Made by a program: the position numbers and the translations under genes
Shown here: one piece after another, positions 1-64,000 of the stretch
Layout of the letters: the number at the start of each line of letters is the position of its first letter
How positions within the stretch are numbered: position 1 is the first letter of the stretch
The notes under the pieces: model-generated
What the model saw: only the letters and a program-made list of their open reading frames with translations
Told to the model about the DNA's origin: nothing
Database searches by the model: none
Assembly (NCBI RefSeq): GCF_030811115.1
Contig: NZ_JAUSQK010000001.1
Coordinates: 806,001-870,000 of the forward strand
Direction of reading: 5' to 3'
DNA length: 64,000 nucleotides
Source of the DNA: Olsenella profusa DSM 13989
Lineage (GTDB): Bacteria > Actinomycetota > Coriobacteriia > Coriobacteriales > Atopobiaceae

Positions 1-615
1 GCCCTGCTGGCGCTCGAGGAAGTTACGGATGTCCACCTTCGAATGGAGGTAGCCGATGTCGGTGTGTCCCATGCCGTGAAGGTACCGCACGGCCTCCCAG
101 GTACCACGGCTGTTGTCGATGACGACGGAGTCGAGGTTCTTGGTGGGAAACCAGCTGTCCAAAAGGACGATGGGCACGCCAAGGCGTTCGAACTGCGATA
201 CCTCGCGTGCGCGCATCTCGGTCGCGAGCAGCAGTATGCCTGCGCACTTGATGGATCGCAGCGCCTTGAGCTGCTCCGAGGCATGCTCATGCTCATAGAA
301 GTATGAGATGGAGAGGCGGTGGTAGCCGTTGCGGTACGTGGCATCCGAGGCGCCCTTGATGAGGGCCTCGAAGAAGGGCGTCTCCCGCACCACCTTTCCG
401 TGTCGCTTGTAGATGATGAACAGGAGGGTGCTCGTCTTGCGATGAGCTCCTCCCGACACGCGCTCGAGCCCCATCTCCTTCGCGACCCGGAGGACGCGCT
501 CGCGTGTCTGTGCCCCGACGCCTGGCTTGTTTCTCAGCACGAGCGAGACGGTCGCAGGGGAGACGCCTGCCTCGCGTGCCACATCCCGCGATGTCACCCT
601 TGCCGTGCTGGACAT
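1..615 (-). CDS. LacI-family transcriptional regulator (3' end beyond window)
   Basis: The frame stays open from an ATG at 615 (reading leftwards) to base 1, giving 205 residues of the N-terminal part. Residues 8-30 form a LacI helix-turn-helix (TSRDVAREAGVS, then PATVSLVLRN), followed by the hinge and the start of the periplasmic-binding-protein-like sensor domain (TLLFIIYKR, LDSWFPTKN, VVIDNSRG). It is divergent from the sugar operon starting at 784, and interlocked palindromes lie between them, so it probably regulates that operon and itself. The effector is not readable from the sequence. The gene is cut by the window edge, not damaged. Confidence 0.9.
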   Translation of the reverse strand, partial: MSSTARVTSRDVAREAGVSPATVSLVLRNKPGVGAQTRERVLRVAKEMGLERVSGGAHRKTSTLLFIIYKRHGKVVRETPFFEALIKGASDATYRNGYHRLSISYFYEHEHASEQLKALRSIKCAGILLLATEMRAREVSQFERLGVPIVLLDSWFPTKNLDSVVIDNSRGTWEAVRYLHGMGHTDIGYLHSKVDIRNFLERQQG

Positions 616-666
616 GCGCTCCCCCTCGTCGAGATACGGCGGCCGACCTCCCGGCGGCACCCATAG

Positions 667-686
667 TTTAGTACTAAATATTTAGT
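667..686. promoter_or_regulatory. Interlocked palindromes, probable LacI-family operator
   Basis: TTTAGTACTAAA (667-678) overlaps the perfect 14-bp palindrome ACTAAATATTTAGT (673-686). The site lies in the AT-rich gap between the LacI gene and the divergent sugar operon, about 50 bases upstream of the regulator's start codon. Such dyads are typical of LacI-type operators. I see no convincing paired -35 and -10 boxes for the rightward operon. Confidence 0.6.
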
Positions 687-783
687 AAATGTTTTTCATT
701 CATTTATCAATCGTTCAAAGAGCATACCGTGAGTGTGGGCACACGACATCGTGCCGATTCAATCGAAGGGGTCAGGGAGAGGC

Positions 784-2199
784 ATGGACACCATTCGCAT
801 CGGATATGCACCTACCCGCAGGAGCATCTTCTCCGCTCCGGACGCCAGACGGTATCGCACGATCATCGCGGACAGGCTGACCGAGCTGAACGTTGAGTTC
901 GTGGACATCGACGACATCAACGACGAGGGGCTCCTCTTCGACGAGGACGACCGCATCAGGGTGCTGGAGAAGTTCCGCGCCGCCGGGGTTGACGGCCTGT
1001 TCCTCCCGCACTGCAACTTCGGTACCGAGTTCATCTGCGCGCGCCTTGCCAAGGACCTCGGAAGGCCCGTCCTCCTGTGGGGCCCGCTTGACGAGCGGCC
1101 CGAGCCCAACGGCGTGCGCCTGCGCGACACCCAGTGCGGCCTCTTCGCCACGGGCAAGGTGCTCCGCCGCTTCCAGGTGCCCTTCACCTACCTGACCAAC
1201 TGCCGGGTGGACGACCCGGTGTTCGAACGTGGCCTGCGCGACTTCATGGCCGTCTGCAACGTGGTGAGGGCCTTCCGGGCCGCCCGCATCCTGCAGATGG
1301 GTCCCAGGCCCTACGAGTTCTACTCCACCATGTGCAACGAGGGCGAGCTGCTGGAACGGTTCAACATCGAGTGCGTGCCCGTGCCCCTCGGCGAGCTCGC
1401 GCGTGGCGTGCGGCAGGCCACAGGCGAGGTCACGGGTGACGGCAGCTCCGACGTCGAGGCCCAGCTCGCGTGGATGGAAGAGCACTTCGACTGCGACTGC
1501 AGCAGCGAGCAGGCCCAAACCGTGGCCGGCATGGCCGTCGCCATCCGTCGCCTCCTCAGGAGCTACCACTGCACGGCCGGTTGCATCCAGTGCTGGAACG
1601 AGCTCCAGCACGAGCTGGGCGTCATGCCCTGTGCGGCAAACTCCATCCTCAACGAGGAGGGCACGCCCATCACCTGCGAGACCGATGTGCACGGTGCCAT
1701 CACCAGCCTGATGGTCGAGGCTGCCGACATGGGCCGCAAGCGCTCCTTCTTCGCCGACTGGACCATCCGTCACCCCGACGAGCCCAATGGCGAGCTCCTG
1801 CAGCACTGTGGGCCGTGGCCCTGCAGCGTCGCTAAGGAGAGGCCAAAGATCACCGTTCCCCTGGCGTTCGATCACAACGGCGCCCTCACGGCCGAGGCCA
1901 GGCACGGCAACCTCACGCTGGCGCGCTTCGATGGCGACAACGGCGCATACTCCCTGCTGCTGGGGCATGCCGAGGGCATCGACGGCCCCAAGGGCATGGG
2001 CACTTACCTGTGGGTGAGGGTGGACGACATCAAGCGCCTCGAGGCCAAGATCGTCGAGGGACCCTACATCCACCACTGCGTGGGTATCCATGACGATGTC
2101 GTGCCGGTGCTGTACGAGGCCTGCAAGTACCTGGGCATCACGCCCGACCTGTACGACCCGATCGAGGAAGACGTCAAGGCATACCTGAGGGGTGAGTAG
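784..2199 (+). CDS. L-fucose/L-arabinose isomerase-family protein (aldose-ketose isomerase)
   Basis: A 471-residue protein of the FucI/AraA isomerase fold. Supporting features are the CNEGELLERF segment in the middle and the C-terminal block with QCWNELQHELGV, CETDVHGA and LLQHCGPWPCS, typical of the metal-binding C-terminal domain. The start at 784 is chosen for the AGGGAGAGG ribosome-binding site just upstream; an in-frame codon at 733 has none. The family interconverts aldoses and ketoses using a divalent metal. The substrate is unknown. It is the first gene of an operon with a split transketolase and a ribose-type ABC transporter, which suggests it makes the ketose that is later phosphorylated. 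D-apiose is one candidate; fucose, ribose or another branched or deoxy sugar cannot be excluded. Confidence 0.8.
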   Translation: MDTIRIGYAPTRRSIFSAPDARRYRTIIADRLTELNVEFVDIDDINDEGLLFDEDDRIRVLEKFRAAGVDGLFLPHCNFGTEFICARLAKDLGRPVLLWGPLDERPEPNGVRLRDTQCGLFATGKVLRRFQVPFTYLTNCRVDDPVFERGLRDFMAVCNVVRAFRAARILQMGPRPYEFYSTMCNEGELLERFNIECVPVPLGELARGVRQATGEVTGDGSSDVEAQLAWMEEHFDCDCSSEQAQTVAGMAVAIRRLLRSYHCTAGCIQCWNELQHELGVMPCAANSILNEEGTPITCETDVHGAITSLMVEAADMGRKRSFFADWTIRHPDEPNGELLQHCGPWPCSVAKERPKITVPLAFDHNGALTAEARHGNLTLARFDGDNGAYSLLLGHAEGIDGPKGMGTYLWVRVDDIKRLEAKIVEGPYIHHCVGIHDDVVPVLYEACKYLGITPDLYDPIEEDVKAYLRGE

Positions 2200-2200
2200 G

Positions 2201-3040
2201 GTGGCGGACATTGCCGAGCTGGAGCGCCTGCGCTGGGAGCTGCGCCAGGACTGCGTGGACATCATCATGGCGGGTGGCGGCGGCCACATCGGCGGTGACA
2301 TGTCCATCATGGACGCGCTGCTGGTGCTCTACGCCAATCACCTCAACGTCACGCCCGAGACTGCGGGCGACCCCAACCGCGATCGCTTCATCCTCTCCAA
2401 GGGCCATGCGATGGAGGCCTACTATGCGGTCCTCTGCAACCGTGGCTTCCTCGACCTCGAGGACGTCAAGGCCCGCTTCTCCACGTTCGGCTCGCCGTAT
2501 ATCGGTCACCCCAACAACAAGCTGCCGGGCATCGAGATGAACTCCGGATCGCTGGGCCATGGACTGCCGGTTGCCGTGGGCATGGCGCTTGCCGCCCGGA
2601 TGGACGGCCGCCCCTATCGCACGTACGTGTTCCTTGGTGACGGCGAGCTGGCCGAGGGCTCCGTGTGGGAGGGGGCCATGAGCGGCGGCAGCTATGCCCT
2701 CGACAACCTGTGTGCCCTGGTCGATCGCAACCGTCTGCAGATCTCTGGCCCCACGGAGGACGTCATGCGGCAGGACCCCCAACAGGAGCGTTGGGCCGCC
2801 TTCGGGTGGAATGTGATCTCCATCCCCGGCAACGACCTCGCCGCCCTCGACGCCGCCTTCACCCTGGCCCAGAAGGCCAAGGGCAAGCCGACCGTCATCA
2901 TCGCGAACACCACCAAGGGCTACGGGAGCCCCGTGATGGAGGACAAGGCCGACTGGCACCACAAGCTGCCCAGCGCCGAGGAGTATGCCCACATATCCGC
3001 CGACTTCAAGGCCCGAAGGGAGGCTGAGCGTCATGCCTAA
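2201..3040 (+). CDS. Transketolase, N-terminal subunit
   Basis: A 279-residue protein equal to the N-terminal (thiamine-diphosphate pyrophosphate-binding) half of transketolase. It shows GGGHIGGDMS, ILSKGHAMEAYY, SGSLGHGLPVAVGMALAARM and the GDGEL...NRLQ diphosphate/Mg-binding motif. GTG 2201 fits the GAGGGGTGAG ribosome-binding site; GTG 2192, overlapping the preceding stop, is an alternative. The C-terminal half is the next gene with an 8-base overlap, so the two probably form a heteromer. The enzyme moves two-carbon ketol units between sugar phosphates. Its position inside a sugar operon suggests a pathway-specific enzyme, as in the AptA/AptB apulose-4-phosphate transketolase. That assignment is inference. 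Confidence 0.92.
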   Translation: MADIAELERLRWELRQDCVDIIMAGGGGHIGGDMSIMDALLVLYANHLNVTPETAGDPNRDRFILSKGHAMEAYYAVLCNRGFLDLEDVKARFSTFGSPYIGHPNNKLPGIEMNSGSLGHGLPVAVGMALAARMDGRPYRTYVFLGDGELAEGSVWEGAMSGGSYALDNLCALVDRNRLQISGPTEDVMRQDPQQERWAAFGWNVISIPGNDLAALDAAFTLAQKAKGKPTVIIANTTKGYGSPVMEDKADWHHKLPSAEEYAHISADFKARREAERHA

Positions 3041-3974
3041 CACCGTGCCCAACCGCAAGGCAATCTGTGACGTGCTCATGAGGCACGCAGCCACCGATAG
3101 GGACGTTGTGGTGCTCTGCTCCGATTCCCGCGGGTCGGCCTCGCTCACGCCCTTCTTCGAGCGGTATCCGGAGCAGGCCATCGAGGTTGGCATTGCCGAG
3201 CAGGACCTCGTGGGCATCGCCGCGGGCCTCGCCGCGTGCGGCAAGAAGCCCTATGCCGCCAGCCCCGCCTCCTTCGTGAGCACGCGCTCCTACGAGCAGG
3301 TCAAGGTCGACTGCGCCTACTCCGACACCAACGTCAAGCTCATCGGCATCTCGGGGGGCGTGAGCTATGGCGCCCTGGGCATGAGCCACCACTCCGCCCA
3401 GGACATAGCTGCCATGAGCGCCATCCCCAACATGCGCGTGTACCTCCCGAGCGACCGCTTCCAGACGACCCGGCTCTTCGAGGCGCTGCTCGAGGACGAG
3501 AGGCCCGCCTACATCCGCGTGGGCCGCAATCCCGTCGAGGACGTCTACACCGAGTCCTGCCCCTTCCAGATGGATCGGGCCACGGTGGTTCGCGAGGGCA
3601 CCGATGCGCTGCTGGTGGCCTGCGGCGAGATGGTCCGGCCTGCGATCGTGGCGGCCGACCTCTTGGCCGCCGATGGCGTGAGCGCCACCGTGCTCGACAT
3701 GTACTGCGTCAAGCCGCTCGACCGCGAGGCCATTGTCACGTATACGCGGGATGCCAAGGTGGTCGTGGGCGTGGAGGAGCATGCGCCCTTCAGTGGCCTG
3801 GGCTCGATGGTGGCCCAGGTGGTGGGCGAGGAGTGCCCGAGGCCCTGCGTCACGATGGCGCTTCCCGACGCACCGGTCATCACGGGCAGCTCACGGGAGG
3901 TCTTCGCGCAGTACGACCTGGATGCGCATGGAATCGCCACGCGCGTGCGGGAGCTTCTCGCCAAGGGGGGCTAG
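3033..3974 (+). CDS. Transketolase, C-terminal subunit
   Basis: A 313-residue protein made of the pyrimidine-binding domain (residues about 5-165) and the C-terminal transketolase domain. The VEVGIAEQDLVGIAAGLA segment carries the glutamate that activates thiamine diphosphate, and FVSTRSYEQVK and GVSYGALGMSHHS follow it. ATG 3033 overlaps the end of the N-terminal subunit gene and sits behind GAAGGGAGG, so translation is probably coupled. Together with the upstream half it gives a complete transketolase. Confidence 0.92.
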   Translation: MPNTVPNRKAICDVLMRHAATDRDVVVLCSDSRGSASLTPFFERYPEQAIEVGIAEQDLVGIAAGLAACGKKPYAASPASFVSTRSYEQVKVDCAYSDTNVKLIGISGGVSYGALGMSHHSAQDIAAMSAIPNMRVYLPSDRFQTTRLFEALLEDERPAYIRVGRNPVEDVYTESCPFQMDRATVVREGTDALLVACGEMVRPAIVAADLLAADGVSATVLDMYCVKPLDREAIVTYTRDAKVVVGVEEHAPFSGLGSMVAQVVGEECPRPCVTMALPDAPVITGSSREVFAQYDLDAHGIATRVRELLAKGG

Positions 3975-4052
3975 TGCCTGGCACCCAGGCCCGTGGTGGG
4001 ATGTGGGGCAGGGATGGCCTGCCTGTACAACGAGTTCAGGAGAGGGGCAATC

Positions 4053-5081
4053 ATGAAAGACGTTTCGAGGCGCGACTTCTGTAGGGTATCCGGTGTCATG
4101 GGCGCAGGCCTCGGCCTTGCCGCGCTGCTTACCGCGTGTGGGGGTGGCTCGTCGGACGCCTCCAAGCCCGCAAGCTCCGGCTCCGGTGGCGAGCGGGAGG
4201 TGCTGAAGGGAGGCGGCTCCGACATCATCTATGTCATCACGCCCTCCGTCTCCAACCCCGCCTTCAAGGCCGAGGCCGACGGTGCCACCGACGAGGCGCA
4301 GAAGCTGGGCTATGAGGTCAAGGTAAACTCCCACGACGACGACCTCAACAAGCAGTCCGAGCTCTTCGACTCCGCCATCGCCGACAAGGCGGCCGCCATC
4401 ATCTGTGACAACGCCGGTGCCGATGCGACGGTCGCAGCCGTCCAGAAGGCGGCGGAGGCGGGCATCCCCACCTTCCTGATCGACCGCGAGATCTCCTCGA
4501 CGGGCGACGCCATCGCCCAGATCATCGCCGACAACAACCAGGGCGCCTCGGACGTGGCCCAGGCCTTCGTGGACGCCATGGGCGAGAAGGGCAACTACAT
4601 CGAGCTCAAGGGCAAGGACTCCGACACCAACGCCCACGTGCGCTCCGACGCGTTCCACGCCGTCATCGACCAGTATCCGGACATGAAGATGCTCGATGCC
4701 CAGACGGCCAACTGGGAGAAGGACGAAGCCTACAACAAGATGGAGGCCCTCATCCAGACCTATGGCAGCGACATCAACGGCGTCATATCCGGCAACGACA
4801 CCATGGTCCAGGGCGTCTGCGCGGCCCTCGACTCCGCGGGCATGAGCATCCCCGTCGTCGGCGTCGATGGGTCCGACGAGGTGCGTGACCTCATCAAGCA
4901 GGGCAAGGCCACGGCCACCGCGCTCCAGCAGTTCGATGTCATCGCCCGCACCGCCGTCCAGGAGGCTGACACCTACCTCAAGGAGGGCGCGACGGGCAAG
5001 GATGAGAAGCAGCTCATCCCCTGCATCGTCATCACCAAGGACAATGCCGGCAAGCTCGATGGCTTCGTCTACACGGAGTAG
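4053..5081 (+). CDS. Sugar ABC transporter substrate-binding lipoprotein (ribose type)
   Basis: A 342-residue periplasmic-binding protein of the RbsB-like family. The N-terminus has a twin-arginine-like SRRDF motif, a hydrophobic stretch and the lipobox LLTAC, so it is probably exported and lipid-anchored. The mature part contains SNPAFKAEADGATDEA, an internal DRE segment and VSGNDTMVQG/GVDGSDE-type hinge and binding segments expected of pentose/hexose binders. ATG 4053 follows AGGAGAGGGG. It belongs with the ATPase at 5932 and the permease at 7491. Ligand specificity cannot be read by eye. Confidence 0.9.
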   Translation: MKDVSRRDFCRVSGVMGAGLGLAALLTACGGGSSDASKPASSGSGGEREVLKGGGSDIIYVITPSVSNPAFKAEADGATDEAQKLGYEVKVNSHDDDLNKQSELFDSAIADKAAAIICDNAGADATVAAVQKAAEAGIPTFLIDREISSTGDAIAQIIADNNQGASDVAQAFVDAMGEKGNYIELKGKDSDTNAHVRSDAFHAVIDQYPDMKMLDAQTANWEKDEAYNKMEALIQTYGSDINGVISGNDTMVQGVCAALDSAGMSIPVVGVDGSDEVRDLIKQGKATATALQQFDVIARTAVQEADTYLKEGATGKDEKQLIPCIVITKDNAGKLDGFVYTE

Positions 5082-5215
5082 CACGGCGCTCGCAGCATCC
5101 CTCAGGCAGGTGAACGGTGGGGCATGGGTTCTGTCCGTGGTCCCACCGCTGCGGAACCGCGTACGGCGGCCTACCCTTGCGGCGCGGCTTGTCAGCGGCA
5201 GGAGGAGGAGAGAAG

Positions 5216-5896
5216 ATGAGAAGGAGCATGCTCCCGGTCGTGGTGAGCGCATCGCTGGTGGGGTCGCTCGTCCTGTTTGGATGTACGGTGGTGCCCATTG
5301 GCCAGGAGGGCACGTACACGGGCGAGTCCACCTTTGATGCCGCGAGAGACATCGACACCCTGTGGAGCGAGAACGTGCAGTCCGAGATTGGCGGCAACGC
5401 ACGGGACCTCAACGGGCTGCTGGGCGCGAGCAGCCTGGTCGCCGATGACACGGCAAGCCAGTTCGCAGGCAAGAGCCTCTCCACCTCCTCGAGCGCAGCC
5501 GGCAATGTCGTGGTCTATGCGGTCAAGGGGGCCGGCACCGTCACCAATGTCGTCGCGAAGGCAGCCGATTCGGGGGCATCCTCCAAGGGCTACATCACCA
5601 TCGCGCTCGAAGGTTACGATGGGCCCACCGAGGTCGACATCAACGTCGGCCCCGTCATATCGGACACGTCGTTGCGTGACTACCTCAGCAGCATCAACCT
5701 CAACGATTACAGGGACACGACCGAGTGGTCACAGGTCTCCAAGGGCCTCAACGGCAAGGCTCAGTCCGAGGTCATCGACCCTGCCGACATAGCCACCATC
5801 AAGGGCAGGAGGGTCGCCTTCGTGGGCGCCTTCACGGCAAACTCGGCGACGATGAGCAAGGTCACCATCACCCCCATCGAGATGGTCGTCGAGTAG
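5216..5896 (+). CDS. DUF2291 family lipoprotein
   Basis: A 226-residue protein that begins with a basic n-region, a hydrophobic core and a lipobox (VLFGC), which indicates an exported lipoprotein. The rest matches my memory of DUF2291, a family found almost only inside ribose-type sugar ABC operons, with segments such as DIDTLWSENV and FVGAFTANSA. Its role is not established; an accessory function for the sugar transporter is inferred from this conserved context. Start 5216 is supported by the GGAGGAGGAGAG ribosome-binding site. Confidence 0.75.
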   Translation: MRRSMLPVVVSASLVGSLVLFGCTVVPIGQEGTYTGESTFDAARDIDTLWSENVQSEIGGNARDLNGLLGASSLVADDTASQFAGKSLSTSSSAAGNVVVYAVKGAGTVTNVVAKAADSGASSKGYITIALEGYDGPTEVDINVGPVISDTSLRDYLSSINLNDYRDTTEWSQVSKGLNGKAQSEVIDPADIATIKGRRVAFVGAFTANSATMSKVTITPIEMVVE

Positions 5897-5931
5897 GGGC
5901 TTGCGGACGCTTGGGAAGGAAGTGCGTACGT

Positions 5932-7488
5932 ATGTCAGGCTATGGCTGTCCGGACGATGTGCTCCTGCATGCCGATCGGATCTCAAAGGTGTACCCCGGT
6001 ACCAAGGCGCTCGACGACGTCTCGTTCGACCTGCTCAAAGGTAAGGTCAATGTCCTGATTGGCGAGAACGGGGCGGGTAAGTCCACCCTCATGAAGATGA
6101 TAGCCGGCATCGAGCAGCCGTCATCGGGCACCCTGTACATTGGCGATGCCGAGGTGAGCTTCAAGGACACGACCGAGGCCCGCAGGCACGGCATCGGCAT
6201 CATCCACCAGGAGCTCAGCCTCTTCCCCAATCTCAACGTGTACCAGAACATCTTCATGAACAGGGAGCACAGGCGGGGTCTCAGCCTTGATGACGCCTAC
6301 CACATGAACGCGTCCAAGAAGGTCCTTGACCTCCTGGAGCATCCCATGGACCCCACCACCAGGGTCGGCAGCCTCCGCGTCGGCCAGCAGCAGATGATAG
6401 AGATCGCCCGGGAGCTCGTTGATGACGACCTCCAGGTTCTCATCATGGACGAGCCCACCTCGTCACTGTCGCAACAGGAGGTACAGGTCCTCTTCAGGAT
6501 CATGCGTGAGCTTACGGCCAGCGGCCTCTCCATCGTCTACATCTCCCATCGTCTCGAGGAGGTCATGGAGATCGGCGATCACGTCACCATCCTGCGCGAC
6601 GGCAGGTACGTGGACGACGCTGACGTAAAGGACATCAGCATCAGCTGGATCGTCCAGAAGATGACCGGTGGCGAGAAGCAGTACCCCAAGCGTGATCGCG
6701 TCGTCGATTGGGGCGCGCAGTCCAAGATCCTCGAGGTCAGCGACCTCTGCCTGCCCAAGCCTGGCGGAGGGTACCTCGTCGACCACGTGAGCTTCGACCT
6801 CAGGAAGGGCGAGGTGCTGGGCATCTACGGCCTTCTGGGTGCCGGACGCACCGAGGTGTTCGAGTGCATCATGGGCCTGCGTCCCGAACACACGGGAACG
6901 GTCAGGCTCAACGGCAGGCCCATCACCATCGGCAGCGTCTCGCAGATGATTGATGCGGGCATCTCGCTCATCCCGGAGGATCGCCAGGGCGGTGGCCTGG
7001 TCCAGACCTTGGACATCGAGAAGAACGTGTCCCTTGCGGCACTCAAGCGCTACCGGAAGGGGCCGCTCATCGACTCCGTCACGGAGGACAGGAGGGTCGA
7101 CGAGGAGATTCGGGACATCCACATCAAGGTCGCCGACAAGCACCTGCCGATCCTGTCGCTCTCTGGCGGCAACCAGCAGAAGGTCGTCATCGCCAAGGGG
7201 CTGCTCACCGAGCCACAGATACTGCTCATGGACGAGCCGTCCCGCGGCATCGACATCGGGGCCAAGACCGAGGTCTACGAGATCATTGACAAGTACGCCA
7301 GGCGGGGGCTCTCGATCATCGTCATCTCCTCCGAGCTCGAGGAGATCATAGCCATCTCCGACCGCATCCTCGTCCTCTCGAACGGCAGGCTCACGGGTGA
7401 GTTCGCGGGGGGCCATATCGACAAGGATGCGTTGGCGCTCGCTTCCTACAAGGGACATCACGCTGTGAAGGCAGAGAAGGAGAACTAG
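5932..7488 (+). CDS. Sugar ABC transporter ATP-binding protein (RbsA/MglA type)
   Basis: A 518-residue tandem ABC ATPase. The first domain has Walker A GENGAGKST, signature LRVGQQQM and Walker B VLIMDEPTSSL. The second has the degenerate P-loop GLLGAGRTE typical of RbsA/MglA, signature LSGGNQQK and LLMDEPSRGID. The length matches the family. Start 5932 follows GGGAAGGA; the longer reading back to 5725 overlaps the DUF2291 gene and is unlikely. It energises uptake through the permease two bases downstream. Confidence 0.95.
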   Translation: MSGYGCPDDVLLHADRISKVYPGTKALDDVSFDLLKGKVNVLIGENGAGKSTLMKMIAGIEQPSSGTLYIGDAEVSFKDTTEARRHGIGIIHQELSLFPNLNVYQNIFMNREHRRGLSLDDAYHMNASKKVLDLLEHPMDPTTRVGSLRVGQQQMIEIARELVDDDLQVLIMDEPTSSLSQQEVQVLFRIMRELTASGLSIVYISHRLEEVMEIGDHVTILRDGRYVDDADVKDISISWIVQKMTGGEKQYPKRDRVVDWGAQSKILEVSDLCLPKPGGGYLVDHVSFDLRKGEVLGIYGLLGAGRTEVFECIMGLRPEHTGTVRLNGRPITIGSVSQMIDAGISLIPEDRQGGGLVQTLDIEKNVSLAALKRYRKGPLIDSVTEDRRVDEEIRDIHIKVADKHLPILSLSGGNQQKVVIAKGLLTEPQILLMDEPSRGIDIGAKTEVYEIIDKYARRGLSIIVISSELEEIIAISDRILVLSNGRLTGEFAGGHIDKDALALASYKGHHAVKAEKEN

Positions 7489-7490
7489 AC

Positions 7491-8588
7491 ATGGCAGCTG
7501 AAACCAAGAAGGCCTCGGGGGGCACCAACAACCTGGTGATGGTGCTGCTGAACGGCCGAACCCTCATCGTGCTGGTCATCCTCATGATCTTCTTCAGCCT
7601 TGCCACCCCAAACTTCTTCACGGCAGGGTCGCTTCTCTCCGTGGCCAAACACGTGGCGCTCTATGGCATCCTCGCCATTGGCATGACGTTCGTCATCATC
7701 ACGGGGGGCATCGACCTCTCGGTGGGCGCGGTGGTCGGCCTCGCCGGCATGGTCTCGGCGGGCTTCGTACAGGAGGGCCTGACCCTCACCTTTGCGGGTG
7801 TGACGATCTACTTCAGCGTGCCCGTCGTAGTGCTCCTCACCCTGCTCATGGGTGTCGTGCTGGGGATGCTGAACGGCCTCGTCATCACGAAGCTGGGCGT
7901 CGCCCCCTTCATCGCCACGTTGGGCACCATGTACGTCTGGCGTGGCTTCGCCAACATCCGCTCCAATGGGGCGACGTTCTCCAGCATCTCGGGACATCCC
8001 GGGCTCGGCAACACGGGATACGGCTTCTTCGCATCGAGCGTCCTGGGCATCCCCATGGGCGTCATCATCTTTGCAATCTTTGCCGTCATTGCGGGCATCG
8101 TGCTCAGGAAGACGGCCTTTGGCTGGCACGTGCTGGCAATCGGTGGCAACCAGAACGCGACGCGCCTTTCGGGCATCAAGGTCGACCGCAACCTCATCAT
8201 CGTCTATGCCATCTCGGGCTTCTGCGCCGCCATGGTCGGCATCATCACCACCTCGCAGCTCATGGGCGCCAACCCCTCTACCGGCACCTCTTGGGAGATG
8301 AATGCCATCGCGGCGTCCGTCCTGGGTGGCACCTCCATGGCGGGTGGCGTGGGTACCATCCTTGGCACCGTCGAGGGAGCCTTCGTCATCGGCGTCATCA
8401 ACGATGGCATGGCCATGTGTGGCGTCACGGAGTTCTGGCAGCAGGTCATACGTGGTATCGTCATCATCATTGCCGTGGTGATTGACCAGGTGCAGCGCAA
8501 CCTTCAGGCGCGCATGGCCCTGCAGGTGCGCGACGAGGGCAGGGGTGATGTGGGTGGTGACGGGGCCGCCGGGGCTGCGGCGGAATAG
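7491..8588 (+). CDS. Sugar ABC transporter permease (RbsC type)
   Basis: A 365-residue polytopic membrane protein of the ribose/galactose permease family. It has about ten hydrophobic segments, the family block GMTFVIITGGIDLSVG near residues 64-79, the cytoplasmic GGNQNATRLSGI loop that contacts the ATPase, and ASVLGGTSMAGGVGTI. The N- and C-terminal extensions are charged and poorly conserved in kind. It starts two bases after the ATPase stop, consistent with one operon. Confidence 0.94.
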   Translation: MAAETKKASGGTNNLVMVLLNGRTLIVLVILMIFFSLATPNFFTAGSLLSVAKHVALYGILAIGMTFVIITGGIDLSVGAVVGLAGMVSAGFVQEGLTLTFAGVTIYFSVPVVVLLTLLMGVVLGMLNGLVITKLGVAPFIATLGTMYVWRGFANIRSNGATFSSISGHPGLGNTGYGFFASSVLGIPMGVIIFAIFAVIAGIVLRKTAFGWHVLAIGGNQNATRLSGIKVDRNLIIVYAISGFCAAMVGIITTSQLMGANPSTGTSWEMNAIAASVLGGTSMAGGVGTILGTVEGAFVIGVINDGMAMCGVTEFWQQVIRGIVIIIAVVIDQVQRNLQARMALQVRDEGRGDVGGDGAAGAAAE

Positions 8589-8690
8589 CAGCCCGGAACC
8601 ATGCCGGCGTGCCCAGGGGCATGCGAATGCCGAGCGATGCATGGTTCGCATGTGACCTCGTGGCACGTCCCGAGTTGGAGGAGGAACAGC

Positions 8691-9086
8691 ATGAAGAAGA
8701 GGGGCATACTCAACGTCCAGCTTGCCGGGCTGTTGGCCGGCCTGGGGCACAAGGACAGCTACATGATTGCCGATGCCGGCATGCCCATACCCAGGGGCGT
8801 GGAGGTCGTCGATCTGGCCGTGACAGGTGGCGTCCCCACCTTTCGCCAGGTCATGGATGCCGTCCTGGACGAGTGCGCCGTCGAGCGCTACACCTTGGCC
8901 GAGGAGATACGGCAGGCCAACCCGGAGCTCCACCGCTACATCGAGGGTGCGCTGGCGGGCGTCGAGCACGACTACCTTCCCCACGACGAGCTCAAGCGGG
9001 TGGAGGCGTCCTGCAAGTTCGTGATACGCACGGGGGAGTTCTCGCCGTACCCCAACATCCTGCTCACTGCGGCCTGCGCGTTCTAG
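8691..9086 (+). CDS. rbsD: D-ribose pyranase (RbsD family sugar mutarotase)
   Basis: A 131-residue RbsD/FucU-family protein. Characteristic segments are LNVQLAGLLAGLGHKD (catalytic His region), IADAGMPIP and the C-terminal RTGEFSPYPNILL. The family converts pyranose and furanose forms of ribose and related sugars so that a kinase or isomerase can use them. Start 8691 follows a strong GGAGGAGGAAC site. About 100 bases separate it from the permease; they contain an inverted repeat, CATGCGAA (8620-8627) with TTCGCATG (8645-8652), that could form a messenger hairpin. Confidence 0.9.
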   Translation: MKKRGILNVQLAGLLAGLGHKDSYMIADAGMPIPRGVEVVDLAVTGGVPTFRQVMDAVLDECAVERYTLAEEIRQANPELHRYIEGALAGVEHDYLPHDELKRVEASCKFVIRTGEFSPYPNILLTAACAF

Positions 9087-9125
9087 CCTCCGGGCCATCG
9101 CGTGCCGGACAAGACGGGAGGCATC

Positions 9126-10016
9126 ATGAGGATTCTCGACTTTGGATCCCTCAACATAGACTACGTCTATGGCGTCGACCACATCGTCGCACCGGGGGAG
9201 ACGCTTGCCTCGACGCAGCGCAGCGTCTTCCCCGGCGGCAAGGGGCTCAACCAGGCCGTGGCGCTTGCCCGCGCGGGCGCGCGGGTATGGCAGGCGGGGA
9301 TGATGGGGCCCGAGGGGGGCCTGCTGCTGGACGTCTGCAGGGACGCAGGCGTCGACACGCACCTCGTCGCCCGCAGCGATGTTGCCACGGGGCACACGGT
9401 CATACAGGTGGATGCGAAGGGGCAGAACTGCATCCTGCTCTATGGGGGCGCCAATCGGCAGGTGGACGAGGGCTACGTGGATCAGGTGCTCGCGCAGTTC
9501 TCGGCGGGGGACTACCTCGTCCTCCAGAACGAGATCTCGTGCCTCGCCTACCTTGTGGATCGCGCGGGCGCCTTGGGCATGAAGGTCATCCTGAACCCCT
9601 CGCCGTACGATGACGCGCTGCGCACTGTCGACCTGGGCAAGGTGTCACTGTTCATCCTCAACGAGATCGAGGGGGCACAGATCTCGGGTGGCTCGACGGA
9701 TCCGGCCGATGTGCTTGGGCGACTGGGGGAGCAGTACCCCCAGGCCGAGGTGGTCCTCACCCTCGGCGCCAGGGGATCGGTGTATCAGTGTGGCGGGCAT
9801 CGCTATGAACAGGGCATCTTCGAGGTTGAGGTCATCGACACCACCGCTGCGGGGGATACGTTCACGGGTTACTTCGTGTGGGCGCGAAGCGTTGGCAAGC
9901 CCGTGCAGGAGGCCCTGGCGCTGGCTGCCAAGGCGTCTGCGATGGCGGTGTCGCAGCAGGGGGCGGCGCCGTCCATTCCCACGATGGAGCAGGTCCGGGC
10001 AAGCCCGCTGGGCTAG
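9126..10016 (+). CDS. rbsK: Ribokinase-family carbohydrate kinase (PfkB family)
   Basis: A 296-residue PfkB-family kinase. It shows the N-terminal PGGKGLNQAVALARAGA signature and the C-terminal DTTAAGDTFTGYF anion-hole and catalytic-Asp motif. The neighbouring rbsD and ribose-type transporter make ribokinase the best guess, but PfkB substrate specificity cannot be settled from motifs. Its 3' end overlaps by four bases the 3' end of the opposed membrane-protein gene. Confidence 0.85.
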   Translation: MRILDFGSLNIDYVYGVDHIVAPGETLASTQRSVFPGGKGLNQAVALARAGARVWQAGMMGPEGGLLLDVCRDAGVDTHLVARSDVATGHTVIQVDAKGQNCILLYGGANRQVDEGYVDQVLAQFSAGDYLVLQNEISCLAYLVDRAGALGMKVILNPSPYDDALRTVDLGKVSLFILNEIEGAQISGGSTDPADVLGRLGEQYPQAEVVLTLGARGSVYQCGGHRYEQGIFEVEVIDTTAAGDTFTGYFVWARSVGKPVQEALALAAKASAMAVSQQGAAPSIPTMEQVRASPLG

Positions 10017-10702
10017 CGCCTGTGCCTGTGGGGCAGCCTCGACGGCCTGGGGTTGTTGATGCGCTCCGCCTTGGCGTTGGCGATCCGTTGTCGGGAGGTG
10101 CGAAACCCCTCTGCGGCCTCGGGATGCTCGGCGGCAGCCCTGAAGCAGAGCACCAGGTAGACAAGGGCAAGCGCGAAGTTGAGGACGGAGAGGTACAGGG
10201 CGCCTCCCTCAAGGGAGAAGACGGCCGTGCTACCCGGGACCGTCATGAGCACGATGTCGAGGAAGGTGAAGAGAAGGGGAACGAACGCCCAGCCATGGGA
10301 CACGCGGGGGAGCCGGTCCGCGTCGACGCCCGCACGGATGCCCTCGACGGCGGTTGCCAGAAACGCCACCAGGCGCACGAGGGACATGAGGGTGTCCGAC
10401 TGACGGTAGCCAAAGAGGCTCCAGGCTCCAGTGCCTGCAGCAAGGTACGCGAACGACCATGCGACCAACAGGGTCGAGGCGACGATCAGCACGTTTTGGA
10501 AGCGGGAGCGCGCCGTGTGAAGGAGCACAACGAGCCTGTGGAACGACGAGTGGATGCTGGCTGACGAGCGCAGGCCGTGGTCAGTGGCCAGGGGCGAGGA
10601 GGGAGGCTCAACGCCATTGCCCGTTGCCATGATCCGCTCCCGCTCGAGCGCCCTCGTGGCGCGCAGTCTCCGTCGATGCGTGCGTCTGCTCTGTCGTGAC
10701 AT
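10013..10702 (-). CDS. Hypothetical membrane protein
   Basis: I do not recognise the family. From ATG 10702 (weak AAGGGAG site) it encodes 229 residues: a basic N-terminus (SRQSRRTHRRR), then four hydrophobic segments (starting around NVLIVASTLLVAW, VRLVAFLATAV, WAFVPLLFTFL and LSVLNFALALVY) and a basic tail rich in His and Arg. ATG 10630 is an alternative start. It reads against the sugar operon and separates the ribokinase from the FGGY kinase gene, so it is probably not part of that pathway. Confidence 0.55.
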   Translation of the reverse strand: MSRQSRRTHRRRLRATRALERERIMATGNGVEPPSSPLATDHGLRSSASIHSSFHRLVVLLHTARSRFQNVLIVASTLLVAWSFAYLAAGTGAWSLFGYRQSDTLMSLVRLVAFLATAVEGIRAGVDADRLPRVSHGWAFVPLLFTFLDIVLMTVPGSTAVFSLEGGALYLSVLNFALALVYLVLCFRAAAEHPEAAEGFRTSRQRIANAKAERINNPRPSRLPHRHRR

Positions 10703-10859
10703 GGGGCTCCCTTGGGCGTGGGTCGTGACGTCCTGCGTGTCGGGCGCCGGAGCGGTTGGTTCGATTCTAGGCAATTGTGGCACCACCGGGATGACGAACA
10801 CGCCCGGACAGGCATGCGCCATGCCCTGTGACAGGGAAGGGACAAGGGAGGAAAGCCCC

Positions 10860-12338
10860 ATGGCCTCGTACGTTCTTGGCATCGACCAGAGCACGCAGGG
10901 AACCAAGTCGCTGCTCTTTGATGGGAAGGGGTCGCTCGTGGCCCGCGCCGACCGGCCTCACCGACAGATCGTGAGCGACCGAGCTTGGATCGAGCACGAT
11001 GCGGAGGAGATCTACGCCAACGTGCTCGCCACTGTGGCCGACGTCGTAGCACGGGCCGCCATCGACAAGGGCGACATCCGTGGCGTGGGCATCTCCAACC
11101 AGCGCGAGACGTCGCTCGTGTGGGATGTCGGTGGCGCGCCGCTTGCACGCGCCATCGTCTGGCAGGACGCCCGTGCCGAGGACGTGTGCGAACGGCTGCG
11201 TCGCCAGGGCATGGCCGAGCTCGTGCGCGTGCAGACGGGCATAGAGCTCTCGCCCTACTTCCCGGCCGCCAAACTCGCGTGGCTCCTGGAGAACGTGCCC
11301 GCCGCCTCCCATGCGTTGGCCAGGGGGGAGCTGCGCCTGGGCACCGTGGACACCTACCTCCTGTATCGCCTGACGGGAGGGGCCGCCTACAGGACGGACT
11401 ACTCCAACGCCTCGCGCACCGAGCTCTTCGACATCTCCCGGCTGGCGTGGAGCGAGGAGCTGTGCGATGCCTTCGGTGTGCCCGCCTCCGTGCTGGCGGA
11501 GGTCTGTGACTCCGATGCCGACTTCGGCATGACCGACTTCGAGGGCTACCTCGATGCGCCCATTCCCATCCATGGCATCCTGGGCGACTCGCACGGCGCC
11601 CTGTTCGCCCAGGGGTGCGTGAGGGCGGGCATGGTTAAGGCCACCTATGGCACGGGCTCGTCCGTCATGATGAACGTGGGCGAGAGCCCCGTGCGCTCGG
11701 GGAGTGGGCTCGTCTCGTCCCTGGCCTGGAAGCTGAACGGTACGGTCAGCTACGTGCTCGAGGGCAACGTCAACTACGCCGGTGCCGTCATCACCTGGCT
11801 CAAGGACGACCTGGGGCTCATTCGATCCGCCGATGAGACGGAGGCGCTGGCCCGGGCGGCCGCCGAGGGCGACCGTTCCTATCTGGTGCCGGCCTTTACG
11901 GGCCTGGGTGCCCCCTACTGGGACAGCGATGCCACGGGCGCGCTCGTGGGTATGACGCGCACCACGCACAGGGCGGAGGTGGTTCGTGCCGCCCTCGATT
12001 GCATCGCCTACCAGATCACGGACGTCCTCAAGGCCATGGAGGCGGACGCCGGCCTGCGGATAGGCGAGCTTCGCGTGGATGGAGGTCCCACCCACAACGG
12101 GTACCTCATGCAGTTCCAGAGCGACATGGCGCGCCGCCCCGTTGCCGTCTCTCCTACCGAGGAGCTCTCGGGCATGGGGGCGGCGTATGCGGCTGGCTGT
12201 GGTATGGGGGTCTACGATGCGGCCACGCTCTTTCGGGGCATCGAGTGCAGACGCTACGTGCCTCTGCGGGACGAGAGATGGGTGAAGGAGCGGTATGAGG
12301 GCTGGAAGCACGCCGTCTCCACGGTGCTCTCGGACTGA
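10860..12338 (+). CDS. FGGY-family carbohydrate kinase (glycerol-kinase-like)
   Basis: A 492-residue FGGY kinase. The N-terminal ATPase fold begins YVLGIDQSTQGTKSLLFD, followed by GISNQRETSLVWD and IVWQDAR. The C-terminal half has GLGAPYWDSDATGALVGM and VDGGPTHNGYLMQFQSD. The sequence is closest in style to glycerol kinase, but EGNVNYAGAVITWL and the sugar-operon context also suit a pentulose or apulose kinase. Start 10860 follows GGGAGGAAAG. I keep the substrate open. It would supply the ketose phosphate for the nearby transketolase. Confidence 0.85.
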   Translation: MASYVLGIDQSTQGTKSLLFDGKGSLVARADRPHRQIVSDRAWIEHDAEEIYANVLATVADVVARAAIDKGDIRGVGISNQRETSLVWDVGGAPLARAIVWQDARAEDVCERLRRQGMAELVRVQTGIELSPYFPAAKLAWLLENVPAASHALARGELRLGTVDTYLLYRLTGGAAYRTDYSNASRTELFDISRLAWSEELCDAFGVPASVLAEVCDSDADFGMTDFEGYLDAPIPIHGILGDSHGALFAQGCVRAGMVKATYGTGSSVMMNVGESPVRSGSGLVSSLAWKLNGTVSYVLEGNVNYAGAVITWLKDDLGLIRSADETEALARAAAEGDRSYLVPAFTGLGAPYWDSDATGALVGMTRTTHRAEVVRAALDCIAYQITDVLKAMEADAGLRIGELRVDGGPTHNGYLMQFQSDMARRPVAVSPTEELSGMGAAYAAGCGMGVYDAATLFRGIECRRYVPLRDERWVKERYEGWKHAVSTVLSD

Positions 12339-12390
12339 CGGATTGTGCTCCCAGGGTCGGTGTTGTCGGTCAGCCCAACCTCGCAACCTT

Positions 12391-12494
12391 CCAACCAACC
12401 GAACATGCGAGCACTCAAATTGCTCGCTTTCCGCGCGAATCCTGGGCAGACGTGGGACAGGCGGACAAGGGGACCCACAGGTCGTGCGGTTCGG
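12391..12494 (+). repeat. Intergenic repeat element, copy A
   Basis: About 104 bases related to copies at 19457 and 20301. Shared words include GCACTCAAATTGCTCGCT (with copy C) and CGCGAATCCTGGGCA (with copy B). The ends resemble imperfect inverted repeats: ACCGAACATG at the left, and CGTGCGGT at the right, which is the complement of ACCGCACG. No coding potential is evident. It follows the FGGY kinase gene and precedes the murQ remnant. Confidence 0.7.
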
Positions 12495-12522
12495 ACGGAG
12501 TCCGGCCTCTGTCGTCAGAGCC

Positions 12523-13067
12523 TCACAGGGCCTGACGCACATGTCCTTCGGCCTTGTCGAAGGCGCGGGGGGCCTCTCCGGCGCCACAATCGAGGAGCAG
12601 CATCATGATGGCCGGCTTCATGCCACCCTTGGCTTCGCCGAGCTTCCTGCTCGCAACGTCCTCCGTGCAGGAACACGCCTCGCATACGATCCGCTTGACG
12701 CGCGTCGATCCGGTGAGGACCTCGGGCCCTGTGATTGCCTCGATGGCCAGATCCACCTTGCGGGAGATGCGGGGACCCGGGTTGCAGGAGACGGCGACCG
12801 TCCTGCTCCCGCAGCTGCGGACGTAACGCAGCGCGCCCACGACGTAGGGCCGCACCCGCTCGCCGCCAACCCGATGACGATGTCCCGCTCGCTCACGTCA
12901 TGCGCCTTGGGGTCGCTCGCGCCATCGGCCTCGGAGTCCTCGGCTCCCTCCTGAGTCCTCACGAAGGCATGCTCCCCGCTGGCGATGAGATCCACCACCA
13001 GGCCAGGCGAGACGCCAAAGGTGGGTGGGCATTCCACCGCATCGAGCAGGCCGAGCCTCCCGCTCAT
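12523..13067 (-). pseudogene. murQ: murQ remnant (N-acetylmuramic acid 6-phosphate etherase), broken
   Basis: Two adjoining leftward frames together match MurQ. The first (from 13067) reads SGRLGLLDAVECPPTFGV, then a GAEDS segment and VIGLAASG. The second (to 12523) continues PYVVGALRYV, SCNPGPRIS and GPEVLTGSTRVK. The frame is lost near 12857, fixable by one base. About 60 N-terminal residues expected before SGRLG are missing, and roughly 45 residues are missing between GSTRVK and RIVCEA, after which the normal C-terminus (KPAIMMLLLDC, GHVRQAL) resumes. MurQ removes lactate from MurNAc-6-phosphate. Three independent lesions make a functional product very unlikely. Its apparent ATG overlaps the stop of the PTS IIA gene. 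Confidence 0.85.
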
Positions 13068-13396
13068 GCCGTCTCCTTCCGGTCCTCTGCGCGGAGCCGA
13101 TAGAGCTCCATCAGCTCCTGGATGAGCTCGAGGGCCAGGATCGAGGTCATGAGGTGGTCCTGCGAGTGCACGAGGAGGATGTCGAGGGTCATGCTTTCTC
13201 CGCGCGCGGCGCGTGTGATGAGGCTCGTCTGGATGTTGTGGGCCTTGTCCAGAGCGGACTGCGCCTCACCGAGCAGAGAGGAGGCTACCTCGAAGTCCCC
13301 CTCCTTGGCGCTACCGAGGGCCTCGTACGCCTTGCTCCGGGCCTCTCCCGACATCGCGATGATCTCGAACGATGTCTGGACGCTCTCCTCGTCCAT
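13064..13396 (-). CDS. PTS lactose/cellobiose-family EIIA component
   Basis: A 110-residue all-helical EIIA of the lactose/cellobiose (LacF/CelC) type. FEIIAMSGEARSKAYEAL, the central ALDKAHNIQTSLI and LLVHSQDHLMTSILALEL are typical; the His in VHSQDHL is the expected phosphorylation region. It reads leftwards, away from the regulator-IIB-IIC operon at 13765, which holds its probable partners. The next gene downstream is the murQ remnant, overlapping by ATGA. Start 13396 is preferred because family members begin close to this point. Confidence 0.9.
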   Translation of the reverse strand: MDEESVQTSFEIIAMSGEARSKAYEALGSAKEGDFEVASSLLGEAQSALDKAHNIQTSLITRAARGESMTLDILLVHSQDHLMTSILALELIQELMELYRLRAEDRKETA

Positions 13397-13764
13397 GCAA
13401 ACCCCCTTCGGTTGCGGCTCCCTGTGCTGAGACGAGGATACGCATCGCCCCCACGGCGGACAAACGCCACCTAACAGGTGGACAGGGGTGGCGCGCACTT
13501 CGCTCCCAGGTGCCTGTCCTCGCGAGTGAGAGAGAAAGGCCACAGATGGATGCAGGTGCTCAGTGGGCACATGGAGCCTTCTTTCCCGAGTGCCCGCCTA
13601 GTGGGTGCCGTGCGGTCTGACACGTTTTGCGGCCTCCCGGTCCCGCTCGCCGACAAGGGCGTGCCGTCCGAATGTCTTCCGTTCCAAAATTGAAATTAAA
13701 TACCTGAAATTAAGAATTGTCGTGACGCAATAATTCCATATAGGTACAACAGTAGGGACAAGCC
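13397..13764. promoter_or_regulatory. Divergent control region of the MurNAc-type PTS locus
   Basis: A 368-base gap between the PTS IIA gene (leftward) and the RpiR regulator gene (rightward). Bases 13680-13760 are strikingly AT-rich. They contain a direct repeat TGAAATTAA at 13691-13699 and 13705-13713 (14-base period), then AATTGTCG and CATATAGG, which could be a weak -35/-10 pair for the regulator operon. These are candidate RpiR-type operators. The rest (13397-13680) shows no convincing gene or hairpin. Confidence 0.45.
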
Positions 13765-14610
13765 ATGGATGGACGTGACGTCATGGTCCTTTTAAAAGAG
13801 AATAGAGATAGAGCAACGACCTCGGAGCGCAATGCCATCGACTACATCCTCGCACATGCGGAGGATGTGATGGGGATGAGCATCCATCAGCTTGCGGACG
13901 CCTCGTTCGTCTCCCCATCCACCATCTCGCGCCTCTGCCGGCACCTGGGTCTTGGCGGCTATCGGCAGTTCCAGAGCTCGCTCGTCTTCGAGCTGGCGAG
14001 GCGGCGAGACAGTGAGCGTACGTCCATTGGGGACATCAGTCCCAAGGATTCGGTACGGCAGAGCATCTTCAAGGTGACCAGAAAGAACATCGAGTCCCTG
14101 ACCATCACGGAGAAGCTCAATGACCCCGACACCATCGAGTCGTGCGTGGCCCTCATGGGGCAGGCGTGCAGCATCAGCCTGTTTGGCCTGGGCTCCTCCC
14201 TGCTGAGCGCCCGGGACCTGTACTACAAGCTCATTCGTGCCAACGTGCGCTGCAACGTCTGTGACGACTGGCACGCCCAGCTCGTGTGCGCCACGAACAT
14301 GGGGTCTGAGGACCTTGCGATTGCATTCAGCTACTCGGGGCTCACGCACGAGGTCATCGAGTGCTCGCGGAGGGCCAAGGGACGCGGCGCGTCCCTCATC
14401 GCCATCACGCGGGCCGCTCACGACTCGGAGCTTGTCCGCCTGGCCGACCAGACGCTCTACGTCGCCTCGACGGAGCCCATCTTTCGAAGCTCGGCGAGCG
14501 CGTCGCGCATCTCGCAGCTGGACATCGTGGACATCCTCTTCGCGGTGTACGTGAGCAGGAACTTCCAGCGTTGCTCTGAGTGGTTTGATCGCAACTACAT
14601 CGAGAAGTGA
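13765..14610 (+). CDS. RpiR-family transcriptional regulator (MurR-like)
   Basis: A 281-residue RpiR-type protein. The N-terminal helix-turn-helix spans about residues 20-75 (SIHQLADASFVSPSTISRLC), and a SIS sugar-phosphate-binding domain follows (LFGLGSSLLSARDLYYKL, FSYSGLTHEVI). It leads the PTS-mupG-kinase operon and faces the IIA/murQ unit, the arrangement of MurR regulators that sense MurNAc-6-phosphate. The ligand is therefore inferred, not read. Start 13765 follows a modest GTAGGGAC site; codon 13780 is possible. Confidence 0.88.
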   Translation: MDGRDVMVLLKENRDRATTSERNAIDYILAHAEDVMGMSIHQLADASFVSPSTISRLCRHLGLGGYRQFQSSLVFELARRRDSERTSIGDISPKDSVRQSIFKVTRKNIESLTITEKLNDPDTIESCVALMGQACSISLFGLGSSLLSARDLYYKLIRANVRCNVCDDWHAQLVCATNMGSEDLAIAFSYSGLTHEVIECSRRAKGRGASLIAITRAAHDSELVRLADQTLYVASTEPIFRSSASASRISQLDIVDILFAVYVSRNFQRCSEWFDRNYIEK

Positions 14611-14655
14611 GTTGATAGGGCATCCCATGAGGTGGGGGCCAGAGAGGGGCGTGTC

Positions 14656-14958
14656 ATGGAGTACAGGATTCTGCTCGTGTGCTCCGGCGGTATGTCGACG
14701 TCGGTGCTCATGGACAAGATGCAGAGGTACGCGACGGAGCATGACGTCGTGATCAAGGTGGATGCCTGCGGAACGAGCAACTATGCCGACGAGGCAGCGG
14801 ATTACGACATCATCCTCCTGGGCCCCCAGGTCGCCTATCGCAAGGCGCAGATCGCGGGGACCGTGGACGTCCCGGTCGTGCCGATCGCACCGCGGGACTA
14901 TGCGTTCGGCAACGTCGAGAACATCCTCACGCAGGTGGACAAGGTCCTTGAGGGGTAG
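14656..14958 (+). CDS. PTS lactose/cellobiose-family EIIB component
   Basis: A 100-residue EIIB. The phospho-accepting cysteine is in the N-terminal ILLVCSGGMSTSVLMDKM loop near residue 9, followed by VDACGTSNY and LLGPQVAYRK. It lies between the RpiR regulator and the IIC permease; the matching IIA is divergent at 13064. Start 14656 follows AGAGAGGGGC. Confidence 0.93.
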   Translation: MEYRILLVCSGGMSTSVLMDKMQRYATEHDVVIKVDACGTSNYADEAADYDIILLGPQVAYRKAQIAGTVDVPVVPIAPRDYAFGNVENILTQVDKVLEG

Positions 14959-15012
14959 CCACTGCGGGGACGGCCATCGCATTCGCACGCTCACCCACAA
15001 CAAGGAGGGGAT

Positions 15013-16311
15013 ATGGACGCGTTTCAAAAGTTCCTAGAGGACAAGCTGGGGCCAGCCATGAGCAAGTTCGGGTCGAACAGGTACCTGCTTGCCGTCCGCG
15101 ATGGCGTCATCGCCGCCCTGCCGCTCATCATCGTCGGGTCGTTCTTTCTCATCATCGCCAACCCGCCGCTGCCCCAGAGCTGGGGGCTCTACCAGTTCCT
15201 CACGGCTAACGCCGCCACGATACTGCTTCCCTACCGCGTGACCATGTACATCATGTCGCTCTATGCGGTCTTTGGCATGGGCAACAGCCTTGCCAGGTCC
15301 TACGACCTTGATGGCCTCTCGGGTGGTGTGATGTCCGTCATGGCCTTCCTGCTCACCATCAAGCCCGTCAACGTGAGCGCGGACGCCAACGCGGGGATCG
15401 CCGGCTTCGTGCTCCCCATGTCGTCTCTGGGCAGTGCCGGCCTCTTCGTGGGCATCATCGTCACCTTCATCGCCATCAACATCTTCCGCCTTACCCAGAG
15501 CTCCCGGTTCCACATCACCATGCCCGAGCAGGTGCCTCCCTCGGTCTCCCGCTCCTTCGAGGCGCTCACGCCCACGCTGCTGGTGATGCTGCTCATCGGT
15601 TCCATCACGTACTTCCTGGGCTTCAACTGGAGCGGGGCCATCACGGCCATCGTCACGCCCCTCGTCACCGCCACCGACACGCTGCCCGGTGTGCTGCTCG
15701 TGTGCTTTCTGACCTGCTTCTTCTGGTTCTTCGGCATCCATGGCGCCTCGATCGTGGGTTCCATCGCGCGTCCCCTCTGGCTCACCCTGCTCGAGCAGAA
15801 CGCCAATGCCGCAGCCTCCGGCGTGGCCGGGACCGCCCTTCCCGCGATTGGCCCCGAGCCGTTCTACCAATGGTTCATCTGGATCGGTGGCGCGGGCTGC
15901 ACCATCGGTCTGGCCATCCTCCTGGTGAGCGTGTGCAAGTCGAAGTACCTCAAGGATCTTGGGCGCATCTGTGTCGCGCCGGCCCTCTTCAACATCAACG
16001 AGCCCCTCATGTTCGGCGCGCCCGTGGTGCTCAACCTCACGTTGGCCATCCCCTTCGTCCTCACGCCGATGATCTGTGCCATCATCGCATGGGTTGCCAC
16101 GAGCCTCGGCCTGGTGAGCCGTGTGATCATCACCGCTCCGTGGACCCTGCCCGGACCCATCGGGGCCTATCTGGCGACGGGTGGAGACTGGCGTGCCGCC
16201 GTACTGTGCTGCATCCTCATCGCGGTTTCGGCGGTGTGCTACCTTCCGTTCGTGAAGATCTACGACAAGCAGTTCCTTGCCCAGGAGCAGGTGGAGGAGC
16301 CGCAGGAGTAG
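15013..16311 (+). CDS. PTS lactose/cellobiose-family EIIC permease
   Basis: A 432-residue polytopic membrane protein of the lactose/cellobiose EIIC family. The N-terminus (DKLGPAMSKFGSNRYLLAVRDG) is typical, with about ten hydrophobic segments, FFWFFGIHGASIVGSI and the substrate-loop motif FNINEPLMFGAPVVLN. With the neighbouring IIA and IIB it makes a complete PTS. Its linkage to mupG suggests transport and phosphorylation of MurNAc-GlcNAc or a related amino-sugar disaccharide. A different beta-linked disaccharide cannot be excluded. Start 15013 follows AAGGAGGGG. Confidence 0.93.
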   Translation: MDAFQKFLEDKLGPAMSKFGSNRYLLAVRDGVIAALPLIIVGSFFLIIANPPLPQSWGLYQFLTANAATILLPYRVTMYIMSLYAVFGMGNSLARSYDLDGLSGGVMSVMAFLLTIKPVNVSADANAGIAGFVLPMSSLGSAGLFVGIIVTFIAINIFRLTQSSRFHITMPEQVPPSVSRSFEALTPTLLVMLLIGSITYFLGFNWSGAITAIVTPLVTATDTLPGVLLVCFLTCFFWFFGIHGASIVGSIARPLWLTLLEQNANAAASGVAGTALPAIGPEPFYQWFIWIGGAGCTIGLAILLVSVCKSKYLKDLGRICVAPALFNINEPLMFGAPVVLNLTLAIPFVLTPMICAIIAWVATSLGLVSRVIITAPWTLPGPIGAYLATGGDWRAAVLCCILIAVSAVCYLPFVKIYDKQFLAQEQVEEPQE

Positions 16312-16352
16312 AGGGGGTGGACTCGCGCCGCCGGACCACCAAACGTCCCATC

Positions 16353-16378
16353 AGGGCCCCAGGTATGTCCTGGGCCCT
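16353..16378 (+). other. Intercistronic hairpin between PTS IIC and mupG
   Basis: AGGGCCCCAGG, a five-base loop TATGT, then CCTGGGCCCT followed by only three T. The stem is strong but the T-run is short, so partial termination or a messenger-processing/stability hairpin is more likely than full termination. Confidence 0.5.
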
Positions 16379-16410
16379 TTGCATCTGCAGGTGACCAGGT
16401 CAGGAGGGAC

Positions 16411-17511
16411 ATGAAGCGCCTTGGCATCTCCATCTATCCTGAGAAGAGCGACCGCGACGAGCTGCTCGACTATATGGAGCGGTCCGCGAGGGCGGGATTC
16501 TCCCGCATCTTCAGCTGTCTGCTCTCGGTCGAGGACAGCCGCGAGAACGTGATGCGGGACTTCTCGGACATCAACCGTCGTGCCCATGAGCTGGGCTTCG
16601 AGGTCTTCCTCGACTGCGACCCCAAGACCTTCAGCAGGCTGGGCGTGTCCTACCAGGATCTCGCCTTCTTCAAGGATATCGGCGCGGACGGCATCCGCCT
16701 TGACATGGGCTTCACGGGTAGCGAGGAGTCGCTCATGACCTTCAACCCCGAGGGCCTCATGGTCGAGGTGAACATGAGCAACGACGTCCACTACATCGAC
16801 ACCATCATGGACTACCAGCCCGACCCCTCGCACCTGGTGGGCTGTCACAACTTCTACCCGCATGCCTACTCCGGCCTGGGGCTCGACCACTTCAATGCCT
16901 GCACGCGTCGCTTCAGATCGCATGGCCTGAGAACGGCGGCGTTCGTCACGTCGCAGGCATCGGGCACCTTTGGGCCTTGGCCGGTGACGGACGGTCTTCC
17001 CACGCTTGAGATGCACCGGCACCTGCCGCTCCATCTTCAGGTGGAGCACTACGTCTCCCTGGGCACCATCGACGACGTCATCATCTCCAACTGCTACCCC
17101 ACGCAGGAGGAGCTGGACCGCATAGGCACCCTGCCCAGGAACCTGGTGTCCTTTGGGGTCGCCCTCGCCCCGGGCCTTCCCGAGGTCGAGCGGTCCATCG
17201 TCCTGGATGAGCTGCACTTCAACCGAGGGGACGTGTCTGCGAACTTCCTCCGGTCCACGCAGAGCAGGGTGAAGTATCGGGGCCACCACTTTGCCGTGCT
17301 GGACGCACCCGAGGTCATCCGCCGCGGCGACGTGGTCATCGAGAGCAGCGAGTACGGCCACTATGCCGGCGAGCTGCAGGTTGCCCGCAGCGACATGCGC
17401 AACAGTGGCAGGAGCAGCGTCGTGGGGCATATCCCCGAGGAGGAGCACTTCCTCATCGACACGATCCGCCCCTGGCAGAAGTTCCGTTTCCACGAAGCGC
17501 AGGACGCATGA
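16411..17511 (+). CDS. mupG: DUF871 family protein, 6-phospho-N-acetylmuramidase (MupG-like)
   Basis: A 366-residue DUF871 protein. It has an N-terminal TIM-barrel domain (GISIYPEKSDRDEL, IRLDMGFTG, GCHNFYPHAYSGL, FVTSQASG) and a C-terminal cyclophilin-like domain from about residue 245 (ALAPGLPEVERSI, HFAVLDAPEVIRRGD). In Staphylococcus aureus MupG cleaves MurNAc-6-phosphate-GlcNAc in the cytoplasm after PTS uptake. The PTS upstream and amino-sugar kinase downstream support that role here. The stop overlaps the next start (ATGA). Confidence 0.83.
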   Translation: MKRLGISIYPEKSDRDELLDYMERSARAGFSRIFSCLLSVEDSRENVMRDFSDINRRAHELGFEVFLDCDPKTFSRLGVSYQDLAFFKDIGADGIRLDMGFTGSEESLMTFNPEGLMVEVNMSNDVHYIDTIMDYQPDPSHLVGCHNFYPHAYSGLGLDHFNACTRRFRSHGLRTAAFVTSQASGTFGPWPVTDGLPTLEMHRHLPLHLQVEHYVSLGTIDDVIISNCYPTQEELDRIGTLPRNLVSFGVALAPGLPEVERSIVLDELHFNRGDVSANFLRSTQSRVKYRGHHFAVLDAPEVIRRGDVVIESSEYGHYAGELQVARSDMRNSGRSSVVGHIPEEEHFLIDTIRPWQKFRFHEAQDA

Positions 17512-18443
17512 GATGGCTCGGCATCGACGGCGGGGGAACCAAGACCTCCTTCGTCACCTTCGATGAGGACATGGGCGTCATTGCGAACCTGCGCCTTCCC
17601 AGCTGCCACATCGCCCAAGCGGGCGAGAGGGGCATGGCGAGCGTGCTGGGCGAGGGCATCTCCTGGGCCATGCGCGAGGGTGGCCTGGGCGAAGAATGGG
17701 GCATTGGATTTGGCCTCGCTGGTTATGGCGAAGAGCCGCTCTCCCGCGCGAAGGTCGAGGGGGTGTGCGAGAGGGTCGCCCTGGGCCATCCATATGCGCT
17801 GCTGAGCGACCTCGAGGCGGGCTGCTCGGCAGCGCTAGCTCTCGCCGACGGTGTCGTCATGGTGGCCGGCACAGGATCCGCCGCCCTGGGTATGCGGGGC
17901 GAGCTGAGCCTGCGTTGCGGTGGCTGGGGGTGCCAGATAGGGGACGAGGGGAGTGGCTGGTGGATGGGCCGCCGGCTCCTGCAGGCCTTCAGCAGACAGG
18001 CGGACGGGAGGTCCCCTCGTGGCACCCTGTACCAGCTGGTCCGGGAGCACTTAGGCCTTGTGTCCGACTACGACCTCATCGCGCTTAGGTGGGGGTCGCT
18101 TGTGGGCCGCAGCGAGGTGGCCTCACTGGCGCCGCTTGTGTTCGAGGCGGCAGACGGGGGAGACCCCGAAGCGAGCCACATTCTCGATGAGGCCGCTGCG
18201 GCTGATGCCGAGATGGCCTCGACCGTCGTGCGGGGCCTCTTCCCCGATGCGAGTGAGGTGAGGACCTCGTACGTTGGGGGAACGTTCCTGGGTGGAGGAG
18301 GCACCATCCTCAGGATGCTCCCGGAGCTCCTGCCTCCGGTCTGCCGGTTGGCAGAGCCCGTCTTCGAGCCGGCGGCCGGAGCCTGCCTGGTGCTTCGCAG
18401 GTCTCTGGAGGGAGGGGACGCATGTATGCGGGGTGCCGTATGA
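17508..18443 (+). CDS. BadF/BadG-family amino-sugar kinase (GlcNAc/MurNAc kinase-like)
   Basis: A 311-residue ASKHA-fold kinase of the BadF/BadG/BcrA/BcrD family. Signatures are GIDGGGTKTSFVTFD (phosphate-1 loop), GLAGYG, LLSDLEAG, VAGTGSAALG and GDEGSGWWMG (sugar-kinase version of the family). It overlaps mupG by four bases, so it should act in the same pathway, most likely phosphorylating the GlcNAc freed by MupG; clostridial MurK also accepts MurNAc. A dehydratase-activator role is unlikely because the iron-sulphur cysteines of activases are absent. Confidence 0.8.
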   Translation: MRWLGIDGGGTKTSFVTFDEDMGVIANLRLPSCHIAQAGERGMASVLGEGISWAMREGGLGEEWGIGFGLAGYGEEPLSRAKVEGVCERVALGHPYALLSDLEAGCSAALALADGVVMVAGTGSAALGMRGELSLRCGGWGCQIGDEGSGWWMGRRLLQAFSRQADGRSPRGTLYQLVREHLGLVSDYDLIALRWGSLVGRSEVASLAPLVFEAADGGDPEASHILDEAAAADAEMASTVVRGLFPDASEVRTSYVGGTFLGGGGTILRMLPELLPPVCRLAEPVFEPAAGACLVLRRSLEGGDACMRGAV

Positions 18444-18974
18444 CGAGGGCGGTGCCATTGCGGCGCGAGGGGCTGCCGACCATGCGTTGCTCCGGGAGCT
18501 GATGGCGCAGCCGTACTTCTCTCTCAAGCCGCCAAAGTCGCGGGGAGGGAGCTCTTTGGCACGCAGGCCGTGGCCCGCATCCTTGCCACCCATCCCGACG
18601 TGCCTGGCGAGGATCTGGTGCGCACACTCACGGAGTTCACGGCACAAAGCGTGGCTGAAGCCTGCCTGCGCCTTGTGGAGTCCCGCGTCGGCGGTCCCAT
18701 CGACCGCCTTGTCGTGGGAGGTGGAGGGGCACACAACCCCGTGATGGTGGGGGAGATTGCGCGGCGGCTTCCTCACGTTGAGGTGCTCACTCAGGAGGAC
18801 CTGGGCGTTTCCAGCGACGCGAAGGAGGCAATGGTCTTTGCCATACTGGGCAACGAGACCCTGCTTGGTCGGCCCTTGAACGTCCCCTCGGCAACGGGAG
18901 CAAGGTCGCCAGCGGTGCTGGGAACCATCACCCCGCCTCCCCAAGGCGGTCCGCTGCCATGGCACCTAGGGTAG
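18432..18974 (+). pseudogene. anmK: anmK remnant (anhydro-MurNAc kinase), N-terminally truncated and frameshifted
   Basis: Two rightward frames join into the C-terminal part of AnmK. The first has PYDEGGAIAARG and MAQPYFSLKPPKS. After a one-base loss near 18539 the other frame continues GRELFGTQAVARIL, then VVGGGGAHNPVMVGEI, the expected SSDAKEAM..AILGNETLLG region and LPSATGARSPAVLGTI. The N-terminal half with the GTSLDG nucleotide-binding region is absent: the remnant begins at the stop of the upstream kinase gene. AnmK turns anhydro-MurNAc into MurNAc-6-phosphate. An isolated 3' frame from 18570 could still be translated but would lack the active site. Confidence 0.82.
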
Positions 18975-18995
18975 AGAAGTGAGGGGTTCGCAGAA

Positions 18996-19361
18996 ATGAG
19001 TCTACACGACAGGCCGGCCAACAGGAAGTTCCACGGCGTGATCTCCGAGGACAGGGTCCAGGAGCAGACCGAGCGCACGGGTGTGTATCCGTTCACGTTC
19101 ACGAGTTCGGCCATCATCGCCACTGCGGCGCTGCTGGGGTATCTCGTCCTTCCGGTGCTCCTATCGATGGCGGGCGTGGACGTCAAGGTGACGATGCTGG
19201 CGCTGGGGCCACTCTGCGTCTCCTTGGCGTTGGCGGCCACACGCTACCTGATTGACTCCACGCGCGGAGTCACACGGGGCTTCTGGGTGACGTTTGCCGT
19301 GGCGCTCTCCGTTCTTTTGACCATTACGTATCTGCTCGTGTTCCGGGGCGTCGCGCTGTAG
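18996..19361 (+). CDS. Hypothetical small membrane protein
   Basis: 121 residues with a polar N-terminus and three hydrophobic segments (starting SSAIIATAALLGYLV, VTMLALGPLCVSLAL and GFWVTFAVALSVLLT). I do not recognise the family. It sits behind the anmK remnant, with a weak GAGGGG site, and in front of repeat copy B. The codon use resembles that of its neighbours, so it is probably real. Confidence 0.5.
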   Translation: MSLHDRPANRKFHGVISEDRVQEQTERTGVYPFTFTSSAIIATAALLGYLVLPVLLSMAGVDVKVTMLALGPLCVSLALAATRYLIDSTRGVTRGFWVTFAVALSVLLTITYLLVFRGVAL

Positions 19362-19456
19362 GCCGAGCGTGTCATCGGGCGGGCCTGCTGCCGGGACTTT
19401 CTCGTTGACTTCCGCCACCGGTGGCTTCCCGGTGACCCTCCCGGCCCAACCACCTC

Positions 19457-19558
19457 GGCCAACCGCACATGTGAGCGCTCGAACTGTGCGCTTGTCTCGC
19501 GAATCCTGGGCAAGCGTGGGGCAAGCGGACAAGTGGGCCCACGACCTGTGCGGTCGGG
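19457..19558 (+). repeat. Intergenic repeat element, copy B
   Basis: About 100 bases related to copies A (12391) and C (20301), in the same orientation. The ends are imperfect inverted repeats: ACCGCACATG at the left and CCTGTGCGGT at the right (complement ACCGCACAGG). Internal CGCGAATCCTGGGCAAGCGT matches copy A. It may be a MITE-like or palindromic non-coding element. The rest of the 19362-19645 gap shows nothing else that I can support. Confidence 0.72.
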
Positions 19559-19645
19559 GAGGGACCCACCCCGCGCGGGACACGCGGCTTGTGCGCTTAG
19601 GGTGCCCCTGGTTGGCATCGTAACCCCGCGCCCCGGCCATCGCCC

Positions 19646-19942
19646 CTATCCCGCAAGCGCCTCGACTTTGGGCATCCGTGAGGCATCGATCATCTTGAGG
19701 TCATAGTCGGTCTGCAGGTTGAGCCAGAACCGGGGCGTCGTCCCAAGGGCCGACCCCAGTAGCCACGCCATCTCTGCCGTAATGGACCGCCGCCCGTTGA
19801 CGATGTCGGACACAGCGGACTGCGACTTGCCGATGGCCTTGGCCAGGCGGTACTGGCTGATACCCAGGGGCTGCAGAAACTCCTCGCGCAAAATCTCTCC
19901 GGGGGTGGAGATGTAGTCGTTAATGGTAGTCACAGAACTCAA
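19646..19942 (-). CDS. higA: HigA-type antitoxin (XRE-family DNA-binding protein)
   Basis: A 98-residue HigA/VapI-type protein. It opens with the family segment PGEILREEFLQPLGIS, then a helix-turn-helix (YRLAKAIGKSQSAVSDIVNG) and the C-terminal LLGSALGTTPRFWLNLQ. It should bind its own operator and neutralise the HigB toxin encoded just upstream. The two genes overlap by 23 bases (19920-19942), the toxin-first order usual for HigBA. Confidence 0.92.
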   Translation of the reverse strand: MSSVTTINDYISTPGEILREEFLQPLGISQYRLAKAIGKSQSAVSDIVNGRRSITAEMAWLLGSALGTTPRFWLNLQTDYDLKMIDASRMPKVEALAG

Positions 19943-20204
19943 CCTCCGTCGCCTCGCCGTTGTGCCATATGAAGCACAGTCGCCACTGGTTGTTTACACG
20001 AATGCTGTGCTGTCCCGCACGATTTCCCTTGAGTATCTCGAGCCTGTTACCGGGAGGAACCCTAAGGTCTCCTAGCTCACGGGCGGCCGAGAGAATCTGC
20101 AGCTTGCGGTATAAGGGCTTTCTCGCATTTGGAGGAACCCTGCGCGGTGGATTGGCGACTGGGTCCAGCCAGAAGAGCTCGATGTCCTTGTCTGCAAACT
20201 GCAT
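19920..20204 (-). CDS. higB: HigB-type toxin (RelE superfamily ribonuclease)
   Basis: A 94-residue RelE-fold protein. It carries YRKLQILSAARELGDLRVPPG, LEILKGNRAGQHSIRVN and the C-terminal QWRLCFIW...EVEFCDYH block typical of HigB, a ribosome-dependent messenger RNA endonuclease. The antitoxin follows with overlap. A strong promoter with an internal palindrome lies directly upstream. The pair lies between repeat copies B and C, so it may have arrived as a unit. Confidence 0.9.
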   Translation of the reverse strand: MQFADKDIELFWLDPVANPPRRVPPNARKPLYRKLQILSAARELGDLRVPPGNRLEILKGNRAGQHSIRVNNQWRLCFIWHNGEATEVEFCDYH

Positions 20205-20234
20205 GGCACCCCGCAGCTTCTCTCATACATGATG

Positions 20235-20263
20235 ATAGTACTGTAATACAGAAGTATTATCAA
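20235..20263 (-). promoter_or_regulatory. higBA promoter with operator palindrome in the spacer
   Basis: Read leftwards: TTGATA (20258-20263), a 17-base spacer, TACTAT (20235-20240), about 30 bases from the toxin start. The spacer contains the dyad AATAC-N4-GTATT (20245-20258), which touches the -35 box. A HigA dimer bound there would block RNA polymerase, fitting autoregulation. Confidence 0.75.
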
Positions 20264-20300
20264 GCGATATAGAGAGGGTCGAAATCGTGGCCGCCTCCAG

Positions 20301-20395
20301 CCAACCGCACATATGCGCACTCAAATTGCTCGCTCGAAGGGAGAATTCTGGGCGAACGCAGAGCAAGCGAGCAAGCACATGTGATTCTTGTCCGC
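20301..20395 (+). repeat. Intergenic repeat element, copy C (diverged)
   Basis: About 95 bases starting CCAACCGCAC, with GCGCACTCAAATTGCTCGCT shared with copy A. The right half is more diverged (CGAACGCAGAGCAAGCGAGC), and its right terminal repeat is not clear. It lies upstream of higB and beyond the end of the leftward ROK/rhamnosidase operon. The rest of 20396-20495 shows no gene. Confidence 0.6.
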
Positions 20396-20495
20396 TTGCC
20401 TCGGATGCTGCCTTGGAGCAGCCATCCCCTCTCGCTAGTGTGTGCCTGCGTCTGGCCCTAGCCTTCCACGGTGGCGTTTCCCATGACCTTGAGGA

Positions 20496-21422
20496 TTAGG
20501 TAGGCCCCACCTCCAGATGGCGTCTCAGTTCGTAGGTCGCACCTAGCAGGTTGGCATCATTTCCATGGAGGGCGCGCACTACATGGGGCTTGGGTAGTTG
20601 CTTGAGCGGCCACGGTTCGTATTGCTCGTCCACCTGTTGGCGTATTGCCTCAATAAGGGCATCCTGTGCCGAGATGCCTCCGCCGATGGCAAAGACGTCC
20701 GGGTCGACGATGGCCTGCAACGAGAAGAGTAGCATGGCAAAGCGCCTGGCATAGGCGGTAAGCCCCCTGCGCGCGGCTGCGTCGCCGTCGTTGATCCACT
20801 GAAAGACCATGTGGCCATCTGTGGCTTGGCGCTCGCTGGGGGAGAGCCCCTTCTCCTTGCATACGATGTCGCGTAGGGAGGACCAGCCAAGCCCTCTGGC
20901 AGCCATGGATTCAACGTCGAGGCCGGGCGCATAGTCGGTGGGGACGAAGCTAAACTCGCCAGCAAAGCCGTGAGCTCCCGAGAGCACGTGGCCGTCCGCG
21001 ACGATGCCGCCACCCAAGCCGGTTCCTATGGCGATAACCACACCCACGCTCGAACCCATGAGGGCGCCCATGGCATACTCGCCCAGGGCGCAGCTCTTGC
21101 CGTCGTTGGTGACTGCGACGGGCAGGCCACACGCCTGGGATACGCGTCTACCCAGGGCACAGCCGTCCATGTAGTCGAGTGCCCCACCTCCTATCACCGT
21201 GCCCGTGGGATCGTTGGTGCGTACGGTTCCCGGTACGCTGAGAGCCACACCACGCGACTGTTTGAGCCATGGCTGGGCAAGTGCGACCACGGCGTCTATC
21301 AGCTCGTCTTGGCTTGAGAAGTCCGTACCGATGCGCCCCCTCTCGTGAAGCGCATAGGTATCATCGACATTTGCCCACTTCACTTGGGTCCCGCCTATGT
21401 CGACCGCGAAGTAGCTTGCCAT
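20496..21422 (-). CDS. ROK-family sugar kinase
   Basis: A 308-residue ROK protein without an N-terminal DNA-binding domain, so a kinase and not a repressor. It shows FAVDIGGTQVKWANVD (ATP loop), ALSVPGTV, TNDGKSCALGEYAMG (catalytic Asp) and IAIGTGLGGGIV. The zinc site CxCGxxGCxE of many ROK glucokinases is missing; at that point it reads GAHGFAGEFSF. It is the last gene of the leftward glycoside operon, two bases after the rhamnosidase stop, and may phosphorylate a released hexose. Specificity is unknown. Confidence 0.87.
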   Translation of the reverse strand: MASYFAVDIGGTQVKWANVDDTYALHERGRIGTDFSSQDELIDAVVALAQPWLKQSRGVALSVPGTVRTNDPTGTVIGGGALDYMDGCALGRRVSQACGLPVAVTNDGKSCALGEYAMGALMGSSVGVVIAIGTGLGGGIVADGHVLSGAHGFAGEFSFVPTDYAPGLDVESMAARGLGWSSLRDIVCKEKGLSPSERQATDGHMVFQWINDGDAAARRGLTAYARRFAMLLFSLQAIVDPDVFAIGGGISAQDALIEAIRQQVDEQYEPWPLKQLPKPHVVRALHGNDANLLGATYELRRHLEVGPT

Positions 21423-21424
21423 CG

Positions 21425-24058
21425 CTATGCCTCCTGCAGGTTGCCCGAGAGCTCATGATGTCCCGAGGCTATGGTCTCATGGATGCCGCAGCTCTCGATG
21501 CGCGCCGTCGTCCCCGCAGGCACGTCAACGGAGATTCTGACCCTCTTCCCATCCTCCATCCGCCAGCTGACGGCGGCGCGGCCGAAGGGGGTGAGGTGCC
21601 ACACGGACGCATGGTCGATGCCCCCACCGATGATGGGTGCCACGCGCAGACTTCTCCAGCCCGGCTCCGCAGGCGCGAGCCCACCGACGCACTGGAATAC
21701 CCACTGTGCGACCGACCCCAGCGCATAGTGGTTGAAGGAGGTCATGTCGCCGGGGTTCACCGTGCCGTCGGGCAGCATAGAGTCCCAGCGCTCCCAGGTT
21801 GTGGTTGCACCCATGGACACCTGGTAGAGCCAGCTGGGGCACTTCTCGCCGAGAAAGAGCCTGTAGGCCTCCTCGACATGGCCGGTCTCGGTGAGGGCCG
21901 GCAGGACGAAGGGGGTCCCGGCAAAGCCCGTCCCCACCTTGTAGCCCGCTTCATGTACCAGCTGTGCAAGGCGGTTGCCGGCCTTCTGGCGTCGCCCTCC
22001 CTTGACGAGTCCAAAGGCGATGGCTAGGGCATAGGCACACTGGGTGTCCGATGTCATGGTGCCATCCGCGTGCACGAAGCGCTCCGAGAAGCCCCTCTTG
22101 ACGCGGTTGGCAAGGTCTGTGAGCCACTCTGCGTCCTGAGCCCTATCGAGTACCTGTGCCATGCGGGAGGTCATCCAGCAGCTCTCATAGAAAAACGCCG
22201 TGGCGACAAGCTCCTTCTCAGTCATGGCGCGGATGGGGTCGTCCGGCGGAGCCGTCGGGTCGAGCCAGTCACCCAACTGACCTATCATCAGCTCGGGTTT
22301 GCGGTCCCATATTGCATCGGGAGAGAGGTAGCCCTCGACCTGGCTGACCCAGGAACGGGCAAGGTCGTAGTGGCGTTCGAGTAGCCCAGTGTCCCCCGAG
22401 GCCATGTAGAGAGCCCAGGGAACCCGTGCGGCGGCGTCTCCCCATAGGGCGATTGCCGAAGGGTCCGACCACACTCCCAAGGGGACGTAGGGTACATAGT
22501 AGGGCACAGTCCCCACGCGCCGCTGCTCGCTGCGGACGTCGTCAAGCCAGCTGGAAAGAAACTGTGTCGTGTCATAGAGATAGCAGGAAGTGGGAGCAAA
22601 GAGCGCTATGTCACCCGTCCAGCCCAGGCGCTCGTCGCGTTGGGGGCAATCGGTGGGGATGGACACGAAGTTGGACCTCAGGGACCAGGAGACGTTCTCG
22701 CAGAGCCTATTTACCCGCTCGTCCGAGCATTCGAAGCCACCGGTCTCCTCCAGGGCTGTGTGATACGCTCTCACGACGAGATCGTCGTCGGCGAGATCGT
22801 CGTCGGCGAGATCGTCGTCGGCGAGATCGTCGATTCCCGAGATCTCTGCATAGCGGAAGCCATGCATGGCAAAGCGCGGCTCCCACCACGTATCCACTCC
22901 TGCGGAGATATAGACATCGTGCTGTCTGCCGCGGCGCAGCGGCCGGGTCGAGAGGGTCCCATCGTCCTCCAATACTTCGGCATGCCGTAGCTCCACACGC
23001 TCGCCTGCGGCAAGTCCCCGGACGTGCAGGCATATGCGCTGCGTGCAGTTCTGTCCCATGTCAACCAGGAAGCGCCTGTCACCTAGCTTGGCGATGGATC
23101 GTGGGTGCATCCGCTCACAGGGTCTCACGGGTGGCAGGGGCGTGTCCTGGATCTTGTGGGGATCATAGTAGATCTCCGCCACGGGCTGCCAGGCGGAGTC
23201 ATCAAAGCCCGGGCGCGACCAGCCCTTCTGCTCGAGGCGGGCGTCGTAGCGTTCTCCCTCGCAGAGGTCGCTGCACACGATGGGTCCCGGGGCGCTCTTC
23301 CAGCTGCCGTCCCAGGAGTTGGAGCGCATAGACGCCGTGCTCCCATCGGCAGGGACCGCATCGATCTGGGCATATACCGCCAGGCGATTGCCGTAGACGT
23401 TGGCCCTGCCGCCGTCGAAGCCGATGCGCCCACGCCACCAGCCGTCGCCCAGCCACAGGCCGATTGCGTTGGGACCCCTGTGCAGGAGATCGGTGACGTC
23501 GAAGGTCCAGCAGGCCAAGCGACTGTCATAGCAGGTCCAGCCGGGAGTGAGCACGTCCTTGCCTACCCGCAGGCCATTGATTTCGGCTTCTACCAGGCCT
23601 AGGGACGTGAGATAGAGTCGCGCTGCCACTGGACGTTCGGCCAGCTCGAATTCGTTGCGCACCAGGGGGAGGCGACGGTGGTCACTGGCCCCGTCCAAGG
23701 AGGAGGGGCCCACGAAGTCGGCCATGCGCAGAAAGGGCACGAGCAAGCCCGTCTCCACCTCAAGCCTATCTGACCAAGGTCCCGTGGCCTGCACGTCGGT
23801 GAGTCGTGCCCTCAGCGTTGCGTGCTCGCGGGGGGCCAAGGGATCGAAGGGCCAGTGGAACAGTACGTTGTCATCTACGCCTGCATAGGCGTGCTGGACA
23901 TGCGCCTCACCTCCCAGCACAAAGCGCGTGACCTCTATCTCCACCTTTGGTCCATGACCAGGATGGTGTCTGTATTGCCAGCTGATTCGTGGGGAGGCAT
24001 CGCCTAGCCCCAGCACGTCGCCGATGAAGTGCTCAACCTGGAGGTGCGTGATGCCCAT
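21425..24058 (-). CDS. Alpha-L-rhamnosidase (GH78)
   Basis: An 877-residue GH78 protein with N-terminal beta-sandwich domains (about 1-330), an (alpha/alpha)6 catalytic domain with the family signature CPQRDERLGWTGD near residue 470, and a C-terminal beta domain. No signal peptide is visible, so it acts in the cytoplasm on imported glycosides. The beta region contains an unusual acidic run from a 15-base tandem repeat (bases 22778-22834). It lies between the DUF5060/DUF4038 hydrolase and ROK kinase genes in one operon. GH78 enzymes release L-rhamnose from plant flavonoid glycosides or pectin. Confidence 0.93.
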   Translation of the reverse strand: MGITHLQVEHFIGDVLGLGDASPRISWQYRHHPGHGPKVEIEVTRFVLGGEAHVQHAYAGVDDNVLFHWPFDPLAPREHATLRARLTDVQATGPWSDRLEVETGLLVPFLRMADFVGPSSLDGASDHRRLPLVRNEFELAERPVAARLYLTSLGLVEAEINGLRVGKDVLTPGWTCYDSRLACWTFDVTDLLHRGPNAIGLWLGDGWWRGRIGFDGGRANVYGNRLAVYAQIDAVPADGSTASMRSNSWDGSWKSAPGPIVCSDLCEGERYDARLEQKGWSRPGFDDSAWQPVAEIYYDPHKIQDTPLPPVRPCERMHPRSIAKLGDRRFLVDMGQNCTQRICLHVRGLAAGERVELRHAEVLEDDGTLSTRPLRRGRQHDVYISAGVDTWWEPRFAMHGFRYAEISGIDDLADDDLADDDLADDDLVVRAYHTALEETGGFECSDERVNRLCENVSWSLRSNFVSIPTDCPQRDERLGWTGDIALFAPTSCYLYDTTQFLSSWLDDVRSEQRRVGTVPYYVPYVPLGVWSDPSAIALWGDAAARVPWALYMASGDTGLLERHYDLARSWVSQVEGYLSPDAIWDRKPELMIGQLGDWLDPTAPPDDPIRAMTEKELVATAFFYESCWMTSRMAQVLDRAQDAEWLTDLANRVKRGFSERFVHADGTMTSDTQCAYALAIAFGLVKGGRRQKAGNRLAQLVHEAGYKVGTGFAGTPFVLPALTETGHVEEAYRLFLGEKCPSWLYQVSMGATTTWERWDSMLPDGTVNPGDMTSFNHYALGSVAQWVFQCVGGLAPAEPGWRSLRVAPIIGGGIDHASVWHLTPFGRAAVSWRMEDGKRVRISVDVPAGTTARIESCGIHETIASGHHELSGNLQEA
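22778..22834. repeat. In-frame 15-base tandem repeat inside the rhamnosidase gene
   Basis: Three full units of GAGATCGTCGTCGGC (22778-22792, 22793-22807, 22808-22822) plus a 12-base partial copy. On the coding strand this gives repeated Leu-Ala-Asp-Asp-Asp. The copies are perfect, which suggests recent slippage and possible copy-number variation. Confidence 0.9.
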
Positions 24059-24067
24059 GGCGGCCGC

Positions 24068-25603
24068 CTATCTTGTACGCAGGCGAAGGAGCATGTACTG
24101 ACGGGAGGGGAGGTCAACGCGGACATGCCCCTCGAAGCTGCCAGGCAGTGTTTCGCACGTCATGCTCCAGGTGTCGATGACGTCGATGCTGTAGCTCTTA
24201 CCTTCGGGCAGGTCGAACTCACGATAGGAGGGACGGAAGAATCCGAAGTAGATGACCACGTCGTCATCACCACCTCCGCGCTCGTTTGCCATGCAGGTGA
24301 TGTCCCAGGTGAAGGTTCCCAGCAGGATGCCCCGCTCGTCAGGCACCGTGTCCATGTCCTCACCGAGCGATTCCATGAATGAGCGGCAGAAGCCGATGCG
24401 GGCGGGGGAGTCCCCGTACAGTCTTCCGCCGTGCGCCCACCAGATCTTGGGGCCCCGGTCCACGAAGGTCTCGCCATGGCTGAGATAGCCGCCACGCAGG
24501 CAGCCCTCCCAGAAGCGCCTGGTCATCTCCTGGCCGGTGAGGTTACCCCAGCCCCAGTTGATGTTGCCCTCATAGGCGCACTCATCGACCACAACGGGCT
24601 TGCCGTATTGGGCGCGCAGCTCGCTCACGCATTCCGCCGTGCGCTGGAGGTCACAGCGTTGCCAGCTCACATGGGTGATCCAAGGGTGGGAGTGGTCAAA
24701 GATAGTGCGACAGTTGTGAATGGAGCGCAGGTGCCCATAGGGGTCATTGTCCATGATGATACGGGCGTACTGGTCCCAGTCCTCTACGGACTTCCATGGT
24801 AGGAGGTCGAACTCGTTGGCGAGGCTCCACCAGACGTTCTTGTAGGCCGCATAGCGCCGCGTCACGTAGGTGAGGTAGAAGGCATCCTCCTCCCTGCTCA
24901 TGCGCGAGAAGCCCCATTCGGGTTTGTCATAGGGGTGCAGCAGGATGATGTCCGCCTGGATACCTAGTTCGTCGAGCTGCGCCAGCCGGTGGTCGAGGTT
25001 CTCCCAGAACGGCTCATAGAAGCGCGTGCGATCGAAGCCCCTGCCCGCGGCCCCAGGGAAGGCGTACATGGCGGGGTCGTCGTGGTTGTAGTCGTAGTAC
25101 TTGGGGAAGATGCACATGCGCACCTTGTTGAAAGGGCTGGCAGCGAGGGTCTCGACGGTCTGCTCCTGTACCTCGGGCTCTTGGTTCGTCCAGGCGTAGC
25201 AGGTGGTTCCGAAGGGCAGGAAGCTGGTACCATCCTCGTAGCAGAACTTGAAGTCGTTGCTGGTGTCAAAGACGGTCTGTGTTGTGCGCACGTCCTTCGC
25301 CCTGAGCACGCGACCATGGTTGCCTGGCCTTGCGGCGCTCACCTCGAGGGTGCCCCTAAGGCCATCGAGGGTCCTATCGGAACTGCTGGTGATATAGGAC
25401 CAGCTGCCTGCACTGCGCGGCATGAAGCGTATGCCGTAGCGCCCGTCTCCGCGGTAGAAGCCGCGCACGGACACGCTGTCGCCGTTGTCCTTGCGTCTAA
25501 ACGTCGCATCAAGGCGCACGTCCTGGTATGGGTTGCCCATGCTCGTCCCGGCGAGCGCAAGATCGAATACTTTGTACTGCTCGATGGTTTTCGTTGTGTT
25601 CAT
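24068..25603 (-). CDS. DUF5060/DUF4038 glycoside hydrolase-like protein
   Basis: A 511-residue cytoplasmic protein (no signal peptide). Residues 1-95 form an immunoglobulin-like DUF5060 domain (YQDVRLDATFRRKDNGDSV, FMPRSAGSWSY). A TIM-barrel DUF4038 catalytic region follows (FLPFGTTCYAWTNQ, NKVRMCIFPKYYDYN, NVWWSLANEFDLL, KPVVVDECAYEG), then a C-terminal beta domain like DUF5605. The Glu in NEFD and the Glu in DECAYEG are the likely catalytic pair. DUF4038 proteins include GH140 apiosidases, but family assignment needs a profile search. It is co-transcribed with the GH78 gene. Confidence 0.78.
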   Translation of the reverse strand: MNTTKTIEQYKVFDLALAGTSMGNPYQDVRLDATFRRKDNGDSVSVRGFYRGDGRYGIRFMPRSAGSWSYITSSSDRTLDGLRGTLEVSAARPGNHGRVLRAKDVRTTQTVFDTSNDFKFCYEDGTSFLPFGTTCYAWTNQEPEVQEQTVETLAASPFNKVRMCIFPKYYDYNHDDPAMYAFPGAAGRGFDRTRFYEPFWENLDHRLAQLDELGIQADIILLHPYDKPEWGFSRMSREEDAFYLTYVTRRYAAYKNVWWSLANEFDLLPWKSVEDWDQYARIIMDNDPYGHLRSIHNCRTIFDHSHPWITHVSWQRCDLQRTAECVSELRAQYGKPVVVDECAYEGNINWGWGNLTGQEMTRRFWEGCLRGGYLSHGETFVDRGPKIWWAHGGRLYGDSPARIGFCRSFMESLGEDMDTVPDERGILLGTFTWDITCMANERGGGDDDVVIYFGFFRPSYREFDLPEGKSYSIDVIDTWSMTCETLPGSFEGHVRVDLPSRQYMLLRLRTR

Positions 25604-25646
25604 GGGGTCTCCTCTGTGGTGTGGCGTGTGGTCGTGTTCTGTCTGG

Positions 25647-25687
25647 CCCCTCGGGTCATGCCCAGGTTAGAGGCATGACCCGAGGGG
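25647..25687. other. Perfect 16-bp inverted repeat between MFS and hydrolase genes
   Basis: CCCCTCGGGTCATGCC (25647-25662), a nine-base loop, then its exact complement (25672-25687). It lies between the MFS stop (25737) and the hydrolase start (25603) on the leftward transcript. There is no T-run on either strand, so it is more likely a messenger stability or processing hairpin than a terminator. Confidence 0.7.
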
Positions 25688-25736
25688 CGGCGTTTCCATT
25701 GTGGCGCACGGTCCCCTGGGCGCTGTGCGCCGTTAC

Positions 25737-27026
25737 CTACTTGACCCTGCGGATGAAACCGATGAAGACGGCCCCCACAACTACCAAGAGGATGGCGCAG
25801 GGGAACACGAGGTTGTAGCCACCGGTTGCGAGGTAGATGTTGGACGCCACGATGGGGGCCAGCACCTGGCCCAGGGTGTTTGCCATGTTGAGAATGCCCA
25901 GGTCCTTGCCCGCATCATCGGGGTTGGGAAGGACGTCGACGTTGAGCGCCTGGTCAACGGAACTGTATACGCCATAACCCAGGCCTGATATGGCGGCAAA
26001 GGCGAGCATGCTTGCAGCGCTGGGGACAAGGAAGGGAACCAGGATTCCCAGGGCGATGAGGGCGGAGCTGAGTATGACCAGCGGCTTGCGACGTCCTATC
26101 CTATCCGAGATGGCACCAGACGAGAGGGAGGCCACTATGGAGACCACCATGATTATGACTGACATGGTGGACATGACGCCTGCGGCCTCTGCGGCAGAGA
26201 GGCCGATATAGCGCTCGATGATGTAGAGCTGGAACGTCACAATCATCTGGTAGCCAAAGATGAGCATGAGACGGCCCATGAGAGCTAGGTAGAAATCACG
26301 GCAGTTCTTGGTGGGGGGCACGAAGGAGACACGTGTCTTTGGGACGTCGCTCTGCCCCTGTGTCTCCAGTGTCGCAGACTTCTCGCGGGGCCAGATGATG
26401 ACAGCGAGGATGCCCGTGAAGATCCAGCTGACGGTGCCGACGACGAAGCCGGGCAGGGGATTTTGGATGAATGTCGATCCGATGATGGTGCCTAGGGACT
26501 GGCCCACGATGGCGCCGCCGCCGTAGAAGGCGCTGAGCGTTCCACGCGCGTTGAAGGGGACGCGGTCGGCCAACACCGCCACCGCAGGAGCCAGCATGCA
26601 GTTGAGGCCAATTTGCAGAAGCGACCACCAGGCAACGATGGCGAACTGAGTTGTCGCCGTCGAGGTGAGCCAGAAGGCGAGTCCGCAGACGAAGCCACCG
26701 ATGACGACGAAGGGAGTGCGCTTCCCGAAACGTGAGTGACATCTGTCTGAAAGCGCGCCAAAGACGATGTTCGCCACCAGAGCGAAGATGATGCCGACCG
26801 AGTTCATGGAAGTGAGGATGACCTCGGGCGTGCCTATCCCCAGGTGATTGAAGCGCTCGGGGAGGAGCACGGCCGAACCGATGGTGCCGCTTGCCATCCA
26901 CATGATGCCAAAGATGATGAAGCCCACCATGAAACGGGCCTTATCCACTCCGGAGAGGGGTTTTCCGGTGTCTGGCGCCAACTGATTGGCGTCCACCCCG
27001 CTTGCTGCCTGCTTTGCATCGCTCAT
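25737..27026 (-). CDS. MFS transporter, probably glycoside or sugar uptake
   Basis: A 429-residue major-facilitator protein with about twelve hydrophobic segments, the loop 2-3 signature FGALSDRCHSRFGKRTP, and a second copy in the middle (SGAISDRIGRRKP). Start 27026 is chosen for the GGAAGGAG site; the frame extends to 27107 without one. It is the first gene of the leftward operon with two hydrolases and a ROK kinase, so it probably imports the plant glycoside they process. A TetR-type operator and divergent regulator lie upstream. Confidence 0.88.
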   Translation of the reverse strand: MSDAKQAASGVDANQLAPDTGKPLSGVDKARFMVGFIIFGIMWMASGTIGSAVLLPERFNHLGIGTPEVILTSMNSVGIIFALVANIVFGALSDRCHSRFGKRTPFVVIGGFVCGLAFWLTSTATTQFAIVAWWSLLQIGLNCMLAPAVAVLADRVPFNARGTLSAFYGGGAIVGQSLGTIIGSTFIQNPLPGFVVGTVSWIFTGILAVIIWPREKSATLETQGQSDVPKTRVSFVPPTKNCRDFYLALMGRLMLIFGYQMIVTFQLYIIERYIGLSAAEAAGVMSTMSVIIMVVSIVASLSSGAISDRIGRRKPLVILSSALIALGILVPFLVPSAASMLAFAAISGLGYGVYSSVDQALNVDVLPNPDDAGKDLGILNMANTLGQVLAPIVASNIYLATGGYNLVFPCAILLVVVGAVFIGFIRRVK

Positions 27027-27126
27027 ATGCGACTCCTTCCTCTCGTATCTCGTGCATGCGACCGCATGCAGCACCGACTGTCCATGGAGGTGGGGAGTAT
27101 TGGGCATCTTTGCTTGGTACCTATTA

Positions 27127-27142
27127 CTTACTATCTAGTAAG
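27127..27142. promoter_or_regulatory. Operator-like palindrome in divergent TetR/MFS region
   Basis: CTTACTATCTAGTAAG: CTTACT and AGTAAG are exact complements around a 4-base centre, in a short AT-rich stretch 100 bases upstream of the MFS gene and 180 bases before the TetR gene. This is a likely binding site for the divergent TetR regulator. Confidence 0.6.
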
Positions 27143-27156
27143 AAAAATAATCCTTT

Positions 27157-27185
27157 GGCGGGGGCGCACGACGTGCGCCCCCGCC
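27157..27185. other. Perfect 13-bp GC-rich inverted repeat in divergent region
   Basis: GGCGGGGGCGCAC, three bases, then GTGCGCCCCCGCC. Read leftwards it is followed by AAAGGATTATTTTTC. It could be a leftward terminator-like leader hairpin upstream of the MFS gene, or a second protein-binding dyad. Nothing else is seen in 27027-27320 besides the operator at 27127. Confidence 0.6.
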
Positions 27186-27320
27186 AGCGGCCGGAATGGC
27201 CTGCCAAGCGGTGTGTCGGCGCAGGAAGGCAACCCCTACTGATAGAGGGGTGCGCCCGGCACGCTTGGGGTACCATGGCTGGTGCTTGTTTCGAGAGCGA
27301 CACTTGGAGGTTCGTGCTAT

Positions 27321-28001
27321 ATGCAGCTGGACGAGGACAACGGCAAGGTGACGGACTCCTCTTTATCGCCGAGGGCGCACAGGCGCCTTTACCAGATACT
27401 TGATGCAGCCTATCTGCTGGTGGGCGAACGTGGCTTTGGTGGCATGTCCCTGCAGAGCGTGGCGAACAAGGTCGGCATCACACAGACGGGCGTTCTCCAT
27501 TACGTGCACAGCAAGGACGGCCTGTTGAGGCTTCTGATAGAGCACTACTATGACAAGGGGACGGCAGGCGACGAATACCTTGCTGCCCACGAGCCAGGCG
27601 GCGCGCTCGAAGGGCAACCCCTCCTGATTCCGGAATTCTGCCGTGCCATGGTGAGGCAGAACGCCCGGCGTCCAGACATGGTGATGGCCTTCCATGTGCT
27701 CGATACCGAGGCCTGCTCGCCCAAAAACAGTGCGCATGACTTCGTGGTGCGCAGGTCCAAGGGAGCTATCTCCCAGGGGAGTAACTTTGCGTGGAGTGTG
27801 CCCGAGGGTGTGGATGCGGCACAGACCTTCTCCGTCGCGCTGGCGGCCGAATACGGCCTCGAGGGCAGGTGGCTGGCGCGCCAGGATGAGATTGATCTGG
27901 TGGACGAGTGGGGACGCTACGAGGACGTGCTCTTTCCCCTGCCGCTTTGGGAGGGCTACCGACAGCTGCCGTCGAGCGCCACGCAGGCTGCCTCTCGATA
28001 G
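27321..28001 (+). CDS. TetR/AcrR-family transcriptional regulator
   Basis: A 226-residue protein with an N-terminal TetR helix-turn-helix around residues 20-65 (ILDAAYLLVGERGFGGMSLQ, then SVANKVGITQTGVLHYV and SKDGLL). The C-terminal ligand domain is not recognisable. Start 27321 follows CTTGGAGG at good spacing; codon 27282 is an alternative. It is divergent from the MFS-hydrolase operon and probably represses it. Confidence 0.88.
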   Translation: MQLDEDNGKVTDSSLSPRAHRRLYQILDAAYLLVGERGFGGMSLQSVANKVGITQTGVLHYVHSKDGLLRLLIEHYYDKGTAGDEYLAAHEPGGALEGQPLLIPEFCRAMVRQNARRPDMVMAFHVLDTEACSPKNSAHDFVVRRSKGAISQGSNFAWSVPEGVDAAQTFSVALAAEYGLEGRWLARQDEIDLVDEWGRYEDVLFPLPLWEGYRQLPSSATQAASR

Positions 28002-28054
28002 AATAGCGGTGGGTGCATGGCCGTCCTTGGGTGCTCGCGGTAAGGGGGAACTTC

Positions 28055-28903
28055 ATGCGCGTTATCAAGAGCATCAATCATAACGCCGCGCTGTGTCTCG
28101 ACAGCGCGGGGCATGAGGTGGTTGCCCTGGGCACGGGTGTGGGCTTCGGTGAGCTGCCCCGCGAGGTGGGTGTCGAGGAGGTCTCGCGCACCTTCTATGA
28201 CATTGATCCCCGGTACCTGGGGCTTGTCCAGGAGCTTCCCGCAGAGCACCTCGAGTTTGCGGCCCAGTGCGCGGACGTCATTCGTCAGCAGCTCTCCTAC
28301 GAGCTGTCCCCCAACTTCCCCATCACCCTGGCCGATCACCTCTCGTTCATGCTCAAGCGCGCGCAGGAGCACATCGTCGTATCCATGCCACTGTCCTGGG
28401 ACGTTGGGCAGAGGTATCCCTTGGAGCTTAGGCTGGGGGAGCTGTGCGTGCGGGGCGCACAGCGAACCTTTGGTGTCATGTTGCCTCCCAGCGAGGCAAC
28501 GGGTGTCGCCTTGTCTATCATCAATGCCACCCTCTCACCAAGCAGGCCCCAGCGTCGCGATGGTGCCCGCGCCGAACGCATCATGGAGGGTGTGACGGGT
28601 CTCGTCGAGGTTGAGATGGGCGTCTCGATAGCGCGTGACTCCTTCGATTACGCCCGCTTCGCAACGCATCTTCGCTACCTCATAGACCGCATGCTGTCGG
28701 GCGAGCCTATAGCCACACTGAACACCTCCCTCTACGAGGAGGTGGTGCGCTCATACCCGGCGGTTGCCGCCTGTGCGGACAAGGTCGCGGACTATCTGGC
28801 ACTCAGGCTCGGCACGTGCCTGAGTGACGAGGAGCGTCTCTACCTCATGCTGCACATCAATCGCGTGGTGTGTCGTGCCCATGACGCGCATGATGGTGCG
28901 TGA
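28055..28903 (+). CDS. BglG/LicT-family transcription antiterminator
   Basis: A 282-residue antiterminator. Residues 1-55 form the RNA-binding CAT domain (MRVIKSINHNAALCLDSAG, VALGTGVGFG), followed by PRD1 (about 65-165, with His in LADHLSFML) and PRD2 (about 170-280, with His in FATHLRYLIDRM and YLMLHINRVV). PTS-dependent phosphorylation of these histidines normally sets its activity. A RAT-like hairpin and terminator lie between this gene and the PTS gene at 29198, so it should permit read-through when the sugar is present. Confidence 0.93.
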   Translation: MRVIKSINHNAALCLDSAGHEVVALGTGVGFGELPREVGVEEVSRTFYDIDPRYLGLVQELPAEHLEFAAQCADVIRQQLSYELSPNFPITLADHLSFMLKRAQEHIVVSMPLSWDVGQRYPLELRLGELCVRGAQRTFGVMLPPSEATGVALSIINATLSPSRPQRRDGARAERIMEGVTGLVEVEMGVSIARDSFDYARFATHLRYLIDRMLSGEPIATLNTSLYEEVVRSYPAVAACADKVADYLALRLGTCLSDEERLYLMLHINRVVCRAHDAHDGA

Positions 28904-29037
28904 CGGTTTCCGTAGGTTGTATCGCCCTCGTCCCCGCGCTCCCCTGGCCGTCTGCCACGACTGGGCTACCGTCCATACTCCTTTGGATGCTTGCTGCTTG
29001 ACTCTGGCATGCTCATCTGCGAGATTCGTAGGCAAGT

Positions 29038-29123
29038 TTTGGACGTTACTTGCGCGTATGCGCGAGGTGTCACCAAGGCGACGAGGGGCAGTGTGCCTTC
29101 GCGCAGGGTGGCACCATTTTTTT
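29038..29123 (+). promoter_or_regulatory. RAT-like antiterminator overlapping a Rho-independent terminator
   Basis: The segment 29038-29074 begins GGACGTTACTTGCGCG and ends GCGCGAGGTGTCACC. It resembles the LicT/BglG ribonucleic antiterminator layout (GGAxxGTTACT, hairpin, then a GGCAAAACC-like 3' arm). Its 3' arm GGTGTCACC (29066-29074) also forms the 5' arm of a terminator, pairing with GGTGGCACC (29107-29115); AAGGC/GCCTT extends the stem, and ATTTTTTT (29116-29123) follows. The two structures are therefore mutually exclusive. The remaining gap (28904-29037) holds a possible TTGACT -35 box near 28997 but no clear gene. Confidence 0.72.
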
Positions 29124-29197
29124 GCATGGGGTCACCACCGCGTGTGACAGCCCTGTGACGCTCGTCTCCTTGGCCAAGTCGAGAGAGGAGAGCACGC

Positions 29198-30646
29198 ATG
29201 CCAGACAACAAGAAGATAGCCTCCGAGGTCGTTGCTGCGGTGGGTGGTGCCGGTAACATCAATTCGGCACTCCATTGCATGACGCGCCTCAGACTTGCGA
29301 TCAAGGATCGCGGCCTCGTGGACGAGAGGGCGGTCAATGCTATCAAGGGCGTCCTTGGCTCGCAGTGGTCGGGTGGACAATACCAGGTGATCATCGGACA
29401 GAGTGTGCCTAAGGTGCATGCCGAGATCGTTGCCCAGGGCGTCTCGTCCGGTGGCATGGTGGACGAGAACCTTGATCAGGGCCTGTCCCAGGAGAGGCTG
29501 ACGCCCAAGGTCGTGGGCAACAGGATCCTCGATTACCTCTCTGGCTCCATGGTCCCGCTTATCCCCCTCATCATGGGTGGCGGCCTGTTCCGCACCATTG
29601 CGGCCATTATCGGCCCGACGATGCTTGGCCTCGTGGCGGCCGACAACCCCCTGTACATCTTCCTCTATACCACCCTCTATGAGGCATCCTTCTACTTTCT
29701 TCCCATATACCTGGGCTATACGGCAGCCAAGAAGCTAGGTGCGTCACCCGTTTTGGGCCTTCTGGCCGGAGGCGTGCTCATCGCACCGACGGTGGTGGCT
29801 GCAGCCGCTGGCCAGACACCCATCAGCGTCTATGGCCTAGAGATCGTTCCCGAAAACTATGCGCAGTCCGTGCTCCCCATCGTCCTCACCATCCCTGTGC
29901 TCCACGTGGTGGAGCAGTTCATGAGGAAGCATGTGCCCGATGTGTTCTCGACGATGTTTACGCCGTGGTTCACGATGATCGTCGTCGTCCCCATCGAGCT
30001 GATTGTCCTTGCGCCCCTCGGCAACCTTATCGGCAACGGGGTCGCCAATGCGCTCTTTGGCCTGGCGGATCTGGGTGGCGTGGGCATCCTCGTGGTCATG
30101 GCCATTCTCGGTGCGTTCTGGCAGCTCTTCGTCATCGCCGGCATGCACATGCCGGTCATCCTGCTGGCTCAGGTGCAGATCATCCAGGCCGGCTACGACC
30201 CGTTCGTCTTCGTCTCCACCAACTGTGCCATGGCGGCCGTATGGGGCTGCGCCATCGGTGCCTTCCTGCGTATTCGCAACAAGGAGGAGAGAGGTATGAC
30301 TGCTGGTTACATCGTGTCCGCTCTTCTCGGTGGCGTGACCGAGCCCACGCTCTTTGGCGTGCTGCTGCGTTGGCGCAGAACCATGCTGGGCATGTTCATT
30401 GGTGGCGCCATCGGAGCTGTGGTCTCGGGCCTTCTGGGCGTCACCTACTATCTGGCGGGCGGCGCATCCAACCTGCTCGTCATCACCAACTACTTCCAGG
30501 GAGGGACGGGTAACATCGTGAGCGCCGCCATCGGCATGAGCATCTCACTGGTCGTTGCTGCCATCGTCGTCTACCTCATGGGCTTCACCAAGGAGGAGCT
30601 TGCCGAGCTTGACGCCGAACAGCCCGGCGAGCTTGTTGTCGAGTAG
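29198..30646 (+). CDS. PTS EIIBC component, glucose/beta-glucoside superfamily
   Basis: A 482-residue protein with an N-terminal EIIB domain (phospho-cysteine in ALHCMTRLRLAIKD, near residue 27) and a C-terminal EIIC domain from about residue 105 with about ten hydrophobic segments (VPLIPLIMGGGLFRTI, FVIAGMHMPVILLAQ, LGGVTEPTLFGVLLR). No EIIA domain is fused and none is adjacent, so it must borrow a EIIA-Glc-type protein. It follows the antiterminator leader and is followed by two hydrolase-type genes that may act on its substrate. The sugar is unknown; a beta-glucoside or disaccharide is likely. Confidence 0.92.
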   Translation: MPDNKKIASEVVAAVGGAGNINSALHCMTRLRLAIKDRGLVDERAVNAIKGVLGSQWSGGQYQVIIGQSVPKVHAEIVAQGVSSGGMVDENLDQGLSQERLTPKVVGNRILDYLSGSMVPLIPLIMGGGLFRTIAAIIGPTMLGLVAADNPLYIFLYTTLYEASFYFLPIYLGYTAAKKLGASPVLGLLAGGVLIAPTVVAAAAGQTPISVYGLEIVPENYAQSVLPIVLTIPVLHVVEQFMRKHVPDVFSTMFTPWFTMIVVVPIELIVLAPLGNLIGNGVANALFGLADLGGVGILVVMAILGAFWQLFVIAGMHMPVILLAQVQIIQAGYDPFVFVSTNCAMAAVWGCAIGAFLRIRNKEERGMTAGYIVSALLGGVTEPTLFGVLLRWRRTMLGMFIGGAIGAVVSGLLGVTYYLAGGASNLLVITNYFQGGTGNIVSAAIGMSISLVVAAIVVYLMGFTKEELAELDAEQPGELVVE

Positions 30647-30686
30647 CGTGTGACCTCAATGATGAGCGATCGGGAGGGGCGCGACT

Positions 30687-32111
30687 ATGCATAGAAGCCG
30701 TGCACGGGCCATCTTCACCAATGACGCAGAGTGCGATGACATGAACTCGTTCATCCATCTCCTGCTCTACGCCAACGATATCGACATCGATGGACTGGTG
30801 CTCTCGAGCTCGAGGTTCCACTATGCCGGTGACCCCAGCGCGGGCATCGAACCCTTCCGCTGGGCTGGAGGGGAGTGGATGTGGGACTACCTTGATGCCT
30901 ATGAGCAGGTCTATCCCAACCTGGTGGTGCACGACCCCAGCTATCCAACCGCGGATCAGCTGCGGTCCGTCACGTGCGTCGGCAATGTGAAGACCACCGG
31001 CTGCATGGACGAGGACAGCGAGGGGTCCGAACTCATTCGCCGGGCCATACTCAGGGATGACCCATGTCCCATCTGGCTGTTGGCTGGCGGCGGAACCAAC
31101 ACCATCGCTCGTGCCCTCAAGGGCATAGAGGAGAGGTGGCGGGACAGTCCCGCGTGGGGGCACGTCTATCGGAAGGTGTGCGACCGCACGCGCATCTACA
31201 TGATCGTGACGCAGGACGACACCTACCGCGACTACATCTGCCATGCCTGGCCCGACCTCCCCCTGTTGCACAGCACCAACATGGGTGGCATTGCCTTCCT
31301 CATCAACGAGGGGAACTGCCCGCCCGATGCGCTTGCGCTCATGAAGGGGGCCTGGCTCAAGCCACACCTCCTGGACAAGGGGCCGCTGTTGGCACATTAT
31401 CACAGCTGGGGCGACGGCCATGTGTACCCGGGCGAGCAGGACCGCTCGCAGTTTGGGTCAAACCCGAGGCTCATGGGTGGTGCCTGGTGGGGTAGGGAGC
31501 CTCACGGGCGCCACGACATGATTTCGGAGGGGGACTCCCCGAGCTTCCTGCACCTGGTGGACACGGGCCTGCGCTCCCTTGAGGATCCGGGCTTCGGTGG
31601 CTGGGGAGGACGCTTCGAACGCAAGGTGGACAACGAGTTCAATCCTGCCGCCGCCTACTGGTGCAGTGCGCCGGACGAGGATCGAGGCCCCACGCGGGGC
31701 GACGCTTACCAGTTCTCTCGGTGGACGGCGGATTGGATGAGGGAGTTTGCCTGCCGGGCGCAGTGGTGTGTGACCGGACGTTACGAGGATGCCAACCATG
31801 CACCCCATCTCGATGTCGTGGAGGGCGACAACGTCACGGCTCGGCCCGGTGAGCGGGTGGCGCTCCATGCACGGGCAAGCGACCCCGATGGAGATGCCCT
31901 CGACTATGACTGGTTCCGCTATCAGGAGGCCGACACGGCCCCTGGCGGCGGCGAGGTGCTCACGAGCCGGGACGATGAGGCCACGGTGTCCGTGCCCCTT
32001 GATGCGAGGCCAGCGGAGACCATCCATGTCATCTGCCGCGTGAGGGATTGCCCTGCGGTGGGGGACGACTGCCTGTGCGCCTATCGTCGAGTGGTGGTGA
32101 GCGTGGTCTGA
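30687..32111 (+). CDS. DUF1593 (nucleoside-hydrolase-like) domain protein
   Basis: A 474-residue protein. Residues 1-310 look like the DUF1593 domain, a relative of inosine-uridine nucleoside hydrolases: IFTNDAECDDMNSFIHLLLY gives an Asp-rich N-terminal motif of the calcium-site type, with WLLAGGGTNTIARAL further in. The C-terminal 90 residues form an Ig-like domain (ASDPDGDALDYDWFRY). No signal peptide is seen. In its PTS operon it probably cleaves a glycosidic bond. The biochemical role of DUF1593 is poorly known, so this is inference. Confidence 0.72.
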   Translation: MHRSRARAIFTNDAECDDMNSFIHLLLYANDIDIDGLVLSSSRFHYAGDPSAGIEPFRWAGGEWMWDYLDAYEQVYPNLVVHDPSYPTADQLRSVTCVGNVKTTGCMDEDSEGSELIRRAILRDDPCPIWLLAGGGTNTIARALKGIEERWRDSPAWGHVYRKVCDRTRIYMIVTQDDTYRDYICHAWPDLPLLHSTNMGGIAFLINEGNCPPDALALMKGAWLKPHLLDKGPLLAHYHSWGDGHVYPGEQDRSQFGSNPRLMGGAWWGREPHGRHDMISEGDSPSFLHLVDTGLRSLEDPGFGGWGGRFERKVDNEFNPAAAYWCSAPDEDRGPTRGDAYQFSRWTADWMREFACRAQWCVTGRYEDANHAPHLDVVEGDNVTARPGERVALHARASDPDGDALDYDWFRYQEADTAPGGGEVLTSRDDEATVSVPLDARPAETIHVICRVRDCPAVGDDCLCAYRRVVVSVV

Positions 32112-32169
32112 CGGCGGCATGCGCCACGTGGCCGCACGGGTTCTCAGACAAGGAAGAAGGGGCGATGTC

Positions 32170-33456
32170 ATGGCTCGATACAAGACCTTTACGACAGTGG
32201 GGGACTTTGGCCCTTGGGTCAAGCGGCTCATCCTCGAGCTTCCCAGCCCCCTGTGGGCCAACGAGGTGGACGCAGACGCCTTCAACGTCTATGTGGAGCG
32301 CAAGGATCCGGTCACAGGCCAGGTTGTAAGCGCCAAGGAGCATGGCGCGGACGTCCGTGCCCTACCATCGCGTGGCTTCGTGGACGTGCGCCGGGCCTAC
32401 GTCTCCGATGCCCAGGGCGCTCCCCTGCATGAGGGCAGGTACGTGACCCTCGTTCTGCCCGAGGAGCGCCTCACCAAGCGCATCGACGGTGGCATCACCC
32501 AGGGACACCTGCGCCAGAGCCACTTCCGTGTGACCCAGCTCAGGACGTTTGTTCCCCCGGTGGCACAAGAGCCTCCGGTCGTCGGTTTGGTATGGGACGA
32601 GGACGCGGGTGATATCTGCCCACAGCTTGAGGGCTGGGACCTCGAGGGCGAGGGGACCTACGCCGGCGTCACGATGCGCTACGCCTCCTTTTCACCTGTC
32701 GAAGGCGACACGGGCAAGCTGCCGTTGCTGCTGTGGCTCCATGGTGCTGGAGAGGGCGATGAGCCCTACCGCACCGTCACCGGCAACAAGGTCGTGGCGC
32801 TCGCCGAGGCGGACATCCAGGGCAAGCTGGGAGGCGCTGCCTACGTGCTGGCGCCGAGCTGCCCCACGTTCTGGATGGACTCGGGTTCTGGTGACATCGA
32901 GGATGACAACCAGAGCATCTACTCGAATGCCCTCAGGGCCCTGGTGGACGAGTTCGTGGCCGCCCACGCGGATCGTATCGACGTACGCCGCATCTACGTG
33001 GGTGGCCTCTCCAACGGTGGTTTCATGACCTGTCGCCTCATCGCGGACAACCCCGGCTTCTTTGCTGCGGGCGTGCCCGTGTGCGCCCCCTGGAATGACC
33101 GACTCGCGACGGAGGGGGAGCGTGCTGTCCTGGCTGCGACGCCCCTATGGTTCGTGCATGCCGACGATGACCCGTTGGTGAGGCCCCAGGAGACAGCGCT
33201 CCCCACCTACTGGCATCTCGGGGACTTGGGTGCCCGCGACCTTCACCTGACCTATTATGACCACCTCGAGGACGAGACGGGCGTCTACCGCGACGAGGAC
33301 GGCAGACCCATGCGCTACCTCGGCCACTTCGCGTGGGTTGGCGTCTACCACGACGGCCCCACGACCGACATCGATGGCACCCATGTGCTTGTGGATGGTC
33401 GGCCCGTCACGCTGTGGCAGTGGGTGGGAGCACACTCCCTGCGCGACGGAACGTGA
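32170..33456 (+). CDS. EstA-like esterase (Ig-like domain plus alpha/beta hydrolase)
   Basis: A 428-residue protein. An N-terminal Ig-like domain (about 1-165) precedes an alpha/beta hydrolase domain. It shows the oxyanion region LLLWLHGAGEGDEP, the nucleophile elbow GGLSNGGFM, an Asp in FVHADDDPLV and a late His in LGHFAWVGVYHDG. The architecture matches Thermotoga EstA and polysaccharide-associated esterases. Position 32170 is chosen as start by similarity of the N-terminus to that fold. In context it may remove acyl groups from the imported glycoside. The substrate is unproven. Confidence 0.78.
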   Translation: MARYKTFTTVGDFGPWVKRLILELPSPLWANEVDADAFNVYVERKDPVTGQVVSAKEHGADVRALPSRGFVDVRRAYVSDAQGAPLHEGRYVTLVLPEERLTKRIDGGITQGHLRQSHFRVTQLRTFVPPVAQEPPVVGLVWDEDAGDICPQLEGWDLEGEGTYAGVTMRYASFSPVEGDTGKLPLLLWLHGAGEGDEPYRTVTGNKVVALAEADIQGKLGGAAYVLAPSCPTFWMDSGSGDIEDDNQSIYSNALRALVDEFVAAHADRIDVRRIYVGGLSNGGFMTCRLIADNPGFFAAGVPVCAPWNDRLATEGERAVLAATPLWFVHADDDPLVRPQETALPTYWHLGDLGARDLHLTYYDHLEDETGVYRDEDGRPMRYLGHFAWVGVYHDGPTTDIDGTHVLVDGRPVTLWQWVGAHSLRDGT

Positions 33457-33468
33457 TGTGTGGAGAAC

Positions 33469-35076
33469 TCAGTAGTGCCTGCCGTAGCGACCGCCACCGA
33501 AGCCGCGACCGCGGCTGCGCGACCCACTGAACAGCGAGCGCGTGGGCCTCTCGGTGGAGCGGGTGGGGTTGGGGACGATGCGCGCTCCGTCGTACTCGAA
33601 CCCGTCCAGATCCCAGAGGGGCACGAGCTTCCTGGTGAAGTACTCGATCTCGCGCAGGGGCGTGATCTCGTCCGGCGCCACGAAGGTGTAGGCCTGACCC
33701 GTCGCCCCCGCGCGTCCCGTGCGGCCGATGCGGTGGACGTAGTCCTCGGGGTCCATGGGCACGTCGAAGTTCACGACGGCGTCGATGCCGCTCACGTCGA
33801 TGCCGCGGCTCATGACGTCGGTGGCCACGAGGACCTGCACCGTGCCCTTACGGAACCTCTCGAGCGCCCGCTCGCGGGCCTTCTGGGGACGGTCGGCATG
33901 CATGACGTCCACGGACACGCCCACATGCTTGAGCAGCGCCTCGAGCTCGTCCGCACGGTGCTTGGTACGACAGAAGACCAGCACGCGCTCGGGCCGTGTG
34001 CTGGCGGCGCCACCCGTCTTGAGGAGCTCCTGCAGGAGCTGGGCCTTCTGGCCCTGCGTCACGGGGCACAGGTGCTCCGCGACGGTGTCGGCCGTCTGGC
34101 CCACGCGTGCGATCTCGATGGTGACGGGGTCGCTCAGCATGGCGTCCACGGTGCCCCTGATGGAGGGTGGGATGGTGGCGGAGAAGAGCAGGGTCTGGCG
34201 CTTTTTGGGGCAGGCGGCCACGATGCGGCGGACGCTGGGCCAGAACCCCATGTCGAGCATGCGGTCCGCCTCGTCGAGCACCAGGCACTGCACCTGGCCG
34301 AGGTCCACGTGACCATGATCCATGAGGTCGATGAGGCGCCCGGGTGTGGCCACGAGCAGGTCGCAGCCCGCCTCGAGCTCGCGGATCTGCCGCTCGAACT
34401 TGGTGCCGCCCCTGACCACCACGGCACGCTGCCCGGTGTGCTCGCACACCACCGAGACGACGTCCTCGATCTGGGACGCCAGCTCACGCGTGGGGGTCAC
34501 CACCAGGGCAAAGGGGCCAAAGGGATGGGCATGGGGGTCCCGCGTGCGTATGGGGGCGCCCTTGTCGGCGTGCTTGCGCCCACGCCTGCGCTTGCGTGCC
34601 GGGTGGGGCTCCTCGGCATCGGATGCCGTGGGGGCGCTCGCCTGCTGCGTCTGCGGGGACGCGGCGTCCCCCGACGAACGCTTGTGATGGCGCCTGCGCC
34701 GACGCCTTGGCTTCGAGGGCGTTCCGTCTGCGTCCACGCCGTGGGAGATGGATGCGTCGTCCCCCACGGCGTCGGCTAGGACATCGGGGCCGGTGGCGTC
34801 ATGACGCCCGTCCTTGCGCTCCCGTGCGTCTGCGGCCATCGCCCGCGCCTGCTCCTCGCGCGCCGTGCGCGAGGCCGCCTCGATGACCTGCAGTATGGGG
34901 AGGGCAAAGGCGGCCGTCTTGCCCGTGCCCGTCTGCGCGGAGGCAATGACGTCGCGTCCGGCAAGCACCTGGGGGATGGCCTGTGCCTGGACGGGGGTTG
35001 GCGTGGTGAAGCCGAGGGCACGGACGCCTTCAAGGATGTGCTCGTTGAGCCCGAGCTGGGCAAAGTCATGTTCCAT
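33469..35076 (-). CDS. DEAD-box ATP-dependent RNA helicase with long insertion
   Basis: A 535-residue DEAD-box helicase. It carries the Q motif (GFTTPTPVQAQAIP), motif I SAQTGTGKT, Ia TPTRELASQI, DEAD in VLDEADRMLD, SAT in LFSATIPPS and HRIGRTGR. The C-terminus is Arg/Gly-rich. About 100 residues are inserted between motif I and Ia, rich in Asp/Ala then in Lys/Arg (SKPRRRRRRHHKRS, HPARKRRRGRKH), at a point where family members have a short loop. Start 35076 gives the standard N-terminus. It probably acts in RNA folding, decay or ribosome assembly. Confidence 0.93.
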   Translation of the reverse strand: MEHDFAQLGLNEHILEGVRALGFTTPTPVQAQAIPQVLAGRDVIASAQTGTGKTAAFALPILQVIEAASRTAREEQARAMAADARERKDGRHDATGPDVLADAVGDDASISHGVDADGTPSKPRRRRRRHHKRSSGDAASPQTQQASAPTASDAEEPHPARKRRRGRKHADKGAPIRTRDPHAHPFGPFALVVTPTRELASQIEDVVSVVCEHTGQRAVVVRGGTKFERQIRELEAGCDLLVATPGRLIDLMDHGHVDLGQVQCLVLDEADRMLDMGFWPSVRRIVAACPKKRQTLLFSATIPPSIRGTVDAMLSDPVTIEIARVGQTADTVAEHLCPVTQGQKAQLLQELLKTGGAASTRPERVLVFCRTKHRADELEALLKHVGVSVDVMHADRPQKARERALERFRKGTVQVLVATDVMSRGIDVSGIDAVVNFDVPMDPEDYVHRIGRTGRAGATGQAYTFVAPDEITPLREIEYFTRKLVPLWDLDGFEYDGARIVPNPTRSTERPTRSLFSGSRSRGRGFGGGRYGRHY

Positions 35077-35211
35077 GATATCCAGTATCGCCCAACTGGC
35101 CCCTTTCTGCACGGGACAGGCGCAGCGTCTGCCCCGCCGTTTGCCGACGGGGGCGATGTCCTCACATTCTCCCTGGTAGAGTGTGGCTAGACCTTTGATT
35201 GGGGGCATGGC

Positions 35212-35883
35212 ATGTCCATGAAGCTGCAACTCACGCTCGACTCTCCCAGCGTGGAGGATTGTCTTGACCTCGTGCTGGCCACGCGCGACTACGTCGACAT
35301 CGTCGAGGTTGGCTATCCGCTTCTGGTGGAGGAGGGGCTGTCGCTCGTGCATCACGTCAAGCATGCCTTTCCGAAGAAGACAGTCCTGGCAGATGTCAAG
35401 ATCTTCCACAGCGGCGGATATGTCGCACGGAAGTGCTTCGAGCGCGGGGCCGATGTCGTGACGGTGCTGGGCCTTGCATCCGACGAGACGTTTCGTGCCG
35501 TGCTGGATGTGGCCCATGAGCACGGTGGATCCGTGGTCGGCGACCTGGCGGGTACGGAGAGCCCCGTTGCCCGGGCGCTCGAGCTCGAGGTCCTGGGCGT
35601 TGGGGAGGTCGTGGTTCCCTCGGGGCTTGGCGTCGACGGCAACGAGCTGAGCGAGGTGGCCGACCTGGGCGAGCAGCCCACGGATGACATGCCCCTCTGC
35701 AGGCTGCTTGACCTCAACGAGCAGCTGTCAACCACACGCACGGCCGTCGTGGGTCACATCGGCCTGGACAACATCGATGACGTGGTAGCCGCCCGACCCT
35801 CCACCATCCTCGTGGGTCGTGCCATCGTGGCGGCACAGGATCCGCGCGCCGCCGCTGCCGCACTCAAGGCGCACATGCGGTAG
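35212..35883 (+). CDS. 3-hexulose-6-phosphate synthase-like protein (OMPDC superfamily)
   Basis: A 223-residue (beta/alpha)8 protein of the orotidine-phosphate-decarboxylase suite. It starts KLQLTLDSPSVEDCLDLV and has DIVEVGYPLLVEEG, the Asp-x-Lys motif in VLADVKIFHSGG and GADVVTVLGLA. HPS and KGPDC (UlaD) share these features. No partner isomerase (PHI) or ascorbate genes are adjacent, so which reaction it performs is unclear. It is divergent from the helicase gene and convergent with metAA. Confidence 0.75.
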   Translation: MSMKLQLTLDSPSVEDCLDLVLATRDYVDIVEVGYPLLVEEGLSLVHHVKHAFPKKTVLADVKIFHSGGYVARKCFERGADVVTVLGLASDETFRAVLDVAHEHGGSVVGDLAGTESPVARALELEVLGVGEVVVPSGLGVDGNELSEVADLGEQPTDDMPLCRLLDLNEQLSTTRTAVVGHIGLDNIDDVVAARPSTILVGRAIVAAQDPRAAAAALKAHMR

Positions 35884-35896
35884 GGCGCCCGGCGCG

Positions 35897-36868
35897 CTAT
35901 CCCTCGAACTTGTCGACCATGCCGTCGGAGTCCGCGCGCAGGGAGGCGATCTCCTTGGGGATGCGTTCGCGCTCATAGGGCGTCATCTGATACACCCAGT
36001 TGAGCCAGTTGCGATACAGCAGGTTGGCATGTGCCCGCCAGGTGAAGGGCGGCTGCCTCTCGGGATCATCGCCAGGGAAGTAGTTCTCAGGTACGCGAAT
36101 GGGCAGACCCTTGCGAAAGTCGCGCCAGAACTCCTTGGCCAACGTGTCGCGCCCATACTCGAGGTGGCCGGTCACATAGACCTCGTGGAAGTCGCGCGTG
36201 GCCAGGATGGACGGACCGGTCTTGAAGCTCTCGGAGAGCACATGGAGCTCGGGGTGCTGGGCGAGCATGGACGTGTCGATGGCGGCATGGCGTGAGTGGG
36301 GCACGTTATGCACCTCGTCAAACCCGTTGGTGAGGAAGTTGTACTCATCGCAGAGGCGCTGCTGGAACACGCCAAAGAGCTTGGAGGGAAGCTGGCGCAC
36401 GGGGATGCCATACAAGTGCCAGAGGCCGGCGAACGCCCCCCAGCACAGGTACATGGTGGAGAGTACGTGCCCCTGCGACCAGTCGATGATCTCGCAGAGC
36501 TCGTCCCAGTAGTCCACGTCATCGAAGGGCAGCTGTTCCAGGGGCGCGCCCGTGATGATCATGCCGTCGTAGTTCTTGTCCTGGTACCTCTCAAAGGTGT
36601 CGTAGAACTTTACCAGGTGGTCATGCGAGACGTGCGTTGCCTCGTGGGTGGAGACGCGCATGAAGTCGCAGTCCACCTGCAGGGGTGACTTGGAGATGAG
36701 GCGCAGGATCTGCGTCTCGGTCTCCACCTTGGTGGGCATGAGGTTGAGGATGACCACGTCGAGCGGCCTGATCTCCTGCCGGTCGGCAGCCTCCTCCTCA
36801 AGCGCGAAGATGCGCTCCTGATGCAGGGTCTGCTTGGCGGGCAGGCCATCCGGAATGTTGATGGGCAT
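35897..36868 (-). CDS. metAA: Homoserine O-acyltransferase, MetA family (predicted acetyl-CoA specific)
   Basis: A 323-residue MetA-family enzyme of methionine synthesis. It begins PINIPDGLPAKQTLHQERIF and contains LNLMPTKVETETQ, the catalytic Cys in LCWGAFAGLWHLYG and HSRHAAID. Residue 111 is Glu (in TGAPLEQLPFDD). In this family Glu at that position has been linked to acetyl-CoA use and Gly to succinyl-CoA, so I predict an acetyltransferase despite the common name homoserine O-succinyltransferase. Start 36868 is the family start. It stands alone between hps and glmS, with a hairpin (36929-36952) upstream. Confidence 0.92.
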   Translation of the reverse strand: MPINIPDGLPAKQTLHQERIFALEEEAADRQEIRPLDVVILNLMPTKVETETQILRLISKSPLQVDCDFMRVSTHEATHVSHDHLVKFYDTFERYQDKNYDGMIITGAPLEQLPFDDVDYWDELCEIIDWSQGHVLSTMYLCWGAFAGLWHLYGIPVRQLPSKLFGVFQQRLCDEYNFLTNGFDEVHNVPHSRHAAIDTSMLAQHPELHVLSESFKTGPSILATRDFHEVYVTGHLEYGRDTLAKEFWRDFRKGLPIRVPENYFPGDDPERQPPFTWRAHANLLYRNWLNWVYQMTPYERERIPKEIASLRADSDGMVDKFEG

Positions 36869-37030
36869 GAATGGCTCCGGTCTCTTGCGTGTGACACCCA
36901 TCAAGGATACCCGACCGCAGGTGCCTCGCCGTCGATGCGTTTCCATCGACGGGCCCGCGGGTGGCACGGCACAAGGCCCCGTCCGCCTTCTGGAGTCGCT
37001 CTGGTGGGGCCGAGCGTCGCGCGCTGCGTC

Positions 37031-38875
37031 CTATTCCACGGTCACGCTCTTCGCAAGGTTGCGTGGCTTGTCAACGTCGAGCCCCTTGGCCTTGGCCACG
37101 AAGCGCGCAAGCATCTGCAGGTGGACGACCGCAACGATGGGCACGAGGTACTCGTTCATGGGCGGTACCCACAGCACGTGCTCGCACATCTTGGCAACCT
37201 GCTCGTCGCCATCGGTGGCGAGCGCCACGACGGTTGCCCCACGGGCGATGGACTCCTGGATGTTGGAGACGGTCTTGTCATGGACGTGGTCGGCCGGCAC
37301 GATGGCAAGGACGGGGAAGCCGGTCTCGAGCAGGGCGATGGGACCATGCTTCATCTCCCCGGCGGGGTAGGCCTCGGCATGGACGTAGGCGATCTCCTTC
37401 ATCTTGAGGGCACCCTCGTAGGCGGTCGTGGAGTTGGTGCCACGGCCCAGGTAGAGCGCCGACTGGGCGCCCCTGAAGATGCGCACGGCCTGCTTGTCCT
37501 GCCAGCTGCGGCCGAAGACCTCGCGGATGAGGTCGGGCACGCGCTCGAGCTCGTGGTACACGTCCTCGACCTCGGGCAGCTCCAGCGAACCGTTGGCAAG
37601 GCCGAGCCTGAGGGCAAAGAGGGCACAGGCGACCATCTGAGCCGTGTAGGCCTTGGTCGAGGCGACGGCGACCTCGGGGCCAGCCTGCACGTAGATGGTG
37701 CCGTCGGACTCGCGTGCGGCGCTGGAGCCCAGCACGTTCGTGACGGCGAAGGTGCGGCAGCCCATGGCCTTGAGGCGTCGGGCGGCCGCCAGGGTGTCCG
37801 CCGTCTCGCCGGACTGCGTGATGATGAGGCAGAGCGTGTGGTCGGTGATCAGGACGTCGGAGTAGTTGAACTCGGACGCGTACTCAACGGAGACGAAGAC
37901 CCGGGCCCAGTGCTCGATCATGCTCTTTGCGATGAGTCCCACGTTGTAGGACGTGCCACAGGCAATGACGTAGATGCGGTCGATGGCCGACATCTCCCGG
38001 TTGCCCATGGCGAGCTCGTCCATCTCGATGCCATGCTCGCTGAGGCGTCCCTGCAGGAGACGGGCGATGGCCTCGGGCTGCTCGGAGATCTCCTTTTCCA
38101 TGAAGTCGGAGTACCCGCCGAGCGTGGCTGCCGACGCGTCCCAGTCGATGCCGAGGGTGTCTACCTCGCGCACGGGCTCGCCTTGGGCGTTGGTGATCTG
38201 GACGGTGCCGTCCTCAGAGAGCAGGGCGATGTCATCGTCGTCGAGCTGGATGACCTCGTTCGTCACGCTGGCCAGGGGCATGACGTCGGAGGCGGCGTAG
38301 GCGCCGTCGTCGGTGGTGGCCACGACGAGTGGCGACCCCTTGCGGGTGACGACGATCGTGCCGGGCATGTCGGCGCAGGTGACGGCGAGCGCCCAGGCGC
38401 CCTCGAGACGAGCGGTCGTGTTGCGCAGCGCGAGCACCATGTCGCCCTTGGCCGGACCGTTCCAGGCGTCCTCGAAGAGGTGCGCCACGACCTCGGTGTC
38501 CGTGTCGCTCTTGAACTCATGGCCCTCGGCTATGAGCTGGGCGCGGAGCTCCTCGAAGTTCTCGATGATGCCGTTGTGCACCACGGCGATCTTGCCGTCG
38601 CAGCTGGTGTGCGGGTGGGCGTTGCGATCTGAGGGGGCGCCATGGGTGGCCCAGCGGGTGTGGCCGATGCCACAGGTCCCCACGAGGTTGGCGGACTCGC
38701 ACCGGTCGCGCAGCGTGGCCACGCGTCCGGCGCACTTGACGACATGGAGGTTCCCGGCAGGGGAGAGGATGGCCACGCCCGCCGAGTCATAGCCCCGGTA
38801 CTCGAGCGTCTGGAGGCCGTCAAGCAGCCATGTGACCGCCTGGTTCTTTCCCGTGTACCCAACGACACCACACAT
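37031..38875 (-). CDS. glmS: Glutamine-fructose-6-phosphate aminotransferase (isomerizing)
   Basis: A 614-residue GlmS. The N-terminal nucleophile glutaminase domain begins MCGVVGYTGK, with Cys2 as the catalytic residue, and has RGYDSAGVAIL and GIGHTRWATHG. Two SIS isomerase domains follow (IACGTSYNVGLIAKSMIEHW, TQSGETADTLAA, KMKEIAYVHAEAYPAGEMKHG), and it ends LAKSVTVE as in the family. It makes glucosamine-6-phosphate for peptidoglycan. I looked for a glmS ribozyme upstream and saw none. Confidence 0.97.
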   Translation of the reverse strand: MCGVVGYTGKNQAVTWLLDGLQTLEYRGYDSAGVAILSPAGNLHVVKCAGRVATLRDRCESANLVGTCGIGHTRWATHGAPSDRNAHPHTSCDGKIAVVHNGIIENFEELRAQLIAEGHEFKSDTDTEVVAHLFEDAWNGPAKGDMVLALRNTTARLEGAWALAVTCADMPGTIVVTRKGSPLVVATTDDGAYAASDVMPLASVTNEVIQLDDDDIALLSEDGTVQITNAQGEPVREVDTLGIDWDASAATLGGYSDFMEKEISEQPEAIARLLQGRLSEHGIEMDELAMGNREMSAIDRIYVIACGTSYNVGLIAKSMIEHWARVFVSVEYASEFNYSDVLITDHTLCLIITQSGETADTLAAARRLKAMGCRTFAVTNVLGSSAARESDGTIYVQAGPEVAVASTKAYTAQMVACALFALRLGLANGSLELPEVEDVYHELERVPDLIREVFGRSWQDKQAVRIFRGAQSALYLGRGTNSTTAYEGALKMKEIAYVHAEAYPAGEMKHGPIALLETGFPVLAIVPADHVHDKTVSNIQESIARGATVVALATDGDEQVAKMCEHVLWVPPMNEYLVPIVAVVHLQMLARFVAKAKGLDVDKPRNLAKSVTVE

Positions 38876-39042
38876 GTTCGTCCTCCTATAGGTTACGCAT
38901 CCACGGCTCATGGCACCGAGGGGCCATGGCAGCGGCCTGCCATGCCAGCCCCACGCGCATCAGTGTGCCTTCATGATAAGGCCTCCTCCGCAGCCGACGA
39001 CGACAATCAAGGGGAATCGACGAGACGACGGCCTTGACGGGA

Positions 39043-39070
39043 GGCCCGGCGCCCGAGCGGGCACCGGGCC
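39043..39070. terminator. Strong GC hairpin downstream of the mannitol-type PTS gene
   Basis: GGCCCGG and CCGGGCC enclose a second nested stem GCCCG/CGGGC. It is 38 bases past the stop of the leftward PTS gene. No T-run follows on either strand, so a terminator function is plausible but not proven. Confidence 0.4.
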
Positions 39071-39107
39071 AACCCTCCCTCTGCCTGTGGGACCTGCAGG
39101 GGCGTGC

Positions 39108-40982
39108 CTATCCGAGCACCCTGAGGAACTCGTCTGTGCTTGCGATCTGGCGGAGCTTGTCGGCCTGCGCCTCGTCGGAGAGGGCGTCGGCTATCTTTGC
39201 GAGCACCTGCAGGTGCTCGTCCCCCTTGCCGGCGATGCCAAAGAGGACGTAGGCCCTCTCGCCATCGAAGTCGATGCCGTCGGGATACTGCAGGGCGACC
39301 ACGCCCGTCCTTTGCACGTGCCTCTTCGCCTCGTTGGTGCCGTGGGGGATGGCGATGCCGTTGCCAATGTAGACGCTGACCTCATGGTCGCGCTCGACCA
39401 TGGCGTCGACGTAGTCCTCGCTGACGTAGCCACGGTCCACGAGGAGCTTCCCGCAGGCGCGGATGGCGCTCTCGCGATCGGTGGAGGCGTTGCCGAGGAC
39501 GATGTCGTCTGCGGTGATCGTCCAGGCGTCGGTCTCCGAGGAGCGTTCGATGGCAGCGGAGGCGGCGTTCGTGGCGGCCACGGCGGCATGCTGCATCTGG
39601 TAGTTGGTGGTGAGCTGTGTCTGCAGGGCGTCGAGCGCGGGGTCGTTGAGGAAGTTGCCGATGACCACGAACTGGGCGGTCACAGGGGCGCTCGTGCGGG
39701 CGCGCTCGGCGAGCATCTTCTGGCACACGATGACGTCCGCGTCCGTGGGAATATCGTCCACGGAGGCATGCTCGACCTTGATGTCGGGACGGATGGCGTT
39801 GATGCGCCTGAGGAAGCGCGTCGCACCCATCGCGGAGGACCCCATGCCCGCATCGCAGGCGAAGACGATCTTGGAGATGGAGCTCATGGCGCGTGCGGTG
39901 GGATCGACGACGACCTCGGTGGCCCCAGCGTCCCGCGCGGTGTCGCTGCCGTCATCGCTGATGCTCGCAGTGGACGAGCGGACGAAGGGGGCGGACACGA
40001 AGAACGACACGACCGCGGCCAGGGCGACGTCGAGGATGATGAGCAGCACCTGGCTCTTGGGTGCCATGGAGGCGAAGGCGATGATGGAGCCAGGCGATGC
40101 CGGCCCCACGAGGCCCAGGCCAAAGATGGTGGAGAACAGGATGGCAACGAGGTTGCCGGCGATGGGGCCGATGATGACCTTGGGGTTCATGAGCACGTAG
40201 GGGAAGTAGATCTCATGGATGCCGCCCAGGAACTGGATGATGATGGCGCCGGGGGCGGACTGCTTGGTGGTCGTGTCACGGCAGAGGATGGCATAGGCGA
40301 GGAGCATGCCCACGCCGGGACCGGGGTTTGACTCGAGCATGAACATGATGGACTGGCCGGCCGTCTTGACCTGCTCGGTGCCGATGGGGACGAAGATGCC
40401 GTTGCCGATGGCGTTGTTGAGGAAGAGCACCTTGGCGGGCTCGATGAAGATCGCCAGGAGCGGCATGAGGCCATAGGTCACGAGCACCTGGACGCCCGCC
40501 TGCAGCATGACGAGGATGACGCCCATGAAGGGCCCGATGGCGTAGAAGCCGGCGACGGCGAGTGCCAGTCCGATGAGGCCAAGCGAGAAGTTGTCCACGA
40601 GCATCTCGAGGCCCGCGGGCTTCCAGGTGGCTGCCCAGGCGTCCCACCTCCTGATGATCCAGCCGGCAAGCGGCCCCATGAGCATGGCGCCCATGAGCAT
40701 GGTGTAGTCGGTGCCCATGATGGCGCCAAAGACGGCGATGGCCCCGATGACCCTACCGCGCCTGCCGGCGATGGCGTAGCCACCCTGCCCGGCGATGAGC
40801 ACCGGGATGAGGTACTTGAGCATGGGCGAGACGATGGTTGCCAGCTGGGCGTTGGGAATCCATCCCGTCTCGATGAAGAGGGCCGTCAGAAAGCCCCATG
40901 CAATGAAGGCGCCGATGTTTGGCATGACCATCCCCGATAGGAACTTGCCAAACTTCGACACCCCTTCCCGTGCGTTTGCCAT
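39108..40982 (-). CDS. mtlA: PTS mannitol-family EIICBA
   Basis: A 624-residue three-domain mannitol-type permease. EIIC (about 1-335) has KFGKFLSGMVMPNIGAFIAW and FLGGIHEIYFPYVLMNP. EIIB (about 370-465) has the phospho-Cys in IVFACDAGMGSSAMG. EIIA (about 480-624) has the phospho-His in GIAIPHGTNEAK. Mannitol is the default substrate, but the neighbouring dehydrogenase is not a mannitol-1-phosphate dehydrogenase of the usual type, so another hexitol is possible. It is divergent from that dehydrogenase with operator-like palindromes between them. Confidence 0.93.
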   Translation of the reverse strand: MANAREGVSKFGKFLSGMVMPNIGAFIAWGFLTALFIETGWIPNAQLATIVSPMLKYLIPVLIAGQGGYAIAGRRGRVIGAIAVFGAIMGTDYTMLMGAMLMGPLAGWIIRRWDAWAATWKPAGLEMLVDNFSLGLIGLALAVAGFYAIGPFMGVILVMLQAGVQVLVTYGLMPLLAIFIEPAKVLFLNNAIGNGIFVPIGTEQVKTAGQSIMFMLESNPGPGVGMLLAYAILCRDTTTKQSAPGAIIIQFLGGIHEIYFPYVLMNPKVIIGPIAGNLVAILFSTIFGLGLVGPASPGSIIAFASMAPKSQVLLIILDVALAAVVSFFVSAPFVRSSTASISDDGSDTARDAGATEVVVDPTARAMSSISKIVFACDAGMGSSAMGATRFLRRINAIRPDIKVEHASVDDIPTDADVIVCQKMLAERARTSAPVTAQFVVIGNFLNDPALDALQTQLTTNYQMQHAAVAATNAASAAIERSSETDAWTITADDIVLGNASTDRESAIRACGKLLVDRGYVSEDYVDAMVERDHEVSVYIGNGIAIPHGTNEAKRHVQRTGVVALQYPDGIDFDGERAYVLFGIAGKGDEHLQVLAKIADALSDEAQADKLRQIASTDEFLRVLG

Positions 40983-41145
40983 TCCTCTCTCCTTTCCTCT
41001 CCTGCTGTCGTTGACCCCTGTCCCACCAGGGGCTTGGGGCACCCTCGTGCCTTGGGCGGCACCCGAATCCCTGTGTGTGCGGGTGGTCCCATCCCTCGCC
41101 ATTGAATTGCTATACAAAAGCCAATACTGTTGAAAGAGAATCTAT

Positions 41146-41307
41146 TGTTTTAGAAACAAAAGTACAAGTACAGGAGCACCGGAGCGCCACGAACGGTAGA
41201 TTAGTGGGCGTAAACGGTAAAATTCCAGCAAAGTTATACTTTTTGAAATAGGTGTTGACAGAGGCTCGCATCCTGGTATCGTAAATCATGACTTTTGAAA
41301 CAAAAGT
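41146..41307. promoter_or_regulatory. Operator array in divergent mtlA/dehydrogenase region
   Basis: The 444-base gap 40983-41426 contains a perfect dyad ACTTTTGAAACAAAAGT (41291-41307), a related site TGTTTTAGAAACAAAAGTA (41146-41164) and a weaker ACTTTTTGAAATA (41238-41250). A DeoR regulator is encoded two genes away and is the likely binder. Bases 41308-41410 and 40983-41100 show no gene that I can support. Confidence 0.65.
41255..41282 (+). promoter_or_regulatory. Promoter of the dehydrogenase gene
   Basis: TTGACA (41255-41260), a 16-base spacer and TATCGT (41277-41282). The perfect operator dyad at 41291-41307 begins nine bases downstream, over the expected transcription start, so a bound repressor would block initiation. 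The leader to the start codon is about 130 bases. Confidence 0.65.
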
Positions 41308-41426
41308 ACCCTGCGTCAGGGAGGGGCGCAGGGTGCGTCTCCGGTTTCAGGGTCTGTTCAAGCTGCGCGGAAGCATCAGGGCGCGGCATACGGTCTGTCT
41401 GGGCAAGAGCCAAGGAGGAAACGGAA

Positions 41427-42692
41427 ATGAGGGCAAAGGCGGCACGGCTTCACGGGGCCAACGACATCCGGATAGATGAGTTCGAGCTCCCCGAGATCAG
41501 GGACGATGAGATGCTCGTCAAGGTGGTCTCCGACTCCATCTGCATGTCCACCTACAAGATGGCCATCCTCGGCACCGAGCACAAGCGTGTCCATGCGGAT
41601 GTGGCGGATCACCCCGCCATCACCGGTCACGAGTTTGCCGGTGACATCGTCAAGGTGGGGGCCAAGTATGCGGACAGGTACCGGCCCGGCCAGAAGTTCA
41701 CGATCCAGCCCGCCATCAACTACAAGGGTTCCATGGACTCGCCCGGCTACTCCTACGAGTTCTGCGGCGGCGATGCCACCTACTGCATCATCCCCCAGGA
41801 GGTCTTTGCCACGGACTGCTTCCTCGTCTACGAGGGGGAGGCCTACTACCAGGCGTCGCTGGCCGAGCCCATGAGCTGCTCGATCGGCGCCTTCCATGCG
41901 GCCTACCACACCAAGATGGGTGTCTACACCCATGGCATGGGCATCGTCGAGGGGGGCAGCCTTGCCATCATGGCCGGGGCCGGCCCCATGGGCCTCGGGG
42001 CGCTCACCTATGCCCTTCACTGCGACCGCAGGCCCGGCCTCGTCACCGTGACCGACATCGACCAGGAGCGTCTCGACCGTGCGGCGGCGCTCTTCCCGCC
42101 TGCCGACGTCAAGGAGCGGGAGGGCATCGACCTGCACTTTGTGAACACGGGTGTCGTCGGGGATCCCGTCAGGACCCTGCGTGACCTCACGGGTGGCAAG
42201 GGGTACGATGACGTGCTCTGCTACGCCCCCGTCAGGCAGGTCGTCAACCAGTCGAGCCTCATCCTGGGCCGCGACGGCTGCCTCAACTTCTTTGCCGGGC
42301 CCACCGACAGGCGGTTCTCTGCCGAGATAAACTTCTACGAGGTTCACTATGGCTCCCAGCATGTCATGGGAACCACGGGTGGCAACACCGCGGACGAGAT
42401 CGAGTCCCTTGAGCTCACGGCGGCGGGGCGCCTCGATCCCGCCGTCATGGTCACCCACATCGGCGGCCTGGACGCGGCGCCTCAGACCACGCTCGACCTT
42501 CCCAAGATCCCCGGTGGCAAGAAGCTCATCTACACCCATATGGACATGCCCCTCGTTGCCCTGGACGACCTGCGCGGCAAGGCTGGCGAGGATGGGCGCT
42601 ACGGAAGGCTCGCCGACCTCGTCGAGGCGCACAATGGTCTGTGGAATCCCGAGGCGGAGCGCTTCCTGCTGGAAAACTGGGCGCAGGACTAG
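41427..42692 (+). CDS. Zinc-type alcohol dehydrogenase, L-sorbose-1-phosphate reductase-like
   Basis: A 421-residue medium-chain dehydrogenase. The N-terminal GroES-like domain contains DSICMSTYKMAILG and ITGHEFAGDIVKVG, and the Rossmann domain has the nucleotide loop IMAGAGPMGLGAL. Length and style fit SorE-like polyol/ketose-phosphate reductases. With the divergent PTS it probably oxidises the imported hexitol phosphate to a ketose phosphate. Start 41427 follows AAGGAGG; the frame extends back to 41295 without a site. Confidence 0.82.
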   Translation: MRAKAARLHGANDIRIDEFELPEIRDDEMLVKVVSDSICMSTYKMAILGTEHKRVHADVADHPAITGHEFAGDIVKVGAKYADRYRPGQKFTIQPAINYKGSMDSPGYSYEFCGGDATYCIIPQEVFATDCFLVYEGEAYYQASLAEPMSCSIGAFHAAYHTKMGVYTHGMGIVEGGSLAIMAGAGPMGLGALTYALHCDRRPGLVTVTDIDQERLDRAAALFPPADVKEREGIDLHFVNTGVVGDPVRTLRDLTGGKGYDDVLCYAPVRQVVNQSSLILGRDGCLNFFAGPTDRRFSAEINFYEVHYGSQHVMGTTGGNTADEIESLELTAAGRLDPAVMVTHIGGLDAAPQTTLDLPKIPGGKKLIYTHMDMPLVALDDLRGKAGEDGRYGRLADLVEAHNGLWNPEAERFLLENWAQD

Positions 42693-42831
42693 TCGATGGA
42701 CTGCCGGGGGGTCGCGACCTCGGCGGTCGGCCCTGATCCCATCGGTGTGACCATGCCGCTGCGCTACCATGGAAGCTCATGGGCGCAGCGGCTTTTGTCG
42801 CGCACGGGGCGTGTCTGGGGGTTCTTGGGAC

Positions 42832-43608
42832 ATGGATATGAACGAGCGTCGCGAACGTATCGTCGAGCTGGTCAACCAGGAGGGGAGCGTTGCCTTCTCG
42901 CAGTTGAAGAGGGCTTTCCCCGACGTGAGCGACATGACCCTGCGAACCGACCTCAAGGCGCTCGACCAGCAGCGCAGCATCATTCGCGTGCACGGCGGGG
43001 TCCGTTCGGTGGGCTATGCCATCGGAACGGACGACCTGTTGGCAAACCGCAGCTCTCGCAGCGTGGCGCAGAAGGGCGAGATCGCACGCCAGGCGATCGA
43101 GCTCATACGTCCCAACACGACGATATTCGTCGATTCGGGCAGCACCACCACGGCCATGGCGGCGGCCCTGTCCGACATGCGCCTGCTCGTCTTCACCAAC
43201 TCGCTGACGGTCGCGATCGAACTCGCCCGTCTCAATCAGGTCGTGACCTACCTGATCGGCGGGCAGCTCAATCGTGCCTCGATGAGCATCTCGGGGGCGC
43301 GAGCAACCAATAGCCTGCGCATGCTTGCGTTTGACCAGCTCTTTCTGGGCGTCACGGCCTATGAGCGCAGGGGTGGCTTCTCCTGTGGGCTCGATGACGA
43401 GGCGGTCTTCAAGGCCACCTGCATGAAGTGTGCCAGCGAGACCATCGTCCTCATGGATTCGAGCAAGGAGGGCAAGCGCACCACCTTCCCCATCTGTGGG
43501 CTGGCGGAAGTTGACAGGATCGTCTCCGATGGCGGGCTCTCCCAAGAGCTGCTTGACGACTGCGCGAGCGCGGGCGTGGAGGTCGTCCAGGCCTCGGCGC
43601 GCCCCTGA
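42832..43608 (+). CDS. DeoR-family transcriptional regulator
   Basis: A 258-residue DeoR protein. The N-terminal winged helix begins MNERRERIVELVNQEGSVAF and carries VSDMTLRTDLKALDQQ. The sugar-phosphate-sensing domain has RVHGGV, FVDSGSTTTAMA and VLMDSSKEGKR. It follows the dehydrogenase gene and probably controls the divergent hexitol PTS and dehydrogenase through the palindromes at 41146-41307. Confidence 0.92.
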   Translation: MDMNERRERIVELVNQEGSVAFSQLKRAFPDVSDMTLRTDLKALDQQRSIIRVHGGVRSVGYAIGTDDLLANRSSRSVAQKGEIARQAIELIRPNTTIFVDSGSTTTAMAAALSDMRLLVFTNSLTVAIELARLNQVVTYLIGGQLNRASMSISGARATNSLRMLAFDQLFLGVTAYERRGGFSCGLDDEAVFKATCMKCASETIVLMDSSKEGKRTTFPICGLAEVDRIVSDGGLSQELLDDCASAGVEVVQASARP

Positions 43609-43628
43609 CGCCGGAGGCCCATGGCCAG

Positions 43629-44180
43629 CTAGGCACTGTCAAGGGCACGGAAGAGGAATGTGCCCTCCTCGTACACGCCATAGCTGTGCGTGCCATCCTT
43701 GGGGATGCCCACGGAGCCGGGGTTGAAGCACCAGATGCCTGGGTGCGCCTCGCTTTTCGCATGCACCTTCTTGTGCGTATGGCCGTATACGATGGTGCTG
43801 CCCGCAGGCAGGGGTGGCATGCGGTCGACGGAGTTGTGGATGCCCGGCCCCCATACGTGCCCATGGGTCAGGAAGAGCGTGCAGTCTGCGTCCGGATCAT
43901 AGAGGGCCGTGCTCTCGGACATGAGGGAGAAGCCCAGCACCATCTGGTCCACCTCGGCATCACAGTTGCCCCGCACGGCGATCACCTGGTCGGCAATGGG
44001 GCTCAGCATCTCGATCACGCGCTTGGGCGCATAGTCCGCCGGCAGCTCGTTGCGCGGACCGTGGTAGAGGAGGTCGCCGAGCAGCACCACGCGATCCGGG
44101 CTCTCACGCTCGATGGCGCTCATGAGCCTGGCACACCAGTCTGCCGCGCCATGGATGTCCGATGCGATGAGCAGTCTCAT
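43629..44180 (-). CDS. yfcE: YfcE-family metallophosphoesterase
   Basis: A 183-residue calcineurin-like phosphodiesterase. It has MRLLIASDIHGAADW (metal site), VLLGDLLYHGPRN, VRGNCDAEVD, LTHGHVWGP and VYGHTHKKVH, which together make the complete metal-ligand set. Members hydrolyse phosphodiesters in vitro; the natural substrate is unclear. Start 44180 gives the canonical N-terminus behind GGAGG. It converges on the DeoR gene. Confidence 0.92.
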   Translation of the reverse strand: MRLLIASDIHGAADWCARLMSAIERESPDRVVLLGDLLYHGPRNELPADYAPKRVIEMLSPIADQVIAVRGNCDAEVDQMVLGFSLMSESTALYDPDADCTLFLTHGHVWGPGIHNSVDRMPPLPAGSTIVYGHTHKKVHAKSEAHPGIWCFNPGSVGIPKDGTHSYGVYEEGTFLFRALDSA

Positions 44181-44377
44181 GGATGCCTCCAGCTCCGCCC
44201 GCCCGTGCCTGTAGGGTTCTCGCCTACAGAGCACTCTAGGACTGTGCGCACGCCGCTGTCCCTGGTTCGCGCAAAGCTCACAAAACGCTTTCACGGTGCC
44301 ATGCCCACCATCCGACCAGGTTGGTGGGTGCGAGACGGACGTCCGTCTTACGCATCGGCTTTATAGTGCGAATGACA

Positions 44378-44402
44378 CTAAATCTCATGTAAAGAGACTT
44401 AG
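44378..44402. promoter_or_regulatory. HAIR-like inverted repeat upstream of dnaK
   Basis: CTAAATCTC, seven bases, GAGACTTAG: nine-base arms with one mismatch and a 7-base spacer. The spacing equals that of the HspR operator HAIR (CTTGAGT-N7-ACTCAAG), though the half-site differs. It lies about 110 bases before dnaK, whose operon ends with hspR. The rest of the 44181-44510 gap shows AT-rich possible -10 sequences (44404-44416) but no gene. Confidence 0.55.
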
Positions 44403-44510
44403 ATAATGTATAGAATCTAAGCGCATGGGAACAAGTAACAACGTATGCCAGTGTGAACAAGGCTTTCGGGTGCGCCAGGCTCCCGTGAGCGCGGGGAAAG
44501 GAACATCACC

Positions 44511-46427
44511 ATGAGCAAGATTCTGGGCATCGACCTTGGCACCACCAACTCTGCGATGGCCGTTCTCGAGGGAGGCGAGCCCACCATCATCGTGAACGCC
44601 GAGGGCGACCGCACCACCCCCTCCGTCGTGGGCTTCCGTCAGGATGGCGACCGCGTGGTGGGCAAGGCCGCCAAGAACCAGGCCGTCACCAACGCGAAGA
44701 ACACCGTGTTCTCCATCAAGCGCTTCATGGGCCGCCGCTACGACGAGGTCGGCTCCGAGCTCAAGACCGTGCCCTACAAGGTCAAGCCCGGTACGGGCGG
44801 CCGCGCCGTGGTGGAGATCGAGGGTGAGGACTACACGCCCGAGCAGGTCAGTGCCATGATCCTCTCCAAGATGAAGGCGGACGCCGAGAAGTACCTGGGC
44901 GAGGCCGTCACGGATGCCGTCATCACCGTGCCCGCCTACTTCAACGACGCCCAGCGCCAGGCCACGAAGGATGCCGGCAAGATCGCCGGCCTCAATGTGC
45001 AGCGCATCGTCAACGAGCCCACGGCCGCGGCCTTGGCCTATGGCCTGGACAAGCAGAACCAGGAGCAGAAGGTCCTGGTCTTCGACCTGGGCGGCGGCAC
45101 GTTCGACGTCTCCATCCTGGATCTCGCGGACGGCGTGATCGAGGTGCTCGCCACCAACGGCGACAACCACCTGGGTGGCGACGACTGGGACCAGAAGGTC
45201 ATAGACTGGATGGCCGAGAAGTTCCAGCAGGAGAATGGCATCGACCTGCGTAAGGATCCCATGGCGCTCCAGCGCCTCAAGGAGGCCGCCGAGAACGCCA
45301 AGAAGGAGCTCTCGAGCGCCCAGCAGGCGGACGTCAACCTGCCGTTCATCGCCATGGACGCCAATGGCCCCAAGAACCTCATGTACACGCTGACGCGTGC
45401 CGAGTTCGAGCGCATCACGCGCGACTTGCTCGAGCGCTGCAAGGCGCCCGTCACCAGCGCGCTTCGCGACGCCAACCTGCAGCTCTCCGACATCAACGAG
45501 GTCATTCTCGTGGGCGGCTCCAGTCGTATGCCCGCCGTGCAGGACCTCGTGAAGCAGATGACCGGCAAGCAGCCCAACATGTCCGTGAACCCCGACGAGG
45601 TCGTGGCCGATGGCGCCGCCGTTCAGGCGGGCGTCCTCACGGGCGACGTGTCCGGCATCCTGCTGCTCGACGTCACGCCGCTCTCCTTGGGCGTGGAGAC
45701 CATGGGCGGCGTCATGACCAAGATGATCGACCGCAACACCACCATCCCCACGAGCAAGACCGAGATCTACTCCACGGCCGCCGACAACCAGACGTCCGTC
45801 GAGATCAACGTCCTGCAGGGCGAGCGCGAGATGGCTGCCGACAACAAGAGCCTGGGCAAGTTCAACCTCACCGGCATTCCCGCCGCGCGGCGTGGCGTGC
45901 CCCAGATAGAGGTCACGTTCGACATCGACGCCAACGGCATCGTGAAGGTGACGGCCAAAGACAAGGGCACCGGCAAGCAGCAGCAGATCACCATCTCCGG
46001 CTCCACAGCCCTCTCGGACGACGAGGTCGACCGCATGGTGAAGGATGCCGAGTCCCATGCCGAGGAGGACAAGAAGCACAAGGACGAGATCGAGGTCCGC
46101 AACCAGACCGACAGCCTGTGCTACTCCACCGAGCAGACGCTCAAGGACTTGGGTGACAAGGCTCCCGCCGATGTGAGGAAGCAGGTCGAGGATGCCGTGG
46201 CCGAGGCAAAGAAGGCGCTTGACGGCACCGACGTCGATGCCATCAAGGCCGCGGGCGAGAAGCTCCAGGAGGTTGGCCACAAGCTGGCGGAGATCGTCTA
46301 CTCCGACGCCAACGCCCAGGCATCAGGCGCCAGCGGCGACGCCTCGGGCGCACAGGCCACGGGCAATACCGACGATGTGGTTGACGCAGACTACGAGGTC
46401 GTCGATGACGACAAGGATAACAAGTAG
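44511..46427 (+). CDS. dnaK: Molecular chaperone DnaK (Hsp70)
   Basis: A 638-residue Hsp70. It starts [20 protein letters not shown] and carries [36 protein letters not shown] and [11 protein letters not shown] in the ATPase domain, then [20 protein letters not shown] in the substrate domain. The acidic tail ends DDDKDNK. It is the first gene of dnaK-grpE-dnaJ-hspR; the ribosome-binding site is GGGGAAAGGA. Confidence 0.98.
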
Positions 46428-46510
46428 TGCCCTTGGTCAGACGCGGCTCGTAGATGAGACCGGAGGGCGGCCCTCATGGGGCCGCCCCCTTGGGCGCAGA
46501 GGAGGGTGAC

Positions 46511-47317
46511 GTGAACGTGCCAATCGAGGATGACGGGCGCAAGCCCGAGGAGGCAGGGGCTGACACCACTGGTGCAGAGACGACGGACGATGTCCGTGCG
46601 ACGGATGCCACGACTGACGAGGATGCCGAGGAGCGAGCCCGCGTGGAGGCGGCCATCAAGGCCGGCGAGGAGGCTGCCGAGGAGGATTTCAAGGCGGAGG
46701 CAGAGCGTCTGGTCGTTGAGCGCGACGCACTCCAGAGGCAGCTTGATGGCGTGGCGGATGAGATCGCCGCTGCCAAGAGGCAGGCGGACGACTCCACGGA
46801 GCGCCTCGCGCGCCTGCAGGCCGACTGGGAGAACTATCGCCGCCGCACCGCGCAGGAGCGCCTCGCCGAGCGCGAGCGCGCTGCGGAGAGGCTGGTGGTG
46901 AGCCTGCTCCCCGTGTTGGATGACATGGAGCGCGCGTGTGGACATGCACAGGAGAACAATGCGGGCGACGCCGGCGTGATGCAGTTCGTCGAGGGCGTGG
47001 AGGCCATTCACGACAAGATGTATGGCGTGCTCAACAAGGAGGGCGTGGAGGTCATAGACCCCACGGGCGAGGCCTTCGACCCGAGGATCCACCAGGCCGT
47101 GGGCCGTGAGGAGGACACCGAGGCCTACGACGAGACGGTGAAGCAGGTGTATCAGAAGGGCTACCGGATGGGGGGCAAGGTCATCCGCAGCGCGATGGTC
47201 ATCGTCACCTACGGCGGCCCCAAGCGACCCACCCCCGAGCCCGAGGTGGCAGCGCCGGAGGAAGGCGCGGAGGGCGCGTGCCCCCAGGGTTCTGCCGACG
47301 ATGGAGGGGCAGAGTAA
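46511..47317 (+). CDS. grpE: Nucleotide exchange factor GrpE
   Basis: A 268-residue GrpE, longer than usual because of acidic low-complexity N- and C-terminal extensions. The core has a long coiled coil (about 60-125, with RLARLQADWENYRRRTAQER), FVEGVEAIHDKMYGVLNKEG and the C-terminal YQKGYRMGGKVIRSAMVIV. It starts at GTG 46511 behind GGAGGG. It releases ADP from the DnaK encoded just upstream. Confidence 0.95.
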   Translation: MNVPIEDDGRKPEEAGADTTGAETTDDVRATDATTDEDAEERARVEAAIKAGEEAAEEDFKAEAERLVVERDALQRQLDGVADEIAAAKRQADDSTERLARLQADWENYRRRTAQERLAERERAAERLVVSLLPVLDDMERACGHAQENNAGDAGVMQFVEGVEAIHDKMYGVLNKEGVEVIDPTGEAFDPRIHQAVGREEDTEAYDETVKQVYQKGYRMGGKVIRSAMVIVTYGGPKRPTPEPEVAAPEEGAEGACPQGSADDGGAE

Positions 47318-47426
47318 GGCAACGGCTTGCCAGGTGCCCGGATCGAGGTGGTTCGGGCGCACCCTTTGAGTTGTCCTGGGCCTAGGCGCCGGACGACGTA
47401 CAAGCAAGAAGGGAGGCGTTCGCCTC

Positions 47427-48395
47427 ATGGCAGGAAAGAGGAACTACTACGACGTCCTTGGCGTGAAGCGTGACGCCACAGACGACCAGATAAAAAAGGC
47501 GTTTCGCAAGCTCGCGGCCAGGTATCATCCGGATGCGGGCGGCGACGAGCAGAAGTTCAAGGAGGTCAGCGAGGCGTACACTACGCTCAGTGACCCCCAG
47601 AAGCGTAAGGAATACGATCAGCTGCTGATGTTCGGCGGCATTCCCGGATCCGACTTCGGCGGTTCGGGCGGCCGCAATCGCGGCGGCTATACCTACACCA
47701 CCAACGTCGGCGGCGACTGGGGCGACATCTTCGACAGTATCCGCAACGGCGATGGTGCCTTCTCGGGCTTCGACTTCTCCACGATCTTTGGCGGCCAGGC
47801 TGCGGGAGCACGCACCAGCCGTCCCGTGAAGGGTTCCGACCTGACGATGACCATCGAGGTCAGCGCCGACGAGGCCTTCAAGGGCACCCAGCGCAGGGTG
47901 ACCTTCACCATCCCCTCCACGGGGGAGCGACAGTCGCTCAACGTCAAGGTTCCGGCGGGAGCCGTCGATGGCGGCAAGCTGCGCTACCGTGGTCGTGGCG
48001 AGTATGGCGCCAACGGTGGGGCCCGTGGCGATCTCGTGGTCACCACGCACGTGCTTGAGCACCCCCTCTTCAAGCGTGATGGCGCGGATGTGCGCATGGA
48101 GCTGCCCATAAGCATGTACGAGGCGGCGCTGGGCGCGGGCATACAGATTCCCACGCCCGCAGGAAGGGAGCTGCTGCTCAAGGTTCCCGCCGGTACCCAG
48201 GACGGCAAGACGTTCCGCTTCCGTGGCATGGGCGCGCCCGACGTCAAGCACTCGGGAGGCACCGGAGCGCTCTACGTGACGGTGCGCGTCAAGGTTCCCA
48301 CGCGGCTTTCCGCAAGGGAGCGTGACGAGCTGCAGGCACTCCGCGATGAGGACGAGCGTGACTATAGAAGGGGCGTGAATCGCTATGGCGCGTAG
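47427..48395 (+). CDS. dnaJ: DnaJ/CbpA-type co-chaperone (no zinc finger)
   Basis: A 322-residue J protein. The J domain (about 6-70) has the invariant HPD in AARYHPDAGG; a Gly/Phe-rich linker (about 72-130) and two C-terminal beta domains (RPVKGSDLTMTIEVSADEAF, VPAGTQDGKTFRFRGMG) follow. The CxxCxGxG zinc repeats of classical DnaJ are absent, so it is of the CbpA type. Its end overlaps hspR by 11 bases, coupling the two. Confidence 0.93.
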   Translation: MAGKRNYYDVLGVKRDATDDQIKKAFRKLAARYHPDAGGDEQKFKEVSEAYTTLSDPQKRKEYDQLLMFGGIPGSDFGGSGGRNRGGYTYTTNVGGDWGDIFDSIRNGDGAFSGFDFSTIFGGQAAGARTSRPVKGSDLTMTIEVSADEAFKGTQRRVTFTIPSTGERQSLNVKVPAGAVDGGKLRYRGRGEYGANGGARGDLVVTTHVLEHPLFKRDGADVRMELPISMYEAALGAGIQIPTPAGRELLLKVPAGTQDGKTFRFRGMGAPDVKHSGGTGALYVTVRVKVPTRLSARERDELQALRDEDERDYRRGVNRYGA

Positions 48396-48828
48396 CGATG
48401 AGGACGGGGCCGGCATCCCCGACCGTGCCTCAAAGGACAAGCCGCTGTACATGATCAGCGTAGCGGCTGAGCTCACGGGCATGCATCCTCAGACGCTGCG
48501 TGTCTATGAGCAGAAGGGGCTCGTGAACCCCGGCCGTTCGCGGGGCAACACGCGCCTGTACTCGCGGGGCGACATCGAGCGGCTCAATCTCATCAGCAAG
48601 CTCACGGACGAGGGCATCAACCTGGCGGGGGTCGTGCGCATCCTCGACATGCGCGAGCGTGCGGAGGCGCGCGACCAGGAGATAGACCGGCTGCGCTCCC
48701 GCGTGCGCAAGCTTGAGGACGAGATGCACGAGCTGCGCATACGGGAGCGGATCACGGCGCTGGCCCGCTACGATGGCGCAAGCCCCGAGCAGGTCATGCG
48801 AGGGCTGCTCAACAGCGCCGACGAGTAG
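48385..48828 (+). CDS. hspR: Heat-shock repressor HspR (MerR family)
   Basis: A 147-residue MerR-type protein with a winged helix at about 22-90 (MISVAAELTGMHPQTLRVYE, QKGLVNPGRSRGNTRLYS) and a coiled-coil tail. Its place as the last gene of the dnaK operon is diagnostic for HspR, which represses that operon, normally with DnaK as co-repressor. The HAIR-like dyad at 44378 is its probable target. Confidence 0.93.
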   Translation: MARSDEDGAGIPDRASKDKPLYMISVAAELTGMHPQTLRVYEQKGLVNPGRSRGNTRLYSRGDIERLNLISKLTDEGINLAGVVRILDMRERAEARDQEIDRLRSRVRKLEDEMHELRIRERITALARYDGASPEQVMRGLLNSADE

Positions 48829-48851
48829 CCCTCCCTGGGGGAGTGGAGGGG

Positions 48852-49095
48852 GAGTCGTTCGCACTTTCGCGGCGGCCCCCTTCGAGTCGTATGCAGTCGC
48901 GCGGAGGCTCCCCGCGGGTCGTATGCGATTTCTGGGGCCAAAACGGTCCTCGGGGGCGTCCCTCCCGACGGGGGCAGGCCTTCTGCCTGCGGCTCGCGGA
49001 ACGCCGGGTCGTCCGCGATTGCGAACGACCCGGGAGGCCGGTCCGAGGGATTGCATACGACTCGGGAGGGCACGCCACGGGATCGCGAACGACTC
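48852..49095. repeat. Symmetric palindromic array with 32-bp period
   Basis: The 11-base motif GRGTCGTWYGC starts at 48852, 48884 and 48916. Its complement ends at 49031, 49063 and 49095. Every spacing within an arm is exactly 32, and all three pairs are centred at 48973.5. A further copy GGGTCGTCCGC (49006-49016) pairs tightly with the complement at 49021-49031. The intervening sequences are not identical. The array fills the gap between hspR and the nuclease fragment and has no coding potential that I trust. Confidence 0.85.
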
Positions 49096-49121
49096 GGGGA
49101 GGCGGGGCCGGAGGGGCGGGG

Positions 49122-49535
49122 CTACGTGGGCGCGTAGGTTCCGTCCCGGTAGTCGATAGCGTAGCCCTTGGCGGCGTTGTAGACCTCGAGGCGCTCGTCG
49201 AGGCGGCCGTCCGACGAGAGCACGTCCACGAGCACCGAGCGCGGGATGGGCTCGGCGCCCTCGTAGGCCGGCGTGGCGACGTACTGCACGGTCACGTCGG
49301 GGTAGGCCGCGAGCCAGCCCCTGATGGCGGCCTCGAAGACGTCCATGCCGCCCTGGCCGTCGCTCGCCCCCACGTTGAGCATGCGCGTCCCCGTCACCAG
49401 GTTCTCCCTGCGCTCCTCGCCGCCAAGCGACTTGGCCAGCAGGTGGCAGCGGTTCCAGAACCAGTCGCGGGAGACCCTGCCGTCGGGCAGCACGATGGTC
49501 GCCCTCGAGTTCCTGGGCCAGCCCGCCGGACGCCA
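49122..49535 (-). pseudogene. Truncated copy of secreted DNA/RNA endonuclease gene
   Basis: A 3' fragment of the gene at 54827. It encodes the nuclease core (SRDWFWNRCHLLAKSLGG, ENLVTGTRMLNVGASD, GGMDVFEAAIRGWLAAYP) and its own slightly different C-terminus (IDYRDGTYAPT). The first ~130 residues, including the membrane anchor, are missing; homology ends at 49526 where an unrelated IS-like sequence begins. A short product from the GTG at 49493 is possible but would lack export signals. Bases 49150-49526 match 54855-55231 with one difference that I can see (49158). Confidence 0.85.
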
Positions 49536-49672
49536 CGTGCCCGACGGGCCTGCGCCGGACCCTCGGGGTCAGCCTCGCGTTAGGATACTGGTACATGGGG
49601 GCTCCTCTCGCCGCAAGTCCAGTCAACTCACAGTTTGGTGGAGCCCTCCTCCTTTGTCACACGCGGGGTGTC
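49524..49672 (-). pseudogene. Possible IS481-type transposase 5' fragment
   Basis: From ATG 49596 leftwards the peptide reads MYQYPNARLTPRVRRRPVGH and then VASGG before running into the nuclease fragment. A start with N-A-R-L-T-P-x-x-R-R is typical of IS481-family transposases. A TTGACACCCCGCG sequence about 75 bases further upstream could be near an IS end. Only about 25 codons remain, so the family call is tentative. The rest of the gap up to 49752 shows nothing else. Confidence 0.35.
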
Positions 49673-49752
49673 AACAACCTGTTGGCGCGCAATAGCTAGG
49701 TGCTGCGCGCATCCGCGTATGCTCACTGATCGCCGCCCTGCGCGACCGCGCT

Positions 49753-51111
49753 GTGGCGGGCCATGTGGCGCACCCTCGCTCCACGGTGTATGAGTTTGCC
49801 CCCTTCACGAGTGAGATGCGACGTGAGGGTTACACGATTCTCTGTGGGCAGATGGCCCCTATTCACTTCGAGCTATTCGAGCGGGCCATACAAGATGGCG
49901 GCTACAACTTCGAGGTGTTGCCTGCGGTGAGCGAACGCACCGTTGAACTGGGGCTCAGATACGCCAACAACGACATGTGCTATCCCGCAATTCACATTGT
50001 GGGGCAGGTCATGGAGGCGGTGCTCTCGGGCAGGTATGACCCGCACCACCTGGCCATCATGATGACCAATCCCGGAGACGGTTGTCGTGCGAGCAACTAC
50101 CTCTCAGCCATCAGTCGGGCCCTGCGTGACGCGGGTTTTGCGAAGGCGCCCATCATCTCGTCATCGCTGCTTTCGTTTGATGGTCGTCACCCTGGCTTCC
50201 GATCGTCTATGAAGACGTTCGTCGACATGGCTCGCGCCTGCATCATTGGTGACGCCCTCATGCTATGTCTGCACCGCACGCGTCCCTACGAGCAGGTTCC
50301 GGGATCCGCCGATGCGCTCTTCCGGCTGTGGATGGATCGGTGCAAGGAGGCGTTGGCAGGCTACACTTTCGCAAGCTTCGCCCATGATGTCGCGGCCATT
50401 GTGGCAGACTTCGACACACTTACCCTAGTAGACGACGGGAGTCGCCCGCGTGTGGGCGTGGTGGGCGAGATACATACGAAGTACGATCCCGACGGCAACA
50501 ATGACATCGTAGCCATCATTGAGACACAGGGCTGTGAGGCGGTGGTGGGAAGCCTGATGAACTATCTGCTCTTTGAGATGAGTGGCGACCGTGCAGGTAC
50601 GCAAGGGTCAGACGCAACCGAAGCCGACGGCACCTCAGCACGCGTGGCAGCTGCGATCAAGACCCTCGAGAGCATGCGTGCCGTACTCACCCGTGCGCTT
50701 GAGCGTTCGTCTCGTTTTGATGCGCCGTTCGACCTCTGCGCCTTGCGCGAGCGGGGGACACGAGTGATTTCGGGACACAATACCTGCGGCATGGGCTGGT
50801 TGCTTGCAGGCGAGGTTACCGAACTGGTCGAACATGGCTGCATCAACGTCCTGTGCTTGCAACCGTTCTCGTGTCTGCCCAACCACATCGCGGGCAAGGC
50901 GATCATCAAGGAGATGCGTCGTAGATACCCCGGGCTCAACATGATGACGATTGACTATGACCCAGGTGCCAGCGAGATCAACCAGCTCAACCGAATTATG
51001 CTGCTTACCTCGGTGGCGCACGCCGAGTACAACGCTGGCAGTGACATGCCCCGCCAGACACGACAGACCACTCGCGAAAAAGGATGCATACAAACAGGTA
51101 GCAACAGCTAG
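49753..51111 (+). pseudogene. C-terminal fragment of 2-hydroxyacyl-CoA dehydratase activase (DUF2229 region)
   Basis: A 452-residue frame equal to the C-terminal third of the large (about 1400-residue) activase/DUF2229 proteins common in Coriobacteriia. It contains GYTILCGQMAPIHFELFERA, LGLRYANNDMCYPAIHIVGQ, MMTNPGDGCRASNYLSAISR and IAGKAIIKEMRRRYPGLNMM. The N-terminal ATPase domains with the iron-sulphur site are absent; the frame opens at 49690 with only a GTG at 49753 and no ribosome-binding site. I infer truncation by the rearrangement that left the IS and nuclease fragments just upstream. The remaining segment is otherwise intact. Confidence 0.75.
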
Positions 51112-51199
51112 TATTATCTTTGATAGGAGTTAGATCATCCAAACTTCAGGCAGTGACCCGGCACCCATTGGCGTCCGTACGGGAAGAAGGGAAGGCAGC

Positions 51200-51913
51200 A
51201 TGGCAGAAGATGAGGCATACCTCGTCGTCAAGGGTGTCGAGAAGCACTATGGCGAGGGAGAGGCGCGCGTCGAGGTGCTGAGAGGCATCGACTGCACCAT
51301 CACCAAGGGCGAGATTTGTGTCCTCCTCGGCCCTTCAGGCTCGGGCAAGTCGACGTTCTTGGACGTCGTGGGCGGCCTTGAGCCCGCAGATGCCGGTAGC
51401 ATCATCGTGGGCGATACCGACATCACCAAGATTGCCGGCAAGGAGCTTGTGGAGTACCGCAGACGCGAGCTTGGCTTCATATTCCAGTTCTACAACCTCG
51501 TGCCCGACCTCACGGTACGCGAGAACATCGAGGTTTGCGAGTATCTCTCCAAAGAATCACTGTCTGTGGACGACCTGCTGCACTCACTTGGCCTCTGGGA
51601 GCATCGTAACAAGTTTCCCAACCAGGTTTCGGGTGGCCAGCAGCAGCGCTGTGCCATCGGTCGCGCCCTCGTGAAGGCGCCCGGCCTGTTGCTGTGCGAC
51701 GAGCCTACGGGTGCGCTCGACTACAAGACGTCCAAGGAGATCCTGGAGCTCATGGAGCGCGTTAACCAGGAGTTTGGCACCACGATGGTCATCGTTACGC
51801 ACAACGATGCCATCTGCAGGATGAGCCATCACATCCTGCGCCTGCGCGATGGCCTCCTCGTCGAGGACGAGGCCAACCCCACCCCCATGCCCGCGTCCGA
51901 GCTGACTTGGTAA
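51200..51913 (+). CDS. ABC transporter ATP-binding protein (MacB/LolD type)
   Basis: A 237-residue single ABC ATPase. It has Walker [15 protein letters not shown], the Q-loop region [16 protein letters not shown] (the FQ.NL style of the LolD/MacB group), signature [15 protein letters not shown] and Walker [13 protein letters not shown]. It precedes a large FtsX-like permease by six bases, and the two form an exporter or mechanotransmission complex. The substrate is unknown; peptide or antibiotic resistance is common for this class. Confidence 0.93.
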
Positions 51914-51919
51914 GGGGGC

Positions 51920-54691
51920 ATGCAGATGTCTCCTCTTGGGAAGCGTTACCCGCGCTCGATCAGACATAACCTCGGGCGCTATATTGGGCTGTTGATTCTG
52001 CTGATGATGGCCGTAGGGCTCGGCAACGGCTACATGCAGGCGGCGCAAAACAACATCGACATGATGAGCGGCATGCGTGAGAAGTACAGCGTCGAGGACG
52101 GTCGCTTCATGACCGACTTCGAGGCTAAGGCAGATGCCATCAAGGACGTCGAGGCGCTGGGCTGCACGGTGCACGAGAACTTCAGCTATGATGCCAGCCT
52201 TACCATCCCCGGGCGCACCATCGACGACACGACGGTTCGCCTCTATGGTGACCGCGAGGGCTTCGATGAGGTGAGCTATACCGATGGCCGTGCGCCCGAG
52301 GCAGACGGCGAAGTGGCGCTCGACCGTGTGTTCATGCAGAACAACAAGCTGTCCTTGGGCGACACCGTGGAGTTCGACGGTAAGACGTTCACAATCTGCG
52401 GCATCGTGTCTCTCCCCGACTACGTCACGCTTTTCGAGAACAATAGCGATACTGTGTATGACGCCCTCACGTTTGGTGTGGGCCAAGTCACGTCGGGGGC
52501 GCGTGACGCGCTGGCCAAGGGTGACCAGACCTTCACGTACTCGTTCTCCTTTGGTGACCGCGACCTGTCCCTAGCCGATCGCGTCAGCCTTGAGAAGCGC
52601 ATGGTCGACGTGCTCATCGACCATGGCGTCTCGGTGAGCGACATGATCGACCATGAGTACAACCAGGGCATCAGCTATGCCACGGGCGACAACGAGGGTG
52701 ACCTCAACACGGCCCTGACCCTCACGATCATCCTCACGATCGTCCTCTCCTTCATCTTTGTGCTGCTCACCAATGCCACCATCGAGCAGGAGAGCAGTGC
52801 TATCGGCACGCTGCTCTCGATGGGCTACACAAAGGGCGAGCTGGTCAGGCACTACCTCACGCTGCCGATGATCGTGGGCGCGGTGGGCTGCCTGCTGGGC
52901 CTCGGGTACGCCATCCTGGTGGAGGACACTATCCGACAGTCGTATTACAACACGTACAGCCTGCCTCCCTACGTGCGCGGCTTCCATCCTGACATCTACC
53001 TCAAGACGGTTCTTGTGCCGCTTGTGCTACTGTTCGTAATCCTTCTCGCTGGCCTTTTACTCAAGCTGCGCCTTACGCCGCTGCAATTTTTGCGCGGCGA
53101 GGTACGGGGCAGCAGGGGGGCGAAGAAGGAGTCGTCGCTGCCCGAGGGTATGAGCTACGTGCAGCGCTTTCGCCTGCGCGTCTTCCTGCGTAACACCTCG
53201 AGCTTCGTCATACTGTTCATTGGCATCCTCGTTGCCAACACGCTGCTGCTCTTCTCGCTCTCCGTCATGCCGTCGGTTCGCAGCTATGCGGTCGAGCTGA
53301 AGCGCGGCATCCCGGCGGAGCACGTCTATACGCTCAAGGACGAGCTGCGGATTGATGGCACTGCCGACGAGCGAGCCGCATGGGCCGCCATTGAGGAGAT
53401 CACCACCAATGAGAAGTACGCCGGCATCGACCTTGACCTCATCGAGGATGTGGCCAATGACCTGCGGGCTGCAGGCTCGAGCTTCCGCGACTTTGATAAG
53501 GACGCCATTGGCGCACTTGCCCTCATGAGCAACCTCACGAAGGCCGACGTGGACGATTCCGACGAGCTTAGGATGCTCATGCGAGCCTATGGCGTGGATG
53601 ACTTCACCGACCTTGCCGACACCAACTTCCACAAGCTGTTTGTCGCGGTCATGGCCAGACAAGGCGTGCACCTCTCCGATGCCACTGACGGTCAGCTCAC
53701 AACCTTGCTCGAGCACGCGCGTGAGTTGAGCAAACAGATCGCCCCCCTCACCGACGACGAACGCAAGGACTTTGGCAACCTCATCGTTGACGTCTCGAAG
53801 GTGGACAACTTCGACATCGCCGTGAACCCCGCCCAGATGAGCCAGGCCACGATCGACCAGGCAGAGCCCTTCGCCGTTACTCGGCTCGAGTGCGGCCGTG
53901 CGCTCGATGACAGCAACGAGACGGTCACCATATACGGCATCCAGGAGGGCTCCGCATATTACCCAGACATCGACGTGAGCGGTGGACGCATCGTGGCAGA
54001 TCCCGGGCTGCTTGAGAAGTGCGGCATCACGCTCGGCGAGCCCGCCACGTTTACCGACCGCACGACGGGTGACGCCTACGACATCACGATTGACGGGGCG
54101 ACTGCGCTTGCGGCCTCGACCAATGTGTACATGAGCATCGATACGTTCAACCAGATGTTCGGCAATGACGAGGGCTACTTCAACGGATACTTCTCCAACG
54201 AGGCGCTCGACCTCAACCGGCGCTACCTTGTGTCCGACTACACCCCGGCAGACGCCGACAAGATTGCCGACCAGCTTGAAGACAGCTATGGCGACATCAT
54301 GAACGTCATCACATGGCTCTCGATTCCCATCTTCATCATCGTCATCTACCTGCTCACCAAGACGCTCATCGACAGAAGCGCACGCTCCATCGCCTACATG
54401 AAGGTCTTTGGCTACAAGAATAGTGAGATAGACATGCTCTACCTGCGCTCCATCACGGTGGGCGTAGTCATTTCGCTGTTCGTGAGCGTGCCCATCCTCA
54501 GGGAGCTCATCGGCGTGGTGTATAGGTTCATGCTGGCTGCGCAAAACGGCAACTACGTCTATACGTTGACCCTGCAAATTGTTGTCATCGACCTTGTCAT
54601 AGCGCTCATCACCTACCTCGTGGTGGCGCTACTGCACATGCGTCACATCAAGAAGGTGCCGCTGTCGCTGGCGCTCAAGGTCGTCGAGTAG
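51920..54691 (+). CDS. ABC transporter permease with two FtsX-like domains
   Basis: A 923-residue membrane protein. Transmembrane segment 1 near residue 18 (YIGLLILLMMAVGLGNGY) is followed by a large extracytoplasmic domain, a first FtsX bundle (about 265-400, LTIILTIVLSFIFVLLTN), another segment near residue 435, a second large external domain (about 450-785) and a final FtsX bundle (VITWLSIPIFIIVIYLL onward). This is the layout of long MacB/YtrF-like permeases. It pairs with the ATPase upstream. The two genes lie between the 377-bp nuclease direct repeats. Confidence 0.9.
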   Translation: MQMSPLGKRYPRSIRHNLGRYIGLLILLMMAVGLGNGYMQAAQNNIDMMSGMREKYSVEDGRFMTDFEAKADAIKDVEALGCTVHENFSYDASLTIPGRTIDDTTVRLYGDREGFDEVSYTDGRAPEADGEVALDRVFMQNNKLSLGDTVEFDGKTFTICGIVSLPDYVTLFENNSDTVYDALTFGVGQVTSGARDALAKGDQTFTYSFSFGDRDLSLADRVSLEKRMVDVLIDHGVSVSDMIDHEYNQGISYATGDNEGDLNTALTLTIILTIVLSFIFVLLTNATIEQESSAIGTLLSMGYTKGELVRHYLTLPMIVGAVGCLLGLGYAILVEDTIRQSYYNTYSLPPYVRGFHPDIYLKTVLVPLVLLFVILLAGLLLKLRLTPLQFLRGEVRGSRGAKKESSLPEGMSYVQRFRLRVFLRNTSSFVILFIGILVANTLLLFSLSVMPSVRSYAVELKRGIPAEHVYTLKDELRIDGTADERAAWAAIEEITTNEKYAGIDLDLIEDVANDLRAAGSSFRDFDKDAIGALALMSNLTKADVDDSDELRMLMRAYGVDDFTDLADTNFHKLFVAVMARQGVHLSDATDGQLTTLLEHARELSKQIAPLTDDERKDFGNLIVDVSKVDNFDIAVNPAQMSQATIDQAEPFAVTRLECGRALDDSNETVTIYGIQEGSAYYPDIDVSGGRIVADPGLLEKCGITLGEPATFTDRTTGDAYDITIDGATALAASTNVYMSIDTFNQMFGNDEGYFNGYFSNEALDLNRRYLVSDYTPADADKIADQLEDSYGDIMNVITWLSIPIFIIVIYLLTKTLIDRSARSIAYMKVFGYKNSEIDMLYLRSITVGVVISLFVSVPILRELIGVVYRFMLAAQNGNYVYTLTLQIVVIDLVIALITYLVVALLHMRHIKKVPLSLALKVVE

Positions 54692-54826
54692 CGAGACGGT
54701 TGGGGCGGCATGGCTCGCACCCACGTATCAAGATAGCGTCTCAACTATGACACACGCTATGCCAAGGCCAAGGACGCAAACGACCCAGTGGCCTGGCACG
54801 GTGCGAGGCGGCGCCATCCGCGGCTC

Positions 54827-55621
54827 CTACGTCGGTGCGTAGGTGCCGCTCGCATAGTCGATCGCGTAGCCCTTGGCGGCGTTGTAGACCTCGAGGCGCT
54901 CGTCGAGGCGGCCGTCCGACGAGAGCACGTCCACGAGCACCGAGCGCGGGATGGGCTCGGCGCCCTCGTAGGCCGGCGTGGCGACGTACTGCACGGTCAC
55001 GTCGGGGTAGGCCGCGAGCCAGCCCCTGATGGCGGCCTCGAAGACGTCCATGCCGCCCTGGCCGTCGCTCGCCCCCACGTTGAGCATGCGCGTCCCCGTC
55101 ACCAGGTTCTCCCTGCGCTCCTCGCCGCCAAGCGACTTGGCCAGCAGGTGGCAGCGGTTCCAGAACCAGTCGCGGGAGACCCTGCCGTCGGGCAGCACGA
55201 TGGTCGCCCTCGAGTTCCTGGGCCAGCCCGCGGGGTCGGGTGCCGCCTCCCGCTCGCGGCCCTCGCCCGCGCGCATGAGGCCGCTGGTGATGCATGCCCT
55301 CACGGTGCCCGCACGACCCTGCGCATCGAGCGGCGCGTACGTCACCTGGCCCGGGGAGAGCGGGGCATCTATGTGCGCCTTCCCCACGAGCCGCACGTAG
55401 TTGGGGGCGTCCTGCTCCGACCATGCGGTCCAGGCGGGGGAGCCATCCCGGTAGGAGGCCGAGGGCTGTCCCGGTATGGGCGGCACGCATCCCGGCAGCA
55501 TCCCCGCCATCAGGGCCAGCGACAGCGTGATGACGAGGGTCCCGCGCAGGCCGTGCCGAAGACGGCCTGCGACCAGGACCGCCGCCAGCACTATAAGCGA
55601 GACCACCACGCCCATGCCCAC
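54827..55621 (-). CDS. Membrane-anchored DNA/RNA non-specific endonuclease (EndA-like)
   Basis: A 264-residue protein. Two hydrophobic N-terminal segments (VVVSLIVLAAVLVAG and LVITLSLALMAGMLPGC, the latter a possible lipobox) are followed by a nuclease domain with WNRCHLLAKSLGGEERRENL and VTGTRMLNVG. These match the (D/N)RxHL...N...TR-x-x-N beta-beta-alpha-metal core of EndA/Sda-type nucleases; the His is the general base. It should act outside the membrane on DNA or RNA. Its 3' half is duplicated at 49150-49526. Confidence 0.85.
   Translation of the reverse strand: MGMGVVVSLIVLAAVLVAGRLRHGLRGTLVITLSLALMAGMLPGCVPPIPGQPSASYRDGSPAWTAWSEQDAPNYVRLVGKAHIDAPLSPGQVTYAPLDAQGRAGTVRACITSGLMRAGEGREREAAPDPAGWPRNSRATIVLPDGRVSRDWFWNRCHLLAKSLGGEERRENLVTGTRMLNVGASDGQGGMDVFEAAIRGWLAAYPDVTVQYVATPAYEGAEPIPRSVLVDVLSSDGRLDERLEVYNAAKGYAIDYASGTYAPT
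54855..55231. repeat. 377-bp direct repeat (partner at 49150-49526)
   Basis: This segment and 49150-49526 are in the same orientation, offset by 5705 bases. By eye they differ at one base (49158 A, 54863 C). Such recent identity allows recombination that would delete or duplicate the 5.7 kb holding the activase fragment and the ABC exporter. Confidence 0.88.
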
Positions 55622-55662
55622 GCCCCCTCGTGAGACACGATTATAGCGACATGAAATGACCG

Positions 55663-55691
55663 TTGCCGTAGCACGGGACTTGGGGTACGAT
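55663..55691 (+). promoter_or_regulatory. tRNA-Leu promoter
   Basis: TTGCCG (55663-55668), a 17-base spacer and TACGAT (55686-55691), ending ten bases before the mature tRNA 5' end. Confidence 0.72.
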
Positions 55692-55701
55692 ACTGGCCTA
55701 C

Positions 55702-55788
55702 GCGGGCGTGGCGGAATTGGCAGACGCGTGCGGTTCAGGTCCGTATGAGAGCAATCTCATGAAGGTTCAAGTCCTTTCGCCCGCACCA
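55702..55788 (+). tRNA. tRNA-Leu (anticodon CAG)
   Basis: 87 nucleotides with the acceptor stem GCGGGCG/CGCCCGC, discriminator A and encoded CCA. The anticodon loop is TTCAGGT, so the anticodon is CAG and it reads CUG. It has a long variable arm and the T-loop GTTCAAGTC, as expected for a class II leucine tRNA. Confidence 0.96.
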
Positions 55789-55799
55789 GTTCACAGAGA

Positions 55800-55826
55800 G
55801 GGAGCTCCCGCGGGAGCTCCCTTTTT
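55800..55826 (+). terminator. Rho-independent terminator of tRNA-Leu
   Basis: GGGAGCTCCC, two bases, GGGAGCTCCC, then TTTTT. The T-run is part of the 8-base target duplicated by the IS that follows (CCTTTTTC at 55820-55827 and 57230-57237), so the terminator survived the insertion. Confidence 0.93.
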
Positions 55827-55827
55827 C

Positions 55828-57229
55828 GGCTCTTCAAAACTTCTGGTGGGTAGCACACGGGCTCCCACCGCGCCTCCCTCCCGGCAGGCGGTATGATTCC
55901 TGCGACTGGTGGACGCGGCGATCGGAGCCGTGCATGGACGCGCAGGCCGGCATGCTGGCGCAGCTCTTCGAGAGATCGATGGGGCTGGGGCCGGAGTGGA
56001 GGGCCTCGGAGGTCTGGTTCGAGGAGCGCGGCGGGGCCCCGGACGAGCTGCACGTCCGCGTCGAGCACGTCCGCGGCCAGGCCGTGGGGCGCCCCGAGTG
56101 CGGGCGGAGGTGCGGCACCTACGACACCCGGGAGCGCACCTGGCGCCACCTCGACATCTGGCAGTACGAGACGGTCGTGCACTGCGCCGTGCCCAGGGCG
56201 GACTGCCCGGAGCACGGCGTCCGCACCGTGCGCATGCCCTGGGAGGTCCGGCCGAACTCGCACTTCACGGCCCTCTTCGAGGTGCAGGTGCTGGTCATGG
56301 CCCTGTCCGGGATGACCGTGGCGGCCATCGCGTCGCGGGTGCGGGAGGGCGACGCCCGCGTCTGGGCGCTCCTGCGCCGTGCCGTCGCCGAGGCGAGGGG
56401 GTCGGCCGACTACTCCGCCGTCGAGCGCGTCGGCATCGACGACACCGCGAGGGGGCGCGGCCAGAGCTACATAAGCACCATGGTGGACCTCGACGCCCGG
56501 CGGGTCGTCGCCGTCACCGAGGGCAGGGACAGGGGGTCGGTCGGCAGGCTCTGCGACCAGCTGGAGGAGCGCGGCGGCGACCGCTCCCGCGTGCTCGAGG
56601 TCACCAGGGACATGGCCGAGGCGTACTCGCTCGGCGTCGCGTCCGAGATGCCCCAGGCGGCCCAGACCGTCGACCGCTCCCGCGTGATGCAGCTCTTCTC
56701 GAGGGCCACGGACCGGGTGAGGTGCCGCGAGAGGCGCGAGTCCGAGGAGAAGAGGGCCATGCTCGCCGGCACGAAGTACGTCTGGCTCAAGCGCGAGTCC
56801 AACCTCACGGGGAGGCAGCTCGCGAAGAGGGCCGGGCTCGACCCGGCGCGCCCGCGCCCGAGGACCGCGAGGGCATGCCAGATGGCCGAGGCGATGCGCG
56901 ACGTCTACGGGCTCCCCGGCCGCGAGTCCGCGGCGCGGGCGCTCGACCGGCTCTGCTCCTGGATGATGCACTCGAACGTCCCGGAGATGAAGGTGGTCGC
57001 GGGGACGCTCCGCAAGGAGCGGGAGGGCATCCCCGACTGGTGGCGGAGGGGCTCGACGAACGCGATCCTGGAGGGGCTCAACTCAATCGTCCAGTCCATC
57101 AAGAGGGCCGCGAGGGGCTTCAGGAACACCGGGTACTTCGAGACGATGATATTCCTCAGGCTCGGTCGCCTGGACTTCTCGGCCCAGCTGGCCGTCTCGA
57201 CCGCTACCCACTAGAAACCGTAAAGAACC
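55828..57229 (+). mobile_element. ISL3-family insertion sequence, complete
   Basis: A 1402-base element. The ends are 26-base imperfect inverted repeats: GGCTCTTC...GGTGGGTAG at the left, and the complement of GGTTCTTT...AGTGGGTAG at the right, with 19 of 26 matching. It is flanked by an exact 8-base duplication CCTTTTTC, the size usual for ISL3. One intact transposase gene fills it. The complete ends, target duplication and open frame suggest recent, possibly active, insertion. Confidence 0.93.
55934..57214 (+). CDS. tnp: ISL3-family transposase
   Basis: A 426-residue transposase. The N-terminal zinc-finger region has cysteines in RPECGRRCGTYD and ADCPEHGV. The DDE catalytic domain shows the first Asp in VERVGIDDTARG, the second in EVTRDMAEAYSLG and the Glu in NAILEGLNSIVQ. 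A helix-turn-helix-like insert (LTGRQLAKRAGL) is also visible. It is full length and uninterrupted. A 567-residue overlapping frame (55909-57612) is a high-GC shadow. Confidence 0.95.
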   Translation: MDAQAGMLAQLFERSMGLGPEWRASEVWFEERGGAPDELHVRVEHVRGQAVGRPECGRRCGTYDTRERTWRHLDIWQYETVVHCAVPRADCPEHGVRTVRMPWEVRPNSHFTALFEVQVLVMALSGMTVAAIASRVREGDARVWALLRRAVAEARGSADYSAVERVGIDDTARGRGQSYISTMVDLDARRVVAVTEGRDRGSVGRLCDQLEERGGDRSRVLEVTRDMAEAYSLGVASEMPQAAQTVDRSRVMQLFSRATDRVRCRERRESEEKRAMLAGTKYVWLKRESNLTGRQLAKRAGLDPARPRPRTARACQMAEAMRDVYGLPGRESAARALDRLCSWMMHSNVPEMKVVAGTLRKEREGIPDWWRRGSTNAILEGLNSIVQSIKRAARGFRNTGYFETMIFLRLGRLDFSAQLAVSTATH

Positions 57230-57266
57230 CCTTTTTCGTGGACGCCTCTGGGGACGGACGACGTTG

Positions 57267-57494
57267 CTACACGTTGTCGTCATCGAAGGCCGACCAACCG
57301 CTTTCGGAGTCATCCTCGTCATCAAAGAGATCCCAATCGTCCTCGGACCTCTCGTGGTTCTTGTACAGGCGATGCGTGCGACGTTCCAGCACCAGCGAGA
57401 TGATGAAGAACAGCACGATGCCGCCGCCCACGAGGGTCAGCACGCCGGGTCGCGTGCCAAAGAGCCAATCAAAGAACCGTGACACCTGCTCCAT
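57267..57494 (-). CDS. Small single-pass membrane protein
   Basis: 75 residues: a short amphipathic N-terminus (MEQVSRFFDWLFGTRPG), one transmembrane helix (VLTLVGGGIVLFFIISLVLE), a basic stop-transfer patch (RRTHRLYKN) and a very acidic cytoplasmic tail. I do not recognise a family. It is divergent from serS, has a GAAGGAGCGCGCG site, and its composition is gene-like. Confidence 0.65.
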   Translation of the reverse strand: MEQVSRFFDWLFGTRPGVLTLVGGGIVLFFIISLVLERRTHRLYKNHERSEDDWDLFDDEDDSESGWSAFDDDNV

Positions 57495-57632
57495 CGCGCG
57501 CTCCTTCCATGAGGGAAGCCATGCATCGGCCGTATGGCCTCATCACAAGTATATACTTGGGCATCAGGTGTGCGCCGGGCGCAGCCATGCCGCGCCGCCC
57601 ATCGAGACGTAGCGACAACCGAGAGGACCGTC

Positions 57633-58919
57633 ATGCTCGACATCAAGTTCGTTCGAGAGAATCCCGACATCGTGGACACGTCCTGCGCGTCTCGCCAGAA
57701 TGCCCACTGGGATCGCGAACGCTTCTTCGAGCTCGACGAGGAGCGTCGTTCCACCATCACGGAGGTCGAGCGGCTGCAGGCCGATCGCAATGCCGCGTCC
57801 AAGCTCATCGGCCAGCTCATGCGCGAGGGCAGACGGGACGAGGCCGAGGCCGCAAAGGCCGAGGTCGCGGCTAACAAGAGACGCATCGCAAAGCTCAACG
57901 ACAGGCGCGACCAGACCGAGGGGGAGCTCTTTGACCTGCTTGCCGCCATCCCCAACATCCCCCACGAGTCCGTGCCCTACGGCAGGGACGACTCCGATAA
58001 CCCCGAGGTGCGCCGCTGGGGCGAGCCGACACGGTTCGCCTTCGAGCCCAAGGCCCACTGGGACCTCGGTCCCTCCTGTGGCATGATCGACTTCGATCGC
58101 GGCGTCAAGCTCGCCGGCACCCGCTTCTACCTGCTGGGAGGCACGGGCGCCCTCATGGAGCGCGCCCTCATCAACTTCTTCGTCGACCAGCACGTGCAGG
58201 CCGGCTTCAAGGAGTGGTGGCCACCCGTCATCACCAACCACGACTCACTCTTTGGCACGGGTCAGCTGCCCAAGTTCGACGAGGATCTCTTCCACGTGAA
58301 CGGTGGCATGTACCTCATCCCCACGGCCGAGGTCATGCTCACCAACATCCATCGGGACGAGGTGCTCGACGGCGCCTCGCTGCCCCTGTGGTACACGGCC
58401 TTCACGCCGTGCTTCCGCGAGGAGGCGGGCTCCGCCGGCCGCGACACCCGTGGCATCATTCGCGTGCATGAGTTCGACAAGGTCGAGATGGTCAAGTTCG
58501 CCAGGCCCGAGGACTCCATGGACCAGCTCGAGTCCATGGTGGTCGAGGCCGAGAGCTGCCTGCAGCTTCTGGGCCTGCCCTACCGCGTGGTCACGCTCTG
58601 CACGGGCGACCTTGGCTTCTCCGCCACCAAGTGCTACGACCTCGAGGTCTGGCTGCCCAGCTATGATGCCTACAAGGAGATCTCCTCCTGCTCCAACTGC
58701 TGGGACTTCCAGGCCCGTCGCGCCAACATCCGCTACCGGGATCCCAAGGAGTTCAAGGGCACACGCCTGGTGCACACGCTCAATGGCTCCGGCCTGGCCG
58801 TGGGCCGCACGATGGCCGCCATCATGGAGAACTATCAGAACGCCGACGGCTCCATCACGGTGCCCAAGGCCCTGCGTCCCTACATGCGCGGCCTTGAGGT
58901 CATACGGCCGGAGCACTGA
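57633..58919 (+). CDS. serS: Seryl-tRNA synthetase
   Basis: A 428-residue class II synthetase. The N-terminal tRNA-binding coiled coil spans about residues 30-105, and the catalytic domain has motif 2 TPCFREEAGSAGRDTRGIIR and motif 3 GSGLAVGRTMAAIMENYQ. The start MLDIKFVRENPDIV at 57633 is the family start; an extension to 57534 is not supported. It charges tRNA-Ser in the cytoplasm. Confidence 0.97.
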   Translation: MLDIKFVRENPDIVDTSCASRQNAHWDRERFFELDEERRSTITEVERLQADRNAASKLIGQLMREGRRDEAEAAKAEVAANKRRIAKLNDRRDQTEGELFDLLAAIPNIPHESVPYGRDDSDNPEVRRWGEPTRFAFEPKAHWDLGPSCGMIDFDRGVKLAGTRFYLLGGTGALMERALINFFVDQHVQAGFKEWWPPVITNHDSLFGTGQLPKFDEDLFHVNGGMYLIPTAEVMLTNIHRDEVLDGASLPLWYTAFTPCFREEAGSAGRDTRGIIRVHEFDKVEMVKFARPEDSMDQLESMVVEAESCLQLLGLPYRVVTLCTGDLGFSATKCYDLEVWLPSYDAYKEISSCSNCWDFQARRANIRYRDPKEFKGTRLVHTLNGSGLAVGRTMAAIMENYQNADGSITVPKALRPYMRGLEVIRPEH

Positions 58920-58981
58920 CCGCGGGTCCCCGCCCTGCGGGGCGCCAGGGGGAAGGGGTTCCCTCCCCTCCCGAAAGGTAG

Positions 58982-59010
58982 TTGACAAATAGGAACAGTT
59001 GTTCTACTTT
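58982..59010 (+). promoter_or_regulatory. Promoter upstream of the 145-residue hypothetical gene
   Basis: A perfect TTGACA (58982-58987), a 17-base spacer and TACTTT (59005-59010), followed by GAGAGGAG about ten bases before ATG 59036. A near-consensus promoter in this GC-rich setting suggests steady expression. Confidence 0.75.
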
Positions 59011-59035
59011 CAAGAAAAGCCGATGAGAGGAGCCC

Positions 59036-59473
59036 ATGGCCATGGAAGAGTCAGAGGTCATATGGGAAGAGTCTGATGCCGACGAGCATCGTGTGGTACG
59101 CGTGGGAACCCATGGGGACGGCGTACGCATCGAGCAGGTGAGCTCTGGTCCCACCACGCGTCTGGTCTATGGGGAGACGCTCTATACCCAGCGCCTGGAT
59201 ATACGTGGCTGGGATGTGGCGGGTGCGCGAGATGCCCTGTCAGGCTTTCTCGAGCATGGAGGTGCGCTCATAGATGTGGAGGACGCCCTCGATGCGCTGG
59301 GCATCCCCTATACCTACAGCGGGCTGGGAAGCAAGGACGTCGTCTTCAGGCCACCAGTGGCCGACGGTACGCCCCCTCTCAAGCGGACGGCAGATCTTTC
59401 GTCATCGCCTAGCGGGTATGGGCGACCTTGTGGCACGGTACCGTCGCGTGCCCTGCACCGTCCTATAGCCTGA
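59036..59473 (+). CDS. Hypothetical protein
   Basis: 145 residues without recognisable motifs, signal peptide or membrane segment. The first ~110 residues look like a compact soluble domain (EHRVVRVGTHGDGVRIEQV, YTQRLDIRGWDVAGARDAL, LIDVEDALDALGIPYTYSG). The tail is Ser/Pro/Gly/Arg-rich and overlaps the end of the opposed xth gene by 11 bases. The strong promoter and ribosome-binding site argue that it is real. ATG 59042 is an alternative start. Confidence 0.6.
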   Translation: MAMEESEVIWEESDADEHRVVRVGTHGDGVRIEQVSSGPTTRLVYGETLYTQRLDIRGWDVAGARDALSGFLEHGGALIDVEDALDALGIPYTYSGLGSKDVVFRPPVADGTPPLKRTADLSSSPSGYGRPCGTVPSRALHRPIA

Positions 59474-60260
59474 TCCGCAGCTCGATGGGGCAGTGGTCGC
59501 TGCCATACACGTCCGAGAGGATGGACGCGCCCTCGATGCGGTTGGCCGCGTCGTCGCTCACCAGAAAGTAGTCGATGCGCCACCCCACGTTTCGCTCACG
59601 GGCGCGCATGCGATAGCTCCACCAGCTGTAGGCATCCGTACGGTCGGGGTAGAGCCTGCGGAAGCTGTCGGTGAAGCCCGCATCCAGCAGCCTGCCGAAG
59701 CTCGAGCGCTCCTCGTCCGAGAAGCCTGCGTTCTGATGGTTGGTGGCGGGGTTCTTGAGGTCGATCTCCTCATGGGCCACATTGAAGTCCCCACAGGTGA
59801 TGACGGGCTTGTCCTCGGCAAGGCCAGACAGGAAGGCGCGGTAGCGCTCGTCCCACGTCATGCGCTCGTCCAGGCGGGCGAGCCCGTCCTTGGAGTTGGG
59901 CGTATAGACGTCCACGAACCAGTAGGTGGGAAACTCCAGCGCGCACACGCGCCCCTCGTCATCCGCAACGGGCGAGCCGATTCGTCGTATGACGGAGAGA
60001 GGCTCCTCCCGGCTGAAGACCGCGGTGCCCGAATAGCCCTTGCGCTTGGCATAGTTCCACGTCTGTGTGTAATCCGGGATGTCCAGCTCGATCTGGCCCT
60101 CCTGGAGCTTCGTCTCCTGGATGGCAAAGACATCGGCGTCGCACGAGGAGAACACCTCGGCAAAGCCGGGATCCTTCCTTATGACGGCGCGCAGGCCGTT
60201 CACGTTCCACGAGACGAGCGTGAGCTCGCGTCCTGTGGCGTCGCTGGTGGTGGTGGGCAA
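59463..60260 (-). CDS. xth: Exodeoxyribonuclease III / AP endonuclease
   Basis: A 265-residue exonuclease III-family protein. It shows LVSWNVNGLRAVIRKD, FAIQETKLQEGQIEL, VDVYTPNSKDGLARLDERM, ITCGDFNVAHEEIDL, RIDYFLVSDD and SDHCPIEL, so the metal-binding Glu, the catalytic Asp/Asn and the final Asp-His are all present. It acts in base-excision repair at abasic sites. Confidence 0.95.
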   Translation of the reverse strand: MPTTTSDATGRELTLVSWNVNGLRAVIRKDPGFAEVFSSCDADVFAIQETKLQEGQIELDIPDYTQTWNYAKRKGYSGTAVFSREEPLSVIRRIGSPVADDEGRVCALEFPTYWFVDVYTPNSKDGLARLDERMTWDERYRAFLSGLAEDKPVITCGDFNVAHEEIDLKNPATNHQNAGFSDEERSSFGRLLDAGFTDSFRRLYPDRTDAYSWWSYRMRARERNVGWRIDYFLVSDDAANRIEGASILSDVYGSDHCPIELRIRL

Positions 60261-60301
60261 GGCGTCTCCTTGTTGGTTGGCGGGTGGCAGGGGCGGTGGG
60301 C

Positions 60302-61288
60302 CTATGGCTCCAGAACAATATAGTCGTCATTGCCGTCCGCCCGGCGGATGCGCTCGCGTATGTCCGCAGGATCGGGGTGCGGGCCGGCGTCGGGTGCGCC
60401 AAACAGGAACTCACGCCACTGGGGCAGGTCGCGCATCCCCTGGGCGTGGCCCATGTCATAGGCCGCCTCAAGGCGTGTGGTGTCGAGCGTGCTGTTCTGG
60501 ACGGGCATCTCGTCGGGGTACACGACGAGACAGCGTCCCTCACGAGCCAGACGCTCCATGCGCCCCAGTTCGTCGTTGTAGCGCTCCCAGCGGGTGAGCA
60601 GGGCATGGCGCAGATAGGGATGATCCCGCGCGATCACGCCATACAGCATGCGGTCGCGTTTGGAGGGCGGCATCTTGCGATAGCCCTTGGGGCGCGTCGC
60701 CACGAAGAAGAACTTGTGGTAGCCCGCCTCCTCGGCCATGTGCAGGGGGATGCCGGCGCCGTGGCCCAGTCCGCCATCCAGCAGCACGCGGCCATCCATG
60801 GGCAGGGGCTTCATCATGCCGGGGAGCGTCGAGCTGGCACGCACCAGGTTGATGGTGGTGATGACGTCGGGCATGTCCTCCTTGCCAAACGTCAGTGTGC
60901 GGCCGCTGTCGCGCTCGAAGGCCTGGATGCGAATGCGCGTCGGGTTGGCCTGGAACGTGTCCCAGTCGAAGGGCAGGTACCCATCCTCCACGCAGCCCGC
61001 ATAGAGATAGTCGGCATTGAAGTAGCCCATGCCCCGTACCAGGGAGGGTATGCCACCAATCTGCACGCCTGTGGGCTTGTGCCCCATGAAGGCCCACCGC
61101 GTGCGATGCAGGTCGCGCGAGACATAGTCGACCGTATGGCTTGCGCCGGCGGAGAGGCCACACACAAAGTCAAAGTACATCTGCTGTTCCAAAAGCACGC
61201 GCGCAATGCCTGCCGTGTAGGCCGCGCGGTAGCCGCCGCCCTCAAAGACCAGCGCACAATCGAGGATGTTGTTGGTGAGAGTGTCCAT
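60302..61288 (-). CDS. Patatin-like phospholipase
   Basis: A 328-residue patatin-family acyl hydrolase. The oxyanion loop is EGGGYRAAYTAGIARVLLE, the nucleophile elbow GLSAGAS has the catalytic Ser near residue 46, and the Asp is in LLDGGLGHG near residue 171, giving a complete Ser-Asp dyad. The C-terminal ~120 residues match the tail seen in YjjU-like members (KGYRKMPPSKRDRMLYGVIA). No signal peptide is seen. The substrate is unknown, probably a phospholipid or lysolipid. Confidence 0.9.
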   Translation of the reverse strand: MDTLTNNILDCALVFEGGGYRAAYTAGIARVLLEQQMYFDFVCGLSAGASHTVDYVSRDLHRTRWAFMGHKPTGVQIGGIPSLVRGMGYFNADYLYAGCVEDGYLPFDWDTFQANPTRIRIQAFERDSGRTLTFGKEDMPDVITTINLVRASSTLPGMMKPLPMDGRVLLDGGLGHGAGIPLHMAEEAGYHKFFFVATRPKGYRKMPPSKRDRMLYGVIARDHPYLRHALLTRWERYNDELGRMERLAREGRCLVVYPDEMPVQNSTLDTTRLEAAYDMGHAQGMRDLPQWREFLFGAPDAGPHPDPADIRERIRRADGNDDYIVLEP

Positions 61289-61416
61289 AGCCTATCCTTG
61301 GTCGTTTTTCCCAGTCTTCCCCTTTTGGGCGCCATCGTGCACCACCTGACAAAGGACAACGAAACCTAAAAGGGCGAGGCGCTACCATGGGCCCATGGCG
61401 TCAGGGGGAGGGCGAT

Positions 61417-62160
61417 ATGGCTCAGACGATCACAGACCCACATGAGGCGGCCCGCGCGCTCAGGGAGCATGTGGACAAGGCGCACGACATGGTGTTCTTT
61501 GGCGGGGCAGGCGTCTCCACGGCAAGCGGCATTCCCGACTTTCGCAGTCCGGGAGGCCTCTACCACCAGCACTTCTCCAGCGCGTACTCGCCCGAGGAGC
61601 TGCTGAGCCACCACCTGTACGTCGAGCACCCGGAGGAGTTCTTCGACTTCTACCGCACCATGATGTGCGCCCCCGACGCCAGGCCCAACCAGGTGCACAG
61701 GAAGCTTGCCGACCTCGAGCGGGAGGGCAGGCTCAGGGCCATCATCACGCAGAACATCGACGGCCTGCACCAGGCGGCGGGCTCCAGGAACGTCATCGAG
61801 CTTCATGGCTCCACGCACCGTAACGTCTGCCAGCGCTGTGGGCGCATGTATTCGCAGGAGTGGGTGCTTGCCACCACGGGGGTGCCGCGCTGCGAGGCGT
61901 GCGGGGGCCCAATCAAGCCCGACGTGGTGCTCTACGAGGAGGCGCTGGACGAGCGCAACCTCGTGGCTGCCGTGACGGCCTTGAGCGAGGCGGACCTGCT
62001 CGTCATAGGCGGCACCTCGCTGGTGGTCTATCCGGCCGCCGGGCTTGTGAGCTACTTCTCGGGGAACGACCTCGTCATCTGCAACCAGGAGCCCACGCCC
62101 GAGGACGCCCGGGCCGACCTCGTGTGCGCCTGCGACATCGCCAGGGCGTTTGATTGGTAG
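61417..62160 (+). CDS. cobB: NAD-dependent protein deacetylase, SIR2 family
   Basis: A 247-residue sirtuin. It shows GGAGVSTASGIPDFRSP, TQNIDGLHQAAG, the catalytic His in IELHGSTHRNVC, two zinc cysteine pairs (CQRCG, CEACGG), KPDVVLYEEAL and GGTSLVVYPAAGL. It removes acyl groups from protein lysines using NAD. Start 61417 follows GGGGGAGGG; a frame extends to 61387. Confidence 0.95.
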   Translation: MAQTITDPHEAARALREHVDKAHDMVFFGGAGVSTASGIPDFRSPGGLYHQHFSSAYSPEELLSHHLYVEHPEEFFDFYRTMMCAPDARPNQVHRKLADLEREGRLRAIITQNIDGLHQAAGSRNVIELHGSTHRNVCQRCGRMYSQEWVLATTGVPRCEACGGPIKPDVVLYEEALDERNLVAAVTALSEADLLVIGGTSLVVYPAAGLVSYFSGNDLVICNQEPTPEDARADLVCACDIARAFDW

Positions 62161-62238
62161 CGGGGCCTCGCGTGGCGGTACAATCTCGCAGCGGGATGCG
62201 AACGGTCGTCCATGCCATCGCGGCGGGAGAGGGTCAGC

Positions 62239-62826
62239 ATGACGGAACGGGCTCACATGGATCGTGCGAGGATCGAGCGGGGCGTGCGCCTCATGCTGGA
62301 GGGCATGGGCGAGGATCCCGAGCGCGAGGGCCTGCTCGAGACGCCCGCCCGGGTGGCGCGCGCCCTCGAGGAGAGCTGTGCGGGCCTCCATCAGGATCCC
62401 GCCCCCCTCTTCGAGAAGTCCTTTGACGCCCATTGCCACGAGATGGTCATCGTGCGCGACATCCCGTTCTATTCCCTGTGCGAGCATCACCTGCTGCCCT
62501 TCTTTGGCATGGCGCACGTGGCCTATCTGCCGGGCAGGGACGGCCGCGTCTGTGGCATCTCCAAGCTTGCCCGCGTGGTCGATGTGTACGCCAAGCGCCC
62601 CCAGATCCAAGAGCAGCTCACGCGCCAGGTGGCGGACGCCATCATGGAGGGGGTCGATGCGCTGGGCGTGCTCGTGGTGATGGAGGCCGAGCACCTCTGC
62701 ATGACCATGCGCGGTGTGCGCAAGCCTGGCTCCAAGACCACCACCTCTGCCGTGCGCGGCGCCTTCGAGCACCATGGTGCCACGCGTGACGAGGCCATGA
62801 GCCTCATCATGCGGGGGAGCCGCTGA
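62239..62826 (+). CDS. folE: GTP cyclohydrolase I
   Basis: A 195-residue FolE. It shows [16 protein letters not shown], the zinc-ligand segment [41 protein letters not shown] and the second zinc Cys in [16 protein letters not shown]. It converts GTP to dihydroneopterin triphosphate, the first step of folate synthesis, in line with the folP-folK gene downstream. Start 62239 follows GGGAGAGGG; 62212 is an alternative. Confidence 0.95.
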
Positions 62827-62982
62827 CGCGGTAGGGGGGTGGTGGCTCGGCACGGGCGCTTCGTATCCTCGCAGCATAGCGGCTGCGCTACTTTGGCAGC
62901 TCCCTTGCCCCCGTGGCGAGCGGGGGACTACAATCAGAGGGCATATGGCCAAGGACGGCCCGCTTCTGGGAGGTACGAGCGC

Positions 62983-64000
62983 ATGCTACGAGAGGACTAC
63001 TCAACTTGGCGCTGTGGCAGGCACGAGCTGTCGCTCACGCGTCCGCGCGTCATGGGCATCCTTAACGTCACGCCCGACTCCTTCTCCGATGGGGGAGACA
63101 ACTTCGACACGACGCAGGCCATCGCCCGGGCACTCCAGATGCTGGACGAGGGAGCCGACATCATCGATGTGGGTGGCGAGTCCACGAGGCCGGGGCACAC
63201 GCCCCTCGCCGCGGAGGAGGAGGGCGAGCGCGTCGTTCCCGTCATCCGCGGCATCCTCGCGGCGGCGCCGTCGGCGATCGTCTCGATTGATACGCGCCAC
63301 CCCGCCGTTGCCAAGATGGCCGTTCGCCTGGGTGTCTCCATCATCAATGACGTCTCCGGCTTTACGGACCCTGCCATGATCCAGGTGGCCGCCGAATCCT
63401 CATGCGGCTGCATCATCATGCACTGGAACAAGCTGAGCGGCGTCAGCAGCCGCCGTTCCGTCACGCTCGACTCCGCGCGCCCCGGCAGGCCCCCGCAGCA
63501 GCGCCAGATCCCCACCAGCACCAGGCGCTTCACGCTGCCCGAGGAGGCGCCGCTCATGCGCGAGATCATGGGCTTCTTGGGTGACCAGGCGCGCCTGGTC
63601 ATGCGTGCGGGCGTCAGCCACGGCCGCATCTGCATCGACCCGGGCCCGGGCTTCGACAAGAACGCCGACGAGGACATCGTCATCCAGCGCGCCACGCACA
63701 AGCTTGCCTCCATGGGCTATCCCGTGGTGACGGCGGTGTCGCGCAAGCGCTTCGTGGGCTCGGTCTCCGGCGTGATCGATCCCGATGGGCGTGACGCCGC
63801 CAGTGTCGGCATGGCGCTCTCCGCCATCGAGCACGGCGCGCGCATCGTGCGCGTGCACGACGTGGCTGGTACCGCCCAGGCGCTCAACGGCTACTGGGCC
63901 GTCTCGAAGTCCGACTCGCGTCAGGGGTTCGTCTCGCTCGGCTCGAACCTCGGCGACCGCATGGCCAACCTCACGCGGGCGGTCAAGCTCATCAACCAGA
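62983..64000 (+). CDS. folP-folK: Dihydropteroate synthase fused to HPPK (3' end beyond window)
   Basis: The frame is open from ATG 62983 to the window end (339 codons). Residues about 20-300 are dihydropteroate synthase: VMGILNVTPDSFSDGG, DVGGESTRPGHT, SIDTRHPAVAKM, IINDVSGF, CIDPGPGFDKN, VSRKRFVGS and RVHDVAGTAQAL. From about residue 315 a second domain starts, FVSLGSNLGDRMANLTRAV, the N-terminus of HPPK (FolK). The usual MHMQG segment reads MHWNKLSG and is followed by a longer loop of about 35 residues. The fused enzyme would perform two consecutive folate steps. Confidence 0.92.
   Translation, partial: MLREDYSTWRCGRHELSLTRPRVMGILNVTPDSFSDGGDNFDTTQAIARALQMLDEGADIIDVGGESTRPGHTPLAAEEEGERVVPVIRGILAAAPSAIVSIDTRHPAVAKMAVRLGVSIINDVSGFTDPAMIQVAAESSCGCIIMHWNKLSGVSSRRSVTLDSARPGRPPQQRQIPTSTRRFTLPEEAPLMREIMGFLGDQARLVMRAGVSHGRICIDPGPGFDKNADEDIVIQRATHKLASMGYPVVTAVSRKRFVGSVSGVIDPDGRDAASVGMALSAIEHGARIVRVHDVAGTAQALNGYWAVSKSDSRQGFVSLGSNLGDRMANLTRAVKLINQ

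What the first reader, a model, noticed from the sequence alone, without database searches (positions are those of the whole stretch)
48852..49095. Mirror-symmetric array of an 11-base motif with exact 32-bp spacing
Three direct copies and three inverted copies of GRGTCGTWYGC are each spaced exactly 32 bp and centred on one point (48973.5), while the sequences between them differ. The 32-bp step is about three helical turns, so all motifs face one side of the helix. This looks like a cooperative protein-binding array or an unusual BIME-type element rather than a simple palindrome.
Basis: seen in the sequence. Interest (0 to 1): 0.62.

Follow-up and report, generated by a model that had tools for sequence, protein, structure and literature searches.

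The report
Mirrored protein-site arrays around shared core
The repeat is one of some two dozen copies of a small intergenic DNA element in Olsenella profusa that looks like a protein docking platform: evenly spaced short motifs peculiar to this species, mirrored around a central 17-base site that related bacteria also carry between other mirrored motifs.

Summary
GTCGTWYGC pairs 32 bp apart: 4 in the window, 0 in 100 shuffles; 31 in the genome, 0 reversed. The array is one of at least 23 copies in Olsenella profusa, mostly 168-170 bp: two direct motifs, core, two inverted motifs. The window copy has one extra 32-bp unit per arm. All 18 copies examined lie by a gene's stop codon, none between divergent genes.

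In 20 of 20 elements its best match sits 72/73 bp from one end, or at +10, +31, +32. In other genera the same core stands between other mirrored motifs: 35 of 68 fetched core sites, 1 of 134 control positions. In one genus such units are dispersed with sharp ends and no target duplication.

Opposed motifs do not covary, which favours duplex recognition by protein over hairpins. REP membership fails: no RAYT found, no compensatory changes.

Best reading: a MITE- or BIME-like nucleoprotein element with shared core and lineage-specific arms. Binding proteins are unidentified; host function is inferred. New variant of a known kind.

The parts
48852..49095 (.). whole element (244 bp; enlarged copy of the 168-170 bp standard element)
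48852..48862 (+). left arm motif 1, GAGTCGTTCGC
48884..48894 (+). left arm motif 2, GAGTCGTATGC, +32 bp
48916..48926 (+). left arm motif 3, GGGTCGTATGC, +32 bp (extra unit relative to the standard element)
48975..48991 (-). degenerate core CGCAGGCAGAAGGCCTG (13 of 17 of YGCAGGTASATGANTTG), 105 bp from the right end = 73 + 32
49006..49016 (+). extra forward half-site GGGTCGTCCGC forming a 26-bp dyad with 49021-49031
49021..49031 (-). right arm motif 3, GGGTCGTTCGC
49053..49063 (-). right arm motif 2, GAGTCGTATGC
49085..49095 (-). right arm motif 1, GAGTCGTTCGC
48385..48828 (+). neighbour: MerR-type regulator after dnaK-grpE-dnaJ-like ORFs (HspR by position, my reading); its stop is 23 bp before the element
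49122..49493 (-). neighbour: short ORF with Endonuclea_NS_2 domain, convergent; its stop is 26 bp after the element

Best explanation
The array is one copy of a dispersed, non-coding intergenic element that works as a docking platform on double-stranded DNA. SHOWN by sequence: at least 23 copies in the O. profusa genome; standard plan = two direct motifs, an asymmetric 17-bp core at fixed register, two inverted motifs; the arm motif is peculiar to the species within its family, while the core stands between other mirrored motifs in nine fetched genomes of six other genera; most length changes come in helical turns; ends are sharp. INFERRED: a lineage-specific DNA-binding protein occupies the arm motifs on one face of the helix; a conserved protein occupies the core; together they close a symmetric wrapped or looped complex. 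INFERRED: the units spread as small non-autonomous mobile elements (MITE/BIME-like) and, in O. profusa, old copies were kept at gene 3' ends, mostly between convergent genes, where two-sided protein blocks are useful or harmless, perhaps separating transcription units or absorbing supercoils.
For: Genome-wide recurrence: 31 exact pairs, 0 reversed; 40 and 0 with up to 3 mismatches of a longer pattern. Sequence-only model: 21 matches in the own genome (19 distinct elements), 20 in F0195, 0 in each of the three other congeners, one weak match (E 0.002-0.005) in each of six other genomes. Core best hit at 72/73 bp from one end in 17 of 20 elements, at 83, 104 and 105 in the other three. Core pattern in 88 of 140 family genomes, 199 matches against 19 reversed by my hand sum of the table. 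Inverted repeats around the core at P <= 0.01: 35 of 68 core sites fetched from other species, against 1 of 134 positions 400 bp away. Two arm families in one genome by eye (G006, G099). Steps 21-22, 32, 42 bp. Variant letters of opposed motifs match no more than by shuffling: outer 5 of 17 (6.8 expected), inner 8 of 15 (7.0 expected); RNAalifold covariation term +1. Spacers 33% alike (27% shuffled), left-arm motif columns 84%. Boundary conservation rises from 0.50 to 1.00 in O. profusa and from 0.35-0.38 to 0.88-0.96 in genus g33. In g33, copies homologous over about 141 bp lie at 10 different places of G104 alone; at one locus five related genomes have only 47-81 bp of other DNA in place of 209-221 bp.
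Against: No binding protein identified for arms or core. No target-site duplication of 5 bp or more at exact ends, 0 of 18 and 0 of 26. No insertion polymorphism between the two O. profusa strains at the 21 loci compared. Within-species constraint on motifs is not established: 1 of 781 motif, 17 of 2433 spacer, 84 of 10987 flank sites differ, motif against spacer P = 0.093, and one further motif difference (504 kb) falls outside the motif count because G000's copy is degenerate there. Core matches without arms are common: 33 of 68 fetched sites fail the arm test, and in the set L142-L171, mostly one site per genome, only 3 of 28 pass. In relatives the 3'-end preference weakens: 7 divergent, 12 convergent, 28 codirectional of 47 resolved loci. 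G006 type-a arms step 39, 44 and 93-104 bp; element 260 is 165 bp, off a whole turn.
Confidence: 0.55

Rival explanations
1. Purely selfish MITE: arms are binding sites of a transposase or recombinase supplied in trans, the core is its strand-transfer or accessory-protein site, and copies have no host function; intergenic location reflects only where insertions are tolerated.
For: Discrete units with sharp ends in genus g33, 10 places in one genome; loci with other or no element in related species; elements 1227 and 1232 in O. profusa share a 22-bp step and similar left spacers by eye.
Against: No target-site duplication; no autonomous element seen: the transposase between two arms at 1883 kb is an IS1595 copy with its own inverted repeats, sitting in an array; spacers of O. 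profusa copies have largely diverged while left-arm motif columns stay 84% alike, which neutral decay would not readily give.
Confidence: 0.3
2. Bidirectional transcription terminator acting as RNA: arms pair to form hairpins in both transcripts.
For: All 18 O. profusa copies examined lie by a stop codon, 17 of them within 39 bp or overlapping it, 10 between convergent genes; some inner motifs form dyads (1723, 1602, 1260 kb and window 49006-49031).
Against: Opposed motifs do not covary; covariation term +1; no intrinsic-terminator pattern in window 48700-49250; no Rfam match at E up to 1 in 48300-49700.
Confidence: 0.07
3. Classical REP/BIME or REPIN family moved by a RAYT.
For: Intergenic, inverted pairs, species-specific repeats; two congeners without the O. 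profusa elements carry Y1_Tnp genes, one of which also has the abundant AGTGTACACAAAT repeat.
Against: No Y1_Tnp match in O. profusa G000 or G039 by the same search; the 11-bp unit is not itself palindromic; no compensatory changes.
Confidence: 0.05
4. Site-specific recombination (attP-like) sites: arms are integrase arm sites, the core is the crossover site.
For: Direct arms, central asymmetric core and inverted arms; in two g18 genomes two cores lie head to head with about 11 bp between (L159, L188).
Against: More than 20 standing copies with no cargo; orthologous copies in place in both strains at 21 loci; no recombinase evident by eye among the neighbour translations.
Confidence: 0.06

Closest known systems
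BIME-1 of E. coli (REP-IHF-REP; as described in PMC2817692, passages seen)
   Same: Two oppositely oriented repeat units around an inter-repeat sequence that binds another protein; intergenic; repeats differ between species.
   Different: Here the units are 11-14 bp, tandemly stepped by helical turns, not stem-loops; the centre is a 17-mer found between different arms in several genera; no RAYT found in the species.
Correia elements / CREE of Neisseria (MITEs; PMC2229807, passages seen)
   Same: 100-200 bp non-coding units with inverted ends and, in the 155-bp form, an internal IHF site; that form is almost only intergenic.
   Different: Correia has a 24-bp TIR, target duplication and TA termini (its Table 1); here tandem short arms, no target duplication found, different arms around one core.
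REPIN / GTAG-REP families (PMC3733652 and PMC2817692 passages seen; PMC3116915 and PMC8266576 search listing only)
   Same: Species-specific dispersed intergenic repeats in inverted pairs.
   Different: REPs are 20-40 bp palindromes, many with a GTAG or CGTC tag and some with a partner RAYT; the O. profusa motif meets neither. The congener G040 repeat AGTGTACACAAAT looks nearer to this class.
Arm-and-core att sites of tyrosine integrases (recalled)
   Same: Arm-type sites on both sides of a core, the whole assembled by protein.
   Different: No integrase or cargo seen; more than 20 copies per genome.

Membership tests
REP/BIME/REPIN | unit is an imperfect palindrome (stem-loop) kept by compensatory changes | tested here: not met
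   11-bp motif is not palindromic; opposed copies do not covary; covariation term +1; only some inner sites are dyads
REP/BIME/REPIN | Y1 (RAYT) transposase in the genome | tested here: not met
   PF01797: 0 in G000, G039 and G038, 2 each in G040 and G041
REP/BIME/REPIN | GTAG or CGTC tag at the unit end | tested here: not met
   arm logo GAGTCGTWYGCAAT has none; the core holds GGTAG, which may be chance
MITE | short non-coding unit under 200 bp, dispersed, with sharp ends | tested here: met
   168-170 bp in 13 of 20 O. profusa elements, about 141 bp in g33; ends sharp; window copy 244 bp and element 2358 201 bp exceed 200
MITE | terminal inverted repeats | tested here: met
   outer arm motifs are inverted and terminal, but only 11-14 bp and not matched in variant letters
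MITE | target-site duplication | tested here: not met
   0 of 18 and 0 of 26 at 5 bp or more with exact ends; with shifts of up to 3 bp, 2 of 18 in O. profusa share a 5-mer (0.29 expected; one is the window copy, whose flanks are G-rich)
MITE | autonomous parent element with the same ends | tested here: inconclusive
   none seen in the O. profusa loci read; the 1883-kb candidate is an IS1595 inside an array; relatives not searched
Correia element (CREE) | internal IHF-type site | tested here: inconclusive
   a core exists but it is not the IHF consensus as I recall it; its binder is unknown
intrinsic terminator | GC stem-loop followed by T run | tested here: not met
   0 found in window 48700-49250; the other copies were not scanned

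The most novel reading that the evidence does not exclude
A Coriobacteriales system of modular chromosomal nucleoprotein sites: one conserved factor recognises a shared core, while fast-evolving partner proteins, different in each lineage and sometimes two in one cell, recognise helically phased arms; the assembled complexes act as two-sided boundaries at gene 3' ends. Core constant, address changed: a bacterial counterpart of binding-site turnover driven by a changing DNA-binding protein.
Probability: 0.25. Interest if true: 0.82.

Novelty: new variant of a known kind. Interest (0 to 1): 0.62.

Why it matters
Small intergenic repeats are usually classed by their repeat unit, so families with different units look unrelated. 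Here a shared 17-bp core links units whose flanking motifs have nothing in common, between species and within one genome. That gives a handle on two open questions: what assembles on such elements, and why their recognition motifs change so quickly. It also gives a concrete 17-bp bait and 11-bp baits for pulling out the proteins.

Tried and rejected
Hairpin/RNA reading: tested by variant matching and RNAalifold, not supported; Rfam gave nothing. RAYT reading: tested, none found in the species. Autonomous transposon at 1883 kb: the transposase there (two open pieces in different frames) is IS1595-family with its own near-perfect inverted repeats and an apparent 8-bp duplication (my reading of the printed flanks), sitting inside an array, so the arms are not its ends. 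Replication-strand bias of core orientation: GC skew too weak to decide. Phage or plasmid source: no exact match in viral contigs for the O. profusa arm pair; no similar DNA in plasmids or phages for one g33 element. In print: full-text search for GCAGGTAGATG (26 papers, 10 listed, none on bacterial repeats) and searches on Olsenella+repeat+intergenic, Collinsella+REP, Coriobacteri+MITE, BIME, Correia and REPIN terms; passages of PMC8040213 and PMC12306157 showed nothing on it. Absence from print is not established. Promoter reading of TATAAT before the core in G006: no -35 seen by eye, dropped. Pyrimidine-rich outer spacers (0.67 against 0.57 outside): not pursued. F0195 copy C44:39917, first taken as a possible strain difference, is also in G000 at about 2605.5 kb. 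Dropped before the 55-locus core logo: L142, L143, L149, L152-L155, L165, L167, L170, L177 (coding or no arms by eye), L145 (duplicate of L172), L161 and L162 (O. profusa). Slip mended: the right end of element 1227 was set 3 bp short; it is 158 bp. One search repeats the variant, end, duplication and strain counts with the right end; one search's core positions do not depend on it. TTATCCGAAGTG in G036, first read as mirrored arms, fails the test and is not used.

Full report
WHAT IS THERE. The window lies in a 2.62-Mb single-contig genome, bases 806001-870000. The only other genome of 140 in the family with the paired motif, G039, is marked 'same species', and its contig positions agree with named contigs of Olsenella profusa F0195; so the organism is O. 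profusa by inference. At 48852-49095 three GRGTCGTWYGC motifs and three inverted ones are spaced exactly 32 bp about one centre. In 100 shuffles of the window no 32-bp pair occurs; the window has 4. An extra forward half-site at 49006 forms a dyad with 49021-49031. In a named collection of 84,980 species the stricter pair gave 17 stretches: 15 O. profusa F0195 and one each in a Conexibacter MAG and a Streptomyces.

GENOME-WIDE. The exact pair GTCGTWYGC-N23-GTCGTWYGC occurs 31 times in the genome and 0 times reversed; with up to 3 mismatches of a longer pattern, 40 and 0. A sequence-only model from 13 standard elements finds 21 matches here, 19 distinct elements (the window copy is hit twice, element 1253 on both strands), 20 matches in F0195, and none in the three other congeners. 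Elements at 260, 1883 and 2358 kb, and one at about 2605.5 kb that is in both strains, make at least 23. Of the 20 elements measured, 13 are 168-170 bp outer to outer (in 788 the left end is set by position, its outer motif being lost); the rest are 158, 159, 160, 165, 180, 201 and 244 (the window). The step is 32 bp, or 22 bp in one arm of 1227, 1232, 2460 and 1883.

THE CORE. Between the arms lies an asymmetric site, YGCAGGTASATGANTTG. The best 17-mer in the inner part of each of 20 elements (11-16 of 17 letters) starts 73 bp (12) or 72 bp (5) from one end; the other three are at 83, 104 and 105. Those offsets, +10, +31 and +32, are one and three helical turns. The window copy is the +32 case: its right arm carries one extra unit, and its degenerate core (13 of 17) is where that predicts, P about 6e-5 for that slot and 0.007 anywhere in the inner part. 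The extended arm logo from 32 of 35 arms is GAGTCGT(TC/AT/AC)GCAATYT.

DUPLEX, NOT HAIRPIN. If arms paired, the variants TC/AT/AC at positions 8-9 should match across the centre. They do not: outer 5 of 17 (6.8 expected), inner 8 of 15 (7.0 expected), from 21 elements, counting pairs with intact GTCGT and GC (an earlier count with one misplaced end gave 5 of 15 and 7 of 13). RNAalifold gives a covariation term of +1. Spacers of 12 standard copies are 33% alike (27% shuffled) while left-arm motif columns are 84% alike. Strain comparison points the same way but is weak: motif 1 of 781, spacer 17 of 2433, flank 84 of 10987 sites differ over 20 of 22 queries; P = 0.093 against spacer, 0.046 against spacer and flank together, and at 504 kb a motif intact in F0195 is degenerate in G000 and so escapes the motif count. 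One copy (2134 kb) lacks a single run of 32 bp in F0195.

WHERE IT SITS. For 18 arrays with simple gene calls of my own, 10 lie between convergent genes, 8 between codirectional genes, 0 between divergent genes; 17 of 18 are within 39 bp of a stop codon (two overlap it) and the last within 63. In relatives this weakens: 12 convergent, 28 codirectional, 7 divergent of 47 resolved, with 4 unresolved and 1 inside an ORF.

THE WIDER CLASS. Six other genomes gave one weak model hit each; five of these contain the core, and several show other inverted repeats by eye. The core pattern, up to one mismatch, is in 88 of 140 family genomes and 24 of 35 genera; my hand sum is 199 matches against 19 reversed. 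Many such matches are bare: of 68 core sites fetched from other species, 35 have a significant inverted repeat between the 120 bp on either side (P <= 0.01, shuffles), against 1 of 134 positions 400 bp away; 32 of 40 in L173-L211, but only 3 of 28 in L142-L171. The 35 come from nine genomes of six genera (G006, G034, G053, G057, G060, G086, G089, G099, G104). Arm motifs read there by eye include CACCTGCAAGTGACATGTCACTTGCAGGTG and GAACTTCAGGTTAGTAGAGT (both G006), AGGGTATGTACAC and GTTGTGCGCAC (both G099), AGGGTACGTACAC (G089), CTACTGTACGAAC (G060). Steps measured: 42 bp (G006 type b, 4 of 4), 21-22 bp (g33 33 of 33; G089 10 of 11), against 32 bp in O. profusa; but G006 type a gives 39, 44 and 93-104. 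Across the class, with a longer pattern and two mismatches (hand counts): second family f3, 51 of 61 genomes, 136 matches against 14 reversed, one genome with 31; family f2, 36 against 11; 83 genomes of other orders, 8 against 10. Arms were not looked at there. Family names are not given by the tool; calling the own family Atopobiaceae is my reading.

MOBILE ORIGIN. In genus g33, 29 rows from four genomes align with one element, most end to end over about 141 bp; some are orthologues of each other, but G104 alone has 10 places. Conservation stops at the first base of the outer arm on both sides, in g33 and in O. profusa. At one locus four genomes align across the element; five (G088, G090, G097, G101, G112) keep both flanks with 47-81 bp of other DNA between, some with a different inverted repeat by eye; G083 has 114 bp where the query has 286; G087 has a longer stretch with a gene; in the remaining ones only one side matched. 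No target duplication of 5 bp or more with exact ends: 0 of 18 and 0 of 26; allowing shifts of up to 3 bp, 2 of 18 in O. profusa share a 5-mer against 0.29 expected. No insertion difference between the two O. profusa strains at 21 loci. No Y1 transposase found in O. profusa, while two congeners that lack these elements have it.

MECHANISM. I think the arms are occupied on one helical face by a lineage-specific protein and the core by a conserved one, closing a symmetric complex of about 170 bp. That rests on anatomy. The step to function (boundary between transcription units, supercoil sink, or transposition complex only) is inference. The mobile reading and the host-use reading are compatible: units may spread as MITEs and later be kept.

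KNOWN KINDS. The nearest in working are BIME-1 (REP-IHF-REP) and Correia elements with an internal IHF site (passages of PMC2817692 and PMC2229807 seen). It fails the REP tests made here and one MITE test (target duplication). I file it as a new variant of small dispersed intergenic elements.

Noticed in passing
G040, e.g. L096 and L101-L120: A congener carries 156 copies of AGTGTACACAAAT (0 reversed, 0 in G000, G038, G041), often in inverted pairs 47 bp apart with alike spacers; a REPIN-like family in a genome with Y1_Tnp.
   Followed up: partly
L097:10210-10900 (G041): Dense array of CGTGGGAATCGCCTC / CGTGGGAATGACCTCC-type units downstream of recO, where O. profusa has one of its arrays.
   Followed up: no
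L095:5493-6080 (G040): Array of 13 GAGTGGCAGTG units in both orientations with recurring spacings.
   Followed up: no
G000:C1:1883426-1884840: An IS1595-family element sits inside one array, with its own inverted repeats and an apparent 8-bp duplication; its transposase lies in two frames.
   Followed up: partly
G000:C1:2134827-2135006 against L064: The F0195 copy lacks one run of exactly 32 bp, the size of one repeat unit.
   Followed up: partly
arm motif positions 8-9, 21 O. profusa arrays: The dinucleotide is TC (36), AT (28), AC (6) or CC (1), never TT, so the two positions are not independent.
   Followed up: no
L159, L188 (G035, G034): In this genus the core occurs as a head-to-head pair with about 11 bp between.
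   Followed up: no
window 49122-49493: The Endonuclea_NS_2 ORF matches only profile positions 50-126 of 132 and may be truncated at its start.
   Followed up: no
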